Assembly: GCA_021296265.1 (NCBI GenBank)
Contig: JAGWAT010000003.1
Span: 138,862-202,861, forward strand
DNA from: Alphaproteobacteria bacterium
GTDB lineage: Bacteria > Pseudomonadota > Alphaproteobacteria > TMED109
DNA: 64,000 bases
Direction: 5' to 3'
Part shown: one piece after another, positions 1 through 64,000 of the stretch
Layout: each line of letters starts with the position of its first letter
Numbering within the stretch: the first letter of the stretch is position 1
Notes under the pieces: model-generated
Told to the model about the DNA's origin: nothing
The model's input: the letters and a program-made list of their open reading frames with translations, nothing else
Database searches by the model: none
Position numbers and translations under genes: made by a program

Positions 1-692
1 ACCCTGCGGACCACCGGCGCCAGCTCCCCGGCCGGGCGCTCGAGATCGTTCGTGGTGCGGGCGACGTGTTGCTGCACCGATGTGCCACGCCTGGGCGCCG
101 GGCGGGAACCCGGCCCGCGCCAGCCGGCGTAGACGCGCGCCGTCGCCAGTTCGATCGCGGGCCAAGCGATGACCACGTGCCCCGCCGGTGCGGGCATCGG
201 CGTCAGGTCGGCGCCGATCCCGCCGGCCCAGCAGGGCCGTGAGTCCAGGCACGCGGGCCCATCCGCGCCAAGCGCCGAGGCGGCGGCCTGCATCGCCGCA
301 GCCCGGGGGCTGACCCCCCAGAGCCGGCCCAGTGCCCGCAGGGCCGCGGCGCCGTCGGCCGTGCCGCCCGCCAGGCCGGCCCCGGGCGGAATATGTTTCT
401 CCAGATCCAGGGCCGCGCCGGCGGTGATGCCGGCACGTTCCCGCAGTTCCGACGCTGCCCGCAACACGTAGTTGGCAGCGCCCAGGGAACGCACCGCACC
501 GGCCAGCGGACCCGAGACGGTCAGCGACAGGCCGCGGGCGGGCGTGGCCCGCACGACGTCGCAGAGGTCCACGAAGGCCAGCGCCGAATCGATCCGATGC
601 AGCCCGGAAGCGGTCCGTCCGAGCACGTGAAGATGAAGGTTGATCTTGGCCGGGGCACACTCGGTTTCGGAACCGGGACGCGTGGCGATCAG
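1..692 (-). CDS. ispE: 4-diphosphocytidyl-2-C-methyl-D-erythritol kinase, 3' end beyond window
   Basis: Phosphorylates CDP-methylerythritol in the cytoplasmic MEP isoprenoid pathway (GHMP kinase family). The reading frame gives the IspE N-terminal signature APAKINLHLHVLGRTASGLH near residues 13-32 and the GHMP ATP-binding loop PPGAGLAGGTADGAAALRAL near residues 97-116. About 230 residues are visible; family members are near 280, so the C-terminus lies off the window. Oddity: no in-frame ATG, GTG or TTG precedes the conserved block back to an in-frame stop. The best start is CTG at 692-690, which overlaps the TGA of the upstream TPR gene as CTGA and has an AGGAG eight bases upstream. The identity is from sequence recognition; the CTG start is inferred. 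Confidence 0.88.
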   Translation of the reverse strand, partial: MIATRPGSETECAPAKINLHLHVLGRTASGLHRIDSALAFVDLCDVVRATPARGLSLTVSGPLAGAVRSLGAANYVLRAASELRERAGITAGAALDLEKHIPPGAGLAGGTADGAAALRALGRLWGVSPRAAAMQAAASALGADGPACLDSRPCWAGGIGADLTPMPAPAGHVVIAWPAIELATARVYAGWRGPGSRPAPRRGTSVQQHVARTTNDLERPAGELAPVVRR

Positions 693-2464
693 ATCTCGTG
701 CTCCTCGCCGGCTGGCATAGCCTCGTCGAACCCGTGTTCAAGCTTCCGTTCGATCTCGGCCGCAAGTTCCGGTTCGGGGTCCGCCCGCAGCGCGTTGCGC
801 CATTGCATGCGGGCTTCCGGCTTGCGCCCGGTACGCCACAGCGCATCCCCGTAGTGGCTGGTGATCACGGGGTCGCCGGGCTGGGCCGCCATGGCGCGTT
901 CCAGCGTCTCGACAGCAGTCTCGTAGTCGCCCAGCCGATAATGTGCCCATCCGAGACTGTCGATGATGAACCCGTTGTCGGGACGGAGCTCGACGGCCAG
1001 TGCCGCCATCGCTCGGGCCTCTTCCAGCCGCTGCCCCTGCTCGATCCACGAGTACGCCAGGTAGTTCAGAATGAAGGGCTGGTCCGGCGAAAGCTGCAGC
1101 GCCCGCTGCAGGTCGTGCTCCGCCTGCTCCCATTGGCCGGACCGCTCAAGGGCCGCCCCGCGACCGTAGAGCAGGGGCCAGTGGTGGGTTTCAAGCCGGT
1201 CCAGGCGGCCGAGCGCCTCGGAATAGACCGCGACGGCCTGCTCGTACTGCTTGGCGGTGGCCAGCAGCTGCCCCAGCGCACCGAGAGCCCCCACCCGGCC
1301 GGGAAAGCGGTCGCCCAACTGGCGGAACTCGTCACGCGCCTCGTCGATCCGTTCGAGGCGGCCGAGCAGTGCGCCCAGTGCCAAGCCGGCATCCCACGAT
1401 TCGGGAACATCCGATGGCACGCTCCGGTAGGACGCGAGCGCCGCCTGGTTCGCGGCAAGCTTCTCCTGGATCTGCCCGGCGAGAAGACGCGCCGTGAAGA
1501 AGTCCGGCTGCAGGAACAGCGCAATCTGCACGTACGCGATGGCACCCGGATAGAACTGTTGAGAGAACAGGAAGCGGGCACCGTCAAAGAATGTTTCGGC
1601 GACGCCAAAGGCCACGGCTTCACGACTCAGGCGGCCAACCGGCCGGTGGTCGCGGGGCGCACTCTCAGCACCCGTTGCCGGCGCGCCGGCAAAGCTGACC
1701 AAACCGCCCGGAAATCGCAGTTCCGCCCCCTCCCGGAGCGCCAGTACCGTGCCGCTCAGAGGCCGGCGCCGCTCCAGCCGGGCCCGCACTCGATCGGAGT
1801 CATCGATCTGCCCGGTCGCCGTGAAATGGGCCAGCGCCGCGAGCGCCGTCCGGTCCGGCGCGGCTTCTTCCTGGATCGCAGCGCGGTAGCGCCGGCCGGC
1901 TGCTTCCTGCTCGCCGCGGTGATCGAGAATGCGGCCCGCGTGGTAATTGAAGAACGAGACGAGCACGCCACGTTCCAACATGCGGTCGATCTGCTGAAAG
2001 GCCGCCTCCGACGGCCCCTGGGCCCCGGCGGTCCAGGCCCGCAGCACCGGGACCAGGTACCCGTCGAGGCCGCCCGCGGTGCCCATCTGGTTCAGCAGCG
2101 ATTCCGCGGCGGCCAAGTCGTCCCGGCGGATCGCATCGGCGAGCTGCAGGAAAATCGCCAATCCCCAGGAGCGGGTTCCGGCCGAGACCGGTTCTCGAAC
2201 CAGTTGAATGGCCGTCCCGACCTCGCCGTTGGCGACGAAGGTCTTGATGGCATCGGCGACCACTGCGGCCTTTTGGTCGCTCCGGATCAGGGCATGGAAG
2301 TAGGCGGAAGCGGTTGCATAGTCCCCGGACTTCGCAGCCTGCTGGGCTGCGAGGTAAGCACCGAACGGGGACGTCGACTGCAGGCGATCTCCCGTCGCCC
2401 CGGCAGGCCCGCCCGTTCCCAGGACAATCGTGGCGCCGATGGCAGCGACAACGCGGATGATCAC
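689..2464 (-). CDS. secreted tetratricopeptide repeat protein
   Basis: A 591-residue protein with an N-terminal signal-like segment (residues 1-26, VIIRVVAAIGATIVLGTGG followed by PAGA), so probably periplasmic or membrane-attached. The C-terminal 250 residues carry several TPR units, for example around NYLAYSWIEQGQRLEEARAM, DSLGWAHYRLGDYETAVETL and HYGDALWRTGRKPEARMQW. TPR proteins of this type lie directly upstream of ispE in many alphaproteobacteria; no enzymatic role is known to me. I chose the GTG at 2464 because it begins the signal peptide, follows a GGGAGG by ten bases and overlaps a possible upstream ORF as GTGA; an in-frame ATG at 2509 is the alternative. It is translationally coupled to ispE. 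Confidence 0.85.
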   Translation of the reverse strand: MIIRVVAAIGATIVLGTGGPAGATGDRLQSTSPFGAYLAAQQAAKSGDYATASAYFHALIRSDQKAAVVADAIKTFVANGEVGTAIQLVREPVSAGTRSWGLAIFLQLADAIRRDDLAAAESLLNQMGTAGGLDGYLVPVLRAWTAGAQGPSEAAFQQIDRMLERGVLVSFFNYHAGRILDHRGEQEAAGRRYRAAIQEEAAPDRTALAALAHFTATGQIDDSDRVRARLERRRPLSGTVLALREGAELRFPGGLVSFAGAPATGAESAPRDHRPVGRLSREAVAFGVAETFFDGARFLFSQQFYPGAIAYVQIALFLQPDFFTARLLAGQIQEKLAANQAALASYRSVPSDVPESWDAGLALGALLGRLERIDEARDEFRQLGDRFPGRVGALGALGQLLATAKQYEQAVAVYSEALGRLDRLETHHWPLLYGRGAALERSGQWEQAEHDLQRALQLSPDQPFILNYLAYSWIEQGQRLEEARAMAALAVELRPDNGFIIDSLGWAHYRLGDYETAVETLERAMAAQPGDPVITSHYGDALWRTGRKPEARMQWRNALRADPEPELAAEIERKLEHGFDEAMPAGEEHEI

Positions 2465-2634
2465 GAAACTGTGGCCTCCCGACCGTCTGTGCACGGGGCA
2501 TTCTGCCATACGTCGTAAGGAATATAGGTGGTACCGTCCTGGTTGTAGTTGCCGGCGGCGGTGGATCCGGCCCCGCTGCGGAGCACCGGGCAGCCGCTGC
2601 CAGGGCCCCACCCGGCGCTCCGGGGCGGGAACAT
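2461..2634 (-). CDS. possible small ORF coupled to the TPR gene
   Basis: An open frame of 57 codons begins with ATG at 2634, has a G-rich stretch five bases upstream and ends at TGA overlapping the GTG start of the TPR gene (GTGA). The C-terminal half reads GNYNQDGTTYIPYDVWQNAP, which looks more protein-like in composition than the Gly/Pro/Arg-rich N-terminal half. The frame stays open upstream to a TAG near 2733 without another good start. I do not recognise a family. It may be a leader peptide, the relic of a longer gene, or chance. Confidence 0.25.
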   Translation of the reverse strand: MFPPRSAGWGPGSGCPVLRSGAGSTAAGNYNQDGTTYIPYDVWQNAPCTDGREATVS

Positions 2635-2820
2635 GCGGGCCCCCGCGGGATGTTGCCCTAGATTGTTGGAGTACGAATCAACCCGCCCGCGCCGCCCCGG
2701 ATACGGCCGGCGCCGGCATCCGCGGCCAATCCCCTATGCTCTGTTGACGTAACGGAGCCCGCCCGCGGCCGCACCTGGCACACGCCACGGTCTGGGGCCC
2801 GCCACTCGCCCGGTTCACGC
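2635..2820. other. intergenic region, no gene seen
   Basis: This GC-rich divergent spacer separates the minus-strand TPR-ispE unit from the plus-strand Nfu gene. It should hold both promoters, but I see no convincing -35/-10 pair, tRNA or structured RNA. Confidence 0.5.
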
Positions 2821-2835
2821 CAGGAGGAAGACGCC

Positions 2836-3393
2836 ATGTTCATCCAGACGGAAAGCACGCCGAATCCGGAAACTCTCAAGTTCCTGCCCGACCAGGCAGT
2901 GCTGGATCGCGGCACCGCTTCCTTCGGTCATCCGGACGAGGCCGACCAGTCTCCCCTGGCCGGCCGGATCTTTGCCGTCGAAGGGGTAGCGGGCGTGTTC
3001 CTTGGACGGGACTTCATCACGGTCACCCGCGCGCCCAACACCGATTGGCAGCCCCTTAAGCCGTTGTTGCTCGCGGCCATCATGCAGCACTACGCGTCCG
3101 GCGAACCGGCCGTTTCCGCGCCGGTCGAACCCGGGACCGCAGCCGAAGTACGGCCGGAGGATGCGGAAGTGGTCGCGGAAATCCGCGACCTGATCGACAC
3201 GCGGGTGCGGCCGGCGGTGGCGGGTCACGGCGGCGACATCGTCTTTCACGGGTATCGCGACGGAGTCGTGATGCTGGAACTGCACGGCGCGTGCTCCGGC
3301 TGCCCCAGCTCAATGACGACCCTGAAAATGGGCGTCGAGAACATGCTGCGCCACTACATCCCGGCCGTGCAGGAAGTTCGCGAGGTCGCCTGA
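2836..3393 (+). CDS. NifU-like Fe-S scaffold/carrier protein (Nfu)
   Basis: An iron-sulfur cluster carrier of the NFU1/NfuA type, acting in the cytoplasm to deliver Fe-S clusters to client apoproteins. The 185 residues show the N-terminal Nfu domain (MFIQTESTPNPETLKFLP, residues 1-18) and the C-terminal NifU domain with HGGDIVFHGY (131-140) and the cluster-binding CSGC at residues 153-156. The start is firm: GGAGG sits eight bases upstream. It is the first gene of a long plus-strand run and lies nine bases before tsaB. MiaB, an Fe-S enzyme, is encoded a few genes downstream. Confidence 0.95.
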   Translation: MFIQTESTPNPETLKFLPDQAVLDRGTASFGHPDEADQSPLAGRIFAVEGVAGVFLGRDFITVTRAPNTDWQPLKPLLLAAIMQHYASGEPAVSAPVEPGTAAEVRPEDAEVVAEIRDLIDTRVRPAVAGHGGDIVFHGYRDGVVMLELHGACSGCPSSMTTLKMGVENMLRHYIPAVQEVREVA

Positions 3394-3402
3394 ACCGAGC
3401 CC

Positions 3403-4095
3403 GTGCTCTTCCTGTTCTTCGACACATCGCTGGATCGCCTGTCCGCGGGTCTAGCGCATGAGGAACAGGTCATCGCCGAGCACAGCGAGGATTGCCCCCG
3501 CGGGCATGCCGATCGGCTAGCCCCCCTGCTGCGCGACCTCATGGCGGCTGCCGGCCTGCGTTTCGGAGACCTCGACGGCATCGGCTGCACCCTCGGACCC
3601 GGCACTTTCACCGGAATCCGTTCCGGAATTGCGGCCGCGCGGGCGCTTGGACTCGCCGCCAACCTGCCCGCAACTGGGGTTACCACGCTGGATGCCCTCG
3701 CGCACACGCTGATCTGCGTAGAGCCCGCCGGAGCTCCCGTCACAGCCGTGATCGATGCGCGCCGCGGCGAACTCTACTTCCGCCACTTCCGGCCGGACGG
3801 CACGCCCGTGGGGGCGCCGTTGCGCGCGCCGGCGGCATCTGCCAAGTCGCACTGCCCACCGGGGACACGTCTTCTGGTCGGCAGCGGCGCTGCCATCCTC
3901 CGCGACGTCCTTGGCTGCGGTCTTCCGCGCACCGACGTCCGCGCACCGAGTCCCCGAGCCCTGGCCGTGACTCTCAACCGGGCCCTGCGCAGGCACCAGG
4001 GACATGGTTACATCAGCGGGCCCAAGCCGTTGTACCTCCGGCCCGCCGACGCCACGCCCCCCGCCGACTGGCGTCAGCCGCCGGGGGAGGCCTGA
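3403..4095 (+). CDS. tsaB: tRNA threonylcarbamoyladenosine synthesis protein TsaB
   Basis: TsaB is the scaffold partner of TsaD and TsaE, which together make t6A37 in ANN-decoding tRNAs. The 230-residue product has the ASKHA-fold N-terminus (LFFDTSLDRLSAGL, residues 4-17), the SEDCPRGHADRLAPLL stretch and the diagnostic GPGTFTGIRSGIAAARALGL. The start is GTG, nine bases after nfu. In many alphaproteobacteria rimI and a fur/irr gene follow tsaB; here rimI is absent and a convergent TusA-like gene overlaps its 3' end by 22 bases. Confidence 0.93.
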   Translation: MLFLFFDTSLDRLSAGLAHEEQVIAEHSEDCPRGHADRLAPLLRDLMAAAGLRFGDLDGIGCTLGPGTFTGIRSGIAAARALGLAANLPATGVTTLDALAHTLICVEPAGAPVTAVIDARRGELYFRHFRPDGTPVGAPLRAPAASAKSHCPPGTRLLVGSGAAILRDVLGCGLPRTDVRAPSPRALAVTLNRALRRHQGHGYISGPKPLYLRPADATPPADWRQPPGEA

Positions 4096-4319
4096 CCCGG
4101 GTGCCGGATGGTGATCCGCCAGATTCCGGATCGTGACGGATGCGGCTCGGGCAGGTCGACCTGGTATCCGAGCTCCGCAGCCGAACGCGGCACGTTTTCG
4201 AGAGGCTCACCCCCGCTCAGCAGCACTTCGAGCACGCTCTCGGCGGGCAGCCGGTCAAGCGCGATCCGCGTCCGGACGAACGTCATCGGGCACACCTCTT
4301 CGGTGATGTCGAGAGTCAC
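4074..4319 (-). CDS. TusA-family sulfurtransferase-like protein
   Basis: A small (about 81-residue) TusA/SirA-fold protein. The conserved CPMTFVRTRIALDRLP motif holds the candidate catalytic cysteine, followed by VLEVLLSGGEPLENVPRSAAELGYQV, the typical beta-alpha-beta core. Family members carry persulfide sulfur in tRNA thiolation or other sulfur relays; the exact partner cannot be told here. The start is uncertain: GTG at 4319 gives family-like length, and GTG at 4361 or ATG at 4409 are in frame; none has a strong SD. It is convergent with tsaB, with a 22-base overlap of the 3' ends, and divergent from the Fur-family gene. Confidence 0.8.
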   Translation of the reverse strand: MTLDITEEVCPMTFVRTRIALDRLPAESVLEVLLSGGEPLENVPRSAAELGYQVDLPEPHPSRSGIWRITIRHPGQASPGG

Positions 4320-4453
4320 GACCGAGACGGTCGCCGGAAGCGCGGCTGAAGAAAGGGGCACAACGCCCGAGTATATCGCCGCGTTTTTCTGCCCCGGGAC
4401 CTGTCCCATCTATACTGCGGGTCCGGCACGCTAACGGAACCGCCAGAGAAACC

Positions 4454-4885
4454 TTGCCCTCCACCGCATCAGACCTGGAAAAGCTCTGCGCTAAGAAAGG
4501 ACTCAAGATGACCTCGCAGCGCCGGGTCATCGTGCAGGTGCTGGCTGATTCGGACGACCACCCGGCGGCAGAAGATGTCTACCGCAGGGCGTCGCGGATC
4601 GAGGGACGCATCAGTCTGGCGACCGTATATCGAACCATCCGCCTGCTCGAGGAGGCAGGGATCCTGGAGAAGCACGACTTCGGTGACGGGCGGGCTCGCT
4701 ACGAGGAGATCCAGCGCACCCACCACGATCACCTCATTGATGTCGACACCGGAGAAGTCATCGAGTTCGTCAATGAAGAAATCGAGGCGCTGCAAGAGAC
4801 CGTCGCCCGCGAGCTCGGGTACCGACTGACCGGCCACCGCCATGAGCTGTACGGAACCCGGATCCACAAGCCGGAGCAAGACTGA
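4454..4885 (+). CDS. Fur-family metal-responsive transcription regulator
   Basis: A 143-residue DNA-binding repressor with the Fur winged helix (KGLKMTSQRRVIVQVL, residues 15-30; RISLATVYRTIRLLEEAGI, 52-70) and a metal site that includes HHDH at 90-93, E104 and H128. No CxxC structural zinc pairs are present, as in the alphaproteobacterial Fur/Mur subgroup. HHDHLIDVDTGEVIEF fits Fur/Mur rather than haem-binding Irr, so iron or manganese sensing is most likely. The start is TTG, preceded by AGAGAA. Only three bases separate it from olsB, so an autoregulated Fur-ols unit is possible. Confidence 0.92.
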   Translation: MPSTASDLEKLCAKKGLKMTSQRRVIVQVLADSDDHPAAEDVYRRASRIEGRISLATVYRTIRLLEEAGILEKHDFGDGRARYEEIQRTHHDHLIDVDTGEVIEFVNEEIEALQETVARELGYRLTGHRHELYGTRIHKPEQD

Positions 4886-4888
4886 GGA

Positions 4889-5701
4889 ATGCCGGCTGGC
4901 GCTCCCCGCCACAGCGCGGTGCCGATCGCGCGCGTCGGCAACCTCGAGGTGCGCCTGGCCACCCAGGCCCACGAGGTGGACGCCGCCCAAGCACTGCGAT
5001 ACAGGATCTTCTACGAGGAGATGTCAGCCACGCCCTCGCCCGAGATGCGGGAACGCCAGCGTGACTTTGACCGCTATGACCCGCTGTGGGAACACCTGCT
5101 CGTGCTCGACCATGGCACGGGAGGCACGGTTATCGGCACATACCGGCTGCACCGGTGTGGTGCCGAGACACCATCAAGCGAGCTGTACACCAATACCGAG
5201 TACGACGTGGCGCCGATTCTTGAGCAAACCGGAGTGCTCGTCGAGCTGGGCCGGATGTGCATCCACCCCAACTACCGGACCGGGGCGACCGCCCAGCTGC
5301 TCTGGCGCGGCATCGCACACTACGTGTTCCACCACGACGTGCAGCTGATGTTCGGGTGCGCCAGCCTGAACGGAACCGACCCGGACGCGTTGGCGCTGCC
5401 GCTCAGCTACCTGTACCACACCCATCTTGCTCCCCCGGATCTGCGGCCCCGGGCGCTCGAGAATCTGAGGGTGCCGATGGATCGCCTGGCACCCGATGCC
5501 TTCACGTCACGCGACGGCCTCAAGGCCCTGCCCGGGCTGGTCAAGGGCTACATCCGGCTCGGCGGCTTCGTAGGCGACGGCGCGGTCATAGACCGGCAGT
5601 TCGGGACGGTCGATGTCTGCATGGTGGTCAAGACGGAACTAGTCAGCAAACGGTACCGCCAGCATTTCGAGCGGGAAGCCGGGGTCAGCGAGTACAACTA
5701 G
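4889..5701 (+). CDS. olsB: ornithine N-acyltransferase (lyso-ornithine lipid synthase)
   Basis: A GNAT-fold enzyme that transfers a 3-hydroxyacyl group from acyl-ACP to the alpha-amino group of ornithine, the first step in ornithine lipid synthesis. The 270 residues contain LRYRIFYEEMSATPSP, the FDRYDPLWEHLLVLD segment, VIGTYRLHR and VELGRMCIHPNYRTGATAQLLWRG, the OlsB/hemolysin-type acyl-CoA binding region. It is followed three bases later by olsA, which performs the second acylation, so the pair forms a complete pathway for a phosphorus-free membrane lipid. No phosphate (Pho) box was recognised upstream. Confidence 0.92.
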   Translation: MPAGAPRHSAVPIARVGNLEVRLATQAHEVDAAQALRYRIFYEEMSATPSPEMRERQRDFDRYDPLWEHLLVLDHGTGGTVIGTYRLHRCGAETPSSELYTNTEYDVAPILEQTGVLVELGRMCIHPNYRTGATAQLLWRGIAHYVFHHDVQLMFGCASLNGTDPDALALPLSYLYHTHLAPPDLRPRALENLRVPMDRLAPDAFTSRDGLKALPGLVKGYIRLGGFVGDGAVIDRQFGTVDVCMVVKTELVSKRYRQHFEREAGVSEYN

Positions 5702-5704
5702 GCG

Positions 5705-6526
5705 ATGGCAGACGACCTCGCGCCCTCGCATGCGCGCGCGACGTTTCGGAGTTTCGCTTTCTTGGGCTGGTTCCTGCTGCTCCTGCCCGTGCACGTAGCG
5801 GCACTCGCCAGCGGGTCCCACTGGTCGCGACGGATACCGGTCATGTTCCATCGCGGGCTCCTCTACCTGTTCGGAATCCGGGTTCGTCGCGTCGGCCGCC
5901 CGAGCCAGAAACGCCCCACCCTCTTTGCCAGCAACCACGCCTCCTGGCTGGACATCGTCGTGCTTTCATCCCTCGTGCCGGTCTCCTTCGTGGCCAAGGC
6001 GGAAATCGCCGGCTGGTTCTTCTTCGGATGGCTGGCGAAGCTGCAGCGAAGCATCTTCATTGACCGCCGTCGGAGCCAGGCCGTCGCGCACGGGACCGAA
6101 CTGGCGAGCCGACTGGCCGACAGCGATAACATCGTCCTATTCCCCGAAGGCACCAGTGGCGACGGCAATCGCGTCCATCGCTTTCGTTCCGCGCTCTTCA
6201 ATTTCGCCGAACGGGACGCCCTTCGGGGCCTGACCGTGCAGCCGGTGTCGATCTGCTACAGCGGGCTCAACGGGCTGCCCATGGACCGCCGCAACCGCCC
6301 GCTCATTGCTTGGTACGGCGGGATGGACCTGTTGCCGCACGTCTGGCAGCTGCTGGGCCTCGGGCACGCGGAGGTCACGGTGAGCTTCCACCCTCCCTTG
6401 CCTGAGATTTCCGACCGGAAGCAGCTGGCCCGGCTGGCGGAACGGAGTGTTGCCGATGGACTCGCGCTGGCGCTGGCCGGGCGCGGACGGGGGGGCGCGG
6501 CCGGGGGGCGCCCGTCCACCCGATGA
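5705..6526 (+). CDS. olsA: lyso-ornithine lipid O-acyltransferase (PlsC-like)
   Basis: A membrane 1-acyl-glycerol-3-phosphate acyltransferase-type enzyme that adds the second fatty acid to lyso-ornithine lipid. The 273 residues have an N-terminal membrane segment (about residues 17-36, FAFLGWFLLLLPVHVAALA), the catalytic HxxxxD as NHASWLD (H78, D83) and the acceptor motif FPEGTSGDG (145-153). It directly follows olsB, which favours OlsA over a housekeeping PlsC, although either activity is possible. Its 3' end overlaps miaB by ATGA. Confidence 0.9.
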   Translation: MADDLAPSHARATFRSFAFLGWFLLLLPVHVAALASGSHWSRRIPVMFHRGLLYLFGIRVRRVGRPSQKRPTLFASNHASWLDIVVLSSLVPVSFVAKAEIAGWFFFGWLAKLQRSIFIDRRRSQAVAHGTELASRLADSDNIVLFPEGTSGDGNRVHRFRSALFNFAERDALRGLTVQPVSICYSGLNGLPMDRRNRPLIAWYGGMDLLPHVWQLLGLGHAEVTVSFHPPLPEISDRKQLARLAERSVADGLALALAGRGRGGAAGGRPSTR

Positions 6527-7920
6527 CGGCGGCATCGACCGACCGGCCGGTGACCGGATCCCCCCCTTCCCGCCGCGTCTATATCCGGACGTACGGGTGC
6601 CAGATGAACGTCTACGATTCGGAGCGGATGGCGGAGCTGCTAGCGCCGCTCGGATACGCCCGAACCGAAGTTCCCGAGGCCGCCGACCTGATCGTTCTGA
6701 ATACCTGCCACATCCGCGAGAAGGCTGCGGAAAAGGTGTACTCGGACCTCGGCCGGCTGGTACCGCTCCGAACCTCCGCGCGACGCGCCGGCCGCCGAGT
6801 GCGCTTCGTCGTGGCCGGCTGCGTGGCACAGGCGGAAGGGGCCGAGATCCGGCGCCGGCGTCCCGAAGTGGACATCGTGGTGGGGCCCCAGACCTACCAC
6901 CGACTGCCGGAGCTTCTGGCCCGTGCCGACCGGGCCAACGCGATGGCAACGATTTGCACGGACTTCCCGGCGGAGCGTAAGTTCGATGAGCTGCCGTCCC
7001 GCAGCCGTCCGGGTCCAGCCGCGTTTCTCTCGGTTCAGGAAGGGTGCGACCGGTTCTGCACGTTTTGCGTGGTCCCGTACACGCGGGGGGCGGAGTACTC
7101 CAGGCCCGTCGCCGACGTAGTCCGGGAAGCGGAATCACTCGTGCGGCAAGGCGCCCGCGAATTGTGCCTGCTCGGGCAGAACGTCAACGCCTACCACGGC
7201 CTGGATCGGAGCGGCAGGGAAATCTCGCTGGCCGGCCTGCTACGGGAGCTCGCACGCATCGACGGTGTTACGCGACTGCGGTACACCACTTCGCACCCTG
7301 CCAACATGACGGAGGAATTGATCCGCGCCCACGGCGATCTCGAAGCCCTGATGCCGTACCTGCATCTGCCCGTGCAGTCGGGGTCCGATCGCGTGCTCCG
7401 GGCCATGAATCGGGCCCATACCGCCGAGTCCTTCAGGGCCACAGTGCGCGCCCTGCGGGGGTCCAGGCCCGATCTCGCGCTGTCGTCCGACTTCATCGTT
7501 GGGTTTCCCGGCGAGACGGAACGCGACTTCGAGGCCACCCTGCAACTGGTTGAGGAAACCGGCTTCGCCGCCGCCTATTCGTTCCGTTACAGCCGCCGGC
7601 CCGGTACGCCGGCAGCGGTCCTGACGCACCAGGTGCCCGAACCGGAAAAGGCTCGCCGCCTTTCGATCCTGCAGGCGTTGCTCGCCGACCAGCAGCACAG
7701 CTTCAATCGCGGTTTCATGAACGCCACCGTGCCCGTTCTGTTCGAACGCCGCGGCCGGCGCCCTGGGCAGCTCACGGGACGAAGCCCATGGATGCATGCG
7801 GTACATGTAGATGCTGACGAATCCCTCCTGGGCGCCCTTCGTCCCGTGCGGGTGACGCGCGCGGGGCCGCACGGGCTCACCGGGGTCCTGGCAAACCATT
7901 CCGAAGTTGCCGCAGCATGA
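6523..7920 (+). CDS. miaB: tRNA-2-methylthio-N6-dimethylallyladenosine synthase
   Basis: A radical-SAM methylthiotransferase that converts i6A37 to ms2i6A37 in tRNAs reading UNN codons. The 465 residues show the N-terminal UPF0004 domain with Cys26, Cys62 and Cys100 binding the auxiliary cluster, the radical-SAM CDRFCTFC (Cys175, 179, 182), the GQNVNAY motif and a C-terminal TRAM domain (about 380-445). The start overlaps olsA by ATGA and the end overlaps phoH by ATGA, giving the usual miaB-phoH-ybeY-corC order. Confidence 0.97.
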   Translation: MTAASTDRPVTGSPPSRRVYIRTYGCQMNVYDSERMAELLAPLGYARTEVPEAADLIVLNTCHIREKAAEKVYSDLGRLVPLRTSARRAGRRVRFVVAGCVAQAEGAEIRRRRPEVDIVVGPQTYHRLPELLARADRANAMATICTDFPAERKFDELPSRSRPGPAAFLSVQEGCDRFCTFCVVPYTRGAEYSRPVADVVREAESLVRQGARELCLLGQNVNAYHGLDRSGREISLAGLLRELARIDGVTRLRYTTSHPANMTEELIRAHGDLEALMPYLHLPVQSGSDRVLRAMNRAHTAESFRATVRALRGSRPDLALSSDFIVGFPGETERDFEATLQLVEETGFAAAYSFRYSRRPGTPAAVLTHQVPEPEKARRLSILQALLADQQHSFNRGFMNATVPVLFERRGRRPGQLTGRSPWMHAVHVDADESLLGALRPVRVTRAGPHGLTGVLANHSEVAAA

Positions 7921-8882
7921 GCAAGCCGAGCGACGCCGTCCAAGTTTCGTTTCAGGACAACGCCCTGCTTACCGAGCTCTTCGGCAAGCAGGACGACAAC
8001 CTCCATCAGGTCGAACGGATGTTCGACGTGACGGTGTCGAGCCGCGGCAACACCCTGTCGATTACGGGTGCGGAGGCGAAGCGTGCCCGGGACGTGCTTG
8101 CCGATCTATACCGCCTTCTCGAGATGGGCCAGCGGGTGGGGCGGCCGGAAATTGAAGCCGCATTCCGCATGGCCGGGCAGCAGTCCCGCGCGGGCGACAC
8201 GATCAAGACCGCCAAGCGCAGCGTCTATCCTCGCACCGTCCACCAGACGGAATACATCCGGGCCCTCCGTACCAAGCCACTGACTTTCGGCGTCGGCGCC
8301 GCGGGCACCGGCAAGACCTATCTCGCAGTGGCGGTCGCCGCCGCCGAGCTCCGGAGCGGTGCAATCGAACGAATCGTGCTGTCGCGTCCCGCCGTCGAAG
8401 CCGGCGAGCGACTGGGCTTCCTGCCCGGCGACCTGCGCGAGAAAATCGATCCGTACCTGCGGCCCCTGCATGACGCGCTGGGCGACATGCTGCACCGCGA
8501 CTGGCTGGCGCGGCGCATGGAAAAGGGCGTCATCGAAATCGCGCCGCTCGGGTTCATGCGCGGCCGCACGCTCACCAACGCCTTCATCATTCTTGACGAA
8601 GCCCAGAACGCCACAACCATCCAGATGAAGATGTTTCTTACGCGATTGGGGGAAGGCGCAAGAATGGCGGTGACCGGTGACCTGTCCCAGATCGACCTCC
8701 CGCCCGGCAGTCGCTCAGGCCTGGCTGAGGCGCTGCAGATCACCTCGGACCTCAAGGACGTGGCCCAGGTACACTTCAGCGACCGGGACGTGATCCGCCC
8801 GCCCCTGGTCTCCGAGATCGTCCGCGCGTACGAGCGGGCCGCCATGCGCGGCAAGGTCGTGCCCAGAACGTCCAACGCATGA
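7917..8882 (+). CDS. ybeZ: PhoH-family ATPase (YbeZ)
   Basis: A 321-residue PhoH-like P-loop ATPase with an N-terminal KH-like region and Walker A GAAGTGKT at 127-134 and Walker B FIILDEAQ at 223-230. YbeZ proteins interact with YbeY and are thought to act in rRNA maturation and ribosome quality control. Four-base overlaps with miaB and ybeY argue for one translationally coupled mRNA. The older name phoH is also used for this gene. Confidence 0.95.
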   Translation: MSKPSDAVQVSFQDNALLTELFGKQDDNLHQVERMFDVTVSSRGNTLSITGAEAKRARDVLADLYRLLEMGQRVGRPEIEAAFRMAGQQSRAGDTIKTAKRSVYPRTVHQTEYIRALRTKPLTFGVGAAGTGKTYLAVAVAAAELRSGAIERIVLSRPAVEAGERLGFLPGDLREKIDPYLRPLHDALGDMLHRDWLARRMEKGVIEIAPLGFMRGRTLTNAFIILDEAQNATTIQMKMFLTRLGEGARMAVTGDLSQIDLPPGSRSGLAEALQITSDLKDVAQVHFSDRDVIRPPLVSEIVRAYERAAMRGKVVPRTSNA

Positions 8883-9352
8883 GCCGAGTCGTGCTGCAAG
8901 TCGTAGACCCACGCTGGGACGACCCGGAACTGACGACGCTTGCGCACGCCTGCGCAAAACGCGCCATTCAGGGCCATGGTTCGGAACGCGCCAATCTGCG
9001 CCTTACCTGCGACGCCGAAATGCGGACGCTGAACCGCAGCTGGCGCCGCGTCGACCGGCCCACCAATGTTCTCTCTTTTCCGCAGGAGGACACCGTTTCA
9101 CCGGACGAGGCGAACCCGGAACTCGGGGACGTTGCCATCGGATTCGAAACCACGGAGCGCGAAGCGCGGGAACGAGGTCTCCCCCTGAGCCATCACCTTG
9201 CGCACCTCGCGGTCCATGGCATGCTCCATTTGGTAGGATTCCGACACGACACCGATCCATCCGCGCAGTGCATGGAAAACCTTGAACGATCGATGCTCGC
9301 TGACTTCGGGGTCGGCGATCCGTATCGGCACCGGGGTACAGTCTCGCAGTGA
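8879..9352 (+). CDS. ybeY: endoribonuclease YbeY (rRNA maturation factor)
   Basis: A zinc-dependent single-strand endoribonuclease needed for 16S rRNA 3' end processing and 70S quality control. The 157 residues include RPTNVLSFPQ (60-69) and the metal-binding H-x3-H-x5-H (H113, H117, H123) in HGMLHLVGFRHD. The start overlaps ybeZ by ATGA and the end overlaps corC (CAGTGAG). Confidence 0.96.
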   Translation: MSRVVLQVVDPRWDDPELTTLAHACAKRAIQGHGSERANLRLTCDAEMRTLNRSWRRVDRPTNVLSFPQEDTVSPDEANPELGDVAIGFETTEREARERGLPLSHHLAHLAVHGMLHLVGFRHDTDPSAQCMENLERSMLADFGVGDPYRHRGTVSQ

Positions 9353-10215
9353 GTGAGCCTGCCCATATCCAGTCCAGGCCGCCGTTCTGGACATCGCTGG
9401 CCGATCGGTACTGGAAGATGCTCCGGCGGCCGACCGGCCGGGATGGACGCATCCGGCATACCGTTGAGACGGTCGGTCAATCCCACGACCTGACCCCGAA
9501 GCAGGCCGGGATTCTGCGTCAGCTGCTCCGCCTCGACACTATTGACGTTGAGGAAGTCATGGTGACACGCAGCGAGATCGTCGCGGTCCCCGCCACGGCG
9601 TCGATCCAGCAGCTGATTGACACCGGCAGCCAGGCCGGGCACTCCCGCTTACCAGTGTTCGGCCGTGACCTCGATGACATCATCGGCATGATTCACATGA
9701 AGGACTTGCTGTCGTCGTGGGGCAAGAGCGACGGCTTCCAGTTGTCCGACATCACGCGCCCCATTCTCACGGTCGCGCCCTCGACCCCGGTCACGGAATT
9801 GCTCGGCCAGATGCAGAGCGAGCGGTGCCACATCGCGATCGTTGCCGACGAACACGGCGGCACCGACGGACTGGTCACGATTGAGGACCTGCTGGAAGAA
9901 ATCGTCGGCGAGATCGAGGACGAACATGACCAGACCCCTCCACCCGATCTCGTGGAAATCACCAAGGGGGTCTACGAAGTTGACGGGCGGTACCCGCTCA
10001 AGGAGTTCGAAGAGCAGGTCGGGATCAACTTGCGAACCGGGCGGTTCGAGGACGTGGAGAGCATCGGCGGCCTGGTGATCGCGATTGCCGGCGAGTTTCC
10101 GGCGGAAGGCCTACGGCTGGAACACAACAGCCTTGAACTTGTGCCCGTGGACGTCAGCGACCGCGCGGTGCTCAGAGTGCAGGTCCTCGCCAAGGGACAC
10201 CGCGCGCCCGGGTAG
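9349..10215 (+). CDS. corC: CorC/YbeX-type CBS-domain protein
   Basis: A 288-residue cytoplasmic protein with two CBS motifs (roughly residues 65-125 and 130-185) and a C-terminal CorC/HlyC domain (about 200-285). Family members are linked to magnesium and cobalt efflux and, as YbeX, to ribosome biogenesis alongside YbeY and YbeZ. It starts at GTG overlapping the ybeY stop. The usual next gene, apolipoprotein N-acyltransferase lnt, is absent: the strand changes after 21 bases to convergent mltA. Confidence 0.93.
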   Translation: MSEPAHIQSRPPFWTSLADRYWKMLRRPTGRDGRIRHTVETVGQSHDLTPKQAGILRQLLRLDTIDVEEVMVTRSEIVAVPATASIQQLIDTGSQAGHSRLPVFGRDLDDIIGMIHMKDLLSSWGKSDGFQLSDITRPILTVAPSTPVTELLGQMQSERCHIAIVADEHGGTDGLVTIEDLLEEIVGEIEDEHDQTPPPDLVEITKGVYEVDGRYPLKEFEEQVGINLRTGRFEDVESIGGLVIAIAGEFPAEGLRLEHNSLELVPVDVSDRAVLRVQVLAKGHRAPG

Positions 10216-10236
10216 CGGCCCTGCCCTGCGGACAGG

Positions 10237-11466
10237 TCAGTCCAGCTTCCGCGCTTCGTGGGCGTGGGACCGTGGCACGAGAACCCAGACCCGGCCGGGC
10301 GCGCGCATCCGTCCCGCCTGTTCCCGCGCTAGGGCGCCATGTCCGAAGAACAGATCGCCACGCGCCGGTCCGCGAATTGCGGCGCCGGTGTCCTGGGCCA
10401 GCATGAGCCGTGCATGCGGAGCATCGCCACCGCCGGGAACCGGCACACGGGTCTCGACCCAGACCGGCAAATGCAGGGGAACGTACTCCCGATCCACGGC
10501 GATCGAACGGCGTGGTGTGAGGGGCACGCCTGCGGCGCCCACCGGCGCGGTCGCTGCGCGCTCCTCGAAGAACACGAAGGAGGCATTCTCCGCCATCAGC
10601 GCCCGCATCTCTTTCGGGTTGGCCCGCAGCCAGGCAGCTATCGACTGGAGGGACAAGTCGCGCAAGTCGATAGCACCGCGCCGGAGCAATGTCCGGCCAA
10701 TCGCATAGTACGGATGGCCGTTGAAGCCAGCGTAGCCCACATGCATGACCGAGCCATCGGCCAAGCGAACGCGCCCCGACCCCTGAATGTGCAGGAAGAA
10801 TGCTTCCACCGGATCGAGAATCCAGACCAATTCCAGGTTCCGGCCGGCGAGCGCTCCCTGCTGGATCGAGGCACGATCAGGCATGGGTACCAGTTCTCCG
10901 TCCTGCACGCGTCCCGCCAGACGGGTACCGCTGAGTGCCGGGCGGAAGCTGCCGAGATCGACTTCCACCAGTTCGGGTGGTCGCACATACAGTGGCTCCG
11001 CGCCCGGAACCGGCGTACGCTGACCGGCCACCTCCGGTTCGAAATAACCCGTGAACAGCCCTTCCCCCGCCGGCCTCTCGGAGCGGGACACGGGGACAAA
11101 CCAGCGTTCCAGGAACGCCCTTGCATCCCGTGCACTGGCGATCGACGTCCGTTCCAGTTCTGCGCAAATGCGCTGCATGTGGCGGGCCGGACCCGCGGTT
11201 CCACTGCCGCCCAGATCATGCTCGGGCGGCAGCGTCACCAACTTGGTGCAGCTGCCGGCCAACGCCGGCAGTGCTTCGGCCTGATTGTCGTCTGACCACC
11301 CTGGTAGATCGGTGAAGGCAACGACCGCTGCCGGTTCGGACGATGCTGGCAAGCCGGTCGCCGGCAGGTCCGATTCAGGCGCGCAGCCGGCAGCCAGGAC
11401 AGCGACAGCAAGCCAGCCCCAGCCGGCCGGCGGTCGACCGAAACCTCGTCCGGTCGCGAGCTTCAT
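10237..11466 (-). CDS. mltA: membrane-bound lytic murein transglycosylase A
   Basis: Cleaves the glycan strands of peptidoglycan to 1,6-anhydro-muropeptides at the outer membrane. The 409-residue product begins with a lipoprotein signal peptide ending in the lipobox LAAGC (Cys28). MltA-domain features include FLHIQGSGRVRLADG, YAGFNGHPYYAIGR and the C-terminal 3D segment LAQDTGAAIRGPARGDLFFG with the catalytic aspartates. The start at 11466 is fixed by the ATGA overlap with the upstream Tim44-like gene. Alphaproteobacteria often pair timA and mltA. Confidence 0.95.
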   Translation of the reverse strand: MKLATGRGFGRPPAGWGWLAVAVLAAGCAPESDLPATGLPASSEPAAVVAFTDLPGWSDDNQAEALPALAGSCTKLVTLPPEHDLGGSGTAGPARHMQRICAELERTSIASARDARAFLERWFVPVSRSERPAGEGLFTGYFEPEVAGQRTPVPGAEPLYVRPPELVEVDLGSFRPALSGTRLAGRVQDGELVPMPDRASIQQGALAGRNLELVWILDPVEAFFLHIQGSGRVRLADGSVMHVGYAGFNGHPYYAIGRTLLRRGAIDLRDLSLQSIAAWLRANPKEMRALMAENASFVFFEERAATAPVGAAGVPLTPRRSIAVDREYVPLHLPVWVETRVPVPGGGDAPHARLMLAQDTGAAIRGPARGDLFFGHGALAREQAGRMRAPGRVWVLVPRSHAHEARKLD

Positions 11467-12128
11467 TCGCCCGTGCGAATGAGGGTCCAGTTCGGGTCGG
11501 CCAAGCTGACGTCCCTGGAGAAGGTCCACAGGTCGTTGGCACGGGCTGGGATGTCTGGGTCTCCGTCCACGACCACGCCCGCGGAGTCACGGATCGCCTC
11601 GATTTTCTCGCTCTCGAATTCAACGCGAACCACGGCGTGCGTGCCCTCCATCCAGGTGCTCTCGATCGATGCGTGGGCCACCTTGATGTCCCGCACCTCC
11701 ATGACTTTGCCGTCCCGCTCCCGCTCGGCAATTGATGCTTCGAAGCTGCGGTACACCGATTCGGAGAGCAGCCGTTGCAGGGACTCTCGCTCGCCTGCGG
11801 CAAAGGCGCCAACGATCATCGCAAACGCCTGGCTGGCGCCGCCTAGGAAATGCTCCGGGCTGAACGACGGATCGGCGGCCTGGACGGCCGCTAGGCCCGT
11901 CGCGGGACCACCAGCGTGAGTGCGCCCGTCTTCCGGCGCATCCGGCAGGTCGGATTCGGTCTCGATCTCCGCCGCTACGGGCGATTCGGCCGGGCTCTGG
12001 GAATCGGAATTGGGCGTCGCCTCCGGGGGCGGGCTTTCGTGGCCAGTGCGCCGACCCAGCACTCGGTGCAAGCGGATCAGCAGGAAGCCCGTGATCACCG
12101 CGAACAGGAGGATGTCGAAATACTGCAT
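11463..12128 (-). CDS. Tim44/TimA-domain protein
   Basis: A 221-residue inner-membrane protein: one N-terminal membrane helix (YFDILLFAVITGFLLIRL, residues 3-20), an acidic, proline-rich linker, and a C-terminal Tim44-like domain starting near FSPEHFLGGASQAFAMIV. Bacterial TimA proteins are the homologues of mitochondrial Tim44 and have been linked to the inner membrane and envelope; no precise function is established. ATG 12128 precedes the helix directly; GAGGA lies rather far upstream (about 14 bases). It is coupled to mltA by ATGA. Confidence 0.88.
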   Translation of the reverse strand: MQYFDILLFAVITGFLLIRLHRVLGRRTGHESPPPEATPNSDSQSPAESPVAAEIETESDLPDAPEDGRTHAGGPATGLAAVQAADPSFSPEHFLGGASQAFAMIVGAFAAGERESLQRLLSESVYRSFEASIAERERDGKVMEVRDIKVAHASIESTWMEGTHAVVRVEFESEKIEAIRDSAGVVVDGDPDIPARANDLWTFSRDVSLADPNWTLIRTGE

Positions 12129-12259
12129 GGGAACGCGGTTATTCCTCGAGGCTGGCTGTCCAGCGTTAATCCCCGCCAACGGGCATCAATGTAACACAAG
12201 GCTCCCGCCACGCATGCGGGCGGCAGAGTCCCGGCTTCCCCGAAAGTTCAGCAACGAAT

Positions 12260-12937
12260 TCAGTCGAGGTACCTTTTCCAGATAGGGTTCGATAAACCCT
12301 GAAGCATCTCTCGGTGGGCCTTCGCTTCATTCTCGTCGGGCGCATACAGTCGCTGGGGCCAGTTCGACGGGGTGGCCGCCGCCCCCGGACGTGCGGAGGC
12401 CGGCGCCGTATCGAGCAGGAACGACCCTTGGCGCCCGCCCGTCATTTCGATGTAGACCTCCGCAAGCAGCTGCGCGTCGATCAGGGCCCCGTGACGGTGG
12501 CGACGCACCGCGAGATCGATGCCGTGCCGACGGCAAAGATTGTTCAGGGCCACAAACCCGCCAGCCAACTCCATGGTGTCGAGAATTTCCCGGCCTGGCG
12601 ACACACCGTCGCGACCCATCCTTGACAGCTCAGCGTCGAGAAACCCGAGATCGAACGGGGCATTGTGGAAGAGCAGGGGCGATTCCCCCACGAACTCGAG
12701 GAACCGGTCGGCAACCTCCGGAAAGGTCGGCTTGTCAGCCAGGAATTCTTCCGAAAGCCCGTGAACCTGCCGGGCTTTCTCGGGAATGTCGCGTCTCGGG
12801 TTCACGAACGCGTGCCATGTGCGTCCGCTCGGCACGTTATTGCGGAGTTCCACACACCCGATCTCCACAATCCGGTGCCCTTCATCCGGACGGAGGCCGG
12901 TGGTCTCGGTATCCACGGCCACAAGTCGGATCGTCAT
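12260..12937 (-). CDS. dnaQ: DNA polymerase III epsilon subunit (proofreading exonuclease)
   Basis: The 3'-5' DEDDh exonuclease that proofreads for the replicative polymerase. The 225 residues contain ExoI VDTETTG (D9, E11), ExoII HNAPFD (D96) and ExoIII with H149 and D154 in HGALIDAQLLAEVY. I chose the ATG at 12937, which has GGAGAG seven bases upstream, over a TTG two codons earlier. Forty-two bases separate it from coaE in the same direction. Confidence 0.95.
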   Translation of the reverse strand: MTIRLVAVDTETTGLRPDEGHRIVEIGCVELRNNVPSGRTWHAFVNPRRDIPEKARQVHGLSEEFLADKPTFPEVADRFLEFVGESPLLFHNAPFDLGFLDAELSRMGRDGVSPGREILDTMELAGGFVALNNLCRRHGIDLAVRRHRHGALIDAQLLAEVYIEMTGGRQGSFLLDTAPASARPGAAATPSNWPQRLYAPDENEAKAHREMLQGLSNPIWKRYLD

Positions 12938-12979
12938 CCTCAACCTCTCCCCAAACGATTCCGCCGCCCGAGCCCGCCC

Positions 12980-13597
12980 CTATCGGAGTGGCCTTGGCCG
13001 ACCCCTCCGGCGCGGGCCATACCGCCGCAGCGCCTGCCGGAGGACCCGCAACGCGACGCGGAGCCCCTGTCCGGTCGGGATGACAACATCGGCTCGGCGC
13101 CGCTGTTCCGACGACGGCATCTGCCGGGCCAGGATCCCGCGCAGTCGGCGCTCATCCATGTTCGGACGCTGCAGGACACGCTGGCGCTGCAGGAAACCAG
13201 GTGCCGAAACTACCAGCACCGCATCACAGTGGGCATCACCACCGGTCTCAAAGAGCAGCGGAACATCAAGCACGACGACAGCTGCCCGAGCCAGCGACTG
13301 CCGGCGCAGCCATGATTCCCGCGCCCGGGCCACATACGGATGCACGATGGCCTCCAGTCGCCGAAGTGCGGAGCGGTCGGAAAACACTGTTCGCGCGAGT
13401 GCTGCCCGGTCGATGACGTCGCCGGACGCCACCTCGGGAAAGGCCGCAACCACGGCCACGGTGGCCACCCCGCCTGGACCGGTGACGCTGCGGGCGATGG
13501 CGTCGGAATCAAACACCGGCACGCCGAGCCGTGCACAAAGCGCGGCTGTCCGGCTCTTGCCCATCGCGACGGTGCCGGTCAGGCCCAGAACAACCAC
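12980..13597 (-). CDS. coaE: dephospho-CoA kinase
   Basis: Catalyses the last step of coenzyme A synthesis, phosphorylation of dephospho-CoA. The 205-residue P-loop kinase has the Walker A GTVAMGKS at residues 8-15, the DSDAIAR motif (about 30-36) and the VLDVPLLFE lid region. The start is a GTG overlapping the aroE stop by one base (TAGTG). Its C-terminus is arginine-rich and a little longer than the E. coli protein core. Confidence 0.95.
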   Translation of the reverse strand: MVVLGLTGTVAMGKSRTAALCARLGVPVFDSDAIARSVTGPGGVATVAVVAAFPEVASGDVIDRAALARTVFSDRSALRRLEAIVHPYVARARESWLRRQSLARAAVVVLDVPLLFETGGDAHCDAVLVVSAPGFLQRQRVLQRPNMDERRLRGILARQMPSSEQRRRADVVIPTGQGLRVALRVLRQALRRYGPRRRGRPRPLR

Positions 13598-14460
13598 TAC
13601 CGGCCCAGCGTTGCGAGTACATGATTCCGAAGCTCCTGATCCACTCTCGGCCGCACGCCGAACCAGCCTTCGAATCCCGGGACCGCCTGATGCAGGAGCA
13701 TTCCGAGACCGTCCACCGTGGCCAGTCCGCGACGTGAAGCCGTCCGCAGCAATGCAGTTTCGAGGGGCGCGTACACGATATCCGCCACGACTGCATCGGC
13801 GGCAAGGCCTGCAAGGTCGGGGTCCAGGGTCGGGCCGTCCATCATCCCAAGGGTTGACGTATTGACCAGCAAGCCTGCCCCATCAAGCTCCGCTTCGAGC
13901 GCGCGCAGACCTATCGCACGCGTATTGTCGAACTGCTGGATGATATCTTTGGCCTTGGCCAGCGTGCGGTTGGCGATCACGATTTCACCATCTAATTCGG
14001 CGCGAAGACCCGCTACCACGGCGCGCGCCGCACCGCCTGCACCCACTACGACAGCTCGCCGATCCGACCGGGACCACCCAGGTGCCTGCTCGCGCAGCCC
14101 CTCAAGAAAGCCGTCCACGTCGGTGTTTCTTCCCAGTAAACGCCCGTCTTGGATGACGATTGTGTTTACTGCTCCCACGACGCTGGCCAGCGTGCTTTCT
14201 TCATCGACAAGTGCCCGTGCCTCCACCTTGTGCGGAACCGTCACGTTGCAACCGCGAAATCCCAGGGCAGGCAGTGCTCGGAGCGCTGTCGCAAGATGTC
14301 CCGGTTGCACCGGTAACGGCACGTACGCTGCATCCAGCCGGTACTTGCGAATCCAAAACGAGTGAATGCGCGGCGACAGCGAGTGGCCGACGGGCCAGCC
14401 AACGATACCGGCAAGCTGCGTTCCTCCGGACGAAGCCCTCGTCAACGCATCCTCCGTCAT
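13597..14460 (-). CDS. aroE: shikimate dehydrogenase
   Basis: Reduces 3-dehydroshikimate to shikimate with NADPH in chorismate synthesis. The 287 residues show SLSPRIHSFW (28-37), the catalytic Lys78 in NVTVPHK, Asp115 in GRNTDVDGF and the NADP loop VVGAGGAARA. It is coupled to ppsR by ATGA. In many alphaproteobacteria maf stands between ppsR and aroE; it is missing here. Confidence 0.96.
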   Translation of the reverse strand: MTEDALTRASSGGTQLAGIVGWPVGHSLSPRIHSFWIRKYRLDAAYVPLPVQPGHLATALRALPALGFRGCNVTVPHKVEARALVDEESTLASVVGAVNTIVIQDGRLLGRNTDVDGFLEGLREQAPGWSRSDRRAVVVGAGGAARAVVAGLRAELDGEIVIANRTLAKAKDIIQQFDNTRAIGLRALEAELDGAGLLVNTSTLGMMDGPTLDPDLAGLAADAVVADIVYAPLETALLRTASRRGLATVDGLGMLLHQAVPGFEGWFGVRPRVDQELRNHVLATLGR

Positions 14461-15296
14461 TTCGAGTCCTGACGCTTGCGGATCAGTTCCAAGACCGACG
14501 CCGATGTTTCCTCGATGGATCGGCCGGTCACATCAATTGTGGGCCAACCCATGCGCGCGTACATCCGGTTCGCTTCGACGACTTCGTCACGAATCCGGAC
14601 GCGGTCCGAATATTCTGCATCGGCTCCCACACCAATCGATGACAATCGCGCACGCCGGAGAACCGACAGCCGGTCTGGAGAAGTGGTCAGAGCCACGATG
14701 AGCGCAGTCCCGGTGCCGTCCTCGATCCAGCGTGGAAGCTCAATGCCAGGAACCACCGGTATGTTGGCTACGCGGACGCCCCGGTTGGCCAGATACATTG
14801 CAGTAGGCGTCTTCGAAGTCCTGGAAACGCCCACCAGCACGACGTCTGCGTCCTCCGCCTGGGCGGCAAGCTGTCCATCGTCATGGGTCAGCGCAAATTC
14901 CATCGCCTGGATCCGCTGGAAATACTCTCGGTCAATCCGGTGCTGTGCGCCCGGCCGGCTCGCGGCAGGTTCGACCCCCAAGATCGTGGACAGAGCGGCC
15001 ACCACGGGGTCTAGGATCGCCAGCGTCGGCACCCGCAGACGGCGGCACTCCGTCTCAAAGACGGTGCGGAGTTCCTCATCCGCCAGCGTGTAGAGCGCAA
15101 TTCCACGATACCTGTCAATCAGTTTCAGGACACGGTTCATCTGGGATCGCGTACGGACCAGAATCGCAGTGTGTTCAACAGTTTCGATATCGCGAAAGTA
15201 GGCGACCGCCGCACGGGCAACCGTACTTACCGTCTCGCCGGTTGAATCCGAAACGAGATGGATGTGGAAAGGGCTGCTGGAAAACGCCTGATCCAT
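14457..15296 (-). CDS. ppsR: pyruvate, water dikinase/PPDK regulatory protein (DUF299)
   Basis: A bifunctional ADP-dependent kinase and phosphate-dependent phosphorylase that controls phosphoenolpyruvate synthase or pyruvate phosphate dikinase by threonine phosphorylation. The 279 residues carry the N-terminal HLVSDSTGET (13-22) and the P-loop-like GVSRTSKT at 156-163. First gene of the minus-strand ppsR-aroE-coaE-dnaQ cluster. A DnaA-box-like TGTGGAAAA starts two bases upstream of its ATG. Confidence 0.93.
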   Translation of the reverse strand: MDQAFSSSPFHIHLVSDSTGETVSTVARAAVAYFRDIETVEHTAILVRTRSQMNRVLKLIDRYRGIALYTLADEELRTVFETECRRLRVPTLAILDPVVAALSTILGVEPAASRPGAQHRIDREYFQRIQAMEFALTHDDGQLAAQAEDADVVLVGVSRTSKTPTAMYLANRGVRVANIPVVPGIELPRWIEDGTGTALIVALTTSPDRLSVLRRARLSSIGVGADAEYSDRVRIRDEVVEANRMYARMGWPTIDVTGRSIEETSASVLELIRKRQDSK

Positions 15297-15987
15297 GTGT
15301 GGAAAAATTCCGACGTAGGCCGCACGCCAACCTGCCGCTGGCTAGTGCCCCGAACTCTCTGGGACCTCGCACAGGTTATACGAAACAGTGAGATCCACCC
15401 CCCAGAACGACGACAACCCCTTAGAGATCAATTTCCCACAGCTCTTGACAGTTGTTCATTGCAGCATCAATCGCTGATCAGACAATAGATTGGTAATGTT
15501 TTCCAGATCCTCTCAACACATTTATGGGCATAGATGACCTTAGTCGTATTCTTTGCAAAAGGTCCGAAAAAACCTCTAATTCCAAATACCAACACAGCAA
15601 TAACCATTAACTATTTATATAAACTAATGCATGTTTTTAGTTGCAAGCGGGACCAGAAACACGTATATCGTGAGTTCGGCATGCCTGCCCTTCCCAGACG
15701 GGGACGCACCGTTAGCCCCGCTCGTCGGCACAGCCTCCCAGCTTCTGATCGGCTTTGACAGTCGGTAGCACAGGTTGACTCGTTCCGGTGCGTTGGTAGC
15801 GTTACCCGCTGTTCGACCGGATCCCGCAACGCGGATTAGGTCCGGCTCACGGAACATCGGCCCTATTGACGCGTCCGGATTGTGGGGCGATCTGGCTGGT
15901 TAACTGCTCCCAGGGTTGAGTGTGTTCTGTCCCTGCAGCCAGCAACTCTTGTTCCGCTGTTGAATCGCTACTCCACGGATTTTTCTT
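15297..15987. other. AT-rich gene-free divergent region, candidate replication origin
   Basis: A 691-base intergenic region between divergent ppsR and rho. By hand count, 70 of the 100 bases at 15541-15640 are A or T, in a window that is otherwise strongly GC-rich. There is one DnaA-box-like site with a single mismatch (complement of TTTTCCACA, 15298-15306) and weaker ones at 15432-15440 and 15499-15507. Genes on both sides point away from it, and rho, mnmE, mnmG and two parS sites lie within 18 kb. These are origin-region hallmarks in alphaproteobacteria. It must also hold the promoters of ppsR and rho. No protein or tRNA gene is evident. Confidence 0.5.
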
Positions 15988-17247
15988 ATGCACCTTCAGG
16001 AATTGAAACGTAAATCGCCTGCCGATCTTCTTGCCTTCGCTGAAACAGAGGGCGTCGAGAACGCCGGTAACCTGCGAAAGCAGGACATCATGTACGCGAT
16101 CTTGCGGGCTAGGGCAGACCGGGAAGAGCCAATCTACGGCGAGGGCGTGATTGAAGTGATGCAGGACGGATTTGGATTTCTGCGCTCGCCAGAATCCAAT
16201 TACCTGTCCGGGTCGGATGACATCTACGTCTCGCCAACCCAAATAAAACGTCTCGGTCTTCGAACCGGAGATACAGTTGAAGGAGAGATCAGTCAGCCTG
16301 ATGAGGGCGAGCGTTATTTCTCTCTGCTTAAAGCCACGAAAATAAACTTTCGACAGCCTGAAGAAGTTCGGAGCCGCGTCAATTTTGACAACCTCACGCC
16401 TTTGTATCCGGACAGTGCGATCAAGCTCGAAGTAGAGTCGGGCTTGCCGGCAGGCGACAGTACATGCCGGGTGATTGAGTTGGTCGCGCCTCTAGGCAAG
16501 GGACAGCGAGGCCTGATTGTCGCGCCACCAAGAACCGGAAAGACAGTGGTGCTGCAGAATATCGCCCACGCGATCGAGGAGAATCACCCAGAAATCTATC
16601 TAATCGTGCTGCTCATTGATGAACGCCCGGAGGAAGTCACCGACATGCGTCGTTCGGTCCGGGGGGAGGTTGTGAGCTCCACTTTCGACGAGCCGGCGAC
16701 GCGGCACGTGCAGGTGACCGAGATGGTGAACCGTAAGGCGAAGCGGTTGGTTGAGAATGGTTACGACGTGGTGATCCTGCTGGATTCGATCACCCGCCTG
16801 GCGCGCGCCTACAACACGGTGGTCCCGAGTTCCGGCAAGGTCTTGACCGGCGGGGTTGATTCGAACGCACTGCAGCGTCCGAAACGGTTTTTTGGGGCTG
16901 CCCGGAACATCGAAGCCGGAGGCTCCCTCACTATCATCGCGACCGCACTGATCGAAACCGGCTCGCGGATGGACGAAGTGATTTTCGAGGAATTCAAGGG
17001 CACGGGAAACTCGGAAATCGTGCTCGATCGAAAGCTGGCCGACAAGCGCGTGTTCCCGGCGATAGACATCGCCAAGTCCGGAACGCGGAAAGAAGAACTC
17101 TTAGTGGAAGCGGAAGACCTTACGAAGATGTGGGTATTGCGGCGGATTCTGTCGCCGATGGGAACATCCGACGCAATGGAATTCCTGCTGGAACGGCTTC
17201 GGCCGACCAAGAACAACGCCGAGTTCTTCGATACGATGAATCAGTAG
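15988..17247 (+). CDS. rho: transcription termination factor Rho
   Basis: Hexameric RNA helicase that ends transcription at unstructured C-rich RNA. The 419 residues show the N-terminal helix domain, the cold-shock RNA-binding fold with [13 protein letters not shown] (61-73), the P-loop APPRTGKT (179-186), Walker [17 protein letters not shown] and the secondary RNA site with the Q-loop and R-loop near [21 protein letters not shown]. Preceded by the long AT-rich region; long rho leaders can support autoregulation, but no specific element is recognised here. Confidence 0.98.
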
Positions 17248-17265
17248 CGCGCGACGTGAAATCAT

Positions 17266-17300
17266 GGTGCCGGTCCAGTTGTCGTCCCCGTCCCGGCACC
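17266..17300. terminator. hairpin between convergent rho and qor genes
   Basis: GGTGCCGG (17266-17273) and CCGGCACC (17293-17300) form a perfect eight-pair stem with a 19-base loop, centred in the 68-base gap between convergent genes. There is no T-run, so it could act as a bidirectional 3'-end stabiliser or a weak terminator. Confidence 0.4.
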
Positions 17301-17315
17301 ACTGAACTGCCAAAT

Positions 17316-18293
17316 CTACGGGATCAGCAGGGTTGACCCCGTTGTTTTCCTTCCCTCGAGGTCCCGGTGGGCCTGCTCAGCCTCGGCCAGGGCATAGCGC
17401 TGGTTGATTTCAATGCGTACTTGGCCGTTGCCCACGACATCGAACAGGGCGGCGGCGCTGGCCTCCAGATCTTCTCGCTGTTTCGTGTAGGTCATCAGCG
17501 TCGGACGGGTTAGGTAGTAGGATCCGGGGGCCAGGACCGCCGGATCGACCGGATCGGTTGGGCCCGAGGACTGCCCGAACAGTACGACCATGCCATGCAT
17601 GGCGAGACACTGGACGGATTTGGCGAATGTCGTTTTTCCGACGCTGTCGTAGACGACCGGAACTCCTTCGCCGTTCGTGATTTCCTTGACTTGCTCAACC
17701 CAGTCCACCTGGTCAAACAGGATCGGGTAGTCGCACCCGTGGGCGCGCGCAAGCTCTGCCTTCTCCTCGGTTCCGACCGTCCCGATCACGGTGGCACCAA
17801 GCGCTTTCAGCCACTGGCAAGCGATCAGGCCGACACCGCCGGCAGCAGAATGGAACAGCACCGTCATACCGGGTTCCACGCGAAACGTCCGTCGAATCAA
17901 GTACTCGGCAGTCATCCCCTTCAGCATGATGGCAGCCGCCTGCTCGTCGGTGACCGATTGCGGGACCCTAACCACGCGGTCAGCCGGCATCTGACGGGCC
18001 TGACTGTAGGCACCGGGGGGCGGAGAGGCGTAGGCAATTCGGTCTCCCACGTTCAGCCCGGAGACGCCGGGACCGATCTCTTCGATCACGCCCGCGGCCT
18101 CGAGGCCGATAGGCCTCGGCAAGTCCGGCACCGCGTAGGTGCCGGAGCGCATGTAGGTGTCGATGAAGTTGAGGCCTACGGCAGTGTGCCGCACCCGGAT
18201 ATCGCCTTCCTGCAGGTCACCGACCGGGTACTCCTCCCATCGGAGAACCTCCGGTCCTCCCGGTTGATGAATGCAAACGGCCATGTTGGTCAT
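17316..18293 (-). CDS. quinone oxidoreductase (zinc-free MDR family)
   Basis: NADPH-dependent quinone reductase of the QOR type, 325 residues. The N-terminal GroES-like part has GLNFIDTYMRSGTY and GLEAAGVIEEIGPG, and the Rossmann part has FHSAAGGVGLIACQWLKALG. Zinc-binding cysteines of alcohol dehydrogenases are absent. The start overlaps the dienelactone hydrolase stop by ATGA, so it is the last gene of a yyaL-like-dlh-qor operon, perhaps for detoxifying reactive carbonyls or quinones (inferred). A second, less similar quinone reductase lies at 55.9 kb. Confidence 0.9.
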   Translation of the reverse strand: MTNMAVCIHQPGGPEVLRWEEYPVGDLQEGDIRVRHTAVGLNFIDTYMRSGTYAVPDLPRPIGLEAAGVIEEIGPGVSGLNVGDRIAYASPPPGAYSQARQMPADRVVRVPQSVTDEQAAAIMLKGMTAEYLIRRTFRVEPGMTVLFHSAAGGVGLIACQWLKALGATVIGTVGTEEKAELARAHGCDYPILFDQVDWVEQVKEITNGEGVPVVYDSVGKTTFAKSVQCLAMHGMVVLFGQSSGPTDPVDPAVLAPGSYYLTRPTLMTYTKQREDLEASAAALFDVVGNGQVRIEINQRYALAEAEQAHRDLEGRKTTGSTLLIP

Positions 18294-19030
18294 GCGGAGT
18301 TCTCCGGTTTAGGAAAGATTCGTGGTTTGGGTCGAAGATGTTCGTTCAGGTGCGCCAGGGTGCGCTCGTCGGCCAGTATGGCTGCCTCGCGGTTGTAGTG
18401 GTTGCCACCCGGACGCGCGAATGCATGGTCGCAGCCGGCGTAGGTTTCGATCGTTACCTTCGGATGTTCGTCGAGCGCCTCGTGAATCTGCTTTTGGGCG
18501 GGGGCCGGGCAATATTCGTCCTCGGTGGCGACGTGGAGCAGCAGCGGACCACGGATCATGCGCGCCTGATCCAACGCCGTTTCAATACCGACGCCGTAGT
18601 AGCCGACCGCAGCTTCGATATCCAGCCCACAGGCAGCGAGATAGGAGAGCTTGCCGCCGAGGCAAAAGCCCAGGGTTGCCGACGCACCGGTGCACTCGTC
18701 CTGGTGCCGAAGCCACCGGAGGGTCATGGCCATGTCCTCAAACCCCTTGGTCTCGTCGAATCCCTTGTAGAGTTCGAATGCGCGCGCCCATTCCTCGTCT
18801 GATTGATCCGTGATTTCGATGCCTGGCTCCTGCCGCCAGAAGAGGTCGGGCACCGCTACTGCGAACCCGAGCGCGGCGTACTGTTCGGCGACCGCCCGCA
18901 TGGCCGGATTGATGCCGAAGATTTCCTGGATGACGACGATTCCCGGCGAGACCTTGCCGGGCGGCGCGGTGAAGTAAGCGGTGAATTCCTCACCGTCGCG
19001 GGAGGGAATTTGCACGTAGCGGGAAGGCAT
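18290..19030 (-). CDS. dienelactone hydrolase family protein
   Basis: A 246-residue alpha/beta hydrolase with the cysteine nucleophile typical of dienelactone hydrolases: E36 in QEIFG, Cys123 in GFCLGG, Asp171 and His202 in CDHAFARPG complete the catalytic set. The fold hydrolyses lactones of aromatic degradation, but many family members have unknown substrates. AGGA sits eight bases upstream of ATG. It is coupled to the quinone reductase by ATGA and lies 91 bases after the yyaL-like gene. Confidence 0.92.
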   Translation of the reverse strand: MPSRYVQIPSRDGEEFTAYFTAPPGKVSPGIVVIQEIFGINPAMRAVAEQYAALGFAVAVPDLFWRQEPGIEITDQSDEEWARAFELYKGFDETKGFEDMAMTLRWLRHQDECTGASATLGFCLGGKLSYLAACGLDIEAAVGYYGVGIETALDQARMIRGPLLLHVATEDEYCPAPAQKQIHEALDEHPKVTIETYAGCDHAFARPGGNHYNREAAILADERTLAHLNEHLRPKPRIFPKPENSA

Positions 19031-19121
19031 GGACGGTTTCCTGATCGGGAAGCCAGAAGGGCGCGCAACCTAACGCAGATTCGCGAGGCCCGCACCTTTC
19101 AGAAGCGGGCGGGTGGTTCGG

Positions 19122-21149
19122 TCAGTCTCGGGTTTGGGAGAAGGCGTCTGCCTGCAGTTGCTCCAGCAGCAGCGCGAGCTCTGGGCCGCCGTCCAACGGG
19201 AGCGAGCAGGTGTGCCGATGGCAGGCGTAGGCCCTTGGATGCCCGTCAGTGTCCTTGATGGTGGAGCCCGCGTGGCCGACAGGAAGGTCGGCCCGCCGGG
19301 TGATGAAGCGAACCGTCCGCGCCGGTTGGGGCGCCCGCCAGGCAACGCGCAGGAGCTCCTGAGCGCTCGGCGCATCGACATCGGGAGCCTCGATGACAAT
19401 ATCCACGTTGTCGATCAGCGTATCCGCGGCGGCGAGTAACGAGGGGTAGGCAGCGGGCGCCCTGACGGCCGCTCCGGACATGGCCGCGAGCGCCTGCTCC
19501 GCGGCGGTTTTCCAACGTTCATCAAACGTGAGATGCCACAGTCTTGCCATGACGTCGGCAGCCACGCCTGCGCCGGAGGGGGTTGCATCGTCGTGACCCG
19601 ATCGCGGGCGGGCGATGAGCTGTTCGCCGTCGTCGGCCGTCCTCCACAGGCCGCCGTCCTGCGCCCGGAAATGGACAAGAACGGTTTCCATCAGTTGCTC
19701 GGCGCGGATGCGCCAGCGTTCATCGCCGTCGGCCGTCCACAAGGCTAATGCTCCGTCAGCCAGGAAAGCGTAGTCGTCAAGCATGCCCATGTGTTGGGCG
19801 CGGTCGGTCCGCCAGCTGTGCAGGAGCCGTCCGTCTGGTTCAGCCATCTCCCTGTCTATGAAGGCGAAAGCTTCACGGGCGGCCGCGACCCAGGTCGGCT
19901 CGCCGAAAACGGCCCCTGCCTCCGCGAGCGCCGCAATCGCGAGGCCGTTCCAGTCGGCCAATACCTTGTCGTCGAAGGCAGGGGGCACCCGGGCCGTCCG
20001 CCGGGCCAGCAGCGCCCGGCGCAGGGGGGCCAATTCCGCATCATCGTCCGCGGGCGAATCCAATTGATGGAGGATATTCCTGCCTTCCCAGTTTCCTTCC
20101 TCCCGCACGCCGTAGGCGCTCCTGAACCGCGGTGCGTCCGATCCAAGGACCTCGTCGATCTCCGACGCGGACCAGACGTAGTAGCGGCCTTCTTCCCCTT
20201 CGCTGTCGGCATCCAGTGAACTCGCGAACGCGCCTCCTCGCACCCGCATGTCGGCGAGCATCCAACGGACGGTCTCGCGGACCCGCTGGGCGAAGGTCGG
20301 GTTGCGGGTCGATCTCCAGACCGCGGTCAGAAGGCGCACGTAGCCGGCATTGTCGTAAAGCATCTTCTCGAAGTGCGGAACCAGCCACCGTTCGTCGACC
20401 GAGTACCGTGCAAGCCCTCCGGCCAGGTGATCGAAGATGCCGCCCGCCGACATGCGCTCCAGCGTCGTGATCACGCGCTGGCGGGAGACGTCGTCCTTTC
20501 GGGCTCGGCGCCAGACAAACTCGAGAGCGGGGAAATTGGGAAACTTCGGTGCGCCCACAAATCCGCCAAGCTTCGCGTCCAGCTGACCGGCGACCTGTCG
20601 CGCAGCGCCATCCAGGTCCGAAGGCGTCGGCACCTCACCGGCATGTGCGGTCGCGAGGAGTTCGAGGCTGGCGTGGAGAGCCCGGGTATTCGTTGTCACC
20701 CGGTCGGGGTCGCGTGCGTAAGTGTCAGCCACGGCCCCCAGAAGGTCAGGAAACCCCGGCTGCCCGTACCGAGGGACCGGCGGGAAGTAGGTTCCGCCCC
20801 AGAACGGCAGACGTTCGGGTGTCAGAAACATGGTCAGAGGCCAGCCACCGCGCTGCCCCAGGGCATGCAGGGCCGACATGTAGAGGTGGTCGATATCCGG
20901 GCGTTCTTCGCGGTCTACCTTGATATTGACGAATTGTTCGTTCATCACGGATGCGATGGCCGCATCCTCGAACGATTCGTGCGCCATCACATGGCACCAG
21001 TGACAGGCGGCATAGCCGATCGACAGCAGTACGGGTCTCGAGGAGGCACGGGCCTCTTCGAACGCGGCGTCGCACCAGGGCCACCAGTGGACCGGATTGT
21101 CACGGTGCTGGAGGAGGTAAGGGCTGGTCTCACCGCCCAGGCGATTCAT
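19122..21149 (-). CDS. thioredoxin-domain protein of the YyaL/SPATA20 family (DUF255)
   Basis: A 675-residue two-domain protein. Residues 1-165 are a thioredoxin-like domain with NPVHWWPW and the redox motif CHWC (C49, C52); the rest is an (alpha/alpha)6 barrel-like region related to N-acylglucosamine 2-epimerases, with [33 protein letters not shown]. The family is widespread and its activity is unknown. It heads an operon with the dienelactone hydrolase and quinone reductase genes. Confidence 0.92.
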
Positions 21150-21308
21150 CGGAACTGCCTCCTGGCAGGTGGCGCGGTGCCGGCATTATGGACCACGGCG
21201 CTCCGCCGCTCGCTGCCACCTCTGCCCTGCCGCATCCGAACGGCGGTACCTGGCCTGCATTTCGGCTAACCTGCACGCGTTGAAGACGGCCGGCGCCGGA
21301 GAAAAAGG

Positions 21309-21659
21309 ATGACAGGTCAGGATATTGCGGGTCCGCTGTACTACCGTTCGCACGTGTTCTGTTGCACGAATGTACGCGCCCCGGGGCATACGAAGGGATG
21401 TTGTCATGAGCGGGACGGAACGGACCTGCGGACGTACATGAAGGCCAAGGTGCGCCAACTCAAGCTTGAACGTGTGCGGATCAATGCATCGGGTTGCCTG
21501 GACCGATGCGAGCACGGGCCAGTGATGGTGATCTATCCGGAAGGCGTCTGGTATTCGTGCAAAACGCGAAGCGATGTGGATGAGGTCATTGAGACCCACC
21601 TGCGCGGAGGCAAGGAGGTGCAACGCCTCAAATTGCCCCCGGCAGACGGCCAAAGCTAA
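21309..21659 (+). CDS. [2Fe-2S] thioredoxin-like ferredoxin
   Basis: A 116-residue Shethna-type ferredoxin: the cluster ligands are expected among Cys18/19, Cys31/32, Cys63 and Cys67 (GCLDRCEHGP), the C-x(12)-C plus C-x3-C pattern of the thioredoxin-fold class. It would serve as a soluble electron carrier; its partner is not known. It sits 18 bases before mnmE in the same direction, so the two may share a transcript. Confidence 0.9.
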   Translation: MTGQDIAGPLYYRSHVFCCTNVRAPGHTKGCCHERDGTDLRTYMKAKVRQLKLERVRINASGCLDRCEHGPVMVIYPEGVWYSCKTRSDVDEVIETHLRGGKEVQRLKLPPADGQS

Positions 21660-21677
21660 CCGCGGACCACCCGACCC

Positions 21678-22997
21678 TTGGCCGGAGACACGATTGTCGC
21701 CCCGGCGAGCGGACCGCCGCCAAGCGCCATCTGCGTCATCCGGATTTCGGGGCCAGCAACCAGGGAAGCGCTATACCAACTATGCGGAACGCAGCTCCGG
21801 CCGCGCTGCCTGGTCCGCGTCACACTGCGCGAAATGGAACGGGCCGTCCCTCTTGATGAGGGGCTGGCGGTGTATTTTCCGGGCCCCGACAGCTTTACCG
21901 GTGAGGATGTCGGCGAACTGCACGTGCACGGGAGCCGGGCTGTCATTGACGGCGTTATCGATGAGCTTTGCCGGCTTCCCGACGTCCGTCCGTCCGAACC
22001 GGGTGAGTTTTCCCGGCGGGCCTTTGCCAACGGGAAACTTGATCTCGTCCAGGCCGAGGGCATTGCTGATCTTGTGGCGGCGGAGACACGTCTCCAGCGC
22101 ATTCAGGCCATCCGTCAGCTGCAGGGCGGCCTCAGTGAGCTTTACGACTCATGGCGTTCCCGGGCCATCGCATGTTTGGCTGAGGCCGAGGCGTCGCTCG
22201 ACTTCATCGACGAGGCCGACGTGGGCTCGGTCGCGCTGGATCCGGCGAAACCGCGATTGCTGGCCCGCGATATCGCAGCACATCTCGACGACGACCAGCG
22301 CGGAGAGCGGTTGCGTGAAGGGTTTCGCGTTGCCGTGCTGGGCCCCCCCAACTCGGGGAAATCCAGCCTGGTGAACCTGCTGGCACGACGGGAAGCAGCC
22401 ATCGTCTCGTCCACCGCCGGCACGACGCGGGACATCATCGAAGTGCACCTGAGCTTAGGGGGGTGGCCCGTCACACTCGCCGACACCGCGGGAATTCGGG
22501 AGGCCGGGGACTCGATCGAGCGCGAAGGCATCCGGCGGGCATTGAACTGGGCCAAGCAGGCGGACGTAACGGTGTTTCTGGGCGATCTTTCCACCGACGA
22601 GGAGTCCTGCGTCGCATCAACGCCGGCGCGGTCGCTACAGGTCTGGAACAAGTCGGATCTCCGCTCGCCGGCACGGGACCCGCGCGTCACGAACGATGAT
22701 GTCGTGATTTCCTGCCGAACCGGCAAAGGCATCGACGAGCTGCTCGAAGCCCTGCGAGCCGCAGTCGCAGCGGTTGGCGGTCACCCGGAGGATGGATTGG
22801 CCCTGACGCGGGTACGGCACCGGCAAGCGCTGAAGCGCGCCGCAGAGGCGCTACGAAGGGCCGCTCAGGTCGAAACAATGGAGCTGGCTGCTGAAGAGTT
22901 GCGGGCCGCGGCTCATGCGCTGGGCCGGATTACGGGCCGCGTCGACGTGGAGGACGTGCTGGACCGGGTGTTTTCCAGCTTCTGCATCGGAAAATGA
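21678..22997 (+). CDS. mnmE: tRNA uridine-5-carboxymethylaminomethyl GTPase MnmE
   Basis: With MnmG it makes cmnm5U34 in tRNAs. The 439 residues have the N-terminal folate-binding domain, a GTPase domain inserted in the helical domain (G1 GPPNSGKS at 222-229; G3 DTAG at 269-272) and the C-terminal FCIGK with the family cysteine (436). The start is TTG without a clear SD. In many alphaproteobacteria mnmG is adjacent; here it is 8.2 kb away. Confidence 0.97.
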   Translation: MAGDTIVAPASGPPPSAICVIRISGPATREALYQLCGTQLRPRCLVRVTLREMERAVPLDEGLAVYFPGPDSFTGEDVGELHVHGSRAVIDGVIDELCRLPDVRPSEPGEFSRRAFANGKLDLVQAEGIADLVAAETRLQRIQAIRQLQGGLSELYDSWRSRAIACLAEAEASLDFIDEADVGSVALDPAKPRLLARDIAAHLDDDQRGERLREGFRVAVLGPPNSGKSSLVNLLARREAAIVSSTAGTTRDIIEVHLSLGGWPVTLADTAGIREAGDSIEREGIRRALNWAKQADVTVFLGDLSTDEESCVASTPARSLQVWNKSDLRSPARDPRVTNDDVVISCRTGKGIDELLEALRAAVAAVGGHPEDGLALTRVRHRQALKRAAEALRRAAQVETMELAAEELRAAAHALGRITGRVDVEDVLDRVFSSFCIGK

Positions 22998-23197
22998 GGA
23001 AGCTCTCGACGGCCGTCGAGGCGGTGCGGGCGCCTGCCAAACCGGACATGGTTCAGCCCGCGCTGGCCGCAGATCAGAGCAACGGGCCTGCAGTACGGTT
23101 AACGCGCCGCCAATCAATCGGGTGCGTTGATGACCCTGTCTGGGTATGGTTTGCTCTGACGCTGGGAAGACAGCTTGGACGGATCAGGAGAACGAAC

Positions 23198-24466
23198 ATG
23201 GCCGTATTGAAGTGGGTCCGCACGCTCGGGATCACGTTGCCGATCGTCCTCGCTGCGTTCTCGGCCCGTGGGGCGGACACGGTCAAGCTCGGGTTGATAG
23301 AGCCGTTCTCCGGCCCCATCGCCGCCGTGGGCCGCGACACGCTGGAAATCTTTGAATTCTTCGCGAACGAGGTGAATCAGAGGGGCGGTGTTTTGGGCGG
23401 GCGGCACATCGAGATCGTGCCGCTCGACAATGCGATGAACGCGGAAAAGACCACCCAGCAGCTCCGCAAGGTCATCGATGATGAAATTCGCTTCGTGAGC
23501 CAGGGCGTCGGTTCGAACCACGCCCTCAACATCATCAAGTTCCTGATGCGACACAACCGCCGGAATCCGGATCAGGCAATCCTGTATCTCAATCATTCCG
23601 CGGTGACGACGTCGTTTACGAACGAGCTTTGCTCGTTCTGGCATTTTCGATTCGACGCGAACGTGGATATGAAAGTTGCGGCACTGGCAACGCAGATCGG
23701 TCGCGACCCTTCAGCCCGTAAGCTCTACATGCTCAACCAGAACTATGCATACGGCCAGGCGTTTCAGGCGGCGGCACAGCGCCTGCTGGCCGAGCGCGCG
23801 CCCGAGGCTGAACTGGTTGGTGACGAACTCGTTGTTCCATTCGGCAAGGTGCTCGATTTCACCCCGTACATCGCGAAGATCAAGGCTTCCGGCGCCGACA
23901 CGGTCTTGACCGGTAACTGGGGGCCTGACCTGGTGCGCTTTGTCAAGGCGGCCGCCGAGGCCAACTTGGACGTCGCCTTCTACACAATCTACGCAGGCAT
24001 ACCGAGTTCGGTGGCAGGCATCGGTGCCAAGGATGGTATCGCGACGCAGCTGAAGCAAGTCACTGAAATGCACGAGAATGATGCGTTGTATGACCAGCAG
24101 CCTGCGGATCTCCTGGATACGTATGACCGTTGGCGTCAACAGACCGGCAAGAGCATCTATTCAGAGCGCATGCGCTGGACGATCGAGTACTTCGCCGCGG
24201 CACTGGACAAGGCCGGGAGTGACGATCCTGCTCTGGTTGCGGCTGCGATGGAAGGCATGGCGATGGAGGGGCCGGCTGGCCCCATGGTCATGCGCGCCGC
24301 CGATCATCAGATCATCTTCCCGATGGTCATCAGCACAATGACCGAGGATGTGGGACGGCCGTTTATCTACGATGGCGAAGATTATGGGGTGGCGTTTGCC
24401 ACTGACGGCTGGATCATGTCGGACGCAATCGAGCTTCCGACCACGTGCGAGATGAAGCGCCAGTGA
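23198..24466 (+). CDS. branched-chain amino acid/amide-type ABC transporter, substrate-binding protein
   Basis: A 422-residue periplasmic binding protein of the LivJ/Peripla_BP_6 family, with a signal peptide ending near FSARGAD (about residue 21). The mature part starts with VKLGLIEPFSGPIAAVGRD, typical of family leaders. The start ATG follows GGAG by seven bases; the open frame extends 68 codons upstream but that part overlaps mnmE and lacks a signal peptide. It opens the five-gene transporter operon. The solute cannot be deduced; amino acids, amides and urea are all carried by the family. Confidence 0.92.
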   Translation: MAVLKWVRTLGITLPIVLAAFSARGADTVKLGLIEPFSGPIAAVGRDTLEIFEFFANEVNQRGGVLGGRHIEIVPLDNAMNAEKTTQQLRKVIDDEIRFVSQGVGSNHALNIIKFLMRHNRRNPDQAILYLNHSAVTTSFTNELCSFWHFRFDANVDMKVAALATQIGRDPSARKLYMLNQNYAYGQAFQAAAQRLLAERAPEAELVGDELVVPFGKVLDFTPYIAKIKASGADTVLTGNWGPDLVRFVKAAAEANLDVAFYTIYAGIPSSVAGIGAKDGIATQLKQVTEMHENDALYDQQPADLLDTYDRWRQQTGKSIYSERMRWTIEYFAAALDKAGSDDPALVAAAMEGMAMEGPAGPMVMRAADHQIIFPMVISTMTEDVGRPFIYDGEDYGVAFATDGWIMSDAIELPTTCEMKRQ

Positions 24467-24528
24467 TCGATTGACACGCGTCCACACGTCTGGCCGGGTG
24501 CCAGGTAGCGCGGGTAGGGCGATTTCAC

Positions 24529-25476
24529 ATGGAGAGCATCATATTCGCGATGTTCAACGGCGTGCTGTACGGCATGCTGCTGTTCCTCCTCGCGAGCGGG
24601 CTCACGCTGATCTTCAGCATGATGGGGGTGCTGAATTTCGCGCATGCCAGTTTCTTCATGCTGGGTGCATACTTTGCGTACCAGATCAGTGAGGGGCTGA
24701 ACTTCTGGGCAGCACTGTTTGTTGCGCCTGTGATCGTCGGCTTGGTGGGAGCGGGAATCGAGCGCTGGGGCTTACGACCCGTACATCGATACGGCCACGT
24801 CGCTGAACTCCTCTTTACGTTCGGCGTGGCGTATGTGATCGAAGAACTGGTGCAGATGATATGGGGACGCGTGCCGGTCCCTTACGAAATTCCTGAATTG
24901 ATGTCGGGTGCCCTGTTCACGTGGCAGGGGTTTGACTACTCGATTTACCGTGTCTTCATGCTGGTCGTGTCCGTGGCTATTTTTGTCGCCCTGTTCGCAC
25001 TGCTGACCTACACCCGCATCGGCTTGATCATCCGTGCGGCAGTGTCTGATCCGGTCCACGTCGCGACGCTCGGGCATGATATTCCCCGCATCTTCATGTG
25101 GACGTTCGGTTTTGGCTGTGCTCTGGCTGGAGTGGCCGGAGTGGTTGGCGGGAACGTGTTGGGGACCGAGCCGGCGATGGCGATCCAGCTTGGGCCGATT
25201 GTCTTCGTGGTCATCGTCATCGGCGGCCTGGGATCACTTGGGGGCGCGCTGGCGGCGGCGCTGCTCATCGGAATCATCACCAGGCTTGCGATCTTTTACG
25301 ACTATGGGTTGGGCAGCCTCTTGCTTTCGCTGGGGCTCGAGATTGACACCACGGGGCTACTGCGGGATTTCACACGGATCACGACCGCGCAAGTTGCCCC
25401 TGTACTTCCGTATCTGATGCTCGTGCTGATGCTGATCTTTAAGCCACGCGGTCTGTTTGGTACCCGAGACGTATGA
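24529..25476 (+). CDS. livH: branched-chain amino acid-type ABC transporter permease LivH
   Basis: A 315-residue inner-membrane permease with about eight hydrophobic segments, starting IIFAMFNGVLYGMLLFLL. The conserved LNFAHASFFMLGAYFAYQ segment near residue 36 and the GGLGSLGGALAAALLIG loop identify LivH. It follows the binding protein by 62 bases and overlaps livM by ATGA. AGGG lies ten bases before the ATG. Confidence 0.93.
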   Translation: MESIIFAMFNGVLYGMLLFLLASGLTLIFSMMGVLNFAHASFFMLGAYFAYQISEGLNFWAALFVAPVIVGLVGAGIERWGLRPVHRYGHVAELLFTFGVAYVIEELVQMIWGRVPVPYEIPELMSGALFTWQGFDYSIYRVFMLVVSVAIFVALFALLTYTRIGLIIRAAVSDPVHVATLGHDIPRIFMWTFGFGCALAGVAGVVGGNVLGTEPAMAIQLGPIVFVVIVIGGLGSLGGALAAALLIGIITRLAIFYDYGLGSLLLSLGLEIDTTGLLRDFTRITTAQVAPVLPYLMLVLMLIFKPRGLFGTRDV

Positions 25477-26738
25477 GCATGTTGATCGGCAGGTTGACTC
25501 CATGGATTGCCGGTGCGGCGGCTTTGATTGCCTTACCGCACGTTTTTTCGTCTGGCTTCGCGCTTACCCTGATGAGCCAGATCGGGTTGCTGATTGTATT
25601 TGCACTGGCCTACAACATGCTGCTGGGCCAGGGAGGAATGCTGTCGTTCGGCCACGCGGTGTATTTCGGGCTGGCAGGTTACTTCACGGTTCACTACCTG
25701 AACTTCATCTACGAGGAGCAGGTTCCCTACATCCCGGTCACGCTGATTCCGCTCTTCGGCGGCCTCGTCGGCCTGTTCTTCGGAATCCTCATCGGTTACG
25801 TCTCCACTCGGCGGGCCGGGACCACGTTCGCGATGATTTCGCTTGGGTTTGGCGAAATGGTGACCGCCCTCACTTTGGTGCTGGTAGCCATTTTCAACGG
25901 CGAGGACGGGATTCAGGCCGATCGGGTGCTCGGAGAAGAGCTGTTCGGGATCACGTATGGGCCCAACATTGAGGTCTACTACCTGATTGCAGGATGGTGT
26001 CTGGTCTGCACGCTGGCCATGTTCCTGCTGACGCGAACCCCGTTTGGGCGTATCTCGAACGCTGTCCGCGACAATCCGGAGCGCGTGGAGTTCATCGGGT
26101 ACTCCAGCCAGCGCATTCGCTGGCTGGCATTCTCGCTGTCTTCGTTTTTTGCAGGTATCGCCGGTGCCCTGCACGCTGTGAATATTGAGCATGTCGGTTT
26201 CGAGCAGGTAAGCGTCATTCAGTCGGGTTTGGTGCTGTTCATGGTGTACATCGGCGGAACGGCGACCTTCGTAGGCCCGATTATCGGTGCCACCTTGCTC
26301 TATTTCCTGCAGAGCACGCTGACCGGCGTCACAGAGGCGTGGGTCCTGTATCTCGGGGTCCTGTTCGTGGGCGTTATCATGTTTTTCCCCGGCGGCCTCG
26401 CGGGGTTGATCGCCATGCATCAACCCATTTGGCGTGTGCGCGCGCGACTCCTGGCACCTCTGCTGATTCCCTATTCGCGGTTTCTTGCCGCCCTGATCGT
26501 TTGTGTTCTGGGGTGTATCGGCTTGATTGAGATGCTCTACTTTCGTAGCTCTCGGCTCAGTACGGAAACGGAATTGGTCATTTACGGCGTTGAAAGTGAT
26601 CCGTTTTCTGCCGGGCCTTGGTTCATCTTCGTTGCCGCCGCTGCCATTGGCGCCTTTGCGGTTCGCAAGACCTATCCCAGCGCAGTGTCAGCCTGGAACA
26701 CTGCCATCGCCGACGCCCGCGCAAGGCCTCCCGGATGA
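25473..26738 (+). CDS. livM: branched-chain amino acid-type ABC transporter permease LivM
   Basis: The second permease, 421 residues, with the LivM signature LAYNMLLGQGGMLSFGHAVYFGLAGY (about 41-66) and GRISNAVRDNPERVEFIGYS. The core usually ends near 320-350 residues; this protein carries a C-terminal extension of roughly 90 residues with two more hydrophobic stretches (near LIPYSRFLAALIVCVLGCIG and AGPWFIFVAAAAIGAFAV). Start and stop both overlap neighbours by ATGA, giving tight stoichiometric coupling. Confidence 0.92.
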   Translation: MSMLIGRLTPWIAGAAALIALPHVFSSGFALTLMSQIGLLIVFALAYNMLLGQGGMLSFGHAVYFGLAGYFTVHYLNFIYEEQVPYIPVTLIPLFGGLVGLFFGILIGYVSTRRAGTTFAMISLGFGEMVTALTLVLVAIFNGEDGIQADRVLGEELFGITYGPNIEVYYLIAGWCLVCTLAMFLLTRTPFGRISNAVRDNPERVEFIGYSSQRIRWLAFSLSSFFAGIAGALHAVNIEHVGFEQVSVIQSGLVLFMVYIGGTATFVGPIIGATLLYFLQSTLTGVTEAWVLYLGVLFVGVIMFFPGGLAGLIAMHQPIWRVRARLLAPLLIPYSRFLAALIVCVLGCIGLIEMLYFRSSRLSTETELVIYGVESDPFSAGPWFIFVAAAAIGAFAVRKTYPSAVSAWNTAIADARARPPG

Positions 26739-27484
26739 GCGGCGCGCTTACACTCGCTGGCCTTCGGAAGAGTTTTGGCGCGGCGGAAATCATTCGCGGA
26801 GTCGATCTGGAGATCGAGGACGGAGAGCGACACGCGATCATCGGGCCAAATGGGGCAGGCAAGTCGACACTCTACAACCTGATCAGTGGAAGGTTCCCTC
26901 CGTCGGCGGGCCGTGTCCACTTGTATGACACTGATATCACCGACAAAAAAGCCTTTGACATCAATCGGCTGGGATTGACCCGATCATTTCAGGTCACGAA
27001 TATCTTTGCGCGGATGAGCGTGCTGGACAATGTCCGTTGCGGCTGCCTGTACGCTTTGGGCCACCGTTATGCGTGGTGGAAACTCGTGGGGCGCCTGCAG
27101 GACGTGAACGAGCAGACGGCCTCAATCCTTCGGGATATCGGGCTCTGGGAGAAACGGGAACTTCCGGCGGGGCTGTTGTCGTACGCTGATCAACGCGCCC
27201 TTGAGCTTGGGATCGCCATCGCCGGCGGCGCCAACGTAATCCTGCTGGACGAGCCAACGGCAGGCATGAGCCACTCCGAGGTCGAGCAAGCGGTGTCACT
27301 GATTCGCCGCATATCAGAGGGCAAGACTCTCTTGATTGTGGAGCACGACATGGGGGTGGTGTTCGATTTGGCGGACCGGATCTCCGTCCTGGTGTATGGG
27401 GAGATCATTGCGACCGGCACGCCCAGCGAGATTCGCGCCTCCGCGGCCGTGCAGGAAGCCTACCTCGGCACAGGAGCAAGCTAG
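26735..27484 (+). CDS. livG: ABC transporter ATP-binding protein LivG
   Basis: A 249-residue ATPase with Walker A GPNGAGKS (37-44), the LivG-type signature LSYADQ (148-153) in place of LSGGQ, Walker B ILLDEP (169-174) and a switch histidine in IVEHDM. The start is set by the ATGA overlap with livM. It should pair with LivF in the transporter. Confidence 0.94.
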   Translation: MSGALTLAGLRKSFGAAEIIRGVDLEIEDGERHAIIGPNGAGKSTLYNLISGRFPPSAGRVHLYDTDITDKKAFDINRLGLTRSFQVTNIFARMSVLDNVRCGCLYALGHRYAWWKLVGRLQDVNEQTASILRDIGLWEKRELPAGLLSYADQRALELGIAIAGGANVILLDEPTAGMSHSEVEQAVSLIRRISEGKTLLIVEHDMGVVFDLADRISVLVYGEIIATGTPSEIRASAAVQEAYLGTGAS

Positions 27485-28179
27485 TGCTGGAAGTCCGGGA
27501 CCTGCACGCTTACTACGGAAAAAGCCATATTATACAAGGCGTTAACTTTGACATTGGCGCCGGTGAAATCGTCAGTTTGTTGGGACGCAATGGCGTGGGG
27601 AGGTCGACAACGCTGAAGGCCATCACAGGTGAAGTAGAGCCTGTTGGCACCATCAACTTCAAGGGCGAACCCATTGCGGGCAGGAAGATGCACGAGATTG
27701 CCCGCCGGGGAATCGGATACGTGCCTGAGAACCGAAATATTTTCCCAACGTTAACCGTCCGCCAGAACCTGATCCTTGGAATCAAGAACATGCGGGATCA
27801 GGGGCGATGGTCAATTGGCGATATGTTTGAAATGTTTCCCAATTTGGCGGAACGGGCCGATGCACTGGGTTCAGTGATTTCAGGTGGTGAGCAGCAGATG
27901 CTGACGATCTGCCGCACACTCATGGGCGATCCCGATCTCATCATGATTGACGAACCGACGGAAGGGCTGGCGCCGAAGCTGGTCGAGCAGGTGTCGGGTC
28001 TGCTTGCAGAGATTGCGAAACGGGGCATTGCCATCTTGCTGGTTGAACAAAAACTTGACATTGCACTCGACATTTCTCATCGAGTCCACGTCATGGGGCA
28101 CGGAAAGATCGTGTTTGGAGGCACGGTCAGCGAATTTCGAGCGAACAGCCAGGTTCGGAAAGAGTGGCTCGAAGTTTGA
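27484..28179 (+). CDS. livF: ABC transporter ATP-binding protein LivF with Arg at the Walker A lysine
   Basis: A 231-residue LivF: signature SGGEQ (133-137), Walker B LIMIDEP (152-158) and the LivF-specific GYVPENRNIFPTLTVRQNL. Walker A reads GRNGVGRS (34-41): residue 40, encoded by AGG at 27601-27603, is arginine where lysine normally contacts the ATP phosphates. From memory some LivF subgroups share this change, so it is not necessarily inactivating. Starts at GTG overlapping the livG stop by one base (TAGTG). The next gene is convergent. Confidence 0.93.
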   Translation: MLEVRDLHAYYGKSHIIQGVNFDIGAGEIVSLLGRNGVGRSTTLKAITGEVEPVGTINFKGEPIAGRKMHEIARRGIGYVPENRNIFPTLTVRQNLILGIKNMRDQGRWSIGDMFEMFPNLAERADALGSVISGGEQQMLTICRTLMGDPDLIMIDEPTEGLAPKLVEQVSGLLAEIAKRGIAILLVEQKLDIALDISHRVHVMGHGKIVFGGTVSEFRANSQVRKEWLEV

Positions 28180-28222
28180 TACTCCGTTTGTTGCCTCGCA
28201 GATCCGGGCGGCGCCCAGCGGA

Positions 28223-28696
28223 TCAGGTTTGCCGACTGAACATGCCGATGCCCTCCATCGTCATGACGACAACACCGTCTTGGTTGCGCATCTCGTAGGC
28301 CCACCGGACGATTCCGCGATCAAGTTTGCTGCGAGAAGGCGCGACTTCCTGCACGGTTGCTCGGGCTTGCAGAATGTCGCCGGGGCGAACCGGGTGTCGC
28401 CAACGGACTTTGTCCACGCCGGGTGAACCGAGGCTGGCAGCGTCGCGCAACAGCCCTTCCACAAACAGGCGCATGAACAGCGAGATGGTGTGCCATCCGC
28501 TGGCGATGATCCCACCGTAGATCGAGTCCGCCGCAGCCTGCTCATCCACGTGAAATGGTTGCGGATCGAATGCCCTTGCGAAGGCGACGATTTCCTCTTG
28601 AGTAATCCGGGACCGTCCAAGATCAAACTCCTGACCTGGAGCAAAGTCCTCGAGATAGCGCATGGGCAGAGTGTCCTGTGCCGCGTTTGTAGTCAT
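28223..28696 (-). CDS. MaoC-family dehydratase (hot-dog fold)
   Basis: A 157-residue single hot-dog MaoC-like protein. It contains ITQEEIVAFARAFDPQPFHVDEQAA, with the D-x4-H active-site pattern (D and H in FDPQPFHVD), and YGGIIASGWHTISL. Family members hydrate enoyl-CoA thioesters. It lies convergent to livF and 46 bases downstream of the enolase-superfamily gene in the same direction, suggesting a shared catabolic route (inference). Confidence 0.88.
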   Translation of the reverse strand: MTTNAAQDTLPMRYLEDFAPGQEFDLGRSRITQEEIVAFARAFDPQPFHVDEQAAADSIYGGIIASGWHTISLFMRLFVEGLLRDAASLGSPGVDKVRWRHPVRPGDILQARATVQEVAPSRSKLDRGIVRWAYEMRNQDGVVVMTMEGIGMFSRQT

Positions 28697-28742
28697 GTGC
28701 TCGGAGAGTGCCAGGCTGGGTTGAACGGGAAGCCGCCAGCTG

Positions 28743-29909
28743 TCAGTTCACGCGATGGCGAGCGACAAATTCCTCATCGATGGTGACTCCCAGTCCTGAT
28801 CGTTCCGGGATTTCAATCATTCCGTCCACAACCGTAAAGTTTTCAACCGCAAGCTCGTGTAGAAGCGGGTTGGCGCCAAGTGAGTACTCCAGGATGAACC
28901 CGCTGCTTGCCGCCGCCGCGACATGCATACCCGCCGCAAACGTCAGTGCCCCGCCCCACATGTGAGGCGCAAACCGGATTTGGTGCGCACTCGCCAGTGC
29001 TTCGATGCGCAGCAATTCGGTGATGCCCCCGGCGATAGATGGGTCAGGCTGGAAGATATCGGCCGCTCGAAGCAGGGCTAGGTCGCGAAAGGCGAACCGG
29101 GTGAATTCTGACTCTCCCGTCGCGATCGGTATGTCGGTGGCGGCTTTGACTTCCGCGAGCCCGGCTTTGTCATCCGCTGTTACAGGTTCTTCGAGCCAGT
29201 CGATGTGGCAATCTGCCACGGCGCGGCAGAACCGTTTCGCTTCGGCTGACGTCCACGTGCCGTGCGCATCGCACATGATACCGACGGAAGGGCCAAGACC
29301 TTCGCGGGCGGCATGCACACGAGCGATTGAGTGGGTGAGGGCGCCGTCGCCGGCGCCGACCCGCATCTTTACTGCGGGGAAGTTGCCCCGGTCGATAAAC
29401 CTTTGAAGTTCGGCCGCAACCTGATCCACTGGTGCCCAGCCCCCGGAAGCATAAGCCGGCATCCGCTTTTGGCGCCGCCCGCCCAGTAAGCGCCAGACAG
29501 GCACGCCAAGGGACTTTCCGAGAATGTCCCACAATGCGAGATCGATCCCGCTGATCGCCGCCATGGTGAGGCCTCTCCGCCCCATGATCGGAAACACGTG
29601 CCCTCGCTCGATGGCGTAGTGGGCGCGCGAACCGTTGTACATGACGTCCCATAGGCGGGAGATGTCGCGGGCATCTTGGCCAACAAGCAGGGGGCCGAGC
29701 TCCGCTTCGACGAGCGAGCACAGAGCCCGGCAATTGGCAACGCTACCCACTTCCGCTTTGGCTTCCCCAAAACCTGTCACACCGTCTTCGGTTTCGACTC
29801 TGACAAGGGCGGAATCGAACGAATTCACGGTGCCAAAGTCTGAGCGATGCTGGCGTTCTTTGGCGATCGGCACGTGCAGCCAATCAGCGGAAATTCTGGT
29901 GATTCTCAT
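28743..29909 (-). CDS. mandelate racemase/muconate lactonizing enzyme family protein
   Basis: An enolase-superfamily enzyme of 388 residues that would abstract a proton alpha to a carboxylate in a Mg2+-bound acid substrate. The N-terminal capping domain is followed by the barrel with K181-x-R183 (KMR), metal ligands D214 (CDAHGTW), E240/E241 (WLEEPV) and E266 (TGESEF), and catalytic H316 (APHMWGG). The MR-type chemistry fits an acid sugar dehydratase or racemase; the substrate is unknown. ATG 29909 matches family starts; a GTG ten codons upstream is possible. Divergent from a Gfo/Idh/MocA gene. Confidence 0.9.
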   Translation of the reverse strand: MRITRISADWLHVPIAKERQHRSDFGTVNSFDSALVRVETEDGVTGFGEAKAEVGSVANCRALCSLVEAELGPLLVGQDARDISRLWDVMYNGSRAHYAIERGHVFPIMGRRGLTMAAISGIDLALWDILGKSLGVPVWRLLGGRRQKRMPAYASGGWAPVDQVAAELQRFIDRGNFPAVKMRVGAGDGALTHSIARVHAAREGLGPSVGIMCDAHGTWTSAEAKRFCRAVADCHIDWLEEPVTADDKAGLAEVKAATDIPIATGESEFTRFAFRDLALLRAADIFQPDPSIAGGITELLRIEALASAHQIRFAPHMWGGALTFAAGMHVAAAASSGFILEYSLGANPLLHELAVENFTVVDGMIEIPERSGLGVTIDEEFVARHRVN

Positions 29910-30004
29910 AGACCTGCCCGCAAGATCCAACGGAGGCACTCCCGACTAGAAACCGGACTGTAACTCTGCCACGCTGAATGCGACAGTTTCGGCGGGAGTT
30001 GACT

Positions 30005-31015
30005 ATGGCATCGATTCGCTGGGGTGTTCTGGGCGTTGCGCGAATCGCTACGGAGAAGGTGATTCCGGCTATGCAGGCGGGTGAGCATTGCTCGGTCGAA
30101 GCTATTGCGTCGCGCGATCCTGCCCGGGCGCAGGCAGCGGCCGCCTCTCTGGGTATCCCCCGCAGCTACGGGAGCTACCAGGAGCTGCTCGATGATCGAG
30201 CCATTGATGCGGTGTACAACCCTTTACCCAATCATCTGCACGTGCCATGGACCATCCGGGCGCTTGAAGCCGGCAAACACGTTCTTTGTGAAAAACCGAT
30301 CGCGCTGACGGCAGCCGAGGCGGCAACGCTAATTCAGGCTCGAGACCGTAGCGGCATGCAGGTTCAGGAAGCGTTCATGGTGCGCCATCATCCTCAGTGG
30401 CTCAGGGTTCGAGAACTCGTTGCCGCCGGGCATCTGGGCGAGGTGCGCGCCGTGCAGGGAATCTTCGCGTATTCCAATCACGATCCCCTGGACATTCGTA
30501 ACCAGCGAGAAATCGGCGGCGGCGGAGTCTATGACATTGGCTGCTACCCTACTGTTATATCAAGGTTTATATTTGATTCGGAGCCGACCCGCGTCAATGC
30601 TCTGATGGAACATGATCCTACTTTTGGCACGGATCGACTGGCGACCGCGATCCTGGAATTTCCCGACGGGCAAGCCAGCTTTATCTGCTCCACTCAGGTT
30701 GCGCGCCATCAGAGCCTCGCGATTCTTGGCACGGACGCATGGCTACGGGCAGAATTTCCATTTGTCATGGAGCCGGACCGGGTCTGCCGGCTCTTCATTG
30801 GCGGCGGTGAATATCCAGGACCGGTCCCTGATGAAGTCATCGAAATTTCTCCAGCGGACCAGTACACCTGCCAGGGCGAGACAGTTTCCCGTTGTCTATT
30901 AGGCGGGCGCCCGGTGCCATATCCTGTCGAGAACGCCGTGGCCAACATGAGAGTCTTGGATGCCCTGTTCAAGTCCTCGCGAACTGGAGCCTGGGAAGAG
31001 GTCGCCCCGGCGTAG
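30005..31015 (+). CDS. Gfo/Idh/MocA family NAD(P)-dependent oxidoreductase
   Basis: A 336-residue sugar or inositol-type dehydrogenase. The Rossmann motif GVLGVARIA starts at residue 7 and the active-site EKP lies at 96-98; the C-terminal sheet domain includes GGGGVYDIGCYPTVISRF with the usual D and Y/H-type positions. GGGAG six bases upstream fixes the ATG at 30005. With the divergent enolase-superfamily enzyme and MaoC protein it forms a plausible sugar-acid module next to an ABC importer (inference). Confidence 0.9.
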   Translation: MASIRWGVLGVARIATEKVIPAMQAGEHCSVEAIASRDPARAQAAAASLGIPRSYGSYQELLDDRAIDAVYNPLPNHLHVPWTIRALEAGKHVLCEKPIALTAAEAATLIQARDRSGMQVQEAFMVRHHPQWLRVRELVAAGHLGEVRAVQGIFAYSNHDPLDIRNQREIGGGGVYDIGCYPTVISRFIFDSEPTRVNALMEHDPTFGTDRLATAILEFPDGQASFICSTQVARHQSLAILGTDAWLRAEFPFVMEPDRVCRLFIGGGEYPGPVPDEVIEISPADQYTCQGETVSRCLLGGRPVPYPVENAVANMRVLDALFKSSRTGAWEEVAPA

Positions 31016-31128
31016 AATCGGCCTGACCAGCCCCGACTGCTCGGCAAATGCTCACGGCATTCGTCGAAGAGGTTTGTGCTTATCATTTCTGCTGCCACAG
31101 TTCGGGAAGCGCCACCGGTCGACCACAC

Positions 31129-31158
31129 GTGCCAATGTTTCACGTGAAACATTGGCAC
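31129..31158. other. parS centromere site 1
   Basis: A perfect 30-base palindrome whose core TGTTTCACGTGAAACA (31136-31151) equals the bacterial parS consensus bound by ParB. Flanks extend the symmetry by seven bases on each side. It lies in the intergenic region 69 bases before mnmG. Confidence 0.9.
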
Positions 31159-31227
31159 GACTTGACTCGTGCGGGGATTGCAGGAACGGTCGCTTCGGCA
31201 GGCGACTGATCGGCAGGTAGGCAGGTG

Positions 31228-33093
31228 ATGCGCTCACGAGGCTACGACGTCTTGGTTGTCGGTGGCGGGCATGCAGGCTGCGAAGCAGCCGCAGCGGCTG
31301 CACGCATGGGAGCCCGAACGGGCTTGGTGACTCACACGTTTTCCACTGTTGGCGCCATGTCCTGTAACCCGGCATTCGGTGGTGTCGGAAAAGGACATCT
31401 GTTGCGGGAAGTGGATGCATTGGATGGATTGATCGCTCGTGCAGCGGATCAGGCCGGCATGCAGTTCCGTGTTCTCAATCGCAGTCGCGGGCCGGCCGTG
31501 CACGGGCCTAGGTGCCAGGCGGACCGGAAGCTTTATCGAACCGCCATGCAGCAACTGCTTCGCGAACAGCCGAATCTCGCGATTGTCGAAGGATCCGTGG
31601 AAGACCTGCTGCTAGACCAGGACCGTCGGGTGAGCGGGATTGTATTGGGCGATGGCTGTGAACTCCGGGCGGGCTCGGTGGTCATAGCGACCGGAACCTT
31701 TCTGCGGGGCATGATCCACGTTGGGGACTCGCAAACGCCGGCCGGCCGTGCTGGCGAGGCGCCGGCCACCCAGCTAGCTGAACGGCTCGCCGTATCTGGT
31801 TTTCGGTTGGGTCGGCTGAAGACCGGGACACCGCCGCGCTTGGACGGCGCGACAATACGCTGGGACGAACTCGAGATACAAGAAGGAGACCCTGTTCCGG
31901 AACCGCTGTCGCTCATCACGGAGCGGATCGAGCGACCGCAGGTGCCATGCCATATCACCTGGACCAACGAGGCGATGCACCGATTGGTCCGCGCTAACCT
32001 GCATCGGACGCCGATGCACGCTGGCCGGATTGAGGGAAGCGGACCAAGATACTGTCCTTCCATCGAGGACAAGGTCGTCCGCTTTGCCTCGCGTCCACGG
32101 CACCAAGTCTTCCTCGAACCGGAAGGCTACGACGATTCCACGGTCTACCCGAACGGGATCTCCACGTCGTTACCGGCTTCGGTCCAGGAAGACATGCTCT
32201 CTCTGATCACGGGGCTTGAGACCGTGCGGATGGTTCGCCCTGGGTACGCTATCGAATACGACTACGTCGACCCCCGAGAACTATTGCCGACATTGGAGAC
32301 CAAACGGCTCCGAGGATTGTTCTTTGCCGGCCAGATCAATGGCACGACGGGTTACGAAGAGGCGGCCGCCCAAGGTGTGGTCGCGGGCATCAATGCGGCG
32401 AGCCAGGCAGGTGGCAAGCCGGCGTTCACGTTTGATCGGGCTGAGGCCTATATCGGTGTCCTGATCGACGACCTCACCACTAGGGGGGCGCCCGAACCGT
32501 ACCGCATGCTGACATCCCGTTCGGAATACCGTTTGCATTTGCGGGCCGACAACGCCGATGAGCGCTTGACGCCAAAGGGGGAAGCGGCCGGTGTGGTTGG
32601 AACCCTGCGCGCACGCGCATTCGCCGAAAAGTCGGCAAAACTGACGGCGGCACGCCGGTTGCTGGGGGAAACACGGGTAAGTGTGTCGTCGGTGCGCCGA
32701 CACGGCATTGCCGTTTCCGACGATGGGGGGCGCCGGTCTGCCATGCAGTACCTCGGATACGCCAGTGTTACTCTCGCCAAGCTCGCGGAAATCTGCCCTC
32801 AACTCGATGCCATTGAGTCATCACTGCACGGGATTCTGGAAGCCGATGCCCTGTACGCTCCGTACAAGGCCCGCCAAGATGAAGATATTCGCGCCTACCG
32901 TCGCGATGCCGCCGTGCGAATGCCAGACATCATCGACTACGGTTCGGTAGGGGGCCTCTCCGCTGAAGCGACCGAGGCGTTGGAGGCTAGCCGACCATCG
33001 ACGCTGGCATCAGCTGCCCGCCTGCCCGGGGTGACGCCGGCGGCCTTGACAGCGGTTGTGGCGCACCTAAAAAAAATGTCCGCTAACGCCTGA
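31228..33093 (+). CDS. mnmG: tRNA uridine-5-carboxymethylaminomethyl synthesis protein MnmG
   Basis: FAD-dependent partner of MnmE. The 621 residues open with the dinucleotide fold [12 protein letters not shown] (10-21), followed by [26 protein letters not shown], the MnmG signature, and [14 protein letters not shown] 31228 follows AGG-rich sequence; a GTG one codon upstream is in frame. A parS site lies on each side of the gene. rsmG, parA and parB, which follow mnmG in many relatives, are not found downstream. Confidence 0.97.
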
Positions 33094-33117
33094 GCGGCGA
33101 GGCTCTCCTCAGTCGCG

Positions 33118-33139
33118 GGATGTTTCACGTGAAACATCC
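33118..33139. other. parS centromere site 2
   Basis: A perfect 22-base palindrome with the same core, TGTTTCACGTGAAACA, at 33121-33136, 25 bases after the mnmG stop. The spacing from site 1 is about 2 kb. The remaining 180 bases before the next gene show no recognisable gene. Confidence 0.9.
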
Positions 33140-33320
33140 ATTCTCGTTCCACGGGCAACCCGGGCCGGCCGCAATTGCGAGGAGCCACGACCACCATGAT
33201 GGTGCCAACACAGAAGCGATCTGGGCGTAATGGCGCCGTAAAGCCTTTGAATTGCTTGCGTTCTGCCGAGGACATCTCGTGCCCGGCATTCGTTCTGCGG
33301 CGTCCCTTCCGGACAGTGGC

Positions 33321-34121
33321 CTAGCGTCGGCTGGGATCGGCATCCAGCCGGGAAACGATTCCGTTCAGGGAGTCGTTGTAGGCCGGATAGATCTTGGTCA
33401 CCAGAGGATCATGGCCCGGAATAATATGATCGGAGCTGTCGGCAAGACTCGCAATGCGATCGTGTCCCGCCAGCATGTCAGCGACGGAAAAGACGATCGG
33501 GAACGGCGCTGAACGCTCCATGTTTTCAAAGAAATGCGCTGCATCGGACGCGAGTACGATCCATCCTCTCCGCGTTCGGACACGAACGCATTGCAGGCCC
33601 ATCGTGTGGCCGCCAAGCAGGTGCACGGAGATACCAGGGGCGATTTCCCGATCGCCGTCATGAAACACGACTCTGCCTTGGTATGCCTTTCGCACCAGGT
33701 TGCACACGTGATCTGGAGTGTATGGCGCGGCAAACGTCCGACGCGCCATGTGCGGGCCCGTTGCAAAGCGCAGCTCGCGCTCCTGCAGGTGGAAGTCGGC
33801 CTCGCCGAAATGTTCGATCGTGCCGGCATGGTCGTAATGAAGGTGCGTGATGATGACGTCGCGAACCTTGGCACTGTCAACCCCGAGCATCGCCAGTCCG
33901 TCCCGGGGCGCCCGGTCCACGGTCCGGTGGCGTCGCTTGCCCTCCGCCTCGTCAAAGCCGACGTCCACCACAATCGAGCGTTCCTGGTTCCGTATCAGCC
34001 AAATGAAGTAATCAAGCGGCATGTCGCCGTCGTGCGGATCTGCCCCGATGAAGTTCTCGTGGCGTTTCCGTTTGGCATGCGTTCCGTACCGGATTGCGGT
34101 GACTTCCCAGATGTCGCTCAT
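33321..34121 (-). CDS. metallo-beta-lactamase fold hydrolase, AHL-lactonase-like
   Basis: A 266-residue zinc hydrolase with HxHxDH as H93, H95, D97 and H98 in THLHYDHAG, plus the later ligands in LLGGHTMGLQ, SDAAHFFEN and IPGHDP. The architecture and length match quorum-quenching N-acyl homoserine lactonases (AiiA/AttM-like), but many such proteins act on other lactones. The second of two nearby ATGs (34121) has GGGA eight bases upstream. No luxI or luxR homologue is seen in the window. Confidence 0.87.
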   Translation of the reverse strand: MSDIWEVTAIRYGTHAKRKRHENFIGADPHDGDMPLDYFIWLIRNQERSIVVDVGFDEAEGKRRHRTVDRAPRDGLAMLGVDSAKVRDVIITHLHYDHAGTIEHFGEADFHLQERELRFATGPHMARRTFAAPYTPDHVCNLVRKAYQGRVVFHDGDREIAPGISVHLLGGHTMGLQCVRVRTRRGWIVLASDAAHFFENMERSAPFPIVFSVADMLAGHDRIASLADSSDHIIPGHDPLVTKIYPAYNDSLNGIVSRLDADPSRR

Positions 34122-34154
34122 GGTCATGTTCCCGAAAGTTCGGCTGCAGCGGCC

Positions 34155-34841
34155 CTAGTACGGGACGCCGACGGCCCGCGAGAGAAATCGAACGAAGTCG
34201 GAGCCCGTCTGGACGATAGTGACAAAGCGCCGGAAGAAATCGGGCTGAGCAGCGAAGCTCTCAGTGAAGTTGGCAATTGCCACGAAGTCCTTGCGCTTGA
34301 TGTCGTCGATCAGTGGATGTTCAGGGTCGTAGCCTCGTGGCGGGCGTTTGAGTGAATGGCCCGAGATTTCAAAGGTTTCCCGGAAGGATGCGTCTGCAGT
34401 GACGGACACCCATTCGTCGGTCCGGTCAACGATTGCGTCCCGAATGCGACCAAGCGCGCGACTGTCGGGACGCCATAGGCCGCCGCCCGCGAAGCACGCC
34501 CCCGGCTCCAAATGGAGATAGAACCCGGGTGCATGGGCGTTCCTGCCGGCAACGTGACGAAAGTGTGCACCAACATTGGTCTTGTAGGGCGTCTTGTCCT
34601 TGGAGAAACGCGTGTCCCGGTAAATCCGGAATAGCGAACCGCCATGCGGCCGCGGATCGGCGCGGAAATGCGGACTGATTTCGGAGAGCGGGCCGGCAAA
34701 CGCGTCGATAAACGCGAGCATCGGGTCACGCACTTCGGAGTGGTAGCGCTCCTTGTTGGCCTCAAACCATGACCGATCGTTGTTGGCCTTGAGCTCGCGC
34801 AGGAAAGCGAAGAGGGAACGGGGGACCTGGCTCGATGTCAT
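34155..34841 (-). CDS. DUF2461 (TIGR02453) family protein
   Basis: A 228-residue protein of unknown function. It has the family motifs NDRSWFEANKERYH, GGSLFRIYRDTRFSKDKTPYKTNVGAHFRH and PGFYLHLEPG. ATG 34841 follows GGAAGAAG; an upstream in-frame ATG lies 16 codons earlier without SD support. Located 33 bases behind the lactonase-like gene's start on the same strand. Confidence 0.87.
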   Translation of the reverse strand: MTSSQVPRSLFAFLRELKANNDRSWFEANKERYHSEVRDPMLAFIDAFAGPLSEISPHFRADPRPHGGSLFRIYRDTRFSKDKTPYKTNVGAHFRHVAGRNAHAPGFYLHLEPGACFAGGGLWRPDSRALGRIRDAIVDRTDEWVSVTADASFRETFEISGHSLKRPPRGYDPEHPLIDDIKRKDFVAIANFTESFAAQPDFFRRFVTIVQTGSDFVRFLSRAVGVPY

Positions 34842-34972
34842 GGTCTTCTTCCGATGGTTCGTGCTTGACCGCAGCTCGCAGCTGGCCAAGGATCGATCGA
34901 ACGGGCGCGGCAGATCATAACGTGATCAACTCATGTCCATAGAGGAACTTTCGGGTTTGCAGCCATATTGGG

Positions 34973-36280
34973 TCACGTGCGTTCAGAGGCCCGCATTCGT
35001 AGTCGCCGGACCATCCACCAGACCGCGCCAATGACCGGGACCGCAGCAATCGCCTGAATTTGGGCCTGGTCGGCGTTCAATTGCCGAGAAATCGGAGCCA
35101 GGATGTACCCCAGGAGGCTGACGGCGTAGTAGCTGATAGCAACAACTGACAACCCCTCAACCATTTGCTGCAGCCGCAGTTGCAGGGCAGCTCGTCGATT
35201 CATGCTCTTGAGAAGCCCCCGGTTTTGTGCTGCGATATTCACTTCCACCCGAGTGCGCAGCAGGGTGGCCGCCCGGGTTGCCCGCTGGGACAGTTCGTCC
35301 AACCGGCCTTTCGCAGAGCGGCAGGTTCGCATCGCCGGGTCGAAACGCCGCAACATGAACTCCGCGAGAGTTTGCCGCCCCATGACTCGTTCCTCGCGCA
35401 GTGCACTGATCCGCTCGTGGACGATGGCCGCATAGGCCTCGGCGGCGCCGAAACGAAATGCCGAGGAGGAAGACAGGGCCTCGATTTCTGCGGACATTTC
35501 GAGAAGGCGGTCGAGTGTCTGCGACTCCCCTCCTCCAGACGTAACCATGGTCCGGACGAGCGAGGACATTTCTCCATCGAGTTCGGCCACGCGGGCAGCC
35601 ACCTGACGCGCCACCGGCAACGTCAGCATTGCGATCGACTTATAGGTTTCGATTTCCACCAGCCGCTGGACGATCCGCCCCAGGCGTCGCGGACCAATAT
35701 CGGATCGCACGAGCAGTGCGAATCGAATATGCCCCGCAGCATCGATGCGGAAGTCGCTTGCGGCGATGGCCTGGCCGTCAATGACACTGGACATGGCGAG
35801 GCTTTCGGGCACGAACCAGTCTCGCATCCGTGCATAGTCCGCTTCCGCCAATGTCGGTACCGTTTCGCCCTGCTCGACCCTGACCAGCACTGACGTAAGC
35901 ACCTTTCCGGGAGCCCGGTTGAGCCAGTCCGGCGGAAATGTCGCCGCGATGGAGCCGGTAAACGGCACGCCGGCTACTCCGTCGGCGTAAATGGTGTAGC
36001 TCACAAATTCGGTGTGGCGTTCCCATTTCAGCAGGGTCCGACCCAATCGACCTGAGAAGTGGCTGCCGCCGGGGGGAGGATGGGCCGCGCCGTGGCGATC
36101 GAGGAGATCATGAAGATGTGCGCGGTCTGCTTCCGGGTCCCGATTCTCAGCCTGGCCAGGTTGTTTGATGGCCAGCACTACCGCGTGGCACGGGGCGCGC
36201 AATTCGGGGAAAGGACGGGCATGCAACTCGTTCGACAGCGCGTAGCGCTGCGGGTGGTCTTCTAGCCTCTCTTCCGTCAT
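34973..36280 (-). CDS. DUF3422 family membrane protein
   Basis: A 435-residue alphaproteobacterial/betaproteobacterial protein of unknown function. N-terminal NELHARPFPELRAPCH is the family signature; the C-terminal part has coiled-coil character and ends with two hydrophobic segments (VVAISYYAVSLLGYILAPI and IAAVPVIGAVWWMVRRL), so it is probably an inner-membrane protein. It stands alone between hslU and DUF2461. Confidence 0.88.
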   Translation of the reverse strand: MTEERLEDHPQRYALSNELHARPFPELRAPCHAVVLAIKQPGQAENRDPEADRAHLHDLLDRHGAAHPPPGGSHFSGRLGRTLLKWERHTEFVSYTIYADGVAGVPFTGSIAATFPPDWLNRAPGKVLTSVLVRVEQGETVPTLAEADYARMRDWFVPESLAMSSVIDGQAIAASDFRIDAAGHIRFALLVRSDIGPRRLGRIVQRLVEIETYKSIAMLTLPVARQVAARVAELDGEMSSLVRTMVTSGGGESQTLDRLLEMSAEIEALSSSSAFRFGAAEAYAAIVHERISALREERVMGRQTLAEFMLRRFDPAMRTCRSAKGRLDELSQRATRAATLLRTRVEVNIAAQNRGLLKSMNRRAALQLRLQQMVEGLSVVAISYYAVSLLGYILAPISRQLNADQAQIQAIAAVPVIGAVWWMVRRLRMRASERT

Positions 36281-36435
36281 TCGGCGTGCCCTTCTTCTGC
36301 GTCAGGACACAATATATTGCCGGGGCCTTCGGACGGAACATCAAGACATTGGCGGCAGCCTGACCGGTGCCGCGGATGCCGCCGTGAGGGAGGCGCCCCC
36401 TGACACGGAATCCGAGGCGCGCGAGGATGAACCGG

Positions 36436-37743
36436 TTACAGAATGAACCGGTTCAGATCGCTCTGTTCGATTTCGTCGCTGAGGGTCTCGAGCACGAATT
36501 GCTCATCAATGGTGACCACCTCATCTGACCGATCGGTAGCCGAGAAACTCACGTCTTCCAGCAGCCGCTCGCAGATGGTATGGAGCCGGCGCGCACCGAT
36601 ATTCTCCACGGTGTGATTGGCTTCGGCCGCCAGTTGCGCCAAGGCCCTGATCCCGTCTTCCCGGAACTCCAGTTTGACGCCGTCGGTCGCGAGCAGCGCC
36701 TCGTACTGCCGCGTCAAGCTGTTCTCGGGCTCGGTCAGAATGCGAACCAGGTCGGCTTCAGTCAAAGCGTCGAGGCTCACCCTGATGGGAAGGCGGCCCT
36801 GCAATTCGGGCAGCAGGTCCGACGGCTTGGCAAGGTGAAAGGCCCCGGAGGCGATGAACAGGATGTGGCCGGTTCGCACCTGACCGTGCTTGGTCGGTAC
36901 CACCGTACCCTCGATCAGGGGGAGGAGGTCGCGTTGCACACCCTCGCGGCTCACATCAGCCCCGGCCCGATCCTCGGCACGCGTAATCTTGTCAATTTCG
37001 TCCAGGAACACGATGCCGTTCTGTTCGACCGCCTCGATTGCCGTACGGTGCAATTCGTCGTCGTCAATCAGGCGGTTGCTTTCTTCCTCGACCAGAATGT
37101 TATGGCTCTCGGCCACACTCAGACGGCGCTTCTGCGTGACATTGCCGAACGACTTGCCGAGCAGCTCGCCAAGGTTGACCATGCCGACGTGCGTTCCTGG
37201 CACGCCGGGCAGTTCGAACGAAGGGAGACCGCCGGGGCTCTCGCTGACTTCGATTTCTATTTCCTGCTCGTCGAGCTGACCGGACCGAAGCTTCTCGCGC
37301 ATCTTCTGGCGGGTGTCACGGGAGGCCGACGACCCGGCAAGCACATCGAGGACGCGCTTCTCGGCCGCCGCTTCCGCGCGCGTCGCGACCTCATGCTGCA
37401 GCCGCGTCCGCGTGATCATGATCGCGCTTTCAACCAAGTCACGAATGATCGACTCGACATCACGGCCGACGTATCCCACCTCCGTGAACTTCGTCGCTTC
37501 CACCTTGATGAACGGAGCCTGCGCTAGCTTCGCAAGGCGCCGCGCAATTTCGGTCTTGCCGACACCGGTCGGCCCCATCATCAGGATATTCTTGGGCAGG
37601 ATTTCGTCGCGTAGCGGTGATTCAAGCTGCTGCCGTCGCCAGCGGTTCCGCAGCGCGATGGCCACGGACCGCTTGGCCGCGCGCTGCCCGATGATGAAAC
37701 GGTCCAGTTCAGCGACGATCTCGCGTGGTGTGAACGCGGTCAT
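36436..37743 (-). CDS. hslU: ATP-dependent protease ATPase subunit HslU
   Basis: The AAA+ unfoldase of the HslUV protease. The 435 residues have [16 protein letters not shown] at the N-terminus, Walker A GPTGVGKT (57-64), Walker B with sensor region [11 protein letters not shown] and the C-terminal tail LNRFIL that docks into HslV. ATG 37743 overlaps the hslV stop by ATGA; the longer upstream frame lies inside hslV. Confidence 0.97.
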
Positions 37744-38309
37744 TGCCGAATGACTTCGACGGAAATCTGGGCGTTCGTGTAGATGCAAAGATCCGCGGCG
37801 ACCGCTAGTGACCGGCGGGCAATGTCCTCGGCGGACAGCCCCTCGATCTGGCTCAGCGCTCGCGCCGCGGCCAAGGCAAAGCCTCCCCCCGACCCGATCC
37901 CGATCAGACCGTCCGAAGGTTCGACGACGTCACCTACGCCGGATACGAGCAACGATACTTCCCGGTCTGCAACCGCCATGACGGCTTCGAGGCGGCGAAG
38001 GTACCGATCGGTCCGCCAATCGCGTGCCAGTTCGACGCATGCCCGCATCAGTTGGCTTGGATGCCGCTCGAGCTTCGCGTCCAGCCGGTCGAAGAGGGTG
38101 AAAGCGTCAGCTGTCGCGCCGGCAAATCCGGCCAGAACGGTCCCTCCCGCGAGGCGCCGCACCTTGCGGGCATTGGCCTTGATGACGGTGTCGCCCTGCG
38201 TGACCTGCCCGTCCCCGGCGATCACCACGGCCCCGCCCCGCCGGACCGACAGCACCGTCGTGCCATGCCAGGGCGGCCTCTCGGCCGGTGTTCTGGTCAT
38301 GGGCATCAT
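37740..38309 (-). CDS. hslV: ATP-dependent protease proteolytic subunit HslV
   Basis: A 189-residue threonine protease. The propeptide ends in HG and the mature protein would begin at Thr17 ([21 protein letters not shown]), with the catalytic Lys in [22 protein letters not shown] is the usual second conserved loop. It follows the F0 b-subunit gene by 39 bases on the same strand, so hslVU may be co-transcribed with the atp operon. Confidence 0.97.
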
Positions 38310-38348
38310 TTGGGGTAGGGACCGGGCATCGTCACCACTGCCGCGGCG

Positions 38349-38858
38349 TCATGCTTGCCGCTGCCGCAGTGATTGCCCCAGGCCGTCCACAGTCTGCTGG
38401 ATCAACACGACCTGCATTTCGGCGTTGATGCGCTCGCGAAGGAGGCGAGTCGACGCTGCCAGGACCAGGTCGGCTACGCGCTCCCGGTACATCTGCCTTG
38501 CGGCTTCCTCCGAACGGGCGATTTCCTCCGCGGCGCGCGCGCGCATCCGCGATAGATGTGCCTGCAGGCGCACATCTGAATCGGCAGCAATTTGTCCGGC
38601 AGCCTCTTGCGCCCGGGCCCGGATCTCGTCAGCTGTCTTCTCAGCGGCTGCAGCCTCGTCCGTGTAGCGCTCGCGAAGGGACTGCGCCTCGGCGTGGAGC
38701 GCGGCAGCGCTGTCCAATTCATCGCGGACTGCGGTCCGATGGGCGTCCAGCACGCCGGCCAGCCTTCGGAGCAGCAGGCGACCGAAGGCTCCCACGAACA
38801 CGACGAAGGAGACCGCGACCCAAAATGACGGATCCTGCGACAGTTCGGACCACGTCAT
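38349..38858 (-). CDS. atpF: ATP synthase F0 subunit b
   Basis: A 169-residue stator subunit. One N-terminal membrane helix (FWVAVSFVVFVGAFGRLLL, about 12-30) is followed by a long charged coiled coil, as expected for b. It overlaps the b' gene by four bases. Paired b and b' genes are usual in alphaproteobacteria. Confidence 0.93.
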   Translation of the reverse strand: MTWSELSQDPSFWVAVSFVVFVGAFGRLLLRRLAGVLDAHRTAVRDELDSAAALHAEAQSLRERYTDEAAAAEKTADEIRARAQEAAGQIAADSDVRLQAHLSRMRARAAEEIARSEEAARQMYRERVADLVLAASTRLLRERINAEMQVVLIQQTVDGLGQSLRQRQA

Positions 38859-39427
38859 GTCGCGTTCTCGCGGGCGGCTTGCGCCACTGCGCCGGACAGT
38901 GCGGCGTCGTCAACTTGCACTGACGTCAAAGTGGTGGTGAGCGACCGTACCAGCTCCACTGTCGCTGCCTCGGCGTCCCGCAGGGCTGCCATACGACTCG
39001 CCTCGATGCGCGCCTCCGCCTCCACCCGTTCGTTGTCCAGGGCCGCTTGCAGGCGCTGGGTTTCGGCCCGGAATGCGGTGGCCGCCCGATCGTGCGCCTC
39101 CCGGAGCAGCCGGTCATTCTCGGCCCGGGCGGCAGCGAGCGCCTCGCGGGCTCGGAGGTGAGCGGCCTCCGCTTCCTTTCGAAGCTCGTCCGCCTGTTCC
39201 CGGTCGACCCCGATGCGCGTTTCGCGGGCTCGCAGGGTGGTCCGTACCTGCGGCAGCACGATCTGGCTGATTACGACGTAGAGCACCGAGAACGTCACCA
39301 CCAACCAGAACACCTGGGACGCGAACGTCTCCACCCGAAGCTGCGGCATGTTGCTCTCTGCGAACGCCGCCGCGGGCATCAACGCGGCGCTCGCGATGGC
39401 GCAGGCAGTGGCGAAATGGCGAGCCAT
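38855..39427 (-). CDS. ATP synthase F0 subunit b'
   Basis: A 190-residue second peripheral-stalk subunit. It has an N-terminal signal-like hydrophobic segment, then the membrane helix FASQVFWLVVTFSVLYVVISQIVLPQV, and a helical stalk rich in Arg, Glu and Ala. ATG 39427 lies 17 bases after atpE; a TTG nine codons earlier is an alternative start. Confidence 0.9.
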   Translation of the reverse strand: MARHFATACAIASAALMPAAAFAESNMPQLRVETFASQVFWLVVTFSVLYVVISQIVLPQVRTTLRARETRIGVDREQADELRKEAEAAHLRAREALAAARAENDRLLREAHDRAATAFRAETQRLQAALDNERVEAEARIEASRMAALRDAEAATVELVRSLTTTLTSVQVDDAALSGAVAQAARENAT

Positions 39428-39443
39428 GTGCAGCAATTCGGAC

Positions 39444-39671
39444 TTAGACCGCAAATAGAATTAGGAATGCAATCAGAAGCGCAAACAGCGCGATCGCCTC
39501 CGTCAATGCGAAGCCCAGCAGCACATTGCCGAAGACCTTGGGCGCGGCCGAGGGATTGCGGATAGCGGCAGAAACGTAGTTTCCGAAAATATTGCCGATG
39601 CCGATACCGGCTCCGGCAAGCGCGATGGTGGCGAGACCGGCGCCGATCAGCCTGGCAGCTTCAGTTTCCAC
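39444..39671 (-). CDS. atpE: ATP synthase F0 subunit c
   Basis: The 75-residue proton ring subunit: two membrane helices, the conserved RNPSA loop (residues 38-42) and the proton-binding glutamate in [11 protein letters not shown]. The start is GTG at 39671, with AGGA seven to eight bases upstream; longer in-frame readings overlap atpB. No Na+-type ligand set is evident, so H+ coupling is expected. Confidence 0.95.
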
Positions 39672-39720
39672 GGGAAGATCCTTTCGGAAGTGAGGGTGAA
39701 GGTGGAACGAGGCGAGGAGC

Positions 39721-40494
39721 CTAGTGGTGCAGGTCCAGCGCGTCACTCAGGTACAGGCAGCTCAGAACCGCGAAGACATACGCCTGAATGGCCGCCACCA
39801 GCAACTCGAAGCCGGTGAGCGCCACGATCAGGATGACCGACACAGGCGCCAGAAAACCGAGGCCGGCAGACAGCAAGAGACCGGCAAAGCCTCCGAACAC
39901 CTTGAGCATCGTGTGCCCGGCCATCATGTTGGCAAACAGCCGCAGAGACAGACTGACCGGCCGGACGAAATAACTGATGATTTCGATCGGCACCATTAGG
40001 GGGATGAGTACGACCGGGACGCCGGACGGCACAAAGAGCGACAGGAACCGAACCCCGTGCCGTGCCAGCCCGATGACGGTCACACCAACGAAGACCACGG
40101 CCGCCATGGCGAACGTCACGGCGATATGACTGGTGTAGGTGAAGCTGTAGGGGATCATCCCGAGCAGGTTGCCGAACAGGATGAACAAGAACAGCGTGAA
40201 AATGAAAGGAAAGTAGCGGGCGCCTTGCGGGCCGACGTTGTCCTGCAACATGTTGGCCACGAACTGGTAGGTCAGTTCGACGGCCGCTTGCCAGCGCCCC
40301 GGGATAATGGCGCGACGACGCATACCTCCACCGAAGACCACCGCGATAGTGGCAACTGCGATCAGCATCCACAGGGCTGAGTTTGTGAATGAGAGGTCGA
40401 GTCCCCCGATCTGAATGGATTCGAGGGTGACGATCTCGAACTGCTCGAGTGGCCCGTGGGCCGCGTCACCATTCGCACTGTTGTCGGTTGCCAT
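39721..40494 (-). CDS. atpB: ATP synthase F0 subunit a
   Basis: The 257-residue proton-channel subunit with six or so hydrophobic segments. It contains the essential arginine region [14 protein letters not shown] and the C-terminal [18 protein letters not shown], typical of subunit a. ATG 40494 lies six bases after atpI. Confidence 0.96.
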
Positions 40495-40500
40495 CGAGCG

Positions 40501-40866
40501 TCAGGTCCCGGAGGGAGGATCTTGAGGTCGTGAATCGGATTCGGGGTCCGGCTGCCGGCTGCCGAAACCCTGGGCGGTGCGAAACACGTTGCGAAGACCG
40601 GCGGCGAACCCGAGTCCGACGCAGATGATCAACAACGCTGGCGACGTGTCCAGCCACTCATCGAGCAGCCAGCCGGCCCCTCCACCCACGGCGATACCGG
40701 CAATCATTTCGGAAGATACCTTGAGCGCTCCGCCGAGAGCCTTACCAGGAGCGCCTCGACGCGACCGAACCTTGCCGGGCGAAGACGACCTGTCATCGGC
40801 CAAGCGATCCGCGAGACGGGAAAGATCCGGCGGAACATCGCGGTCGTTAGGCGTGTCGTCCGCCAC
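40501..40866 (-). CDS. atpI: AtpI/AtpZ-family F0 assembly protein
   Basis: A 121-residue protein whose C-terminal half has two hydrophobic stretches (EMIAGIAVGGGAGWLLDEWL and PALLIICVGLGFAAGLRNVF), as in the AtpI/AtpZ proteins that assist c-ring assembly or Mg2+ handling. PPDLSRLADRLA starts the conserved region. The GTG at 40866 is my choice; there is no strong SD. A strong hairpin sits 21 bases upstream. Confidence 0.8.
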   Translation of the reverse strand: MADDTPNDRDVPPDLSRLADRLADDRSSSPGKVRSRRGAPGKALGGALKVSSEMIAGIAVGGGAGWLLDEWLDTSPALLIICVGLGFAAGLRNVFRTAQGFGSRQPDPESDSRPQDPPSGT

Positions 40867-40886
40867 GATCTGCTGATTCCCGCACC

Positions 40887-40908
40887 AACGCCCGTGGGAA
40901 CGGGCGTT
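40887..40908. terminator. strong hairpin between metH and atpI
   Basis: AACGCCCGT (40887-40895) and ACGGGCGTT (40900-40908) form a perfect nine-pair stem with a GGGA loop, followed on the plus strand by TTC. On the minus strand it follows metH by about 160 bases and stands only 21 bases before the atpI start. It may end metH transcripts, or form part of the atp leader. Confidence 0.5.
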
Positions 40909-41069
40909 TCGGACGCTAACTGCCTCTCGGGGAATCGTCAAGCCGGAATGTGGCCATGCCTGGTCGCCGTTCGCAGTGTTTCCCCGGGGTCGATGTGGGC
41001 CCGGGATGCAGCGCACGCACCGGCCTTGACGGCCGTCCGACCAGCGGCGATCAGTGGCGGGTCCCGCGC

Positions 41070-44758
<3,689 letters not shown>

Positions 44759-44762
<4 letters not shown>

Positions 44763-45649
44763 GCGCCAGGTCCCACGGCCACCCGGACCGCTCCCGGGTC
44801 AGCGGACCCCCGGAGCCCCAGCCACCAGCAGATGGCATAACTGAGGCGGGCGCGATTCAGGGTGTAGAAGTGGAAGGCGTTCACGCCCTCGCGCCGGAGA
44901 TCCTCACACTGCGACACCGCAGCACCAGCGGCAATCATTTCCCGGGTCCGGGCGTCGGCGTCGAGGGGTTCAAAGATCGCGGTCATGCGCGGCGGGATCG
45001 TCACGCCGCAGCGTCGGCTGAATTCTGCGACCCGCCGAAAGTCGGTGACCGGCAGGATCCCCGGCACGATCGGTGTCGTAATGCCGGCAGCGCGGCACCG
45101 GTCGCGGAAGCGCAAGAAACACGCGTTATCGAAGAAGTACTGCGTGAGAATCCGGTCGGCGCCGGCGTCCACCTTGGCTTTCAGGTTGTCGATGTCCGCC
45201 GCGGGTGAGGATGATTCCGGATGCGGTTCCGGATAGCCCGCGACCGAGACCTCGAACTCCGCAGCGGCCCGGATCCCGCGCACGAGATCGGCGGCATTGC
45301 AGTAGCCGCCGGGTTCGGGGCGATATCGGTCGGTGCCCTTTGGCGGGTCACCGCGGAGTGCCACGATGTGACGGATTCCCAGGGCCCACCAGCGTAGAGC
45401 GAGGGCATCGATCTGGGCTCGAGTCGACCCGACGCAGGTGAGGTGAGCGGCCGGCGGCACGGGCAGCTGCTGGCGAATCCAGCAAACGAGCCCTTCGGTT
45501 CGCGAACGCGTGGAGCCGTCGGCGCCGTAGGTGACCGAGAAGAAAGCGGGCCCAAGCCGGACCAGTCGACACATTACCCGCTGGAGGCGCTGCACGGCCG
45601 CTTCATCCGCGGGCGGGAAGAACTCGAAGCTGACGGTCGGTTGCGTCAT
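44759..45649 (-). CDS. metF: methylenetetrahydrofolate reductase
   Basis: Flavin-dependent reductase that supplies 5-methyl-THF to MetH. The 296-residue barrel contains [11 protein letters not shown] (5-15), [21 protein letters not shown] and [16 protein letters not shown]. The start ATG overlaps the end of a small upstream ORF (ATGA), and the gene is coupled to metH. A structured leader precedes the unit, so regulation by a methionine-cycle metabolite is plausible. Confidence 0.96.
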
Positions 45650-45825
45650 GACGATCCGGCCGTCACCGCAGGCACGGCGGTATCCGTGGGGAGCCGGGCA
45701 GCGGCACCCCGCGGGCGGTTACCGGCGCACCAGCTAGGGACCGACGGTGAAACTGTGGGCAGGCCGCGCCATCGTGGCGCGGCTGAACACTCGCCCGGAG
45801 AGGCGGACCCGGCGCGGTGCGGCAT
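45646..45825 (-). CDS. leader ORF translationally coupled to metF
   Basis: An open frame of 59 codons with ATG at 45825, an AAGGAGG five bases upstream and a stop that overlaps the metF start as ATGA. The product (MPHRAGSASPGECSAAPRW...) is rich in Pro, Ala, Ser and Arg, has two cysteines and no recognised domain. Its SD is the right arm of a hairpin (45831-45836 pairs with 45850-45855), so its translation, and with it metF, could be switched by RNA folding. Whether the peptide matters or only its translation is unknown. Confidence 0.45.
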   Translation of the reverse strand: MPHRAGSASPGECSAAPRWRGLPTVSPSVPSWCAGNRPRGAAARLPTDTAVPAVTAGSS

Positions 45826-45960
45826 GACAACCTCCTTCGGCGCATGCTGAGGAGGCTGACGCCCGTGATTGCCATCTGGCCACATCTCCCTACCGGGAAA
45901 CCACCTTGCACGGGCTGCAGGTTGGTGGGGTACGTCAACCCCTCAGGATGCAGTGACGAC
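45826..45960 (-). promoter_or_regulatory. structured metF-metH leader with SD-sequestering hairpin
   Basis: In the minus-strand transcript, GGGG-loop-CCCC and ACCTGCA/TGCAaGGT hairpins come first, then CCCGTG (45914-45909) can pair with CACGGG (45867-45862) around a TCCC-GGTA-GGGA stem. Last comes CCTCCT (45855-45850) pairing with the SD AGGAGG (45836-45831). The layout resembles a translation-controlling riboswitch. I could not match it to the SAM-II, SAM-V, SAH or cobalamin consensus. Pairings were found by eye. Confidence 0.4.
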
Positions 45961-46106
45961 TGTAGAGACGGGGATTTAGCCGGTCAAGGCACGAACTGTC
46001 GGCCGGGACCTGTCCGCATGCGGGTCATCGGCCGAGTGGTGCGGGTTCGGCGGAACCCCTGCGCGACGGCGTTGTCGGCGCCTGAACGGGTGTGGCCAGT
46101 ACTCGG

Positions 46107-46189
46107 AACCGGCCCGCTTGGGCCGGGTTTCGAGTGATCCGGCCGCCTCCGCGCGTTGCCAATAGAATGCGCCGGGGACGGCCCCGGCG
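46107..46189. other. two GC-rich hairpins upstream of the gamma-glutamyltransferase gene
   Basis: AACCGGCCC/GGGCCGGGTT (46107-46129, GCTT loop, one bulge) and CGCCGGGG/CCCCGGCG (46170-46189, ACGG loop, followed by TTTGT) lie in the metF-ggt divergent spacer. The second looks terminator-like and ends 45 bases before the ATG. The rest of 45961-46234 shows no gene. Confidence 0.4.
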
Positions 46190-46234
46190 TTTGTGCCCTA
46201 TGCGTCCCCCGACTGCACCTGGATCGAGAATCCC

Positions 46235-47824
46235 ATGCGTGACATTCACCTGCCCGGCCGTTCTCCAGTACGCGGAACCCGCGTCGCCGCGGCGACGTCC
46301 CATCCATTGGCCACCTTGGCTGCCGTCGACGTGCTGCGCGAGGGCGGCAACGCGGTAGATGCAGCGGTGACCGCGGCAGCGGTGCTGGCGGTGGTGGAGC
46401 CCCATTCGACGGGCATCGGCGGCGACGTGTTCTGCCTGTATGCACCGGCTGGCGGCTCTGAAGTCATCGCCCTCAACGGTTCGGGTCGGGCACCGGCGTC
46501 GGCGTCGGCAGCCGCACTGCGTGAGGACGGCATGGCCGCGATCCCGTTCACCAGCCCGCACGCCGTGAGCGTCCCCGGCGCCGTGCGCGCCTGGGAGCGC
46601 CTGCTGGCGGATCATGGCCGGCTGGACCTTTCGCGGGCGCTCGCGCCGGCGATTGCCTATGCCACCGACGGGTACCCGGTTGCCGACGTGGTGGCGGACG
46701 CTTGGTTCCGCGAACACGACAAGCTGCAGGCGGACCCGGATGCCGCCGCTGTGTTTCTCCCTCAGGGACTTTCGCCTCGGGCGGGTCACGTGCACCGTCA
46801 GCCGCGTCTCGGCGAGACGATGCGGGCCATCGCAGCTCACGGGGCGGCCGCTTTCTATGAGGGGCCCGTCGCGCGGGACATCGTCGCCAAGTTGCGCCGG
46901 GTGGGCGGCGTGCACTCGGAGGAAGATTTTGCCGCCGCCGCCGTCGACTACGTGACGCCCATCCGTACCCGCTATCGCGACGTGGACGTGTACGAGTGCC
47001 CGCCCAACGGCCAAGGCATCATTGCCCTCCTGATGCTGAATCTGCTGGCCGGGTTCGATCTCGCGGGACTGGATCCCCTGGGCCCGGACCGCTTCCATCT
47101 CGAAGCCGAAGCGACCCGCCTCGCGTACGCTGAACGGGCCGCCCGCCTGGCGGATCCTGAGCATGCTGAGGTCCCCGTGGCGGCGTTGCTCAGCGAGGCG
47201 CATGCCGAGGCGCTTCGCGCTCGGATCGACCGGGAGCGGATGACGCCGGGGCTCACGCCGGCCACCCTCCCCGAACACCGGGACACGGTCTACCTGACCG
47301 TGGTGGACGGCGAGCGCAATGCGGTGTCGTTTATCAATTCGCTGTTCCATTCGTTCGGAAGCGGAATCCTGGCACCCGAATCCGGCGTCATGCTTCACAA
47401 TCGCGGAGCAGGCTTCGTGCTAGATCCGGGCCATCCGAACGAACTCATGCCAGGCAAGCGCCCGATGCATACGATTATTCCCGCGATGGCTGTGCTTGAC
47501 GGCCGCGCCTGGATGCCGTTCGGGGTGATGGGCGGCCACTTCCAGCCGGTCGGGCAGGTACATTTTTTGACCAACGTCGTGGACTTTGGCATGGATGTTC
47601 AGGAGGCGCTCGACTGTCCCCGGGCCTTCCATTTTGACGGCGTGTTGAGTTGTGAGCGGGGCGTGCCCCAAGCCACGCGAGACGCCCTGGAGCGGCTCGG
47701 GCACGAGGTTGCGGTGCCCGACCTGCCGCTTGGTGGCGGACAGGCCATTGCGATCGATCCCGCCAGCGGGGTGCTGTCAGCTGGCTCCGACCCTCGCAAG
47801 GACGGGGCGGCGATCGGCACGTAG
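46235..47824 (+). CDS. ggt: gamma-glutamyltransferase family protein
   Basis: An Ntn-hydrolase of 529 residues expected to self-cleave before Thr351 (DTVYLTVVDGERNAVSF). SHPLATLAAVDVLREGGNAVDAAVTAAAVLAVVEP is the typical N-terminus and GGHFQPVGQVHFLTN the oxyanion region. No signal peptide is seen, so it is likely cytoplasmic; related enzymes include oxamate amidohydrolases and GGT-like hydrolases of unknown substrate. It precedes the glutaredoxin gene by eight bases, suggesting a link with glutathione metabolism. Confidence 0.9.
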   Translation: MRDIHLPGRSPVRGTRVAAATSHPLATLAAVDVLREGGNAVDAAVTAAAVLAVVEPHSTGIGGDVFCLYAPAGGSEVIALNGSGRAPASASAAALREDGMAAIPFTSPHAVSVPGAVRAWERLLADHGRLDLSRALAPAIAYATDGYPVADVVADAWFREHDKLQADPDAAAVFLPQGLSPRAGHVHRQPRLGETMRAIAAHGAAAFYEGPVARDIVAKLRRVGGVHSEEDFAAAAVDYVTPIRTRYRDVDVYECPPNGQGIIALLMLNLLAGFDLAGLDPLGPDRFHLEAEATRLAYAERAARLADPEHAEVPVAALLSEAHAEALRARIDRERMTPGLTPATLPEHRDTVYLTVVDGERNAVSFINSLFHSFGSGILAPESGVMLHNRGAGFVLDPGHPNELMPGKRPMHTIIPAMAVLDGRAWMPFGVMGGHFQPVGQVHFLTNVVDFGMDVQEALDCPRAFHFDGVLSCERGVPQATRDALERLGHEVAVPDLPLGGGQAIAIDPASGVLSAGSDPRKDGAAIGT

Positions 47825-47832
47825 GAGGTACC

Positions 47833-48102
47833 ATGGGCACGGCTCCCGACGTCGTTGTGTACACGCAGATGCTCTGCGGGTTCTGCTACCAGGCGAAGCG
47901 GCTGCTCGACGACCGCGGTGTCGTCTATCGGGAAATCGACGTGACTGGCAATCCGGGTCTCCGGGCGGAAATGACATCGGCGGCCGGCGGCGCGCGCACG
48001 GCCCCCCAAATTTTCATCGACGGCATCCATGTCGGTGGCTCCGACGATCTGGCCGCCGCTGCCGCCTCGGGGGAGCTTGACCGGCTGCTAGGAGATGATT
48101 GA
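47833..48102 (+). CDS. grxC: glutaredoxin 3
   Basis: An 89-residue dithiol glutaredoxin with CGFC (C15, C18), the TAPQIFIDG cis-proline loop and VGGSDDL, which binds glutathione. GGAGG lies five bases before the ATG. It sits between ggt and the Nit-type amidase with only small gaps or overlap; grxC next to a carbon-nitrogen hydrolase is a common alphaproteobacterial order. Confidence 0.95.
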   Translation: MGTAPDVVVYTQMLCGFCYQAKRLLDDRGVVYREIDVTGNPGLRAEMTSAAGGARTAPQIFIDGIHVGGSDDLAAAAASGELDRLLGDD

Positions 48103-48940
48103 AGGCGCCGCGTGTCTCCGGCTGGCGTGCGCACAGCTCACCAGCACGCCGGACCTCGACGCGAACCTGCGCATCATCGAACAGCAGATCCGCACCGCCC
48201 AGGCCGCTGACGCGGACTTGGTGGCCTTCCCCGAGAACGCACCGCTGCTCGCCCCGGCGAGCGCGATGCAGGCAGCCGCAGCGCCGGAGGAAATCCATGC
48301 CGCGACGCAGGCAGTGTGCGCGACTGCACGGGAAGCGGGGATCTGGGTGCTGCTGGGATCGCTCGCGGTCGAGCCCGACACCTCGGATGGCAGGCTGGCC
48401 AACCGGTCCCTGCTGATTGACGCCGCCGGAACGGTGACGTGCCGGTACGACAAGATTCACATGTTTGATGCCGACCCGGGTTCCGGCGAGAGCTACCGGG
48501 AATCGGAACGCTACCGTCCCGGCGCTCAGGCCGTCACCGCCCGGACTCCCTGGGGACTGCTCGGCATGACGGTCTGCTACGACCTCAGGTTTCCGGAACT
48601 CTATCAGTCGCTGGCCAAGGCCGGCGCGTGGTTTCTCTCCGTCCCTTCGGCGTTCACGCGCCCGACCGGGCAGGCACACTGGGAGGCGTTGCTGCGCGCC
48701 CGGGCGATCGAGACGGGGTGCTGGGTATTCGCGCCGGCGCAGTGCGGCGTCCACTACGGGCGTCGGCGGACGTGGGGACATTCGATGGTTGTGAGCCCCT
48801 GGGGCCGAGTGGTGGCGGAGGCCGGAGACGAGCCTGAATTGTTGTTCGCCGATTTGGATCCCGACGCGGTTACCGAGGCCCGGAACATGGTTCCCAGCTT
48901 GGCGGCGCGGCGTCGGTGGTGCGAACCGGCCGCCCCCTAG
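48095..48940 (+). CDS. carbon-nitrogen hydrolase, Nit1-like amidase
   Basis: A 281-residue nitrilase-superfamily protein with the E-K-C catalytic triad E47 (FPEN), K120 (YDKIHMFD) and C161 (VCYDLRFPELY). The KIHMFD and DLRFPELY context matches Nit1-type amidases, which hydrolyse deaminated glutathione; the neighbouring grxC and ggt genes fit that role. It overlaps grxC by eight bases. Confidence 0.9.
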   Translation: MIEGAACLRLACAQLTSTPDLDANLRIIEQQIRTAQAADADLVAFPENAPLLAPASAMQAAAAPEEIHAATQAVCATAREAGIWVLLGSLAVEPDTSDGRLANRSLLIDAAGTVTCRYDKIHMFDADPGSGESYRESERYRPGAQAVTARTPWGLLGMTVCYDLRFPELYQSLAKAGAWFLSVPSAFTRPTGQAHWEALLRARAIETGCWVFAPAQCGVHYGRRRTWGHSMVVSPWGRVVAEAGDEPELLFADLDPDAVTEARNMVPSLAARRRWCEPAAP

Positions 48941-48979
48941 CCGCCGTCCGATCGGGCAAGCGGCGGGTGCAGGACCACG

Positions 48980-49555
48980 TCAGGGCGACGGGCCGCGAGC
49001 CTTGCTGGCTGGGTCCCGGGTTGCGGCGAGGCGCTGGATGCGGGCGGGCCTCGGCGTCTCCAGATCTTCATATTGCTGCACGTGCAGCGAGCCGGCGACC
49101 GCGGTCAACAGTTCGCAGCGCCGCAGCAGGAACCGGGGGTTGCGCGGCCGGCCGAACCGCTCGTTGCCCGCGGCAAAGGTCTCGTAGAGCAGACGGCCGC
49201 CGGGAGCGACGGCGGACACGATGCGCGGGAGCAGCGGCCGGTGCAGGTAGTTGGTCACGATGACTGCATCGAACGTGCGCTGCGCGAGCGGCCAGGGACT
49301 GCCATCCTCCAGATCTTGCACGATGAATTCGAACCGGCCGTCGCCGATGACGGCTGCGGCGCCGGGATCCCGGTCGACCCCTGTAACGCGACAGCCCCGA
49401 TTCAGGAAGTACCGTACGTGGCGGCCGCCGCCGCAGGCGACGTCGAGGACGGTACAGCCGTCACCGAGGCCTTGTCCGTGCCGAACGATCCACGGTGAAG
49501 GTGCGGCCACCGGCCGATCGGATTGCGCGCTGCGATGGGGGTTCGCCGCCTGCAT
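48980..49555 (-). CDS. class I SAM-dependent methyltransferase
   Basis: A 191-residue methyltransferase with motif I VLDVACGGGRHVRYFL (36-51), the acidic residue in VTGVDRDPGA and motif IV-like DAVIVTNYLHRPLLPRI. The TehB/Methyltransf-type core is small and no substrate domain is present, so the substrate is unknown. ATG 49555 has AAGGA eight bases upstream. It is divergent from the DUF1178 gene, the starts being about 60 bases apart. Confidence 0.87.
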   Translation of the reverse strand: MQAANPHRSAQSDRPVAAPSPWIVRHGQGLGDGCTVLDVACGGGRHVRYFLNRGCRVTGVDRDPGAAAVIGDGRFEFIVQDLEDGSPWPLAQRTFDAVIVTNYLHRPLLPRIVSAVAPGGRLLYETFAAGNERFGRPRNPRFLLRRCELLTAVAGSLHVQQYEDLETPRPARIQRLAATRDPASKARGPSP

Positions 49556-49616
49556 GGCCCAGTCCTTGCCAATTGGTCTAGAATGCCAGACTCCGGCAAT
49601 GGGGCGAACGCTTCCA

Positions 49617-50033
49617 GTGATCCTTTTCGACCTCGAGTGCGAGAGCGGGCACGTGTTCGAAGGCTGGTTTCCGAGCGGCGCGGAGTTCGACCAGCAGGCG
49701 AACAAGGGCCAAATTCTCTGTCCGGTGTGCGATACGGCGAACGTGAAGAAGGCGCCGATGGCGCCGCGATCGGCCCGCGGGCAACCTGCGGAGCGGAACC
49801 CCAAGCACGAGCAGGCAGCGATGCTTCGCGCTCTGCGGAAGCTTCGCCAAGCCGTCGAGAAGAACAGCACTTACGTCGGAGACCGGTTTCCGGCCGAGGC
49901 GCGGGCCATGCATGCGGGCGAATGCGAAGAGAAGAGCATTTACGGCGAGGCCACCTCCGAGGAGGCGCGGGAATTGCGTGAAGAGGGTGTGCAGGTTTGC
50001 CCGCTTCCATGGATCGACCGGGCCGATCACTGA
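49617..50033 (+). CDS. DUF1178 family protein
   Basis: A 138-residue alphaproteobacterial protein of unknown function. The N-terminus VILFDLECESGHVFEGWFPS and the CPVC pair (zinc-ribbon-like, with the first Cys near residue 8) mark the family; the C-terminal half is helical and acidic. The GTG at 49617 matches family starts; ATG 49599 is in frame six codons upstream. Confidence 0.88.
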   Translation: MILFDLECESGHVFEGWFPSGAEFDQQANKGQILCPVCDTANVKKAPMAPRSARGQPAERNPKHEQAAMLRALRKLRQAVEKNSTYVGDRFPAEARAMHAGECEEKSIYGEATSEEARELREEGVQVCPLPWIDRADH

Positions 50034-50111
50034 CCGTCGCGCAGGGCTGGCGCGTGGAACCGGCCCCGAGTGCCATCTCCGTTCCTGTCCACCAATACCC
50101 CGACCCATGCC

Positions 50112-52262
50112 ATGACCGATCCGTTCCCGGTTCCTGACCTTTCCGACTGGGCCGAACGCGCACGCCGGGAGTATGGCGGTGATCCCGACGAGCACGTGCA
50201 AGCAACCCCGGAAGGCCTCGCCGTAAAGCCGCTGTACACGAGCGCGGATATCGAGAACCCCGAACGCCTGAAGGGCCTGCCCGGCTTCGCTCCGTTCCTG
50301 CGCGGCCCGCGAGCCACCATGTTCACCGGCCGGCCATGGACGATCCGTCAGTACGCGGGATTCTCGACGGCCGAGGAATCGAACGCGTTCTACCGGCGGA
50401 ATCTGGCCGCCGGCCAGAAAGGCCTTTCCGTGGCATTCGATCTGGCCACCCATCGCGGGTACGACTCCGACCATCTGCGCGTGCAGGGCGATGTCGGGAA
50501 GGCCGGTGTGGCGATCGATTCGGTCGAGGACATGAAGATCCTGTTCGACGGCATTCCACTCGACCAAATGAGCGTGTCGATGACCATGAACGGAGCGGTG
50601 CTGCCGGTCATGGCAGCGTATATCGTCGCCGCCGAGGAACATGGGGTGGCGCCCGCTGCGCTGACCGGCACGATCCAGAATGACATCCTCAAGGAGTTCA
50701 TGGTCCGGAATACGTACATTTATCCCCCCGGGCCCTCGATGCGAATCGTGGCCGATGTCATCGCCTACACCGCCGCCCACATGCCGCGGTTCAACTCCAT
50801 CTCCATCTCCGGCTACCACATGCACGAGGCTGGCGCGACGGCCGTGCAGGAGCTCGCGTTCACGTTGGCGGATGGGCTCGAGTACGTGCGCACGGCGCTC
50901 GGGCGGGGCCTTGAAGTCGACCAGTTCGCGCCGCGCCTGTCGTTTTTCTTCGGCATTGGCATGAATTTCTTCATGGAGGCGGCGAAACTGCGCGCTGCCC
51001 GGGTGCTGTGGGCGGAACGCATGGCGCAGATGTTCTCGCCGCGCGACCCCCGGTCGCTGATGCTGCGCATGCACTGCCAGACCTCGGGCGTGTCGCTCGC
51101 CGAGCAGGACCCCCTGAACAACGTGGTGCGCACGACGGTCGAGGCGCTGGCTGCCGTCCTGGGCGGCACCCAGTCCCTGCACACGAATGCGTTCGACGAG
51201 GCCATCGCTCTGCCCACCGACACCTCCGCCAGAATTGCGCGGAACACCCAGCTGATCCTCCAGGCCGAAGCCGGCGTCATCCAAACGGTCGATCCGCTTG
51301 CCGGTTCGTACTACGTCGAGCATCTGACGGATCACCTGATCAGGTCGGCGGGCGCGCTGATCGACGAGGTTGAGGAACTGGGCGGCATGACACGGGCGGT
51401 GGAGAGCGGGATGCCGAAGCTCCGCATCGAAACGTCTGCCGCCAGCCGCCAGGCGCGCCTCGACGAGGGTCGCGACGTCCTCGTCGGCGTGAACCGTTAC
51501 CAAACCGACCAGAAGGACGCCGTGGAAGTACGTGCGATCGATACGGAAGCGGTGCGCGTTCGCCAGGTGGAGCGGTTGCAGCGGGTGCGTGCCGAGCGGG
51601 ATGCGGAAGCCTGCCGGCAGGCGCTGGATGCACTCCGTGCGGGTGCCGCCACGGTTGACGCCAACCTGCTGGCGCTCAGCGTTGACGCGGCGCGCGCGCG
51701 CGCGACCGTGGGAGAAATCTCGCTGGCGCTGGAGGAGGTGTTCGGCCGGCATACGGCGCTGGTACAGGTGGCTGGCGGGGCGTACTCCCGGGCCAGGACG
51801 AGCGACGACGAGCTCGCTGCGCTGCGCGAGCGGACATCGCAGTTCGCGGAACGCCACGGCCGTCGCCCCCGCATCCTCGTGGCGAAACTCGGGCAGGACG
51901 GGCACGATCGGGGCGCCAAGGTGATCGCGACCTCGTTTGCCGACGTGGGGTTCGACGTTGACATCGGCGGCCTGTTCGGAACGCCGGCGGAGGTTGCGCG
52001 GCAGGCGATCGAGAACGACGTCCACGTGGTCGGCGTGTCGACCTTGGCCGCGGGCCATCTGACCCTGGTTCCTGAGCTGATTGCCGCGCTGCAGCGGGAG
52101 CGGGCCGAAGATATTCACGTGATTTGCGGCGGCGTGATCCCAGCCGCAGACCACGCTGCCATGCGCAAGGCCGGGGTGGGCGCCATCTTTGGACCGGGGA
52201 CGCCGGTTCCTGAAGCGGCCGCCCGGGTGCTCACGTTGATCGAAGCCCGCAACGGAAGCTGA
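50112..52262 (+). CDS. scpA: methylmalonyl-CoA mutase (single-chain)
   Basis: Adenosylcobalamin-dependent isomerase joining propionyl-CoA metabolism to succinyl-CoA. The 716 residues include the substrate barrel with [35 protein letters not shown] and [13 protein letters not shown], and the C-terminal B12 domain with DGHDRG (596-601, H598 the lower ligand). It is the homodimer-type large subunit; no small subunit gene adjoins. Its chaperone gene meaB follows after 11 bases. No strong SD is visible before the ATG. Confidence 0.96.
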
Positions 52263-52273
52263 GAGGCGGGCGG

Positions 52274-53473
52274 GTGCCGCACGACCTGCAGGTGGTCGCC
52301 GCTATCTTCGTGCCGCTCGCGCTGGTGTGCGCGATCGGGTGGATCGTCTACGCGCGCCGGCTGGCCGCCCGAGGCGCCGACCCCGCTGCTGGCCCGGTGG
52401 CGAAGTCCGCGGGGAACGTTGCGGCGGCCGGATGCGAGTCAAGGGCTTCCTTGCCGGCGGCCGCAGCCCCGTCACCGGTCCAGGAACTGGCGGACTCCAT
52501 TCTCAGCGGCCAGCGACGGGCGCTGTCCCGCGGGATCACCCTGGTCGAATCCGGTCATCCGCGCGACCGCGCCGCCGCGGCCGAGTTGGTGCAGGCCGTC
52601 TTTGCCGACACCGGCGGAGCCATCCGGATCGGCATTTCCGGGCCGCCGGGGGTTGGGAAGTCGACCTTTGCCGAGGCGATCGGGCTCCACGCCATCGCGC
52701 AGGGGAAACGGGTCGCGGTGCTCGCGGTGGATCCTTCCAGCACGATTTCCGGGGGCTCCATTCTTGGCGACAAGACCCGGATGGAGCACCTTGGCCGCTC
52801 CGACAGCGCCTACATCCGGCCGAGTCCTTCGGGCGGGCTGCACGGCGGGATTGCGCGGGGCGTGCGCGAATCGGTTACGCTTTGCGAGGCCGCCGGCTTC
52901 GACGTTGTACTGATCGAGACCATGGGGGTCGGCCAGGCAGAACTCGCCGTCCGCGAGGTCGTCGACCTGGTTGCCCTCTTGGTGCAGCCCGGTGCCGGCG
53001 ACAACCTGCAGGGCATCAAGCGAGGCATCGTGGAGATTGCGGACTTCGTCCTGGTCAACAAGGCGGACGGCGATCTGAAACGGCCGGCGGAGCTCACGGT
53101 CGGCGAGTACAAGCGGGCCCTGCGGTTGATGTCGCCACCCTCGGAGAGCTGGAGGCCCGAGGTGTTCGCATGCTCGGCCGTGGAAGGAACGGGCATCGAC
53201 CACGCGTGGGCCCGCATCGCGGCGTTCGATGCCGCCACGACGCAGGACGGGACCCGAGACAGCACCCGCGCTCGGCAGGCCGCGGCCGCCGTCTGGGGCT
53301 ACGTGAATCTCGCGCTGCGGGAATCCCTCCAGGAGGTACGCGCCGCAACCCAGTCGCCCGCGGCCGGCTGGGAGGCCGAAGTTCGCGCGGGCCGCATGGC
53401 ACCTGCGGCGGCGGCCATCAGGCTGCTTGACATGGTGCGCGATGGAAGAAGCCTGACCGGAACATCGGAGTGA
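52274..53473 (+). CDS. meaB: MeaB-type mutase-protecting GTPase with N-terminal membrane segment
   Basis: A G3E-family GTPase that gates cofactor loading and release for methylmalonyl-CoA mutase. Walker A GPPGVGKS is at 123-130; VDPSSTISGGSILGDKTRM, ETMGVGQAE and NKADGD follow. The 399 residues carry an unusual extension: a hydrophobic helix (about 6-27, QVVAAIFVPLALVCAIGWIVY), positive residues, and a low-complexity Ala-rich linker before the normal start near residue 68. The GTG at 52274 has GAGAGG seven bases upstream, which supports the long form; GTG near codon 42 is an alternative. Confidence 0.92.
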   Translation: MPHDLQVVAAIFVPLALVCAIGWIVYARRLAARGADPAAGPVAKSAGNVAAAGCESRASLPAAAAPSPVQELADSILSGQRRALSRGITLVESGHPRDRAAAAELVQAVFADTGGAIRIGISGPPGVGKSTFAEAIGLHAIAQGKRVAVLAVDPSSTISGGSILGDKTRMEHLGRSDSAYIRPSPSGGLHGGIARGVRESVTLCEAAGFDVVLIETMGVGQAELAVREVVDLVALLVQPGAGDNLQGIKRGIVEIADFVLVNKADGDLKRPAELTVGEYKRALRLMSPPSESWRPEVFACSAVEGTGIDHAWARIAAFDAATTQDGTRDSTRARQAAAAVWGYVNLALRESLQEVRAATQSPAAGWEAEVRAGRMAPAAAAIRLLDMVRDGRSLTGTSE

Positions 53474-53551
53474 CGTCGTGTCGGGTGTTCGGTCGTCCCG
53501 GTCGAGTGCCCGAGATCACTAGGCCGGCGGAAGATCCGCGGGTTCGGAGTT

Positions 53552-53571
53552 GCCGGCCCCGTAGGGCCGGC
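53552..53571. terminator. GC-rich hairpin after meaB
   Basis: GCCGGCCC (53552-53559) and GGGCCGGC (53564-53571) form a perfect eight-pair stem with a CGTA loop, 79 bases after meaB and 24 before the M48 gene. No T-run follows, so efficiency is unclear. Confidence 0.5.
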
Positions 53572-53594
53572 GGAGTCCTTAGCCGGTGGATCAT

Positions 53595-55001
53595 ATGCGG
53601 TTCGTGACATCCAGCTGTCGCCGGGCGGCCGGACCGGCGCTCCACCGCGCAGGGTGCTTGGGCGCGGTACTGCTGGTCGCTTGCGCGCTCGCCATCACCA
53701 TCTCCCGGGCATCTGCACAGGGGTTGCCGCTGGTGCGGGATGCGGAAATCGAATTCCACGTCCGTGCCTGGTCGGACCCCGTGTTTGCGGCAGCCGGTCT
53801 GGACGCAGGCTCGGTCGAGCTGTACCTCGTCAACGAGGCGACCATCAACGCGTTCGTGGCCGCCGGCCAGAACATCTTCATCAACACCGGCCTGATCGTC
53901 CGCGCGGGAACCCCGGACGCCCTGGTGGGCGTCATCGCCCATGAGGCCGGGCACATCGCCGCCGGACATCTGGTCCGGACCCGCGAGGCGGCGGAAAAGG
54001 CGATGATCACCGGCCTTGCCACCACATTGATCACGATCGGCGCGAGTGCCCTTGGCGGTGGAGACAATGCGCTCTCGCTGGGGGCCGCCGGCATTTCTCT
54101 GGGCGAGAACATCGCCAACAAGATATTCCTGCAGCATTCTCGGACCGCCGAGTTCGCGGCGGATGTCGCAGCGCTGCAGTACTTGGCGGCGGTGGGGCGA
54201 CCCGCCCGGCCGATGGTCGAACTCCTGATGGCGCTGCAGGCGAAGGAGCAGACGCTGGAAAACCTGGATCCGTATGCCCGCACCCACCCGCTGACCCAGG
54301 AGCGAATCCAGCAGATCCTGGACTGGACGCGAGGCGAGCCGGTGCCGGAGGCGGCGGCCCGCGCGGCCGAGCAGGCCACCTACGATCGCATCGTCGCCAA
54401 GATCGTTGCCTTTACCGACCCGCCCGAGCAGACGCTGCGGCGCTACCGGGCCGATGACAGCATCGCCGGACGGTACGCGCGCGCCATTGCGCACTATCGC
54501 AAGTCCGACCTGCCGGCGGCGCTGGCGGGGCTTGACGGCCTCCTCGCCCAGAGCCCCGACGACCACTACTTCCACGAGCTGCGTGGTCAGATCCTTCTCG
54601 AGAACGGTCGCGTCGCCGAGGCTTCCGAGAGCTATCGGCGGGCTGCCGACCTGGCGCCGGATACGGCCCTGATTCTCGTGGGCTTCGCGCAGGCTGAGCT
54701 GGAGACCGGGCACGACTCCAGCCTTGCGGACGTGACAGCCGTACTTGAGCGCGTGCTTGACTTGGAACCGGCGAACGCGAAGGCTTGGCGGCTGCTCGCC
54801 GTCGCCCACGGCCGCGCCGCGAAGGACGGGCTGGCCATGCTTGCAACGGCGGAACACGCTCTCCTCCGCGGCCGTGCCGCCGATGCCCGGCGGTTTGCTG
54901 AGCGGGCGCTCAAGAATTTGCCGCCAGGGTCCCCTGCCTTCCAGCGCGCCGAGGACATCGGCCAGCTGCTGCGGGAAACCTCGGGTGGTGCCCGGCGCTA
55001 G
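53595..55001 (+). CDS. M48-family metalloprotease with TPR repeats (BepA-like)
   Basis: A 468-residue periplasmic zinc protease related to BepA/YfgC, which helps assemble or clear outer-membrane proteins. A signal peptide (about residues 1-42, ending ASAQG) precedes the M48 domain with HEAGH (116-120); the third ligand is expected in HSRTAEFAAD. The C-terminal half (from about 290) has TPR-like units such as AHYRKSDLPAALAGLDGLLA and RGQILLENGRVAEASESYRR. ATG 53595 has GGTGG five bases upstream; a GTG three codons earlier is in frame. Confidence 0.92.
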   Translation: MRFVTSSCRRAAGPALHRAGCLGAVLLVACALAITISRASAQGLPLVRDAEIEFHVRAWSDPVFAAAGLDAGSVELYLVNEATINAFVAAGQNIFINTGLIVRAGTPDALVGVIAHEAGHIAAGHLVRTREAAEKAMITGLATTLITIGASALGGGDNALSLGAAGISLGENIANKIFLQHSRTAEFAADVAALQYLAAVGRPARPMVELLMALQAKEQTLENLDPYARTHPLTQERIQQILDWTRGEPVPEAAARAAEQATYDRIVAKIVAFTDPPEQTLRRYRADDSIAGRYARAIAHYRKSDLPAALAGLDGLLAQSPDDHYFHELRGQILLENGRVAEASESYRRAADLAPDTALILVGFAQAELETGHDSSLADVTAVLERVLDLEPANAKAWRLLAVAHGRAAKDGLAMLATAEHALLRGRAADARRFAERALKNLPPGSPAFQRAEDIGQLLRETSGGARR

Positions 55002-55034
55002 ATTGTCGTCCTGGAACTATTCGGAGAAACACTC

Positions 55035-55760
55035 ATGGTGAGAATTTTTGCAACGCTAGGCGCCCTCGTGCTGGCAGCGCTCCTGGCGGGCCCTGTCGGG
55101 GCCGCCGAGCTGGACCGGTCAGACGTGGAGACTATCGTCCGCGAGTACCTGAACGAGAATCCCAACGTCATCTACGAAGCTGTCGAGAAGCACCAGAGGC
55201 AGCTGGCGGAGGAGGCCAAGCGCCAACAGGACTCCGCGCTCGCCGCCAATTACGCCGCGCTCGTGGAGGGGGCACCGACGGTCGGCGCCACGGATATGGA
55301 CGCCATCACCGTGGTGGAGTTCTTCGACTACAACTGCGGCTATTGCAAACGCTCGATGGATGCCATCCTCCAGGTCCTGGAAAGCGAGGCCGATGTGCGC
55401 TTCGTCTTCGTGGAGTTTCCGATCTTGGCCCCGAGCTCCCGAACAGCGGCGCTGGCGGCCCTGGCTGCGGACCGGCAGGGTGCCTACTTCGCGTTCCACC
55501 GTGCGCTGATGCAGCATCGCGGAGCGCTGACGGACACCCGGGTAATGGAGATAGCCCAGGAAATCGACCTGGACATGGCGCAGCTGGCACAGGACATGGA
55601 GGATGCCGAAGTCGTGGCCGCGCTTGAACGCAATGCCATGGTCGGCGAGGCCGTTGGCGTTCAGGGGACGCCGTTCTTCTTGGTTAACCAGAAAGCCTAT
55701 CCGGGCTGGCTCGACGAGGAGACGCTTCGGAGCGCCATCACGGAGGCCAGATCCGGTTGA
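55035..55760 (+). CDS. DsbA-family thiol:disulfide oxidoreductase
   Basis: A 241-residue periplasmic thioredoxin-fold protein. Signal peptide residues 1-23, then a helical N-terminal region, then CGYC at 101-104 and the cis-Pro loop GTPFFLVN. It resembles the Com1/DsbA-like proteins often found downstream of the M48 protease gene in alphaproteobacteria, suggesting joint work on envelope protein folding and clearance. Confidence 0.92.
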   Translation: MVRIFATLGALVLAALLAGPVGAAELDRSDVETIVREYLNENPNVIYEAVEKHQRQLAEEAKRQQDSALAANYAALVEGAPTVGATDMDAITVVEFFDYNCGYCKRSMDAILQVLESEADVRFVFVEFPILAPSSRTAALAALAADRQGAYFAFHRALMQHRGALTDTRVMEIAQEIDLDMAQLAQDMEDAEVVAALERNAMVGEAVGVQGTPFFLVNQKAYPGWLDEETLRSAITEARSG

Positions 55761-55773
55761 ACGGTCCCGGACC

Positions 55774-55794
55774 GCGGCAGACCCAGTCTGCCGC
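55774..55794. terminator. hairpin between convergent dsbA-like and quinone reductase genes
   Basis: GCGGCAGA (55774-55781) and TCTGCCGC (55787-55794) form an eight-pair stem with a five-base loop, 13 bases after the DsbA-like stop. A symmetric position between convergent genes supports termination from the left side. Confidence 0.5.
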
Positions 55795-55868
55795 CCGGCT
55801 CTCGATCGTGGTGAGCAGGGGGCGTTCCGGGAACGCCGTGCGGTTGGGGCCGGTGGGGGCGCCCGTCC

Positions 55869-56867
55869 TCATCCGGTCGTGAGCAGGATTTTCCCTACGC
55901 TGCCGCCGGCCTCCATTTCCCGGTGGGCCGCCGACGCCTGATCGAGCGGGAAGGTGCAGGCCGTCACCGGCCGGATGCGCTGCGTGGCGAACAACGGCCA
56001 GACCTGCTCAAGCAGGGCGTCCCGGAGGCGGCCCTTTTCGGCGACACTGCGGGGACGAAGGGTGGAGGCGGTCACGGTGAGGCGCTTCTGCAGGAGCGGG
56101 AGCAGGCTGGCCTCCACCTTGGCGCCGCCGAGAAAGGCAATGATCGCCAGCCGCCCCTCGATCCTGAGCGCGTCCAGATTCCGGGCGAAGTATGAGCCGC
56201 CCACCATGTCTAGGATCAGATCGACGCCGGCACCTCCCGTGCTGCCCCGCACGACCGAGACGAACTCCTCCGTCCGGTAGTTGATCCCGCGTTCGGCACC
56301 GAGCTGCTCGCAAGCGCGCGCCCGGTCGTTGCTGCCGGCGGTCGCTAACACCCGCGCGCCGCACGCCGTGGCGAGCTGGATGGCGGTGGTGCCGATCCCC
56401 GAGGCGCCGCCGTGCACCAACAGCGTCTCGCCGGCCCGAAGGCGGCCACGCTCGAAGACATTGGCCCAGACCGTGAAGAAGGTCTCGGGCAGTCCTGCTG
56501 CATCCACGACTGACACGCCTTCCGGGACCGGCAACACCTGTGCGTCGGGGGCCACGCAATATTCGGCGTAGCCGCCGCCCGCGACCAGCGCGGTGACCAC
56601 CTCCCCCTCGGAGAACCGGTCCACACCGGATCCAACCTTGACGATCTCGCCGGCGACTTCCAGGCCGGGCAGGTCGCTGGCCCCGGGAGGAGGTGGATAC
56701 AGGCCCTGACGCTGCATGACATCCGGGCGGTTGATCCCGGCTGCCCGGACCTGGATCAGGATCTCGTCGTGACCGGGTTCAGGGACGGGCCGCAGGCATG
56801 GGACCAGCACCTCCGGACCTCCGGGCGTGGCGATCTCAATGGCTTGCATCTTGGCGGGAAGCGGCAT
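55869..56867 (-). CDS. NAD(P)H-quinone oxidoreductase (PIG3/TP53I3-like)
   Basis: A 332-residue zinc-free MDR protein with AAGINRPDVMQRQGLYPPPPG, GGYAEYCVAP, LPETFFTVWANVFERG, a PIG3 marker, and the nucleotide loop VHGGASGIGTTAIQLA. Such genes commonly lie beside DUF1192 in alphaproteobacteria, as here (divergent, 103 bases). The start at 56867 (MPLPAK) or 56849 (MQAI) is possible. A longer open frame upstream has no support. Confidence 0.9.
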   Translation of the reverse strand: MPLPAKMQAIEIATPGGPEVLVPCLRPVPEPGHDEILIQVRAAGINRPDVMQRQGLYPPPPGASDLPGLEVAGEIVKVGSGVDRFSEGEVVTALVAGGGYAEYCVAPDAQVLPVPEGVSVVDAAGLPETFFTVWANVFERGRLRAGETLLVHGGASGIGTTAIQLATACGARVLATAGSNDRARACEQLGAERGINYRTEEFVSVVRGSTGGAGVDLILDMVGGSYFARNLDALRIEGRLAIIAFLGGAKVEASLLPLLQKRLTVTASTLRPRSVAEKGRLRDALLEQVWPLFATQRIRPVTACTFPLDQASAAHREMEAGGSVGKILLTTG

Positions 56868-56970
56868 CCAACTCGTCCGAAACGATTGATGAAATGAGCA
56901 GTATGCCAGACGCCCCCATCCTGTTGCCGGCGTTCTGGCAGCGATCCGCGGCTGGGGGTAAAGTGCGCCC

Positions 56971-57159
56971 ATGGCGATGGAAGACGACGTTCTGGTTCCC
57001 AAGCCCGCGGCGAATTTCCCGCGCAACCTGGAGCCGCTTTCAGTCGACGCACTGCAGCAGTACTTGGTCGAGCTCGACCGGGAACGTGCGCGCACACAGC
57101 AGGAGCTGGAGCGAAAACAGCAGGCCACCGCCGCCGCCGAGCAGGTATTCCGGTCCTGA
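56971..57159 (+). CDS. DUF1192 family small protein
   Basis: A 62-residue conserved alphaproteobacterial protein: DDVLVPKPAANFPRNLEPLSVDALQQYL, then a charged helix. Function unknown; the helix could be a coiled coil. ATG 56971 or, two codons later, ATG 56977. Its place next to the quinone reductase gene supports the assignment. Confidence 0.85.
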   Translation: MAMEDDVLVPKPAANFPRNLEPLSVDALQQYLVELDRERARTQQELERKQQATAAAEQVFRS

Positions 57160-57208
57160 CGGCCGCCGCCTCGGCATGTCCTGCTTCTACTGCTGACCCG
57201 AGATTTCG

Positions 57209-58504
57209 ATGTCCCGAACCGGTGACTACCACCTGGATACGCTTGCCGTACATGCGGGCCAGCGCCCGGACCCGCAGCACGGGGCCCGCGCCCAGCCGGT
57301 CTATCAGACGACCAGCTACGTCTTCGAGGACGCAGACCATGCGGCATCGCTGTTCAATCTGGAACGCGCAGGCCATGTCTACAGTCGTATTTCCAACCCG
57401 ACGGTCGCGGCCCTGGAAGAACGTCTCGCGGCCCTCGAAGGAGGCGTGGCCGGCATCTGCACCGCGAGCGGCCAAGCGGCTCTGCACCTTGCCATCGCGA
57501 CGCTGCTATCCGCCGGCGATCACATTGTCTCGTCTGGTGCCCTATACGGCGGCAGCCGCAACCTGCTGGACCTGACCCTTCCGCGCTTCGGGATCACCAC
57601 CACCTTCGTCGACCCGCGAGATCACGCCGCGATGCGGAAGGCGATCCGGCCGGAGACCCGGCTCCTCTTTGCTGAGACGCTCGGCAACCCGGGCCTGGAA
57701 GTGCTGGATCTGGAGGCGGTCGCTGCGATCGCCCACGCCGCGGGAATCCCGTTGCTGGTCGATAACACGTTCGCGACTCCGCACTTGCTGCGTCCGATCG
57801 AGCATGGCGCGGATCTCGTCATGCATTCAGCGACGAAGTTTCTCGGCGGGCACGGAGTGGCCATTGGCGGCGCGCTGATCGACGGCGGAACGTTCGATTG
57901 GGCCGCCAGCGGCCGTTTTCCGACGATGACGGAGCCCTACGCCGGATACCATGGCATCCGCTTCGCCGAAGAGTTCGGTCCGGCTGCTTTTGCCGCCCGT
58001 GCCCGTGCCGAGGGGCTCCGCGACTTCGGAGCCTGCATGAGTCCGCAGCATGCCTTCTACATCATGCTGGGAGTCGAGACGCTGGGACCGCGCATGGACC
58101 GCCACGTCGCCAACGCCCGAGCGGTGGCGACGATGTTGGAAGCTCGCGAGGATGTGCCGTGGGTCGCCTGGCCCGGTCTCGAATCACATCCCGACCACAC
58201 ATTGGCCGAGCGGCTGTTACCGCGCGGACCCGGTGCCATCATTTCATTTGGCGCCCCCGGGGGCCGTGCCGGCGGGCGGGCGCTGATCGCTAAGCTGACC
58301 GTCTTCTCGCACCTCGCGAACGTGGGCGACGCGAAGTCGCTGGTCATTCACCCGGCCAGTACCACCCACGCCCAGCTCGACGAGGTAGGGCTTCGCGAGG
58401 CCGGCGTGGATGAGGGGCTGGTGCGGCTGTCCGTGGGCCTCGAGCACATCGACGACCTGCTGGCCGATCTCAAGCGCGGATTGGAAGCCGCGGCGCGCGT
58501 ATGA
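57209..58504 (+). CDS. metY: O-acetylhomoserine aminocarboxypropyltransferase (MetY-type)
   Basis: PLP enzyme that makes homocysteine from O-acetyl- or O-succinylhomoserine and sulfide, feeding MetH. The 431 residues have YSRISNPTVAALEERLAALEGG, TASGQAAL, and the PLP lysine K210 in HSATKFLGGHG; SHLANVGDAKSLVIHPASTTH is the MetY-type C-terminal block. A four-base overlap (ATGA) links it to an alpha/beta hydrolase, which could be a homoserine-ester-related enzyme, but that is not shown. Confidence 0.94.
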   Translation: MSRTGDYHLDTLAVHAGQRPDPQHGARAQPVYQTTSYVFEDADHAASLFNLERAGHVYSRISNPTVAALEERLAALEGGVAGICTASGQAALHLAIATLLSAGDHIVSSGALYGGSRNLLDLTLPRFGITTTFVDPRDHAAMRKAIRPETRLLFAETLGNPGLEVLDLEAVAAIAHAAGIPLLVDNTFATPHLLRPIEHGADLVMHSATKFLGGHGVAIGGALIDGGTFDWAASGRFPTMTEPYAGYHGIRFAEEFGPAAFAARARAEGLRDFGACMSPQHAFYIMLGVETLGPRMDRHVANARAVATMLEAREDVPWVAWPGLESHPDHTLAERLLPRGPGAIISFGAPGGRAGGRALIAKLTVFSHLANVGDAKSLVIHPASTTHAQLDEVGLREAGVDEGLVRLSVGLEHIDDLLADLKRGLEAAARV

Positions 58505-59301
58505 AGATTCAGATGGCGGGACAGGCGGTCTACCTGGCGGACGGCGGCCGCCCGTTCGAACCCGATCGGCCAGCAGTCATCCTGCTGCACGGCGCCGGGA
58601 TGGATCACAGCGTGTGGAGCCAGCCGGCGCGGTGGCTGGCCCATCACGGTCATGCAGTGTGCGCGCCCGACTTTCCTGGCCACGGTCGCAGCGATGGGCC
58701 GCCGGCGGCGACCGTGGCCGAGCTTGCCGAATGGTCGATGGGCGTCCTTTCGGAACTTGGTGTCGGTCTAGCCTGCGTTGCCGGCCACAGCATGGGTGCC
58801 ATGGTCGCCCTTGAATGTGCCCGCCGGTATCCGGAGCGGGTCGGTGCGCTGGCCCTGCTAGGAGCGGCGCTGGAGATGCCTGTGCACCCCAGACTCTTGC
58901 AGGCCGCGGCTGAGGAACCGACAGCGGCGGCGGCGGTGATGACAGAATGGGGGCACGCTGCCGCCGCACGCTTGGGCGGCGGCCGCAATCCAGGAATGTG
59001 GATGACGGGCGGTGCGCGCCGCCTGCTTGCCCGGGCCCCGGCTGGGACGCTTCACGCAGCGCTGGCACTCTGCAATGAGTACGCGGAAGGGTTGGATGCC
59101 GCCGCCGGCGTTTCGGCGCCAACTCGGGTGATCAGCGGATCGGATGATCGCATGACGCCGGCCCGGGCCGGGCGGAAGCTGAGCCACGCCATCGCCGGTG
59201 CCGTGTTCGAGGAAATTCCGGATTGCGGACACATGATGATGGCAGAGGCGCCCGAGCAAACCCTCCAAGCGATCCGGGCCGCCTTTGCGGACCAACCATG
59301 A
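58501..59301 (+). CDS. alpha/beta hydrolase
   Basis: A 266-residue serine hydrolase: LLHGAGMD oxyanion strand, nucleophile S97 in GHSMGA, acid in ISGSDDRMTP and histidine in DCGHMMMAE. It does not resemble MetX (too short, no GGSMGG). Coupled by ATGA both to metY and to the thioesterase, so the three are one translational unit. The substrate is unknown. Confidence 0.88.
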   Translation: MKIQMAGQAVYLADGGRPFEPDRPAVILLHGAGMDHSVWSQPARWLAHHGHAVCAPDFPGHGRSDGPPAATVAELAEWSMGVLSELGVGLACVAGHSMGAMVALECARRYPERVGALALLGAALEMPVHPRLLQAAAEEPTAAAAVMTEWGHAAAARLGGGRNPGMWMTGGARRLLARAPAGTLHAALALCNEYAEGLDAAAGVSAPTRVISGSDDRMTPARAGRKLSHAIAGAVFEEIPDCGHMMMAEAPEQTLQAIRAAFADQP

Positions 59302-59768
59302 ATGCGACCGTGCCGGAACCGCAAGCGCTGCGGACCCACTATCCGTACTGGCGACAACTGCAGACCCGTTGGGGGGACAACGACATCTACGGCCACATGA
59401 ATAATGTGGTTCATTATCAGCTGTTTGATACCGTCGTGAACCGCTTCTACGCGGAGGATGCCGGCTGGGATCCCGCGACGTCGGAGGCAATCGGCATCAC
59501 GCCGGAGACGCGGTGCCGGTACTTCAAGCAGCTGCGCTACCCGGATCCCGTTGATGCCGGAGTCCGGGCGGCCCACGTCGGGCGGAAGAGCCTCGTCTTC
59601 GACATTGGCCTGTTTCGACAGGGCGATTCCGATCCCGCCGCGATCGGTCATTTCGTCCACGTGTTCGTGGCCCGGGCGTGTCAGCAGCAGACAGTGCCAG
59701 TACCCCCCGGCATCCTGGCCGCGATCCGGCGCATGATGGCCGGAGTCGATGTGTCGGGGAAGGGCTGA
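59298..59768 (+). CDS. acyl-CoA thioesterase (4HBT/FadM-like)
   Basis: A 156-residue hot-dog thioesterase. RWGDNDIYGHMNNVVHYQLFD holds the catalytic Asp of the 4-hydroxybenzoyl-CoA thioesterase group, and RYFKQLRYPDPVDAGVR and VFVARACQQQTVPVP follow. Starts with ATGA over the hydrolase stop. Ends nine bases before convergent rpmE. Confidence 0.9.
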   Translation: MNATVPEPQALRTHYPYWRQLQTRWGDNDIYGHMNNVVHYQLFDTVVNRFYAEDAGWDPATSEAIGITPETRCRYFKQLRYPDPVDAGVRAAHVGRKSLVFDIGLFRQGDSDPAAIGHFVHVFVARACQQQTVPVPPGILAAIRRMMAGVDVSGKG

Positions 59769-59777
59769 GCGCCGGGC

Positions 59778-59999
59778 CTACAGTTTCAATCCGGCAAACC
59801 GCCGGTTGAATCGCGCCACCTGGCCACCGCTCTCACGGAGCTGCACCGGACCGCCGGTCCAGGCGGGGTGGGTCAGGGGGTCGACGTCGAGTTTGAGGGT
59901 GTCCCCGGCTTTGCCCCACGTTGAACGCGTGACGAACTCGGTCCCGTTGGTCATGACCACGGTGATCTCGTGATAATCGGGGTGGATGTCCTTCTTCAT
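59778..59999 (-). CDS. rpmE: ribosomal protein L31 (zinc-free form)
   Basis: A 73-residue 50S protein: [46 protein letters not shown] and ARFNRRF. The CxxC pairs of zinc-binding L31 are absent, as is usual in alphaproteobacteria. Divergent from the proline iminopeptidase gene; a 132-base spacer must hold both promoters. Confidence 0.96.
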
Positions 60000-60131
60000 G
60001 GTCTCGACCGTTGCGGTTGCGGGCAGGGGAAGTCTGGGCCTACATACCGGATCGGCGCCGCCCCGACAACCCGTACGAGGGCATGCCAGCCGGTGCCCGC
60101 ACGGTCGCGGGTTTTGGCGTAGGGTGCGGCC

Positions 60132-61085
60132 GTGGACAGCAATCACAGCCAGCAGATGGACCTCGCGGTCGGTGACGGGCACATCCTGAACGTGCGGACA
60201 TACGGGAATGAACGCGGCATCCCTGCGGTTTACCTACACGGGGGACCCGGCAGCGGGTGCCAGCCGGCGCACGCGCGGCTGTTCGATGCAGCTCGTTTCC
60301 GAATCGTGTTGCTCGACCAGCGCGGCGCCGGCCGGTCGCGCCCGAAGCGCGGTCTCTCTGCGAACACCACTGCACACCTGGTAGCCGATCTGGAGCGGGT
60401 TCGCCGGCAACTGGACATCGATCGATGGCTGGTCGTCGGGGGCTCGTGGGGAAGCACGCTGGCCCTCGCCTACGCGCAGGCCTTTCCCGCGCAGGTGCTC
60501 GGGATCGTGCTCCGGGCCGTCTTCTTGGGAACCCGCAGCGAGTGCGAGTGGGCATTTCGCGGTGCCGCCGAGACGTTCCGCCCCGAATTGTGGGAAGCTT
60601 TTCGCGATCTCCTGCCCGAGCCTGAGCGGGATGACCCGATCCGGGCCTACGGGCGGCGGCTCGAGGATCCGGACCCGCGGATTCACCTGCCGGCCGCCGA
60701 AGCCTGGGCGACGTACGAGGGGACCCTTTCGACGATCGCACCGCCGGAACCAAAGCTGCCGGCCCGGCTCGACCGAGGGCCGCATTCCGACGACGGGAAA
60801 GGGCCAAATACCCCGTACGTCGAATGGCATTACATCAAGAATTCTTTCTTTCTGGAGCCAGACCAGCTACTGCGGAACGCCGACCGTCTCCGCGGCATTC
60901 CCGGGCGAATCGTGCAGGGCCGGTACGACCTGCTGTGCCCGCCCACCGCCGCATCCGCCATTGCACGGGTCTGGCCGGATGCGCAGCTCACCATCGTGCC
61001 GGGCACCGGACATGCCGGCACGGAACCGCCGATCCGCAATGCGCTGACGGCGGCCGTCCGGCAGCTTGGAACGGGATACGGATAG
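60132..61085 (+). CDS. pip: proline iminopeptidase (S33)
   Basis: Releases N-terminal proline from peptides in the cytoplasm. The 317 residues have HGGPGSG (36-42), DQRGAGRS (62-69), nucleophile S105 in GGSWGS, the acidic residue in QGRYDLLCP and histidine in GTGHAG. The start is GTG with AGGG eight bases upstream. Followed after five bases by another alpha/beta hydrolase. Confidence 0.95.
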
Positions 61086-61090
61086 GGAAG

Positions 61091-62023
61091 ATGCACGCTG
61101 ACGAACTGCCAGCCTGGACCCGCCACGACGCCGAGCTGGGCGACGTCACCCTGCACTATCTGCGGGGGCGCCGCCGTCGGGGCCCACCGGTCATGCTGGT
61201 CCACGGGTGGCCAGAGTTCAGTGGCACGTGGCGGAAGAATCTTCCGGCGCTGGCCGAGCATTACGACGTCGTGGCGCCTGATCTCCGGGGGTTCGGCCGC
61301 AGTTCGAAACCTGATCGCGTGGGTGCGCCGCAGGCATACGCTGAAGACTTGGTGGCGCTCGCAGACCATCTGGGCCAAAGGCCCGAGGGGGCGCGCTGGA
61401 CCCGCCCGTTCACCCTGGTTGCGCATGATGTCGGGGCGTTTGTGGCGCAGCTTCTGGCGCGCGTGCATCCGCGGCGGGTGCACGGGCTTTTTTTCTTCAA
61501 CTGTCCGTATGACGGGATCGGCGGACGCTGGGTGCAGCGCGGGCAATTCCGCGAGATCTGGTACCAGACGTTCCACCAGATGGACTGGGCCGCTGAGCTC
61601 GTTGGCACCAGCCGAGAGACGTGCCGCCTCTATCTCTCGCACTTCCTACGTCACTGGAGCCGTGATCCGCGCGCTTTCGACGACGATATCGAAGTCTGGG
61701 TCGACAACTTCATGCAGCCCGGAGCGTTGCAGGGAGGCTTCAACTGGTACCGCTCGATCGCGGAGGAGCGTCGACGCTCGATCGCGGGCGAGGCGCCGGC
61801 ACCGGAGGCTATCCACGCCCCGACTTATGTCCTCTGGGGACGCCACGATCCCGTCTTGCGGTCCGACTGGACCGAGGGGCTCGAAGACTATTTCTCGGAC
61901 CTGACCATCGAACTTGCCGAGGGCGCAGGGCATTTCGTGCACTACGAGCAGCCGAGCCTGGCGAATGCACGGATGCTGGCCTTTCTCGCGCGTGTCCATG
62001 CCGGCGTGCCGGCGGGGCCTTGA
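61091..62023 (+). CDS. epoxide hydrolase-like alpha/beta hydrolase
   Basis: A 310-residue hydrolase with HGWPEFSGTW (38-47), PDLRGFGRSSKP and an aspartate nucleophile D113 in VAHDVGAFVA, as in epoxide hydrolases and haloacid/haloalkane dehalogenases. Acid in LWGRHDPVLR and histidine in GHFVHYE. Epoxide versus halide chemistry cannot be decided. Likely co-transcribed with pip. Confidence 0.88.
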   Translation: MHADELPAWTRHDAELGDVTLHYLRGRRRRGPPVMLVHGWPEFSGTWRKNLPALAEHYDVVAPDLRGFGRSSKPDRVGAPQAYAEDLVALADHLGQRPEGARWTRPFTLVAHDVGAFVAQLLARVHPRRVHGLFFFNCPYDGIGGRWVQRGQFREIWYQTFHQMDWAAELVGTSRETCRLYLSHFLRHWSRDPRAFDDDIEVWVDNFMQPGALQGGFNWYRSIAEERRRSIAGEAPAPEAIHAPTYVLWGRHDPVLRSDWTEGLEDYFSDLTIELAEGAGHFVHYEQPSLANARMLAFLARVHAGVPAGP

Positions 62024-62277
62024 TCGACCCAGGGGCCGCTCGCGCGACCGCGGGTGCCGTGTTTGGTGTGGGCAGGCCCCCGCGCAGTTTTGGAAGGCCC
62101 CGTGCACAGGGCCCCTGCAAACCTGCGATCCCGCGTGGGGCACGCCTCGGGCCGCCCAGCGACCGTTGACACGACCTTCCCGTATCCGCAAGATCGGTCG
62201 GGCCTTTAGACGGTAGCTCGGGCATTGTTCCGGGCTTGGATCATGCGCCCGTGTTGTTTTTCCCGGCCGGGTTTGGC

Positions 62278-64000
62278 ATGCGCATCCAGGTCCTTTTGAC
62301 GGCGGCTGTATTTTGTGCTTCTGCACTGGCCTCGACAGGGACGTTTGCGCGCGAACCGCTCACCAACATCGACGGCATGGCGGTGCACCAGGATGCGCTG
62401 GCACCCGGCGAAACCCTGTCACGTCTGTTCACGCGCGAGGGGATTTCGCGAGAAGAAGGCGAGTTGTTCGTCCGCACTTTGCGGCGCCACCTCAACTTGC
62501 GTCGCATGGCTGCCGGCCAGACAGTGATCCTGTACCGGTCCGGGCCGGTGGTGGGCGACGTTGCCTTGCGGGCCGTCGCCATTCCGCTTCGTCGCGGCCG
62601 CTCGGTGGTCGCGGTCCGTGAAGGCGACAGCGACCGGGTGCGGGGCGGCGTCTACGGGGATGAGGAAGCGGCCGACTGGATCGAGACCGCCATCGGCACG
62701 GGCGCGGAGATCGCGCGGCCGGGATCAAGACGCTTCAAGCTCCGGAGAGGCGACAACCTGGTCATGGCGCTGCTGCGGGCTGGTGCCACTCGCGATGACG
62801 CTCATCGCGCCGCGACGGGTCTGCGGCACCACGTCAATTTGCGCCGACTGGCGATCGGCGAGCCAATCGACGTGGAGTTCTCGACACGCGCCGGCAAGGC
62901 TGTTCTCGAGGCAGTCGCGTTGCCGAACCGCGGTCGCAACGCGAACCAGCGCCGAGACGCATTCGGTGTCTTCCGACCGGTAGCGGACATGGCCGCCGCC
63001 GCCGTTCAGCCGCCACCACCGCCGGTCGAGGAGACGCCGGCCGCGACGCCCGGTCAGGCCGAAGAGTTCGCCCAGATCGGCGACCGTCTGGTCTCCAGGG
63101 GGCCGGGCAGCCGCTTCGACGACACCATTAAGCGCGGCGATACCCTGGGGCTGCGGCTGCAGCGTGCCGGCATGTCGCTCACGGAGATTAGGGGCGCTGT
63201 GCGCGCATTTGCCAAGGAAATGCGACCGACCGCCATTATCGCCGGCCAGCGCTTCTCCTATGGCGTGGACGGCGGCTCGGTGACGTACTTCGCAGTTTCG
63301 GACCGTCGCCGGAAGTCGGTTCTGGTCGCGCGCACTGCGACCGGGGAATGGACCGCGCAGCGGATCGACTGGGCGGACGTCGGTGTCGCGGCCGAACAGC
63401 TCGCGAGCCGCGCGTGGGCACGGGACCTTGAGAACCAGCAGGCTGCGGTCCAGGAAGAGCGGTTGCAGAATGCGCTCGAGCAAACCCGCATTCGATCGGG
63501 AGATGTGCTGCTGTCGGTGCTGGCGGGCATCGGGGAGCGGCGTGCCCACGCGCATGCCGCCGCAGCCGCCTTCGGGAAAGTGGCCCGCGCCGACCGCCTG
63601 CAGCCCGGTCAGAAACTCATCTTTCCGCGCGCGGCAGCGGACCTGCCTTTAACGGGCTTTTTTCTGGAAACCCGGGCCAAACGGAAACGGGGCGTCCTGG
63701 TCCTCAGGGACTCTCGTGGGCGCTACCACGCTGCCTGGGCGGATACTGTCGACGCGGAAGCGCAGCTCGCGGCACTCGCTCCGGAGCCCCAGCAGGCGCA
63801 CGCGGCCGACTTGGACCTCGAGCCGCCATCGGACGCCGATCCAGTCCGCCCGGAGTCCAGCCTTCCCAAAGGCAGCCACGTGGAGCGTCTCAAGGTCGCG
63901 GCCAAATCCGGCGACACGTTGGCAGGGATTCTGGTGTCAGCGGGCGCGGATCGGGTGCAGGTCGACAAGGCGGTGCGGGCCATCAGCGGGGAATTCGACC
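62278..64000 (+). CDS. large secreted repeat protein, likely M23 peptidase N-terminal part, 3' end beyond window
   Basis: An open frame of 574 codons from ATG 62278 runs off the end. Signal peptide MRIQVLLTAAVFCASALA. At least five related modules of 45-55 residues follow, each with a G(D/E)-T/N-L start and a G-Q/E-x end, e.g. LAPGETLSRLFTREGISREEGEL, LRRGDNLVMALLRAGATRDDA, IKRGDTLGLRLQRAGMSL, RSGDVLLSVLAGIGERR and AKSGDTLAGILVSAGADR. They resemble the OapA/LysM-like modules preceding M23 endopeptidase domains; the catalytic domain would be past the edge. A weak promoter (TTGACA 62166-62171, 17 bases, CAAGAT) lies upstream. The spacer 62024-62277 shows no other gene. Confidence 0.7.
   Translation, partial: MRIQVLLTAAVFCASALASTGTFAREPLTNIDGMAVHQDALAPGETLSRLFTREGISREEGELFVRTLRRHLNLRRMAAGQTVILYRSGPVVGDVALRAVAIPLRRGRSVVAVREGDSDRVRGGVYGDEEAADWIETAIGTGAEIARPGSRRFKLRRGDNLVMALLRAGATRDDAHRAATGLRHHVNLRRLAIGEPIDVEFSTRAGKAVLEAVALPNRGRNANQRRDAFGVFRPVADMAAAAVQPPPPPVEETPAATPGQAEEFAQIGDRLVSRGPGSRFDDTIKRGDTLGLRLQRAGMSLTEIRGAVRAFAKEMRPTAIIAGQRFSYGVDGGSVTYFAVSDRRRKSVLVARTATGEWTAQRIDWADVGVAAEQLASRAWARDLENQQAAVQEERLQNALEQTRIRSGDVLLSVLAGIGERRAHAHAAAAAFGKVARADRLQPGQKLIFPRAAADLPLTGFFLETRAKRKRGVLVLRDSRGRYHAAWADTVDAEAQLAALAPEPQQAHAADLDLEPPSDADPVRPESSLPKGSHVERLKVAAKSGDTLAGILVSAGADRVQVDKAVRAISGEFD

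Follow-up and report, generated by a model that had tools for sequence, protein, structure and literature searches.

The window is a stretch of 64,000 nucleotides (G000:C4:138862-202861) from a draft genome of 2.54 Mb in 77 contigs with a completeness of 93.8%. By name, its genus mates are Alphaproteobacteria/Rhodospirillales with genomes assembled from metagenomes. Between ppsR, the start codon of which ends at position 15296, and rho are 691 bases without a credible gene, and both flanking genes are transcribed away from this interval (Table 1), as a sequence-only reading of the same DNA had stated. PF03618, the family of ppsR, was formerly called DUF299 and is that of the COG1806 gene. The left part of the interval, about 390 bp, is predicted to be a chromosomal origin of replication and the right part, about 250 bp, the promoter and leader of rho. 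No Rfam family matched the interval even at an E value of 1, and a simple scan found no sigma-70 consensus promoter in it. The dnaA gene is located on contig C12, intact and with a recognizable DNA-binding motif.

Table 1. Features of the ppsR/rho region and of its surroundings, in window coordinates
Feature	Position	Strand	Remarks
ppsR	14457..15296	-	PF03618, E 2e-84; COG1806/DUF299 family; classical alphaproteobacterial origin flank
Gene-free interval ppsR/rho	15297..15987		691 bases; predicted chromosomal origin plus rho promoter/leader
DnaA box TTTTCCACA	15298..15306	-	Exact TTWTNCACA; one mismatch to TTATCCACA; kept in 6/6 genus members covering the site
Block GCACAGGTTATACGA	15369..15383		Identical in all 6 genus members covering it
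Weak DnaA-box-like site TTTCCCACA	15432..15440	+	Genus mate L025 has exact TTTTCCACA at the same place
IHF-like site TACCAATCTATTG	15483..15495	-	Differs from WATCAANNNNTTR at one base; one genus mate has an exact site, another has none
Weak DnaA-box-like site TTTTCCAGA	15499..15507	+	Exact TTATCCACA nearby in genus mate L027
AT-rich core, candidate DNA-unwinding element	15540..15646		71% AT; most AT-rich 100-mer in 1.93 Mb
Weak DnaA-box-like site TTTTGCAAA	15552..15560	-	Second subclade has TTTTCCAAA
Block GGTTGACTCGTTCCGGTGC-TTGGTAGCGTTA	15773..15805	+	Nearly invariant in 7/7 genus members; probable start of rho promoter/leader
rho	15988..17247	+	TIGR00767, 672 bits; holds the flank that hemE has in relatives
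mnmE	21678..22997	+	
mnmG	31225..33093	+	
Perfect parS TGTTTCACGTGAAACA	31136..31151		
Perfect parS TGTTTCACGTGAAACA	33121..33136		

A crude GC-position gene-calling script delimited 261 gene-free stretches of 300 bp or longer in 1.93 Mb (76% of the assembly), and the interval was ranked among these. It was first of the 261 with respect to the number of sites that deviate from TTWTNCACA by one base at most and also first for the most AT-rich 100-mer. Four such sites were present, compared to 1.0 expected from dinucleotide shuffles (p 0.03), so that the boxes alone are weakly above chance in this genome. One of them was exact and none matched TTATNCACA; genus-wide, further exact boxes occurred in L025 and L027. 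The near-consensus box of the sequence-only reading was found as described, and three sites (15432, 15499, and 15552) had one mismatch each. Its count of 70 A/T at 15541-15640 was exact; the best 100-mer, starting at 15540 or 15547, contained 71 A/T and the next best elsewhere in the window 57. The AT content was 48.5% for the complete interval and 71% for the core, and mostly about 30-40% along the contig.

Conservation between both subclades of the genus extended to the AT-rich core and a number of short blocks. Block GCACAGGTTATACGA may be either the ppsR promoter or a weak initiator site. The right third of the interval contained a nearly invariant TTGACTC block and a leader with a few compensatory pairs, which are probably the promoter and the 5' leader of rho. 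Strict DnaA-trio repeats (TAG/TAA three times) were present only in the relative L181 and in no member of the genus. Just upstream of hemE, L179, L180, and L181 carry AT-rich tracts followed by TAG- or GTAG-like repeats and GTTGG, resembling DnaA-trios, and a degenerate form of these repeats may exist in the genus. The assembly of one genus mate breaks within the interval, at the AT-rich core (contig end of G003:C2, L026).

Computed on 240 of the 241 kb of the contig, the cumulative GC skew reached its minimum at window position 16038 and the keto skew its own at 15740. The GC-skew minimum was at the same place in five further species of the genus, +50 to +59 from the rho ATG in all six members with data. 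In a scan of 1.93 Mb (76% of the assembly, in pieces with the contig order unknown), the ppsR/rho region was the strongest ±30-kb skew vertex with a sign change. The sequence-only reading had named a skew inflection elsewhere as the result that would speak against an origin; none stronger appeared in these 76% of the assembly, and the five genus mates share the vertex. A competing ±10-kb vertex at C4:105400 did not persist at ±30 kb. The local skew at C4:105001-120000 is reversed against its own replichore, possibly indicating a recent inversion or insertion.

Divergent flanking genes, a promoter-like block that is nearly invariant, and a moderately conserved rho leader in the right third could also mean that the interval only provides ppsR and rho with divergent promoters and leaders, with the AT-rich core as promoter DNA and the skew as a consequence of gene orientation. 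This is very improbable. At fourfold-degenerate sites in the 40-kb arms, the skew changed from -0.004 on the left to +0.057 on the right in genes of the plus strand, and from -0.066 to +0.066 in those of the minus strand. The shift is therefore not a product of gene orientation, because it occurs in genes of both orientations, and the skew moreover continues over tens of kilobases, across blocks in which the orientation of the genes is mixed. Together with the vertex shared by five other genomes, this largely refutes the explanation by promoters only.

Skew vertices resolve origins coarsely, to about 20 kb (PMC1914354), and the true origin might accordingly be situated within this distance, such as near parS in the segment from rho to mnmG, with the interval as an approximation of the vertex. 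However, the minimum, although it locates the origin only to within about a kilobase, fell into one and the same interval in all six genomes with data, this interval is the only AT-rich, box-bearing gap of the neighborhood, and its ppsR flank is conserved class-wide. An origin at some other nearby site is by this evidence slightly less probable still than a mere promoter region.

The experimentally found origin of Caulobacter and the predicted one of Rickettsia are positioned between hemE and the COG1806 (DUF299) gene (PMC1914354). Outside the genus, 25 alphaproteobacterial genomes, including 13 from the same family, have the PF03618 gene facing hemE, with a gap of 270-930 bases between the profile matches. 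In these genomes, rho is about 2.4-4.3 kb away from the ppsR match where both are on the same contig, and in many of them rho is preceded by a ferrochelatase-like gene and another short gene. Within the genus, ppsR directly faces rho in six of the seven genomes, with the seventh interrupted there by the end of a contig, and all seven carry hemE on a different contig. The sequence-only reading had found hemE to be absent, which is true for the window; the gene is on contig C10, where it is part of the run hemC-x-hemB-hemE-x-hemH (L172:13945-19919), overlaps hemB, and has no upstream gap. The protein is 37-40% identical to the copies of the relatives. A hemJ query gave no match in the part of the genome that was searched.

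The gene order suggests that the hem genes were relocated to a heme operon and that the origin stayed with ppsR. This explains the missing hemE: the ppsR flank has kept its position, and with the hem genes now elsewhere, rho faces ppsR. That the origin instead traveled with hemE and left an abandoned site behind at ppsR/rho has a precedent in Wolbachia, in which hemE is distant from COG1806 and the origin is predicted to lie beside hemE (PMC1914354), but it is hardly conceivable here and was rejected, since hemE overlaps hemB without an intergenic gap and the skew around it shows no sign change comparable to that at ppsR/rho. Similarity to the origins of relatives beyond the genus was not significant: local alignments with the ppsR-upstream intervals of four relatives (twelve tests) gave no convincing match. 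The best match at the AT-rich element was L028 versus L181 (p 0.05); a single test of the twelve gave a lower value (L023 versus L182, 0.01), outside this element.

The perfect parS sites on either side of mnmG, at +15 and +17 kb from rho, are the only two in the genome, with none expected. In nearly all relatives, including those of the same family, parB is on the rho side of the origin. In the genus of the window, parAB is on the ppsR side, about 25 kb to the left of the origin and in opposite orientation (L009:7835-9741 on C4). ParB is located within about 45 kb of parS, and the centromere is therefore still origin-proximal. In another genome, three more perfect parS sites occur within 200 bases at G001:C34:39003-39201, not on the origin contig, which indicates either a second replicon or a relocated cluster.

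None of the seven genus intervals contained a CtrA site (TTAA-N7-TTAA) with up to one mismatch. Using a Caulobacter CtrA sequence as query, no CtrA ortholog was found at an E value of 1e-50 in any of the 28 genomes of the family (G000-G027), but one was present in 26 of the 33 genomes from other families. ChpT was not found in the family either, apart from weak matches inside 467-aa proteins, and GcrA-family proteins were present in most of its members. These searches point to an apparent family-wide loss of the CtrA relay.

With regard to Cori of Caulobacter crescentus, the hemE/COG1806 interval of 404 bp, the locus shares the COG1806 (PF03618) gene on one flank and transcribed away from it, an AT content higher than that of the genome, DnaA boxes, a dnaA gene situated elsewhere, and the gene neighborhood that contains rho and the par locus in relatives. 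It differs in its other flank, which is rho instead of hemE, in the CtrA sites, with none compared to five in Cori and no detectable ctrA, in a lower number of strong DnaA boxes, and in a doubtful IHF site. Measured against a Cori-type origin, the ppsR flank, the number of DnaA boxes, and the AT-rich segment agree and the hemE flank and the CtrA sites do not; the strand-independent GC-skew minimum and the nearby parS sites are those of bacterial origins in general.

The predicted origin of Wolbachia lies between COG1253 and hemE (PMC1914354). Like those of Wolbachia, Ehrlichia, and Anaplasma (COG1253/hemE), the ppsR/rho locus has lost one classical flank by rearrangement, and some members of that group also have few or no CtrA sites. 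Their origin, however, is predicted to have stayed with hemE, whereas at ppsR/rho the origin kept its place beside ppsR and hemE departed. The ppsR/hemE intervals of L179, L180, and L181 are similar in possessing DnaA boxes toward ppsR, divergent flanks, and an AT-rich tract, which is on the hemE side; they differ in having exact TTATCCACA or TTATTCACA boxes as well as hemE, and they did not align significantly with the genus of the window.

The skew inflection at ppsR/rho, which is nowhere stronger, and the synteny therefore support the origin proposed by the sequence-only reading, as does the ranking for sites and AT content. With a probability of roughly 0.93, the interval 15297-15987 is the chromosomal replication origin, being Cori-type by position and content. 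The observations behind this are the skew vertex and its strand-independent shift, the ranking, the synteny, the conservation, and the absence of CtrA matches; DnaA binding, the unwinding point, and firing at the interval are inferred. The single exact box and the p of 0.03 for the box count, the missing CtrA sites, the imperfect IHF site, a draft of 77 contigs scanned to 76%, the resolution of the skew minimum of about a kilobase, and the lack of significant similarity to origins beyond the genus count against an origin.

At such an origin, DnaA would load onto the box adjoining ppsR and onto the weaker sites within the 260 bp at the left, and may then open the AT-rich core at 15540-15646. 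Two forks would start, one running through ppsR and the other through rho toward parS. The hemE-hemH-hemJ block, normally between origin and rho, is gone from this spot in the genus, with hemE and hemH in the heme operon and hemJ not found, leaving rho, with its own probable promoter and leader, as the new border of the origin. The CtrA repression typical of Caulobacter would be absent, as CtrA sites are missing and neither ctrA nor chpT was detected.

The type of this origin is already known; its neighbors are changed and CtrA control is absent. In this lineage, the conserved origin position follows ppsR and not hemE. A family that lost CtrA may operate a Cori-type origin independently of the CckA-ChpT-CtrA relay, with DnaA and perhaps GcrA as the only regulators, and with the origin of the genus having additionally lost its hem flank and parAB having moved to the arm opposite parS; the odds of this proposal appear to be even. 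It has been suggested that CtrA acquired its cell-cycle control after its role in motility (PMC8116508), and an origin persisting in a family without detectable CtrA bears on this motility-first idea. If true, a CtrA-independent origin would be a natural CtrA-free comparison for the control of the Caulobacter origin. For an uncultivated alphaproteobacterial genus, knowing where the origin lies provides the draft genomes with an origin point and makes it possible to estimate growth rates from read depth.

Two other features of the window were recorded. An operon for an ABC transporter of the branched-chain amino acid/urea type, conserved in the genus and with a lower GC content (about 58%), is located between mnmE and mnmG (window 22994-28179), and an SAM-I/IV riboswitch is present on the minus strand at window 45855-45956 (Rfam RF01725, 57.4 bits).
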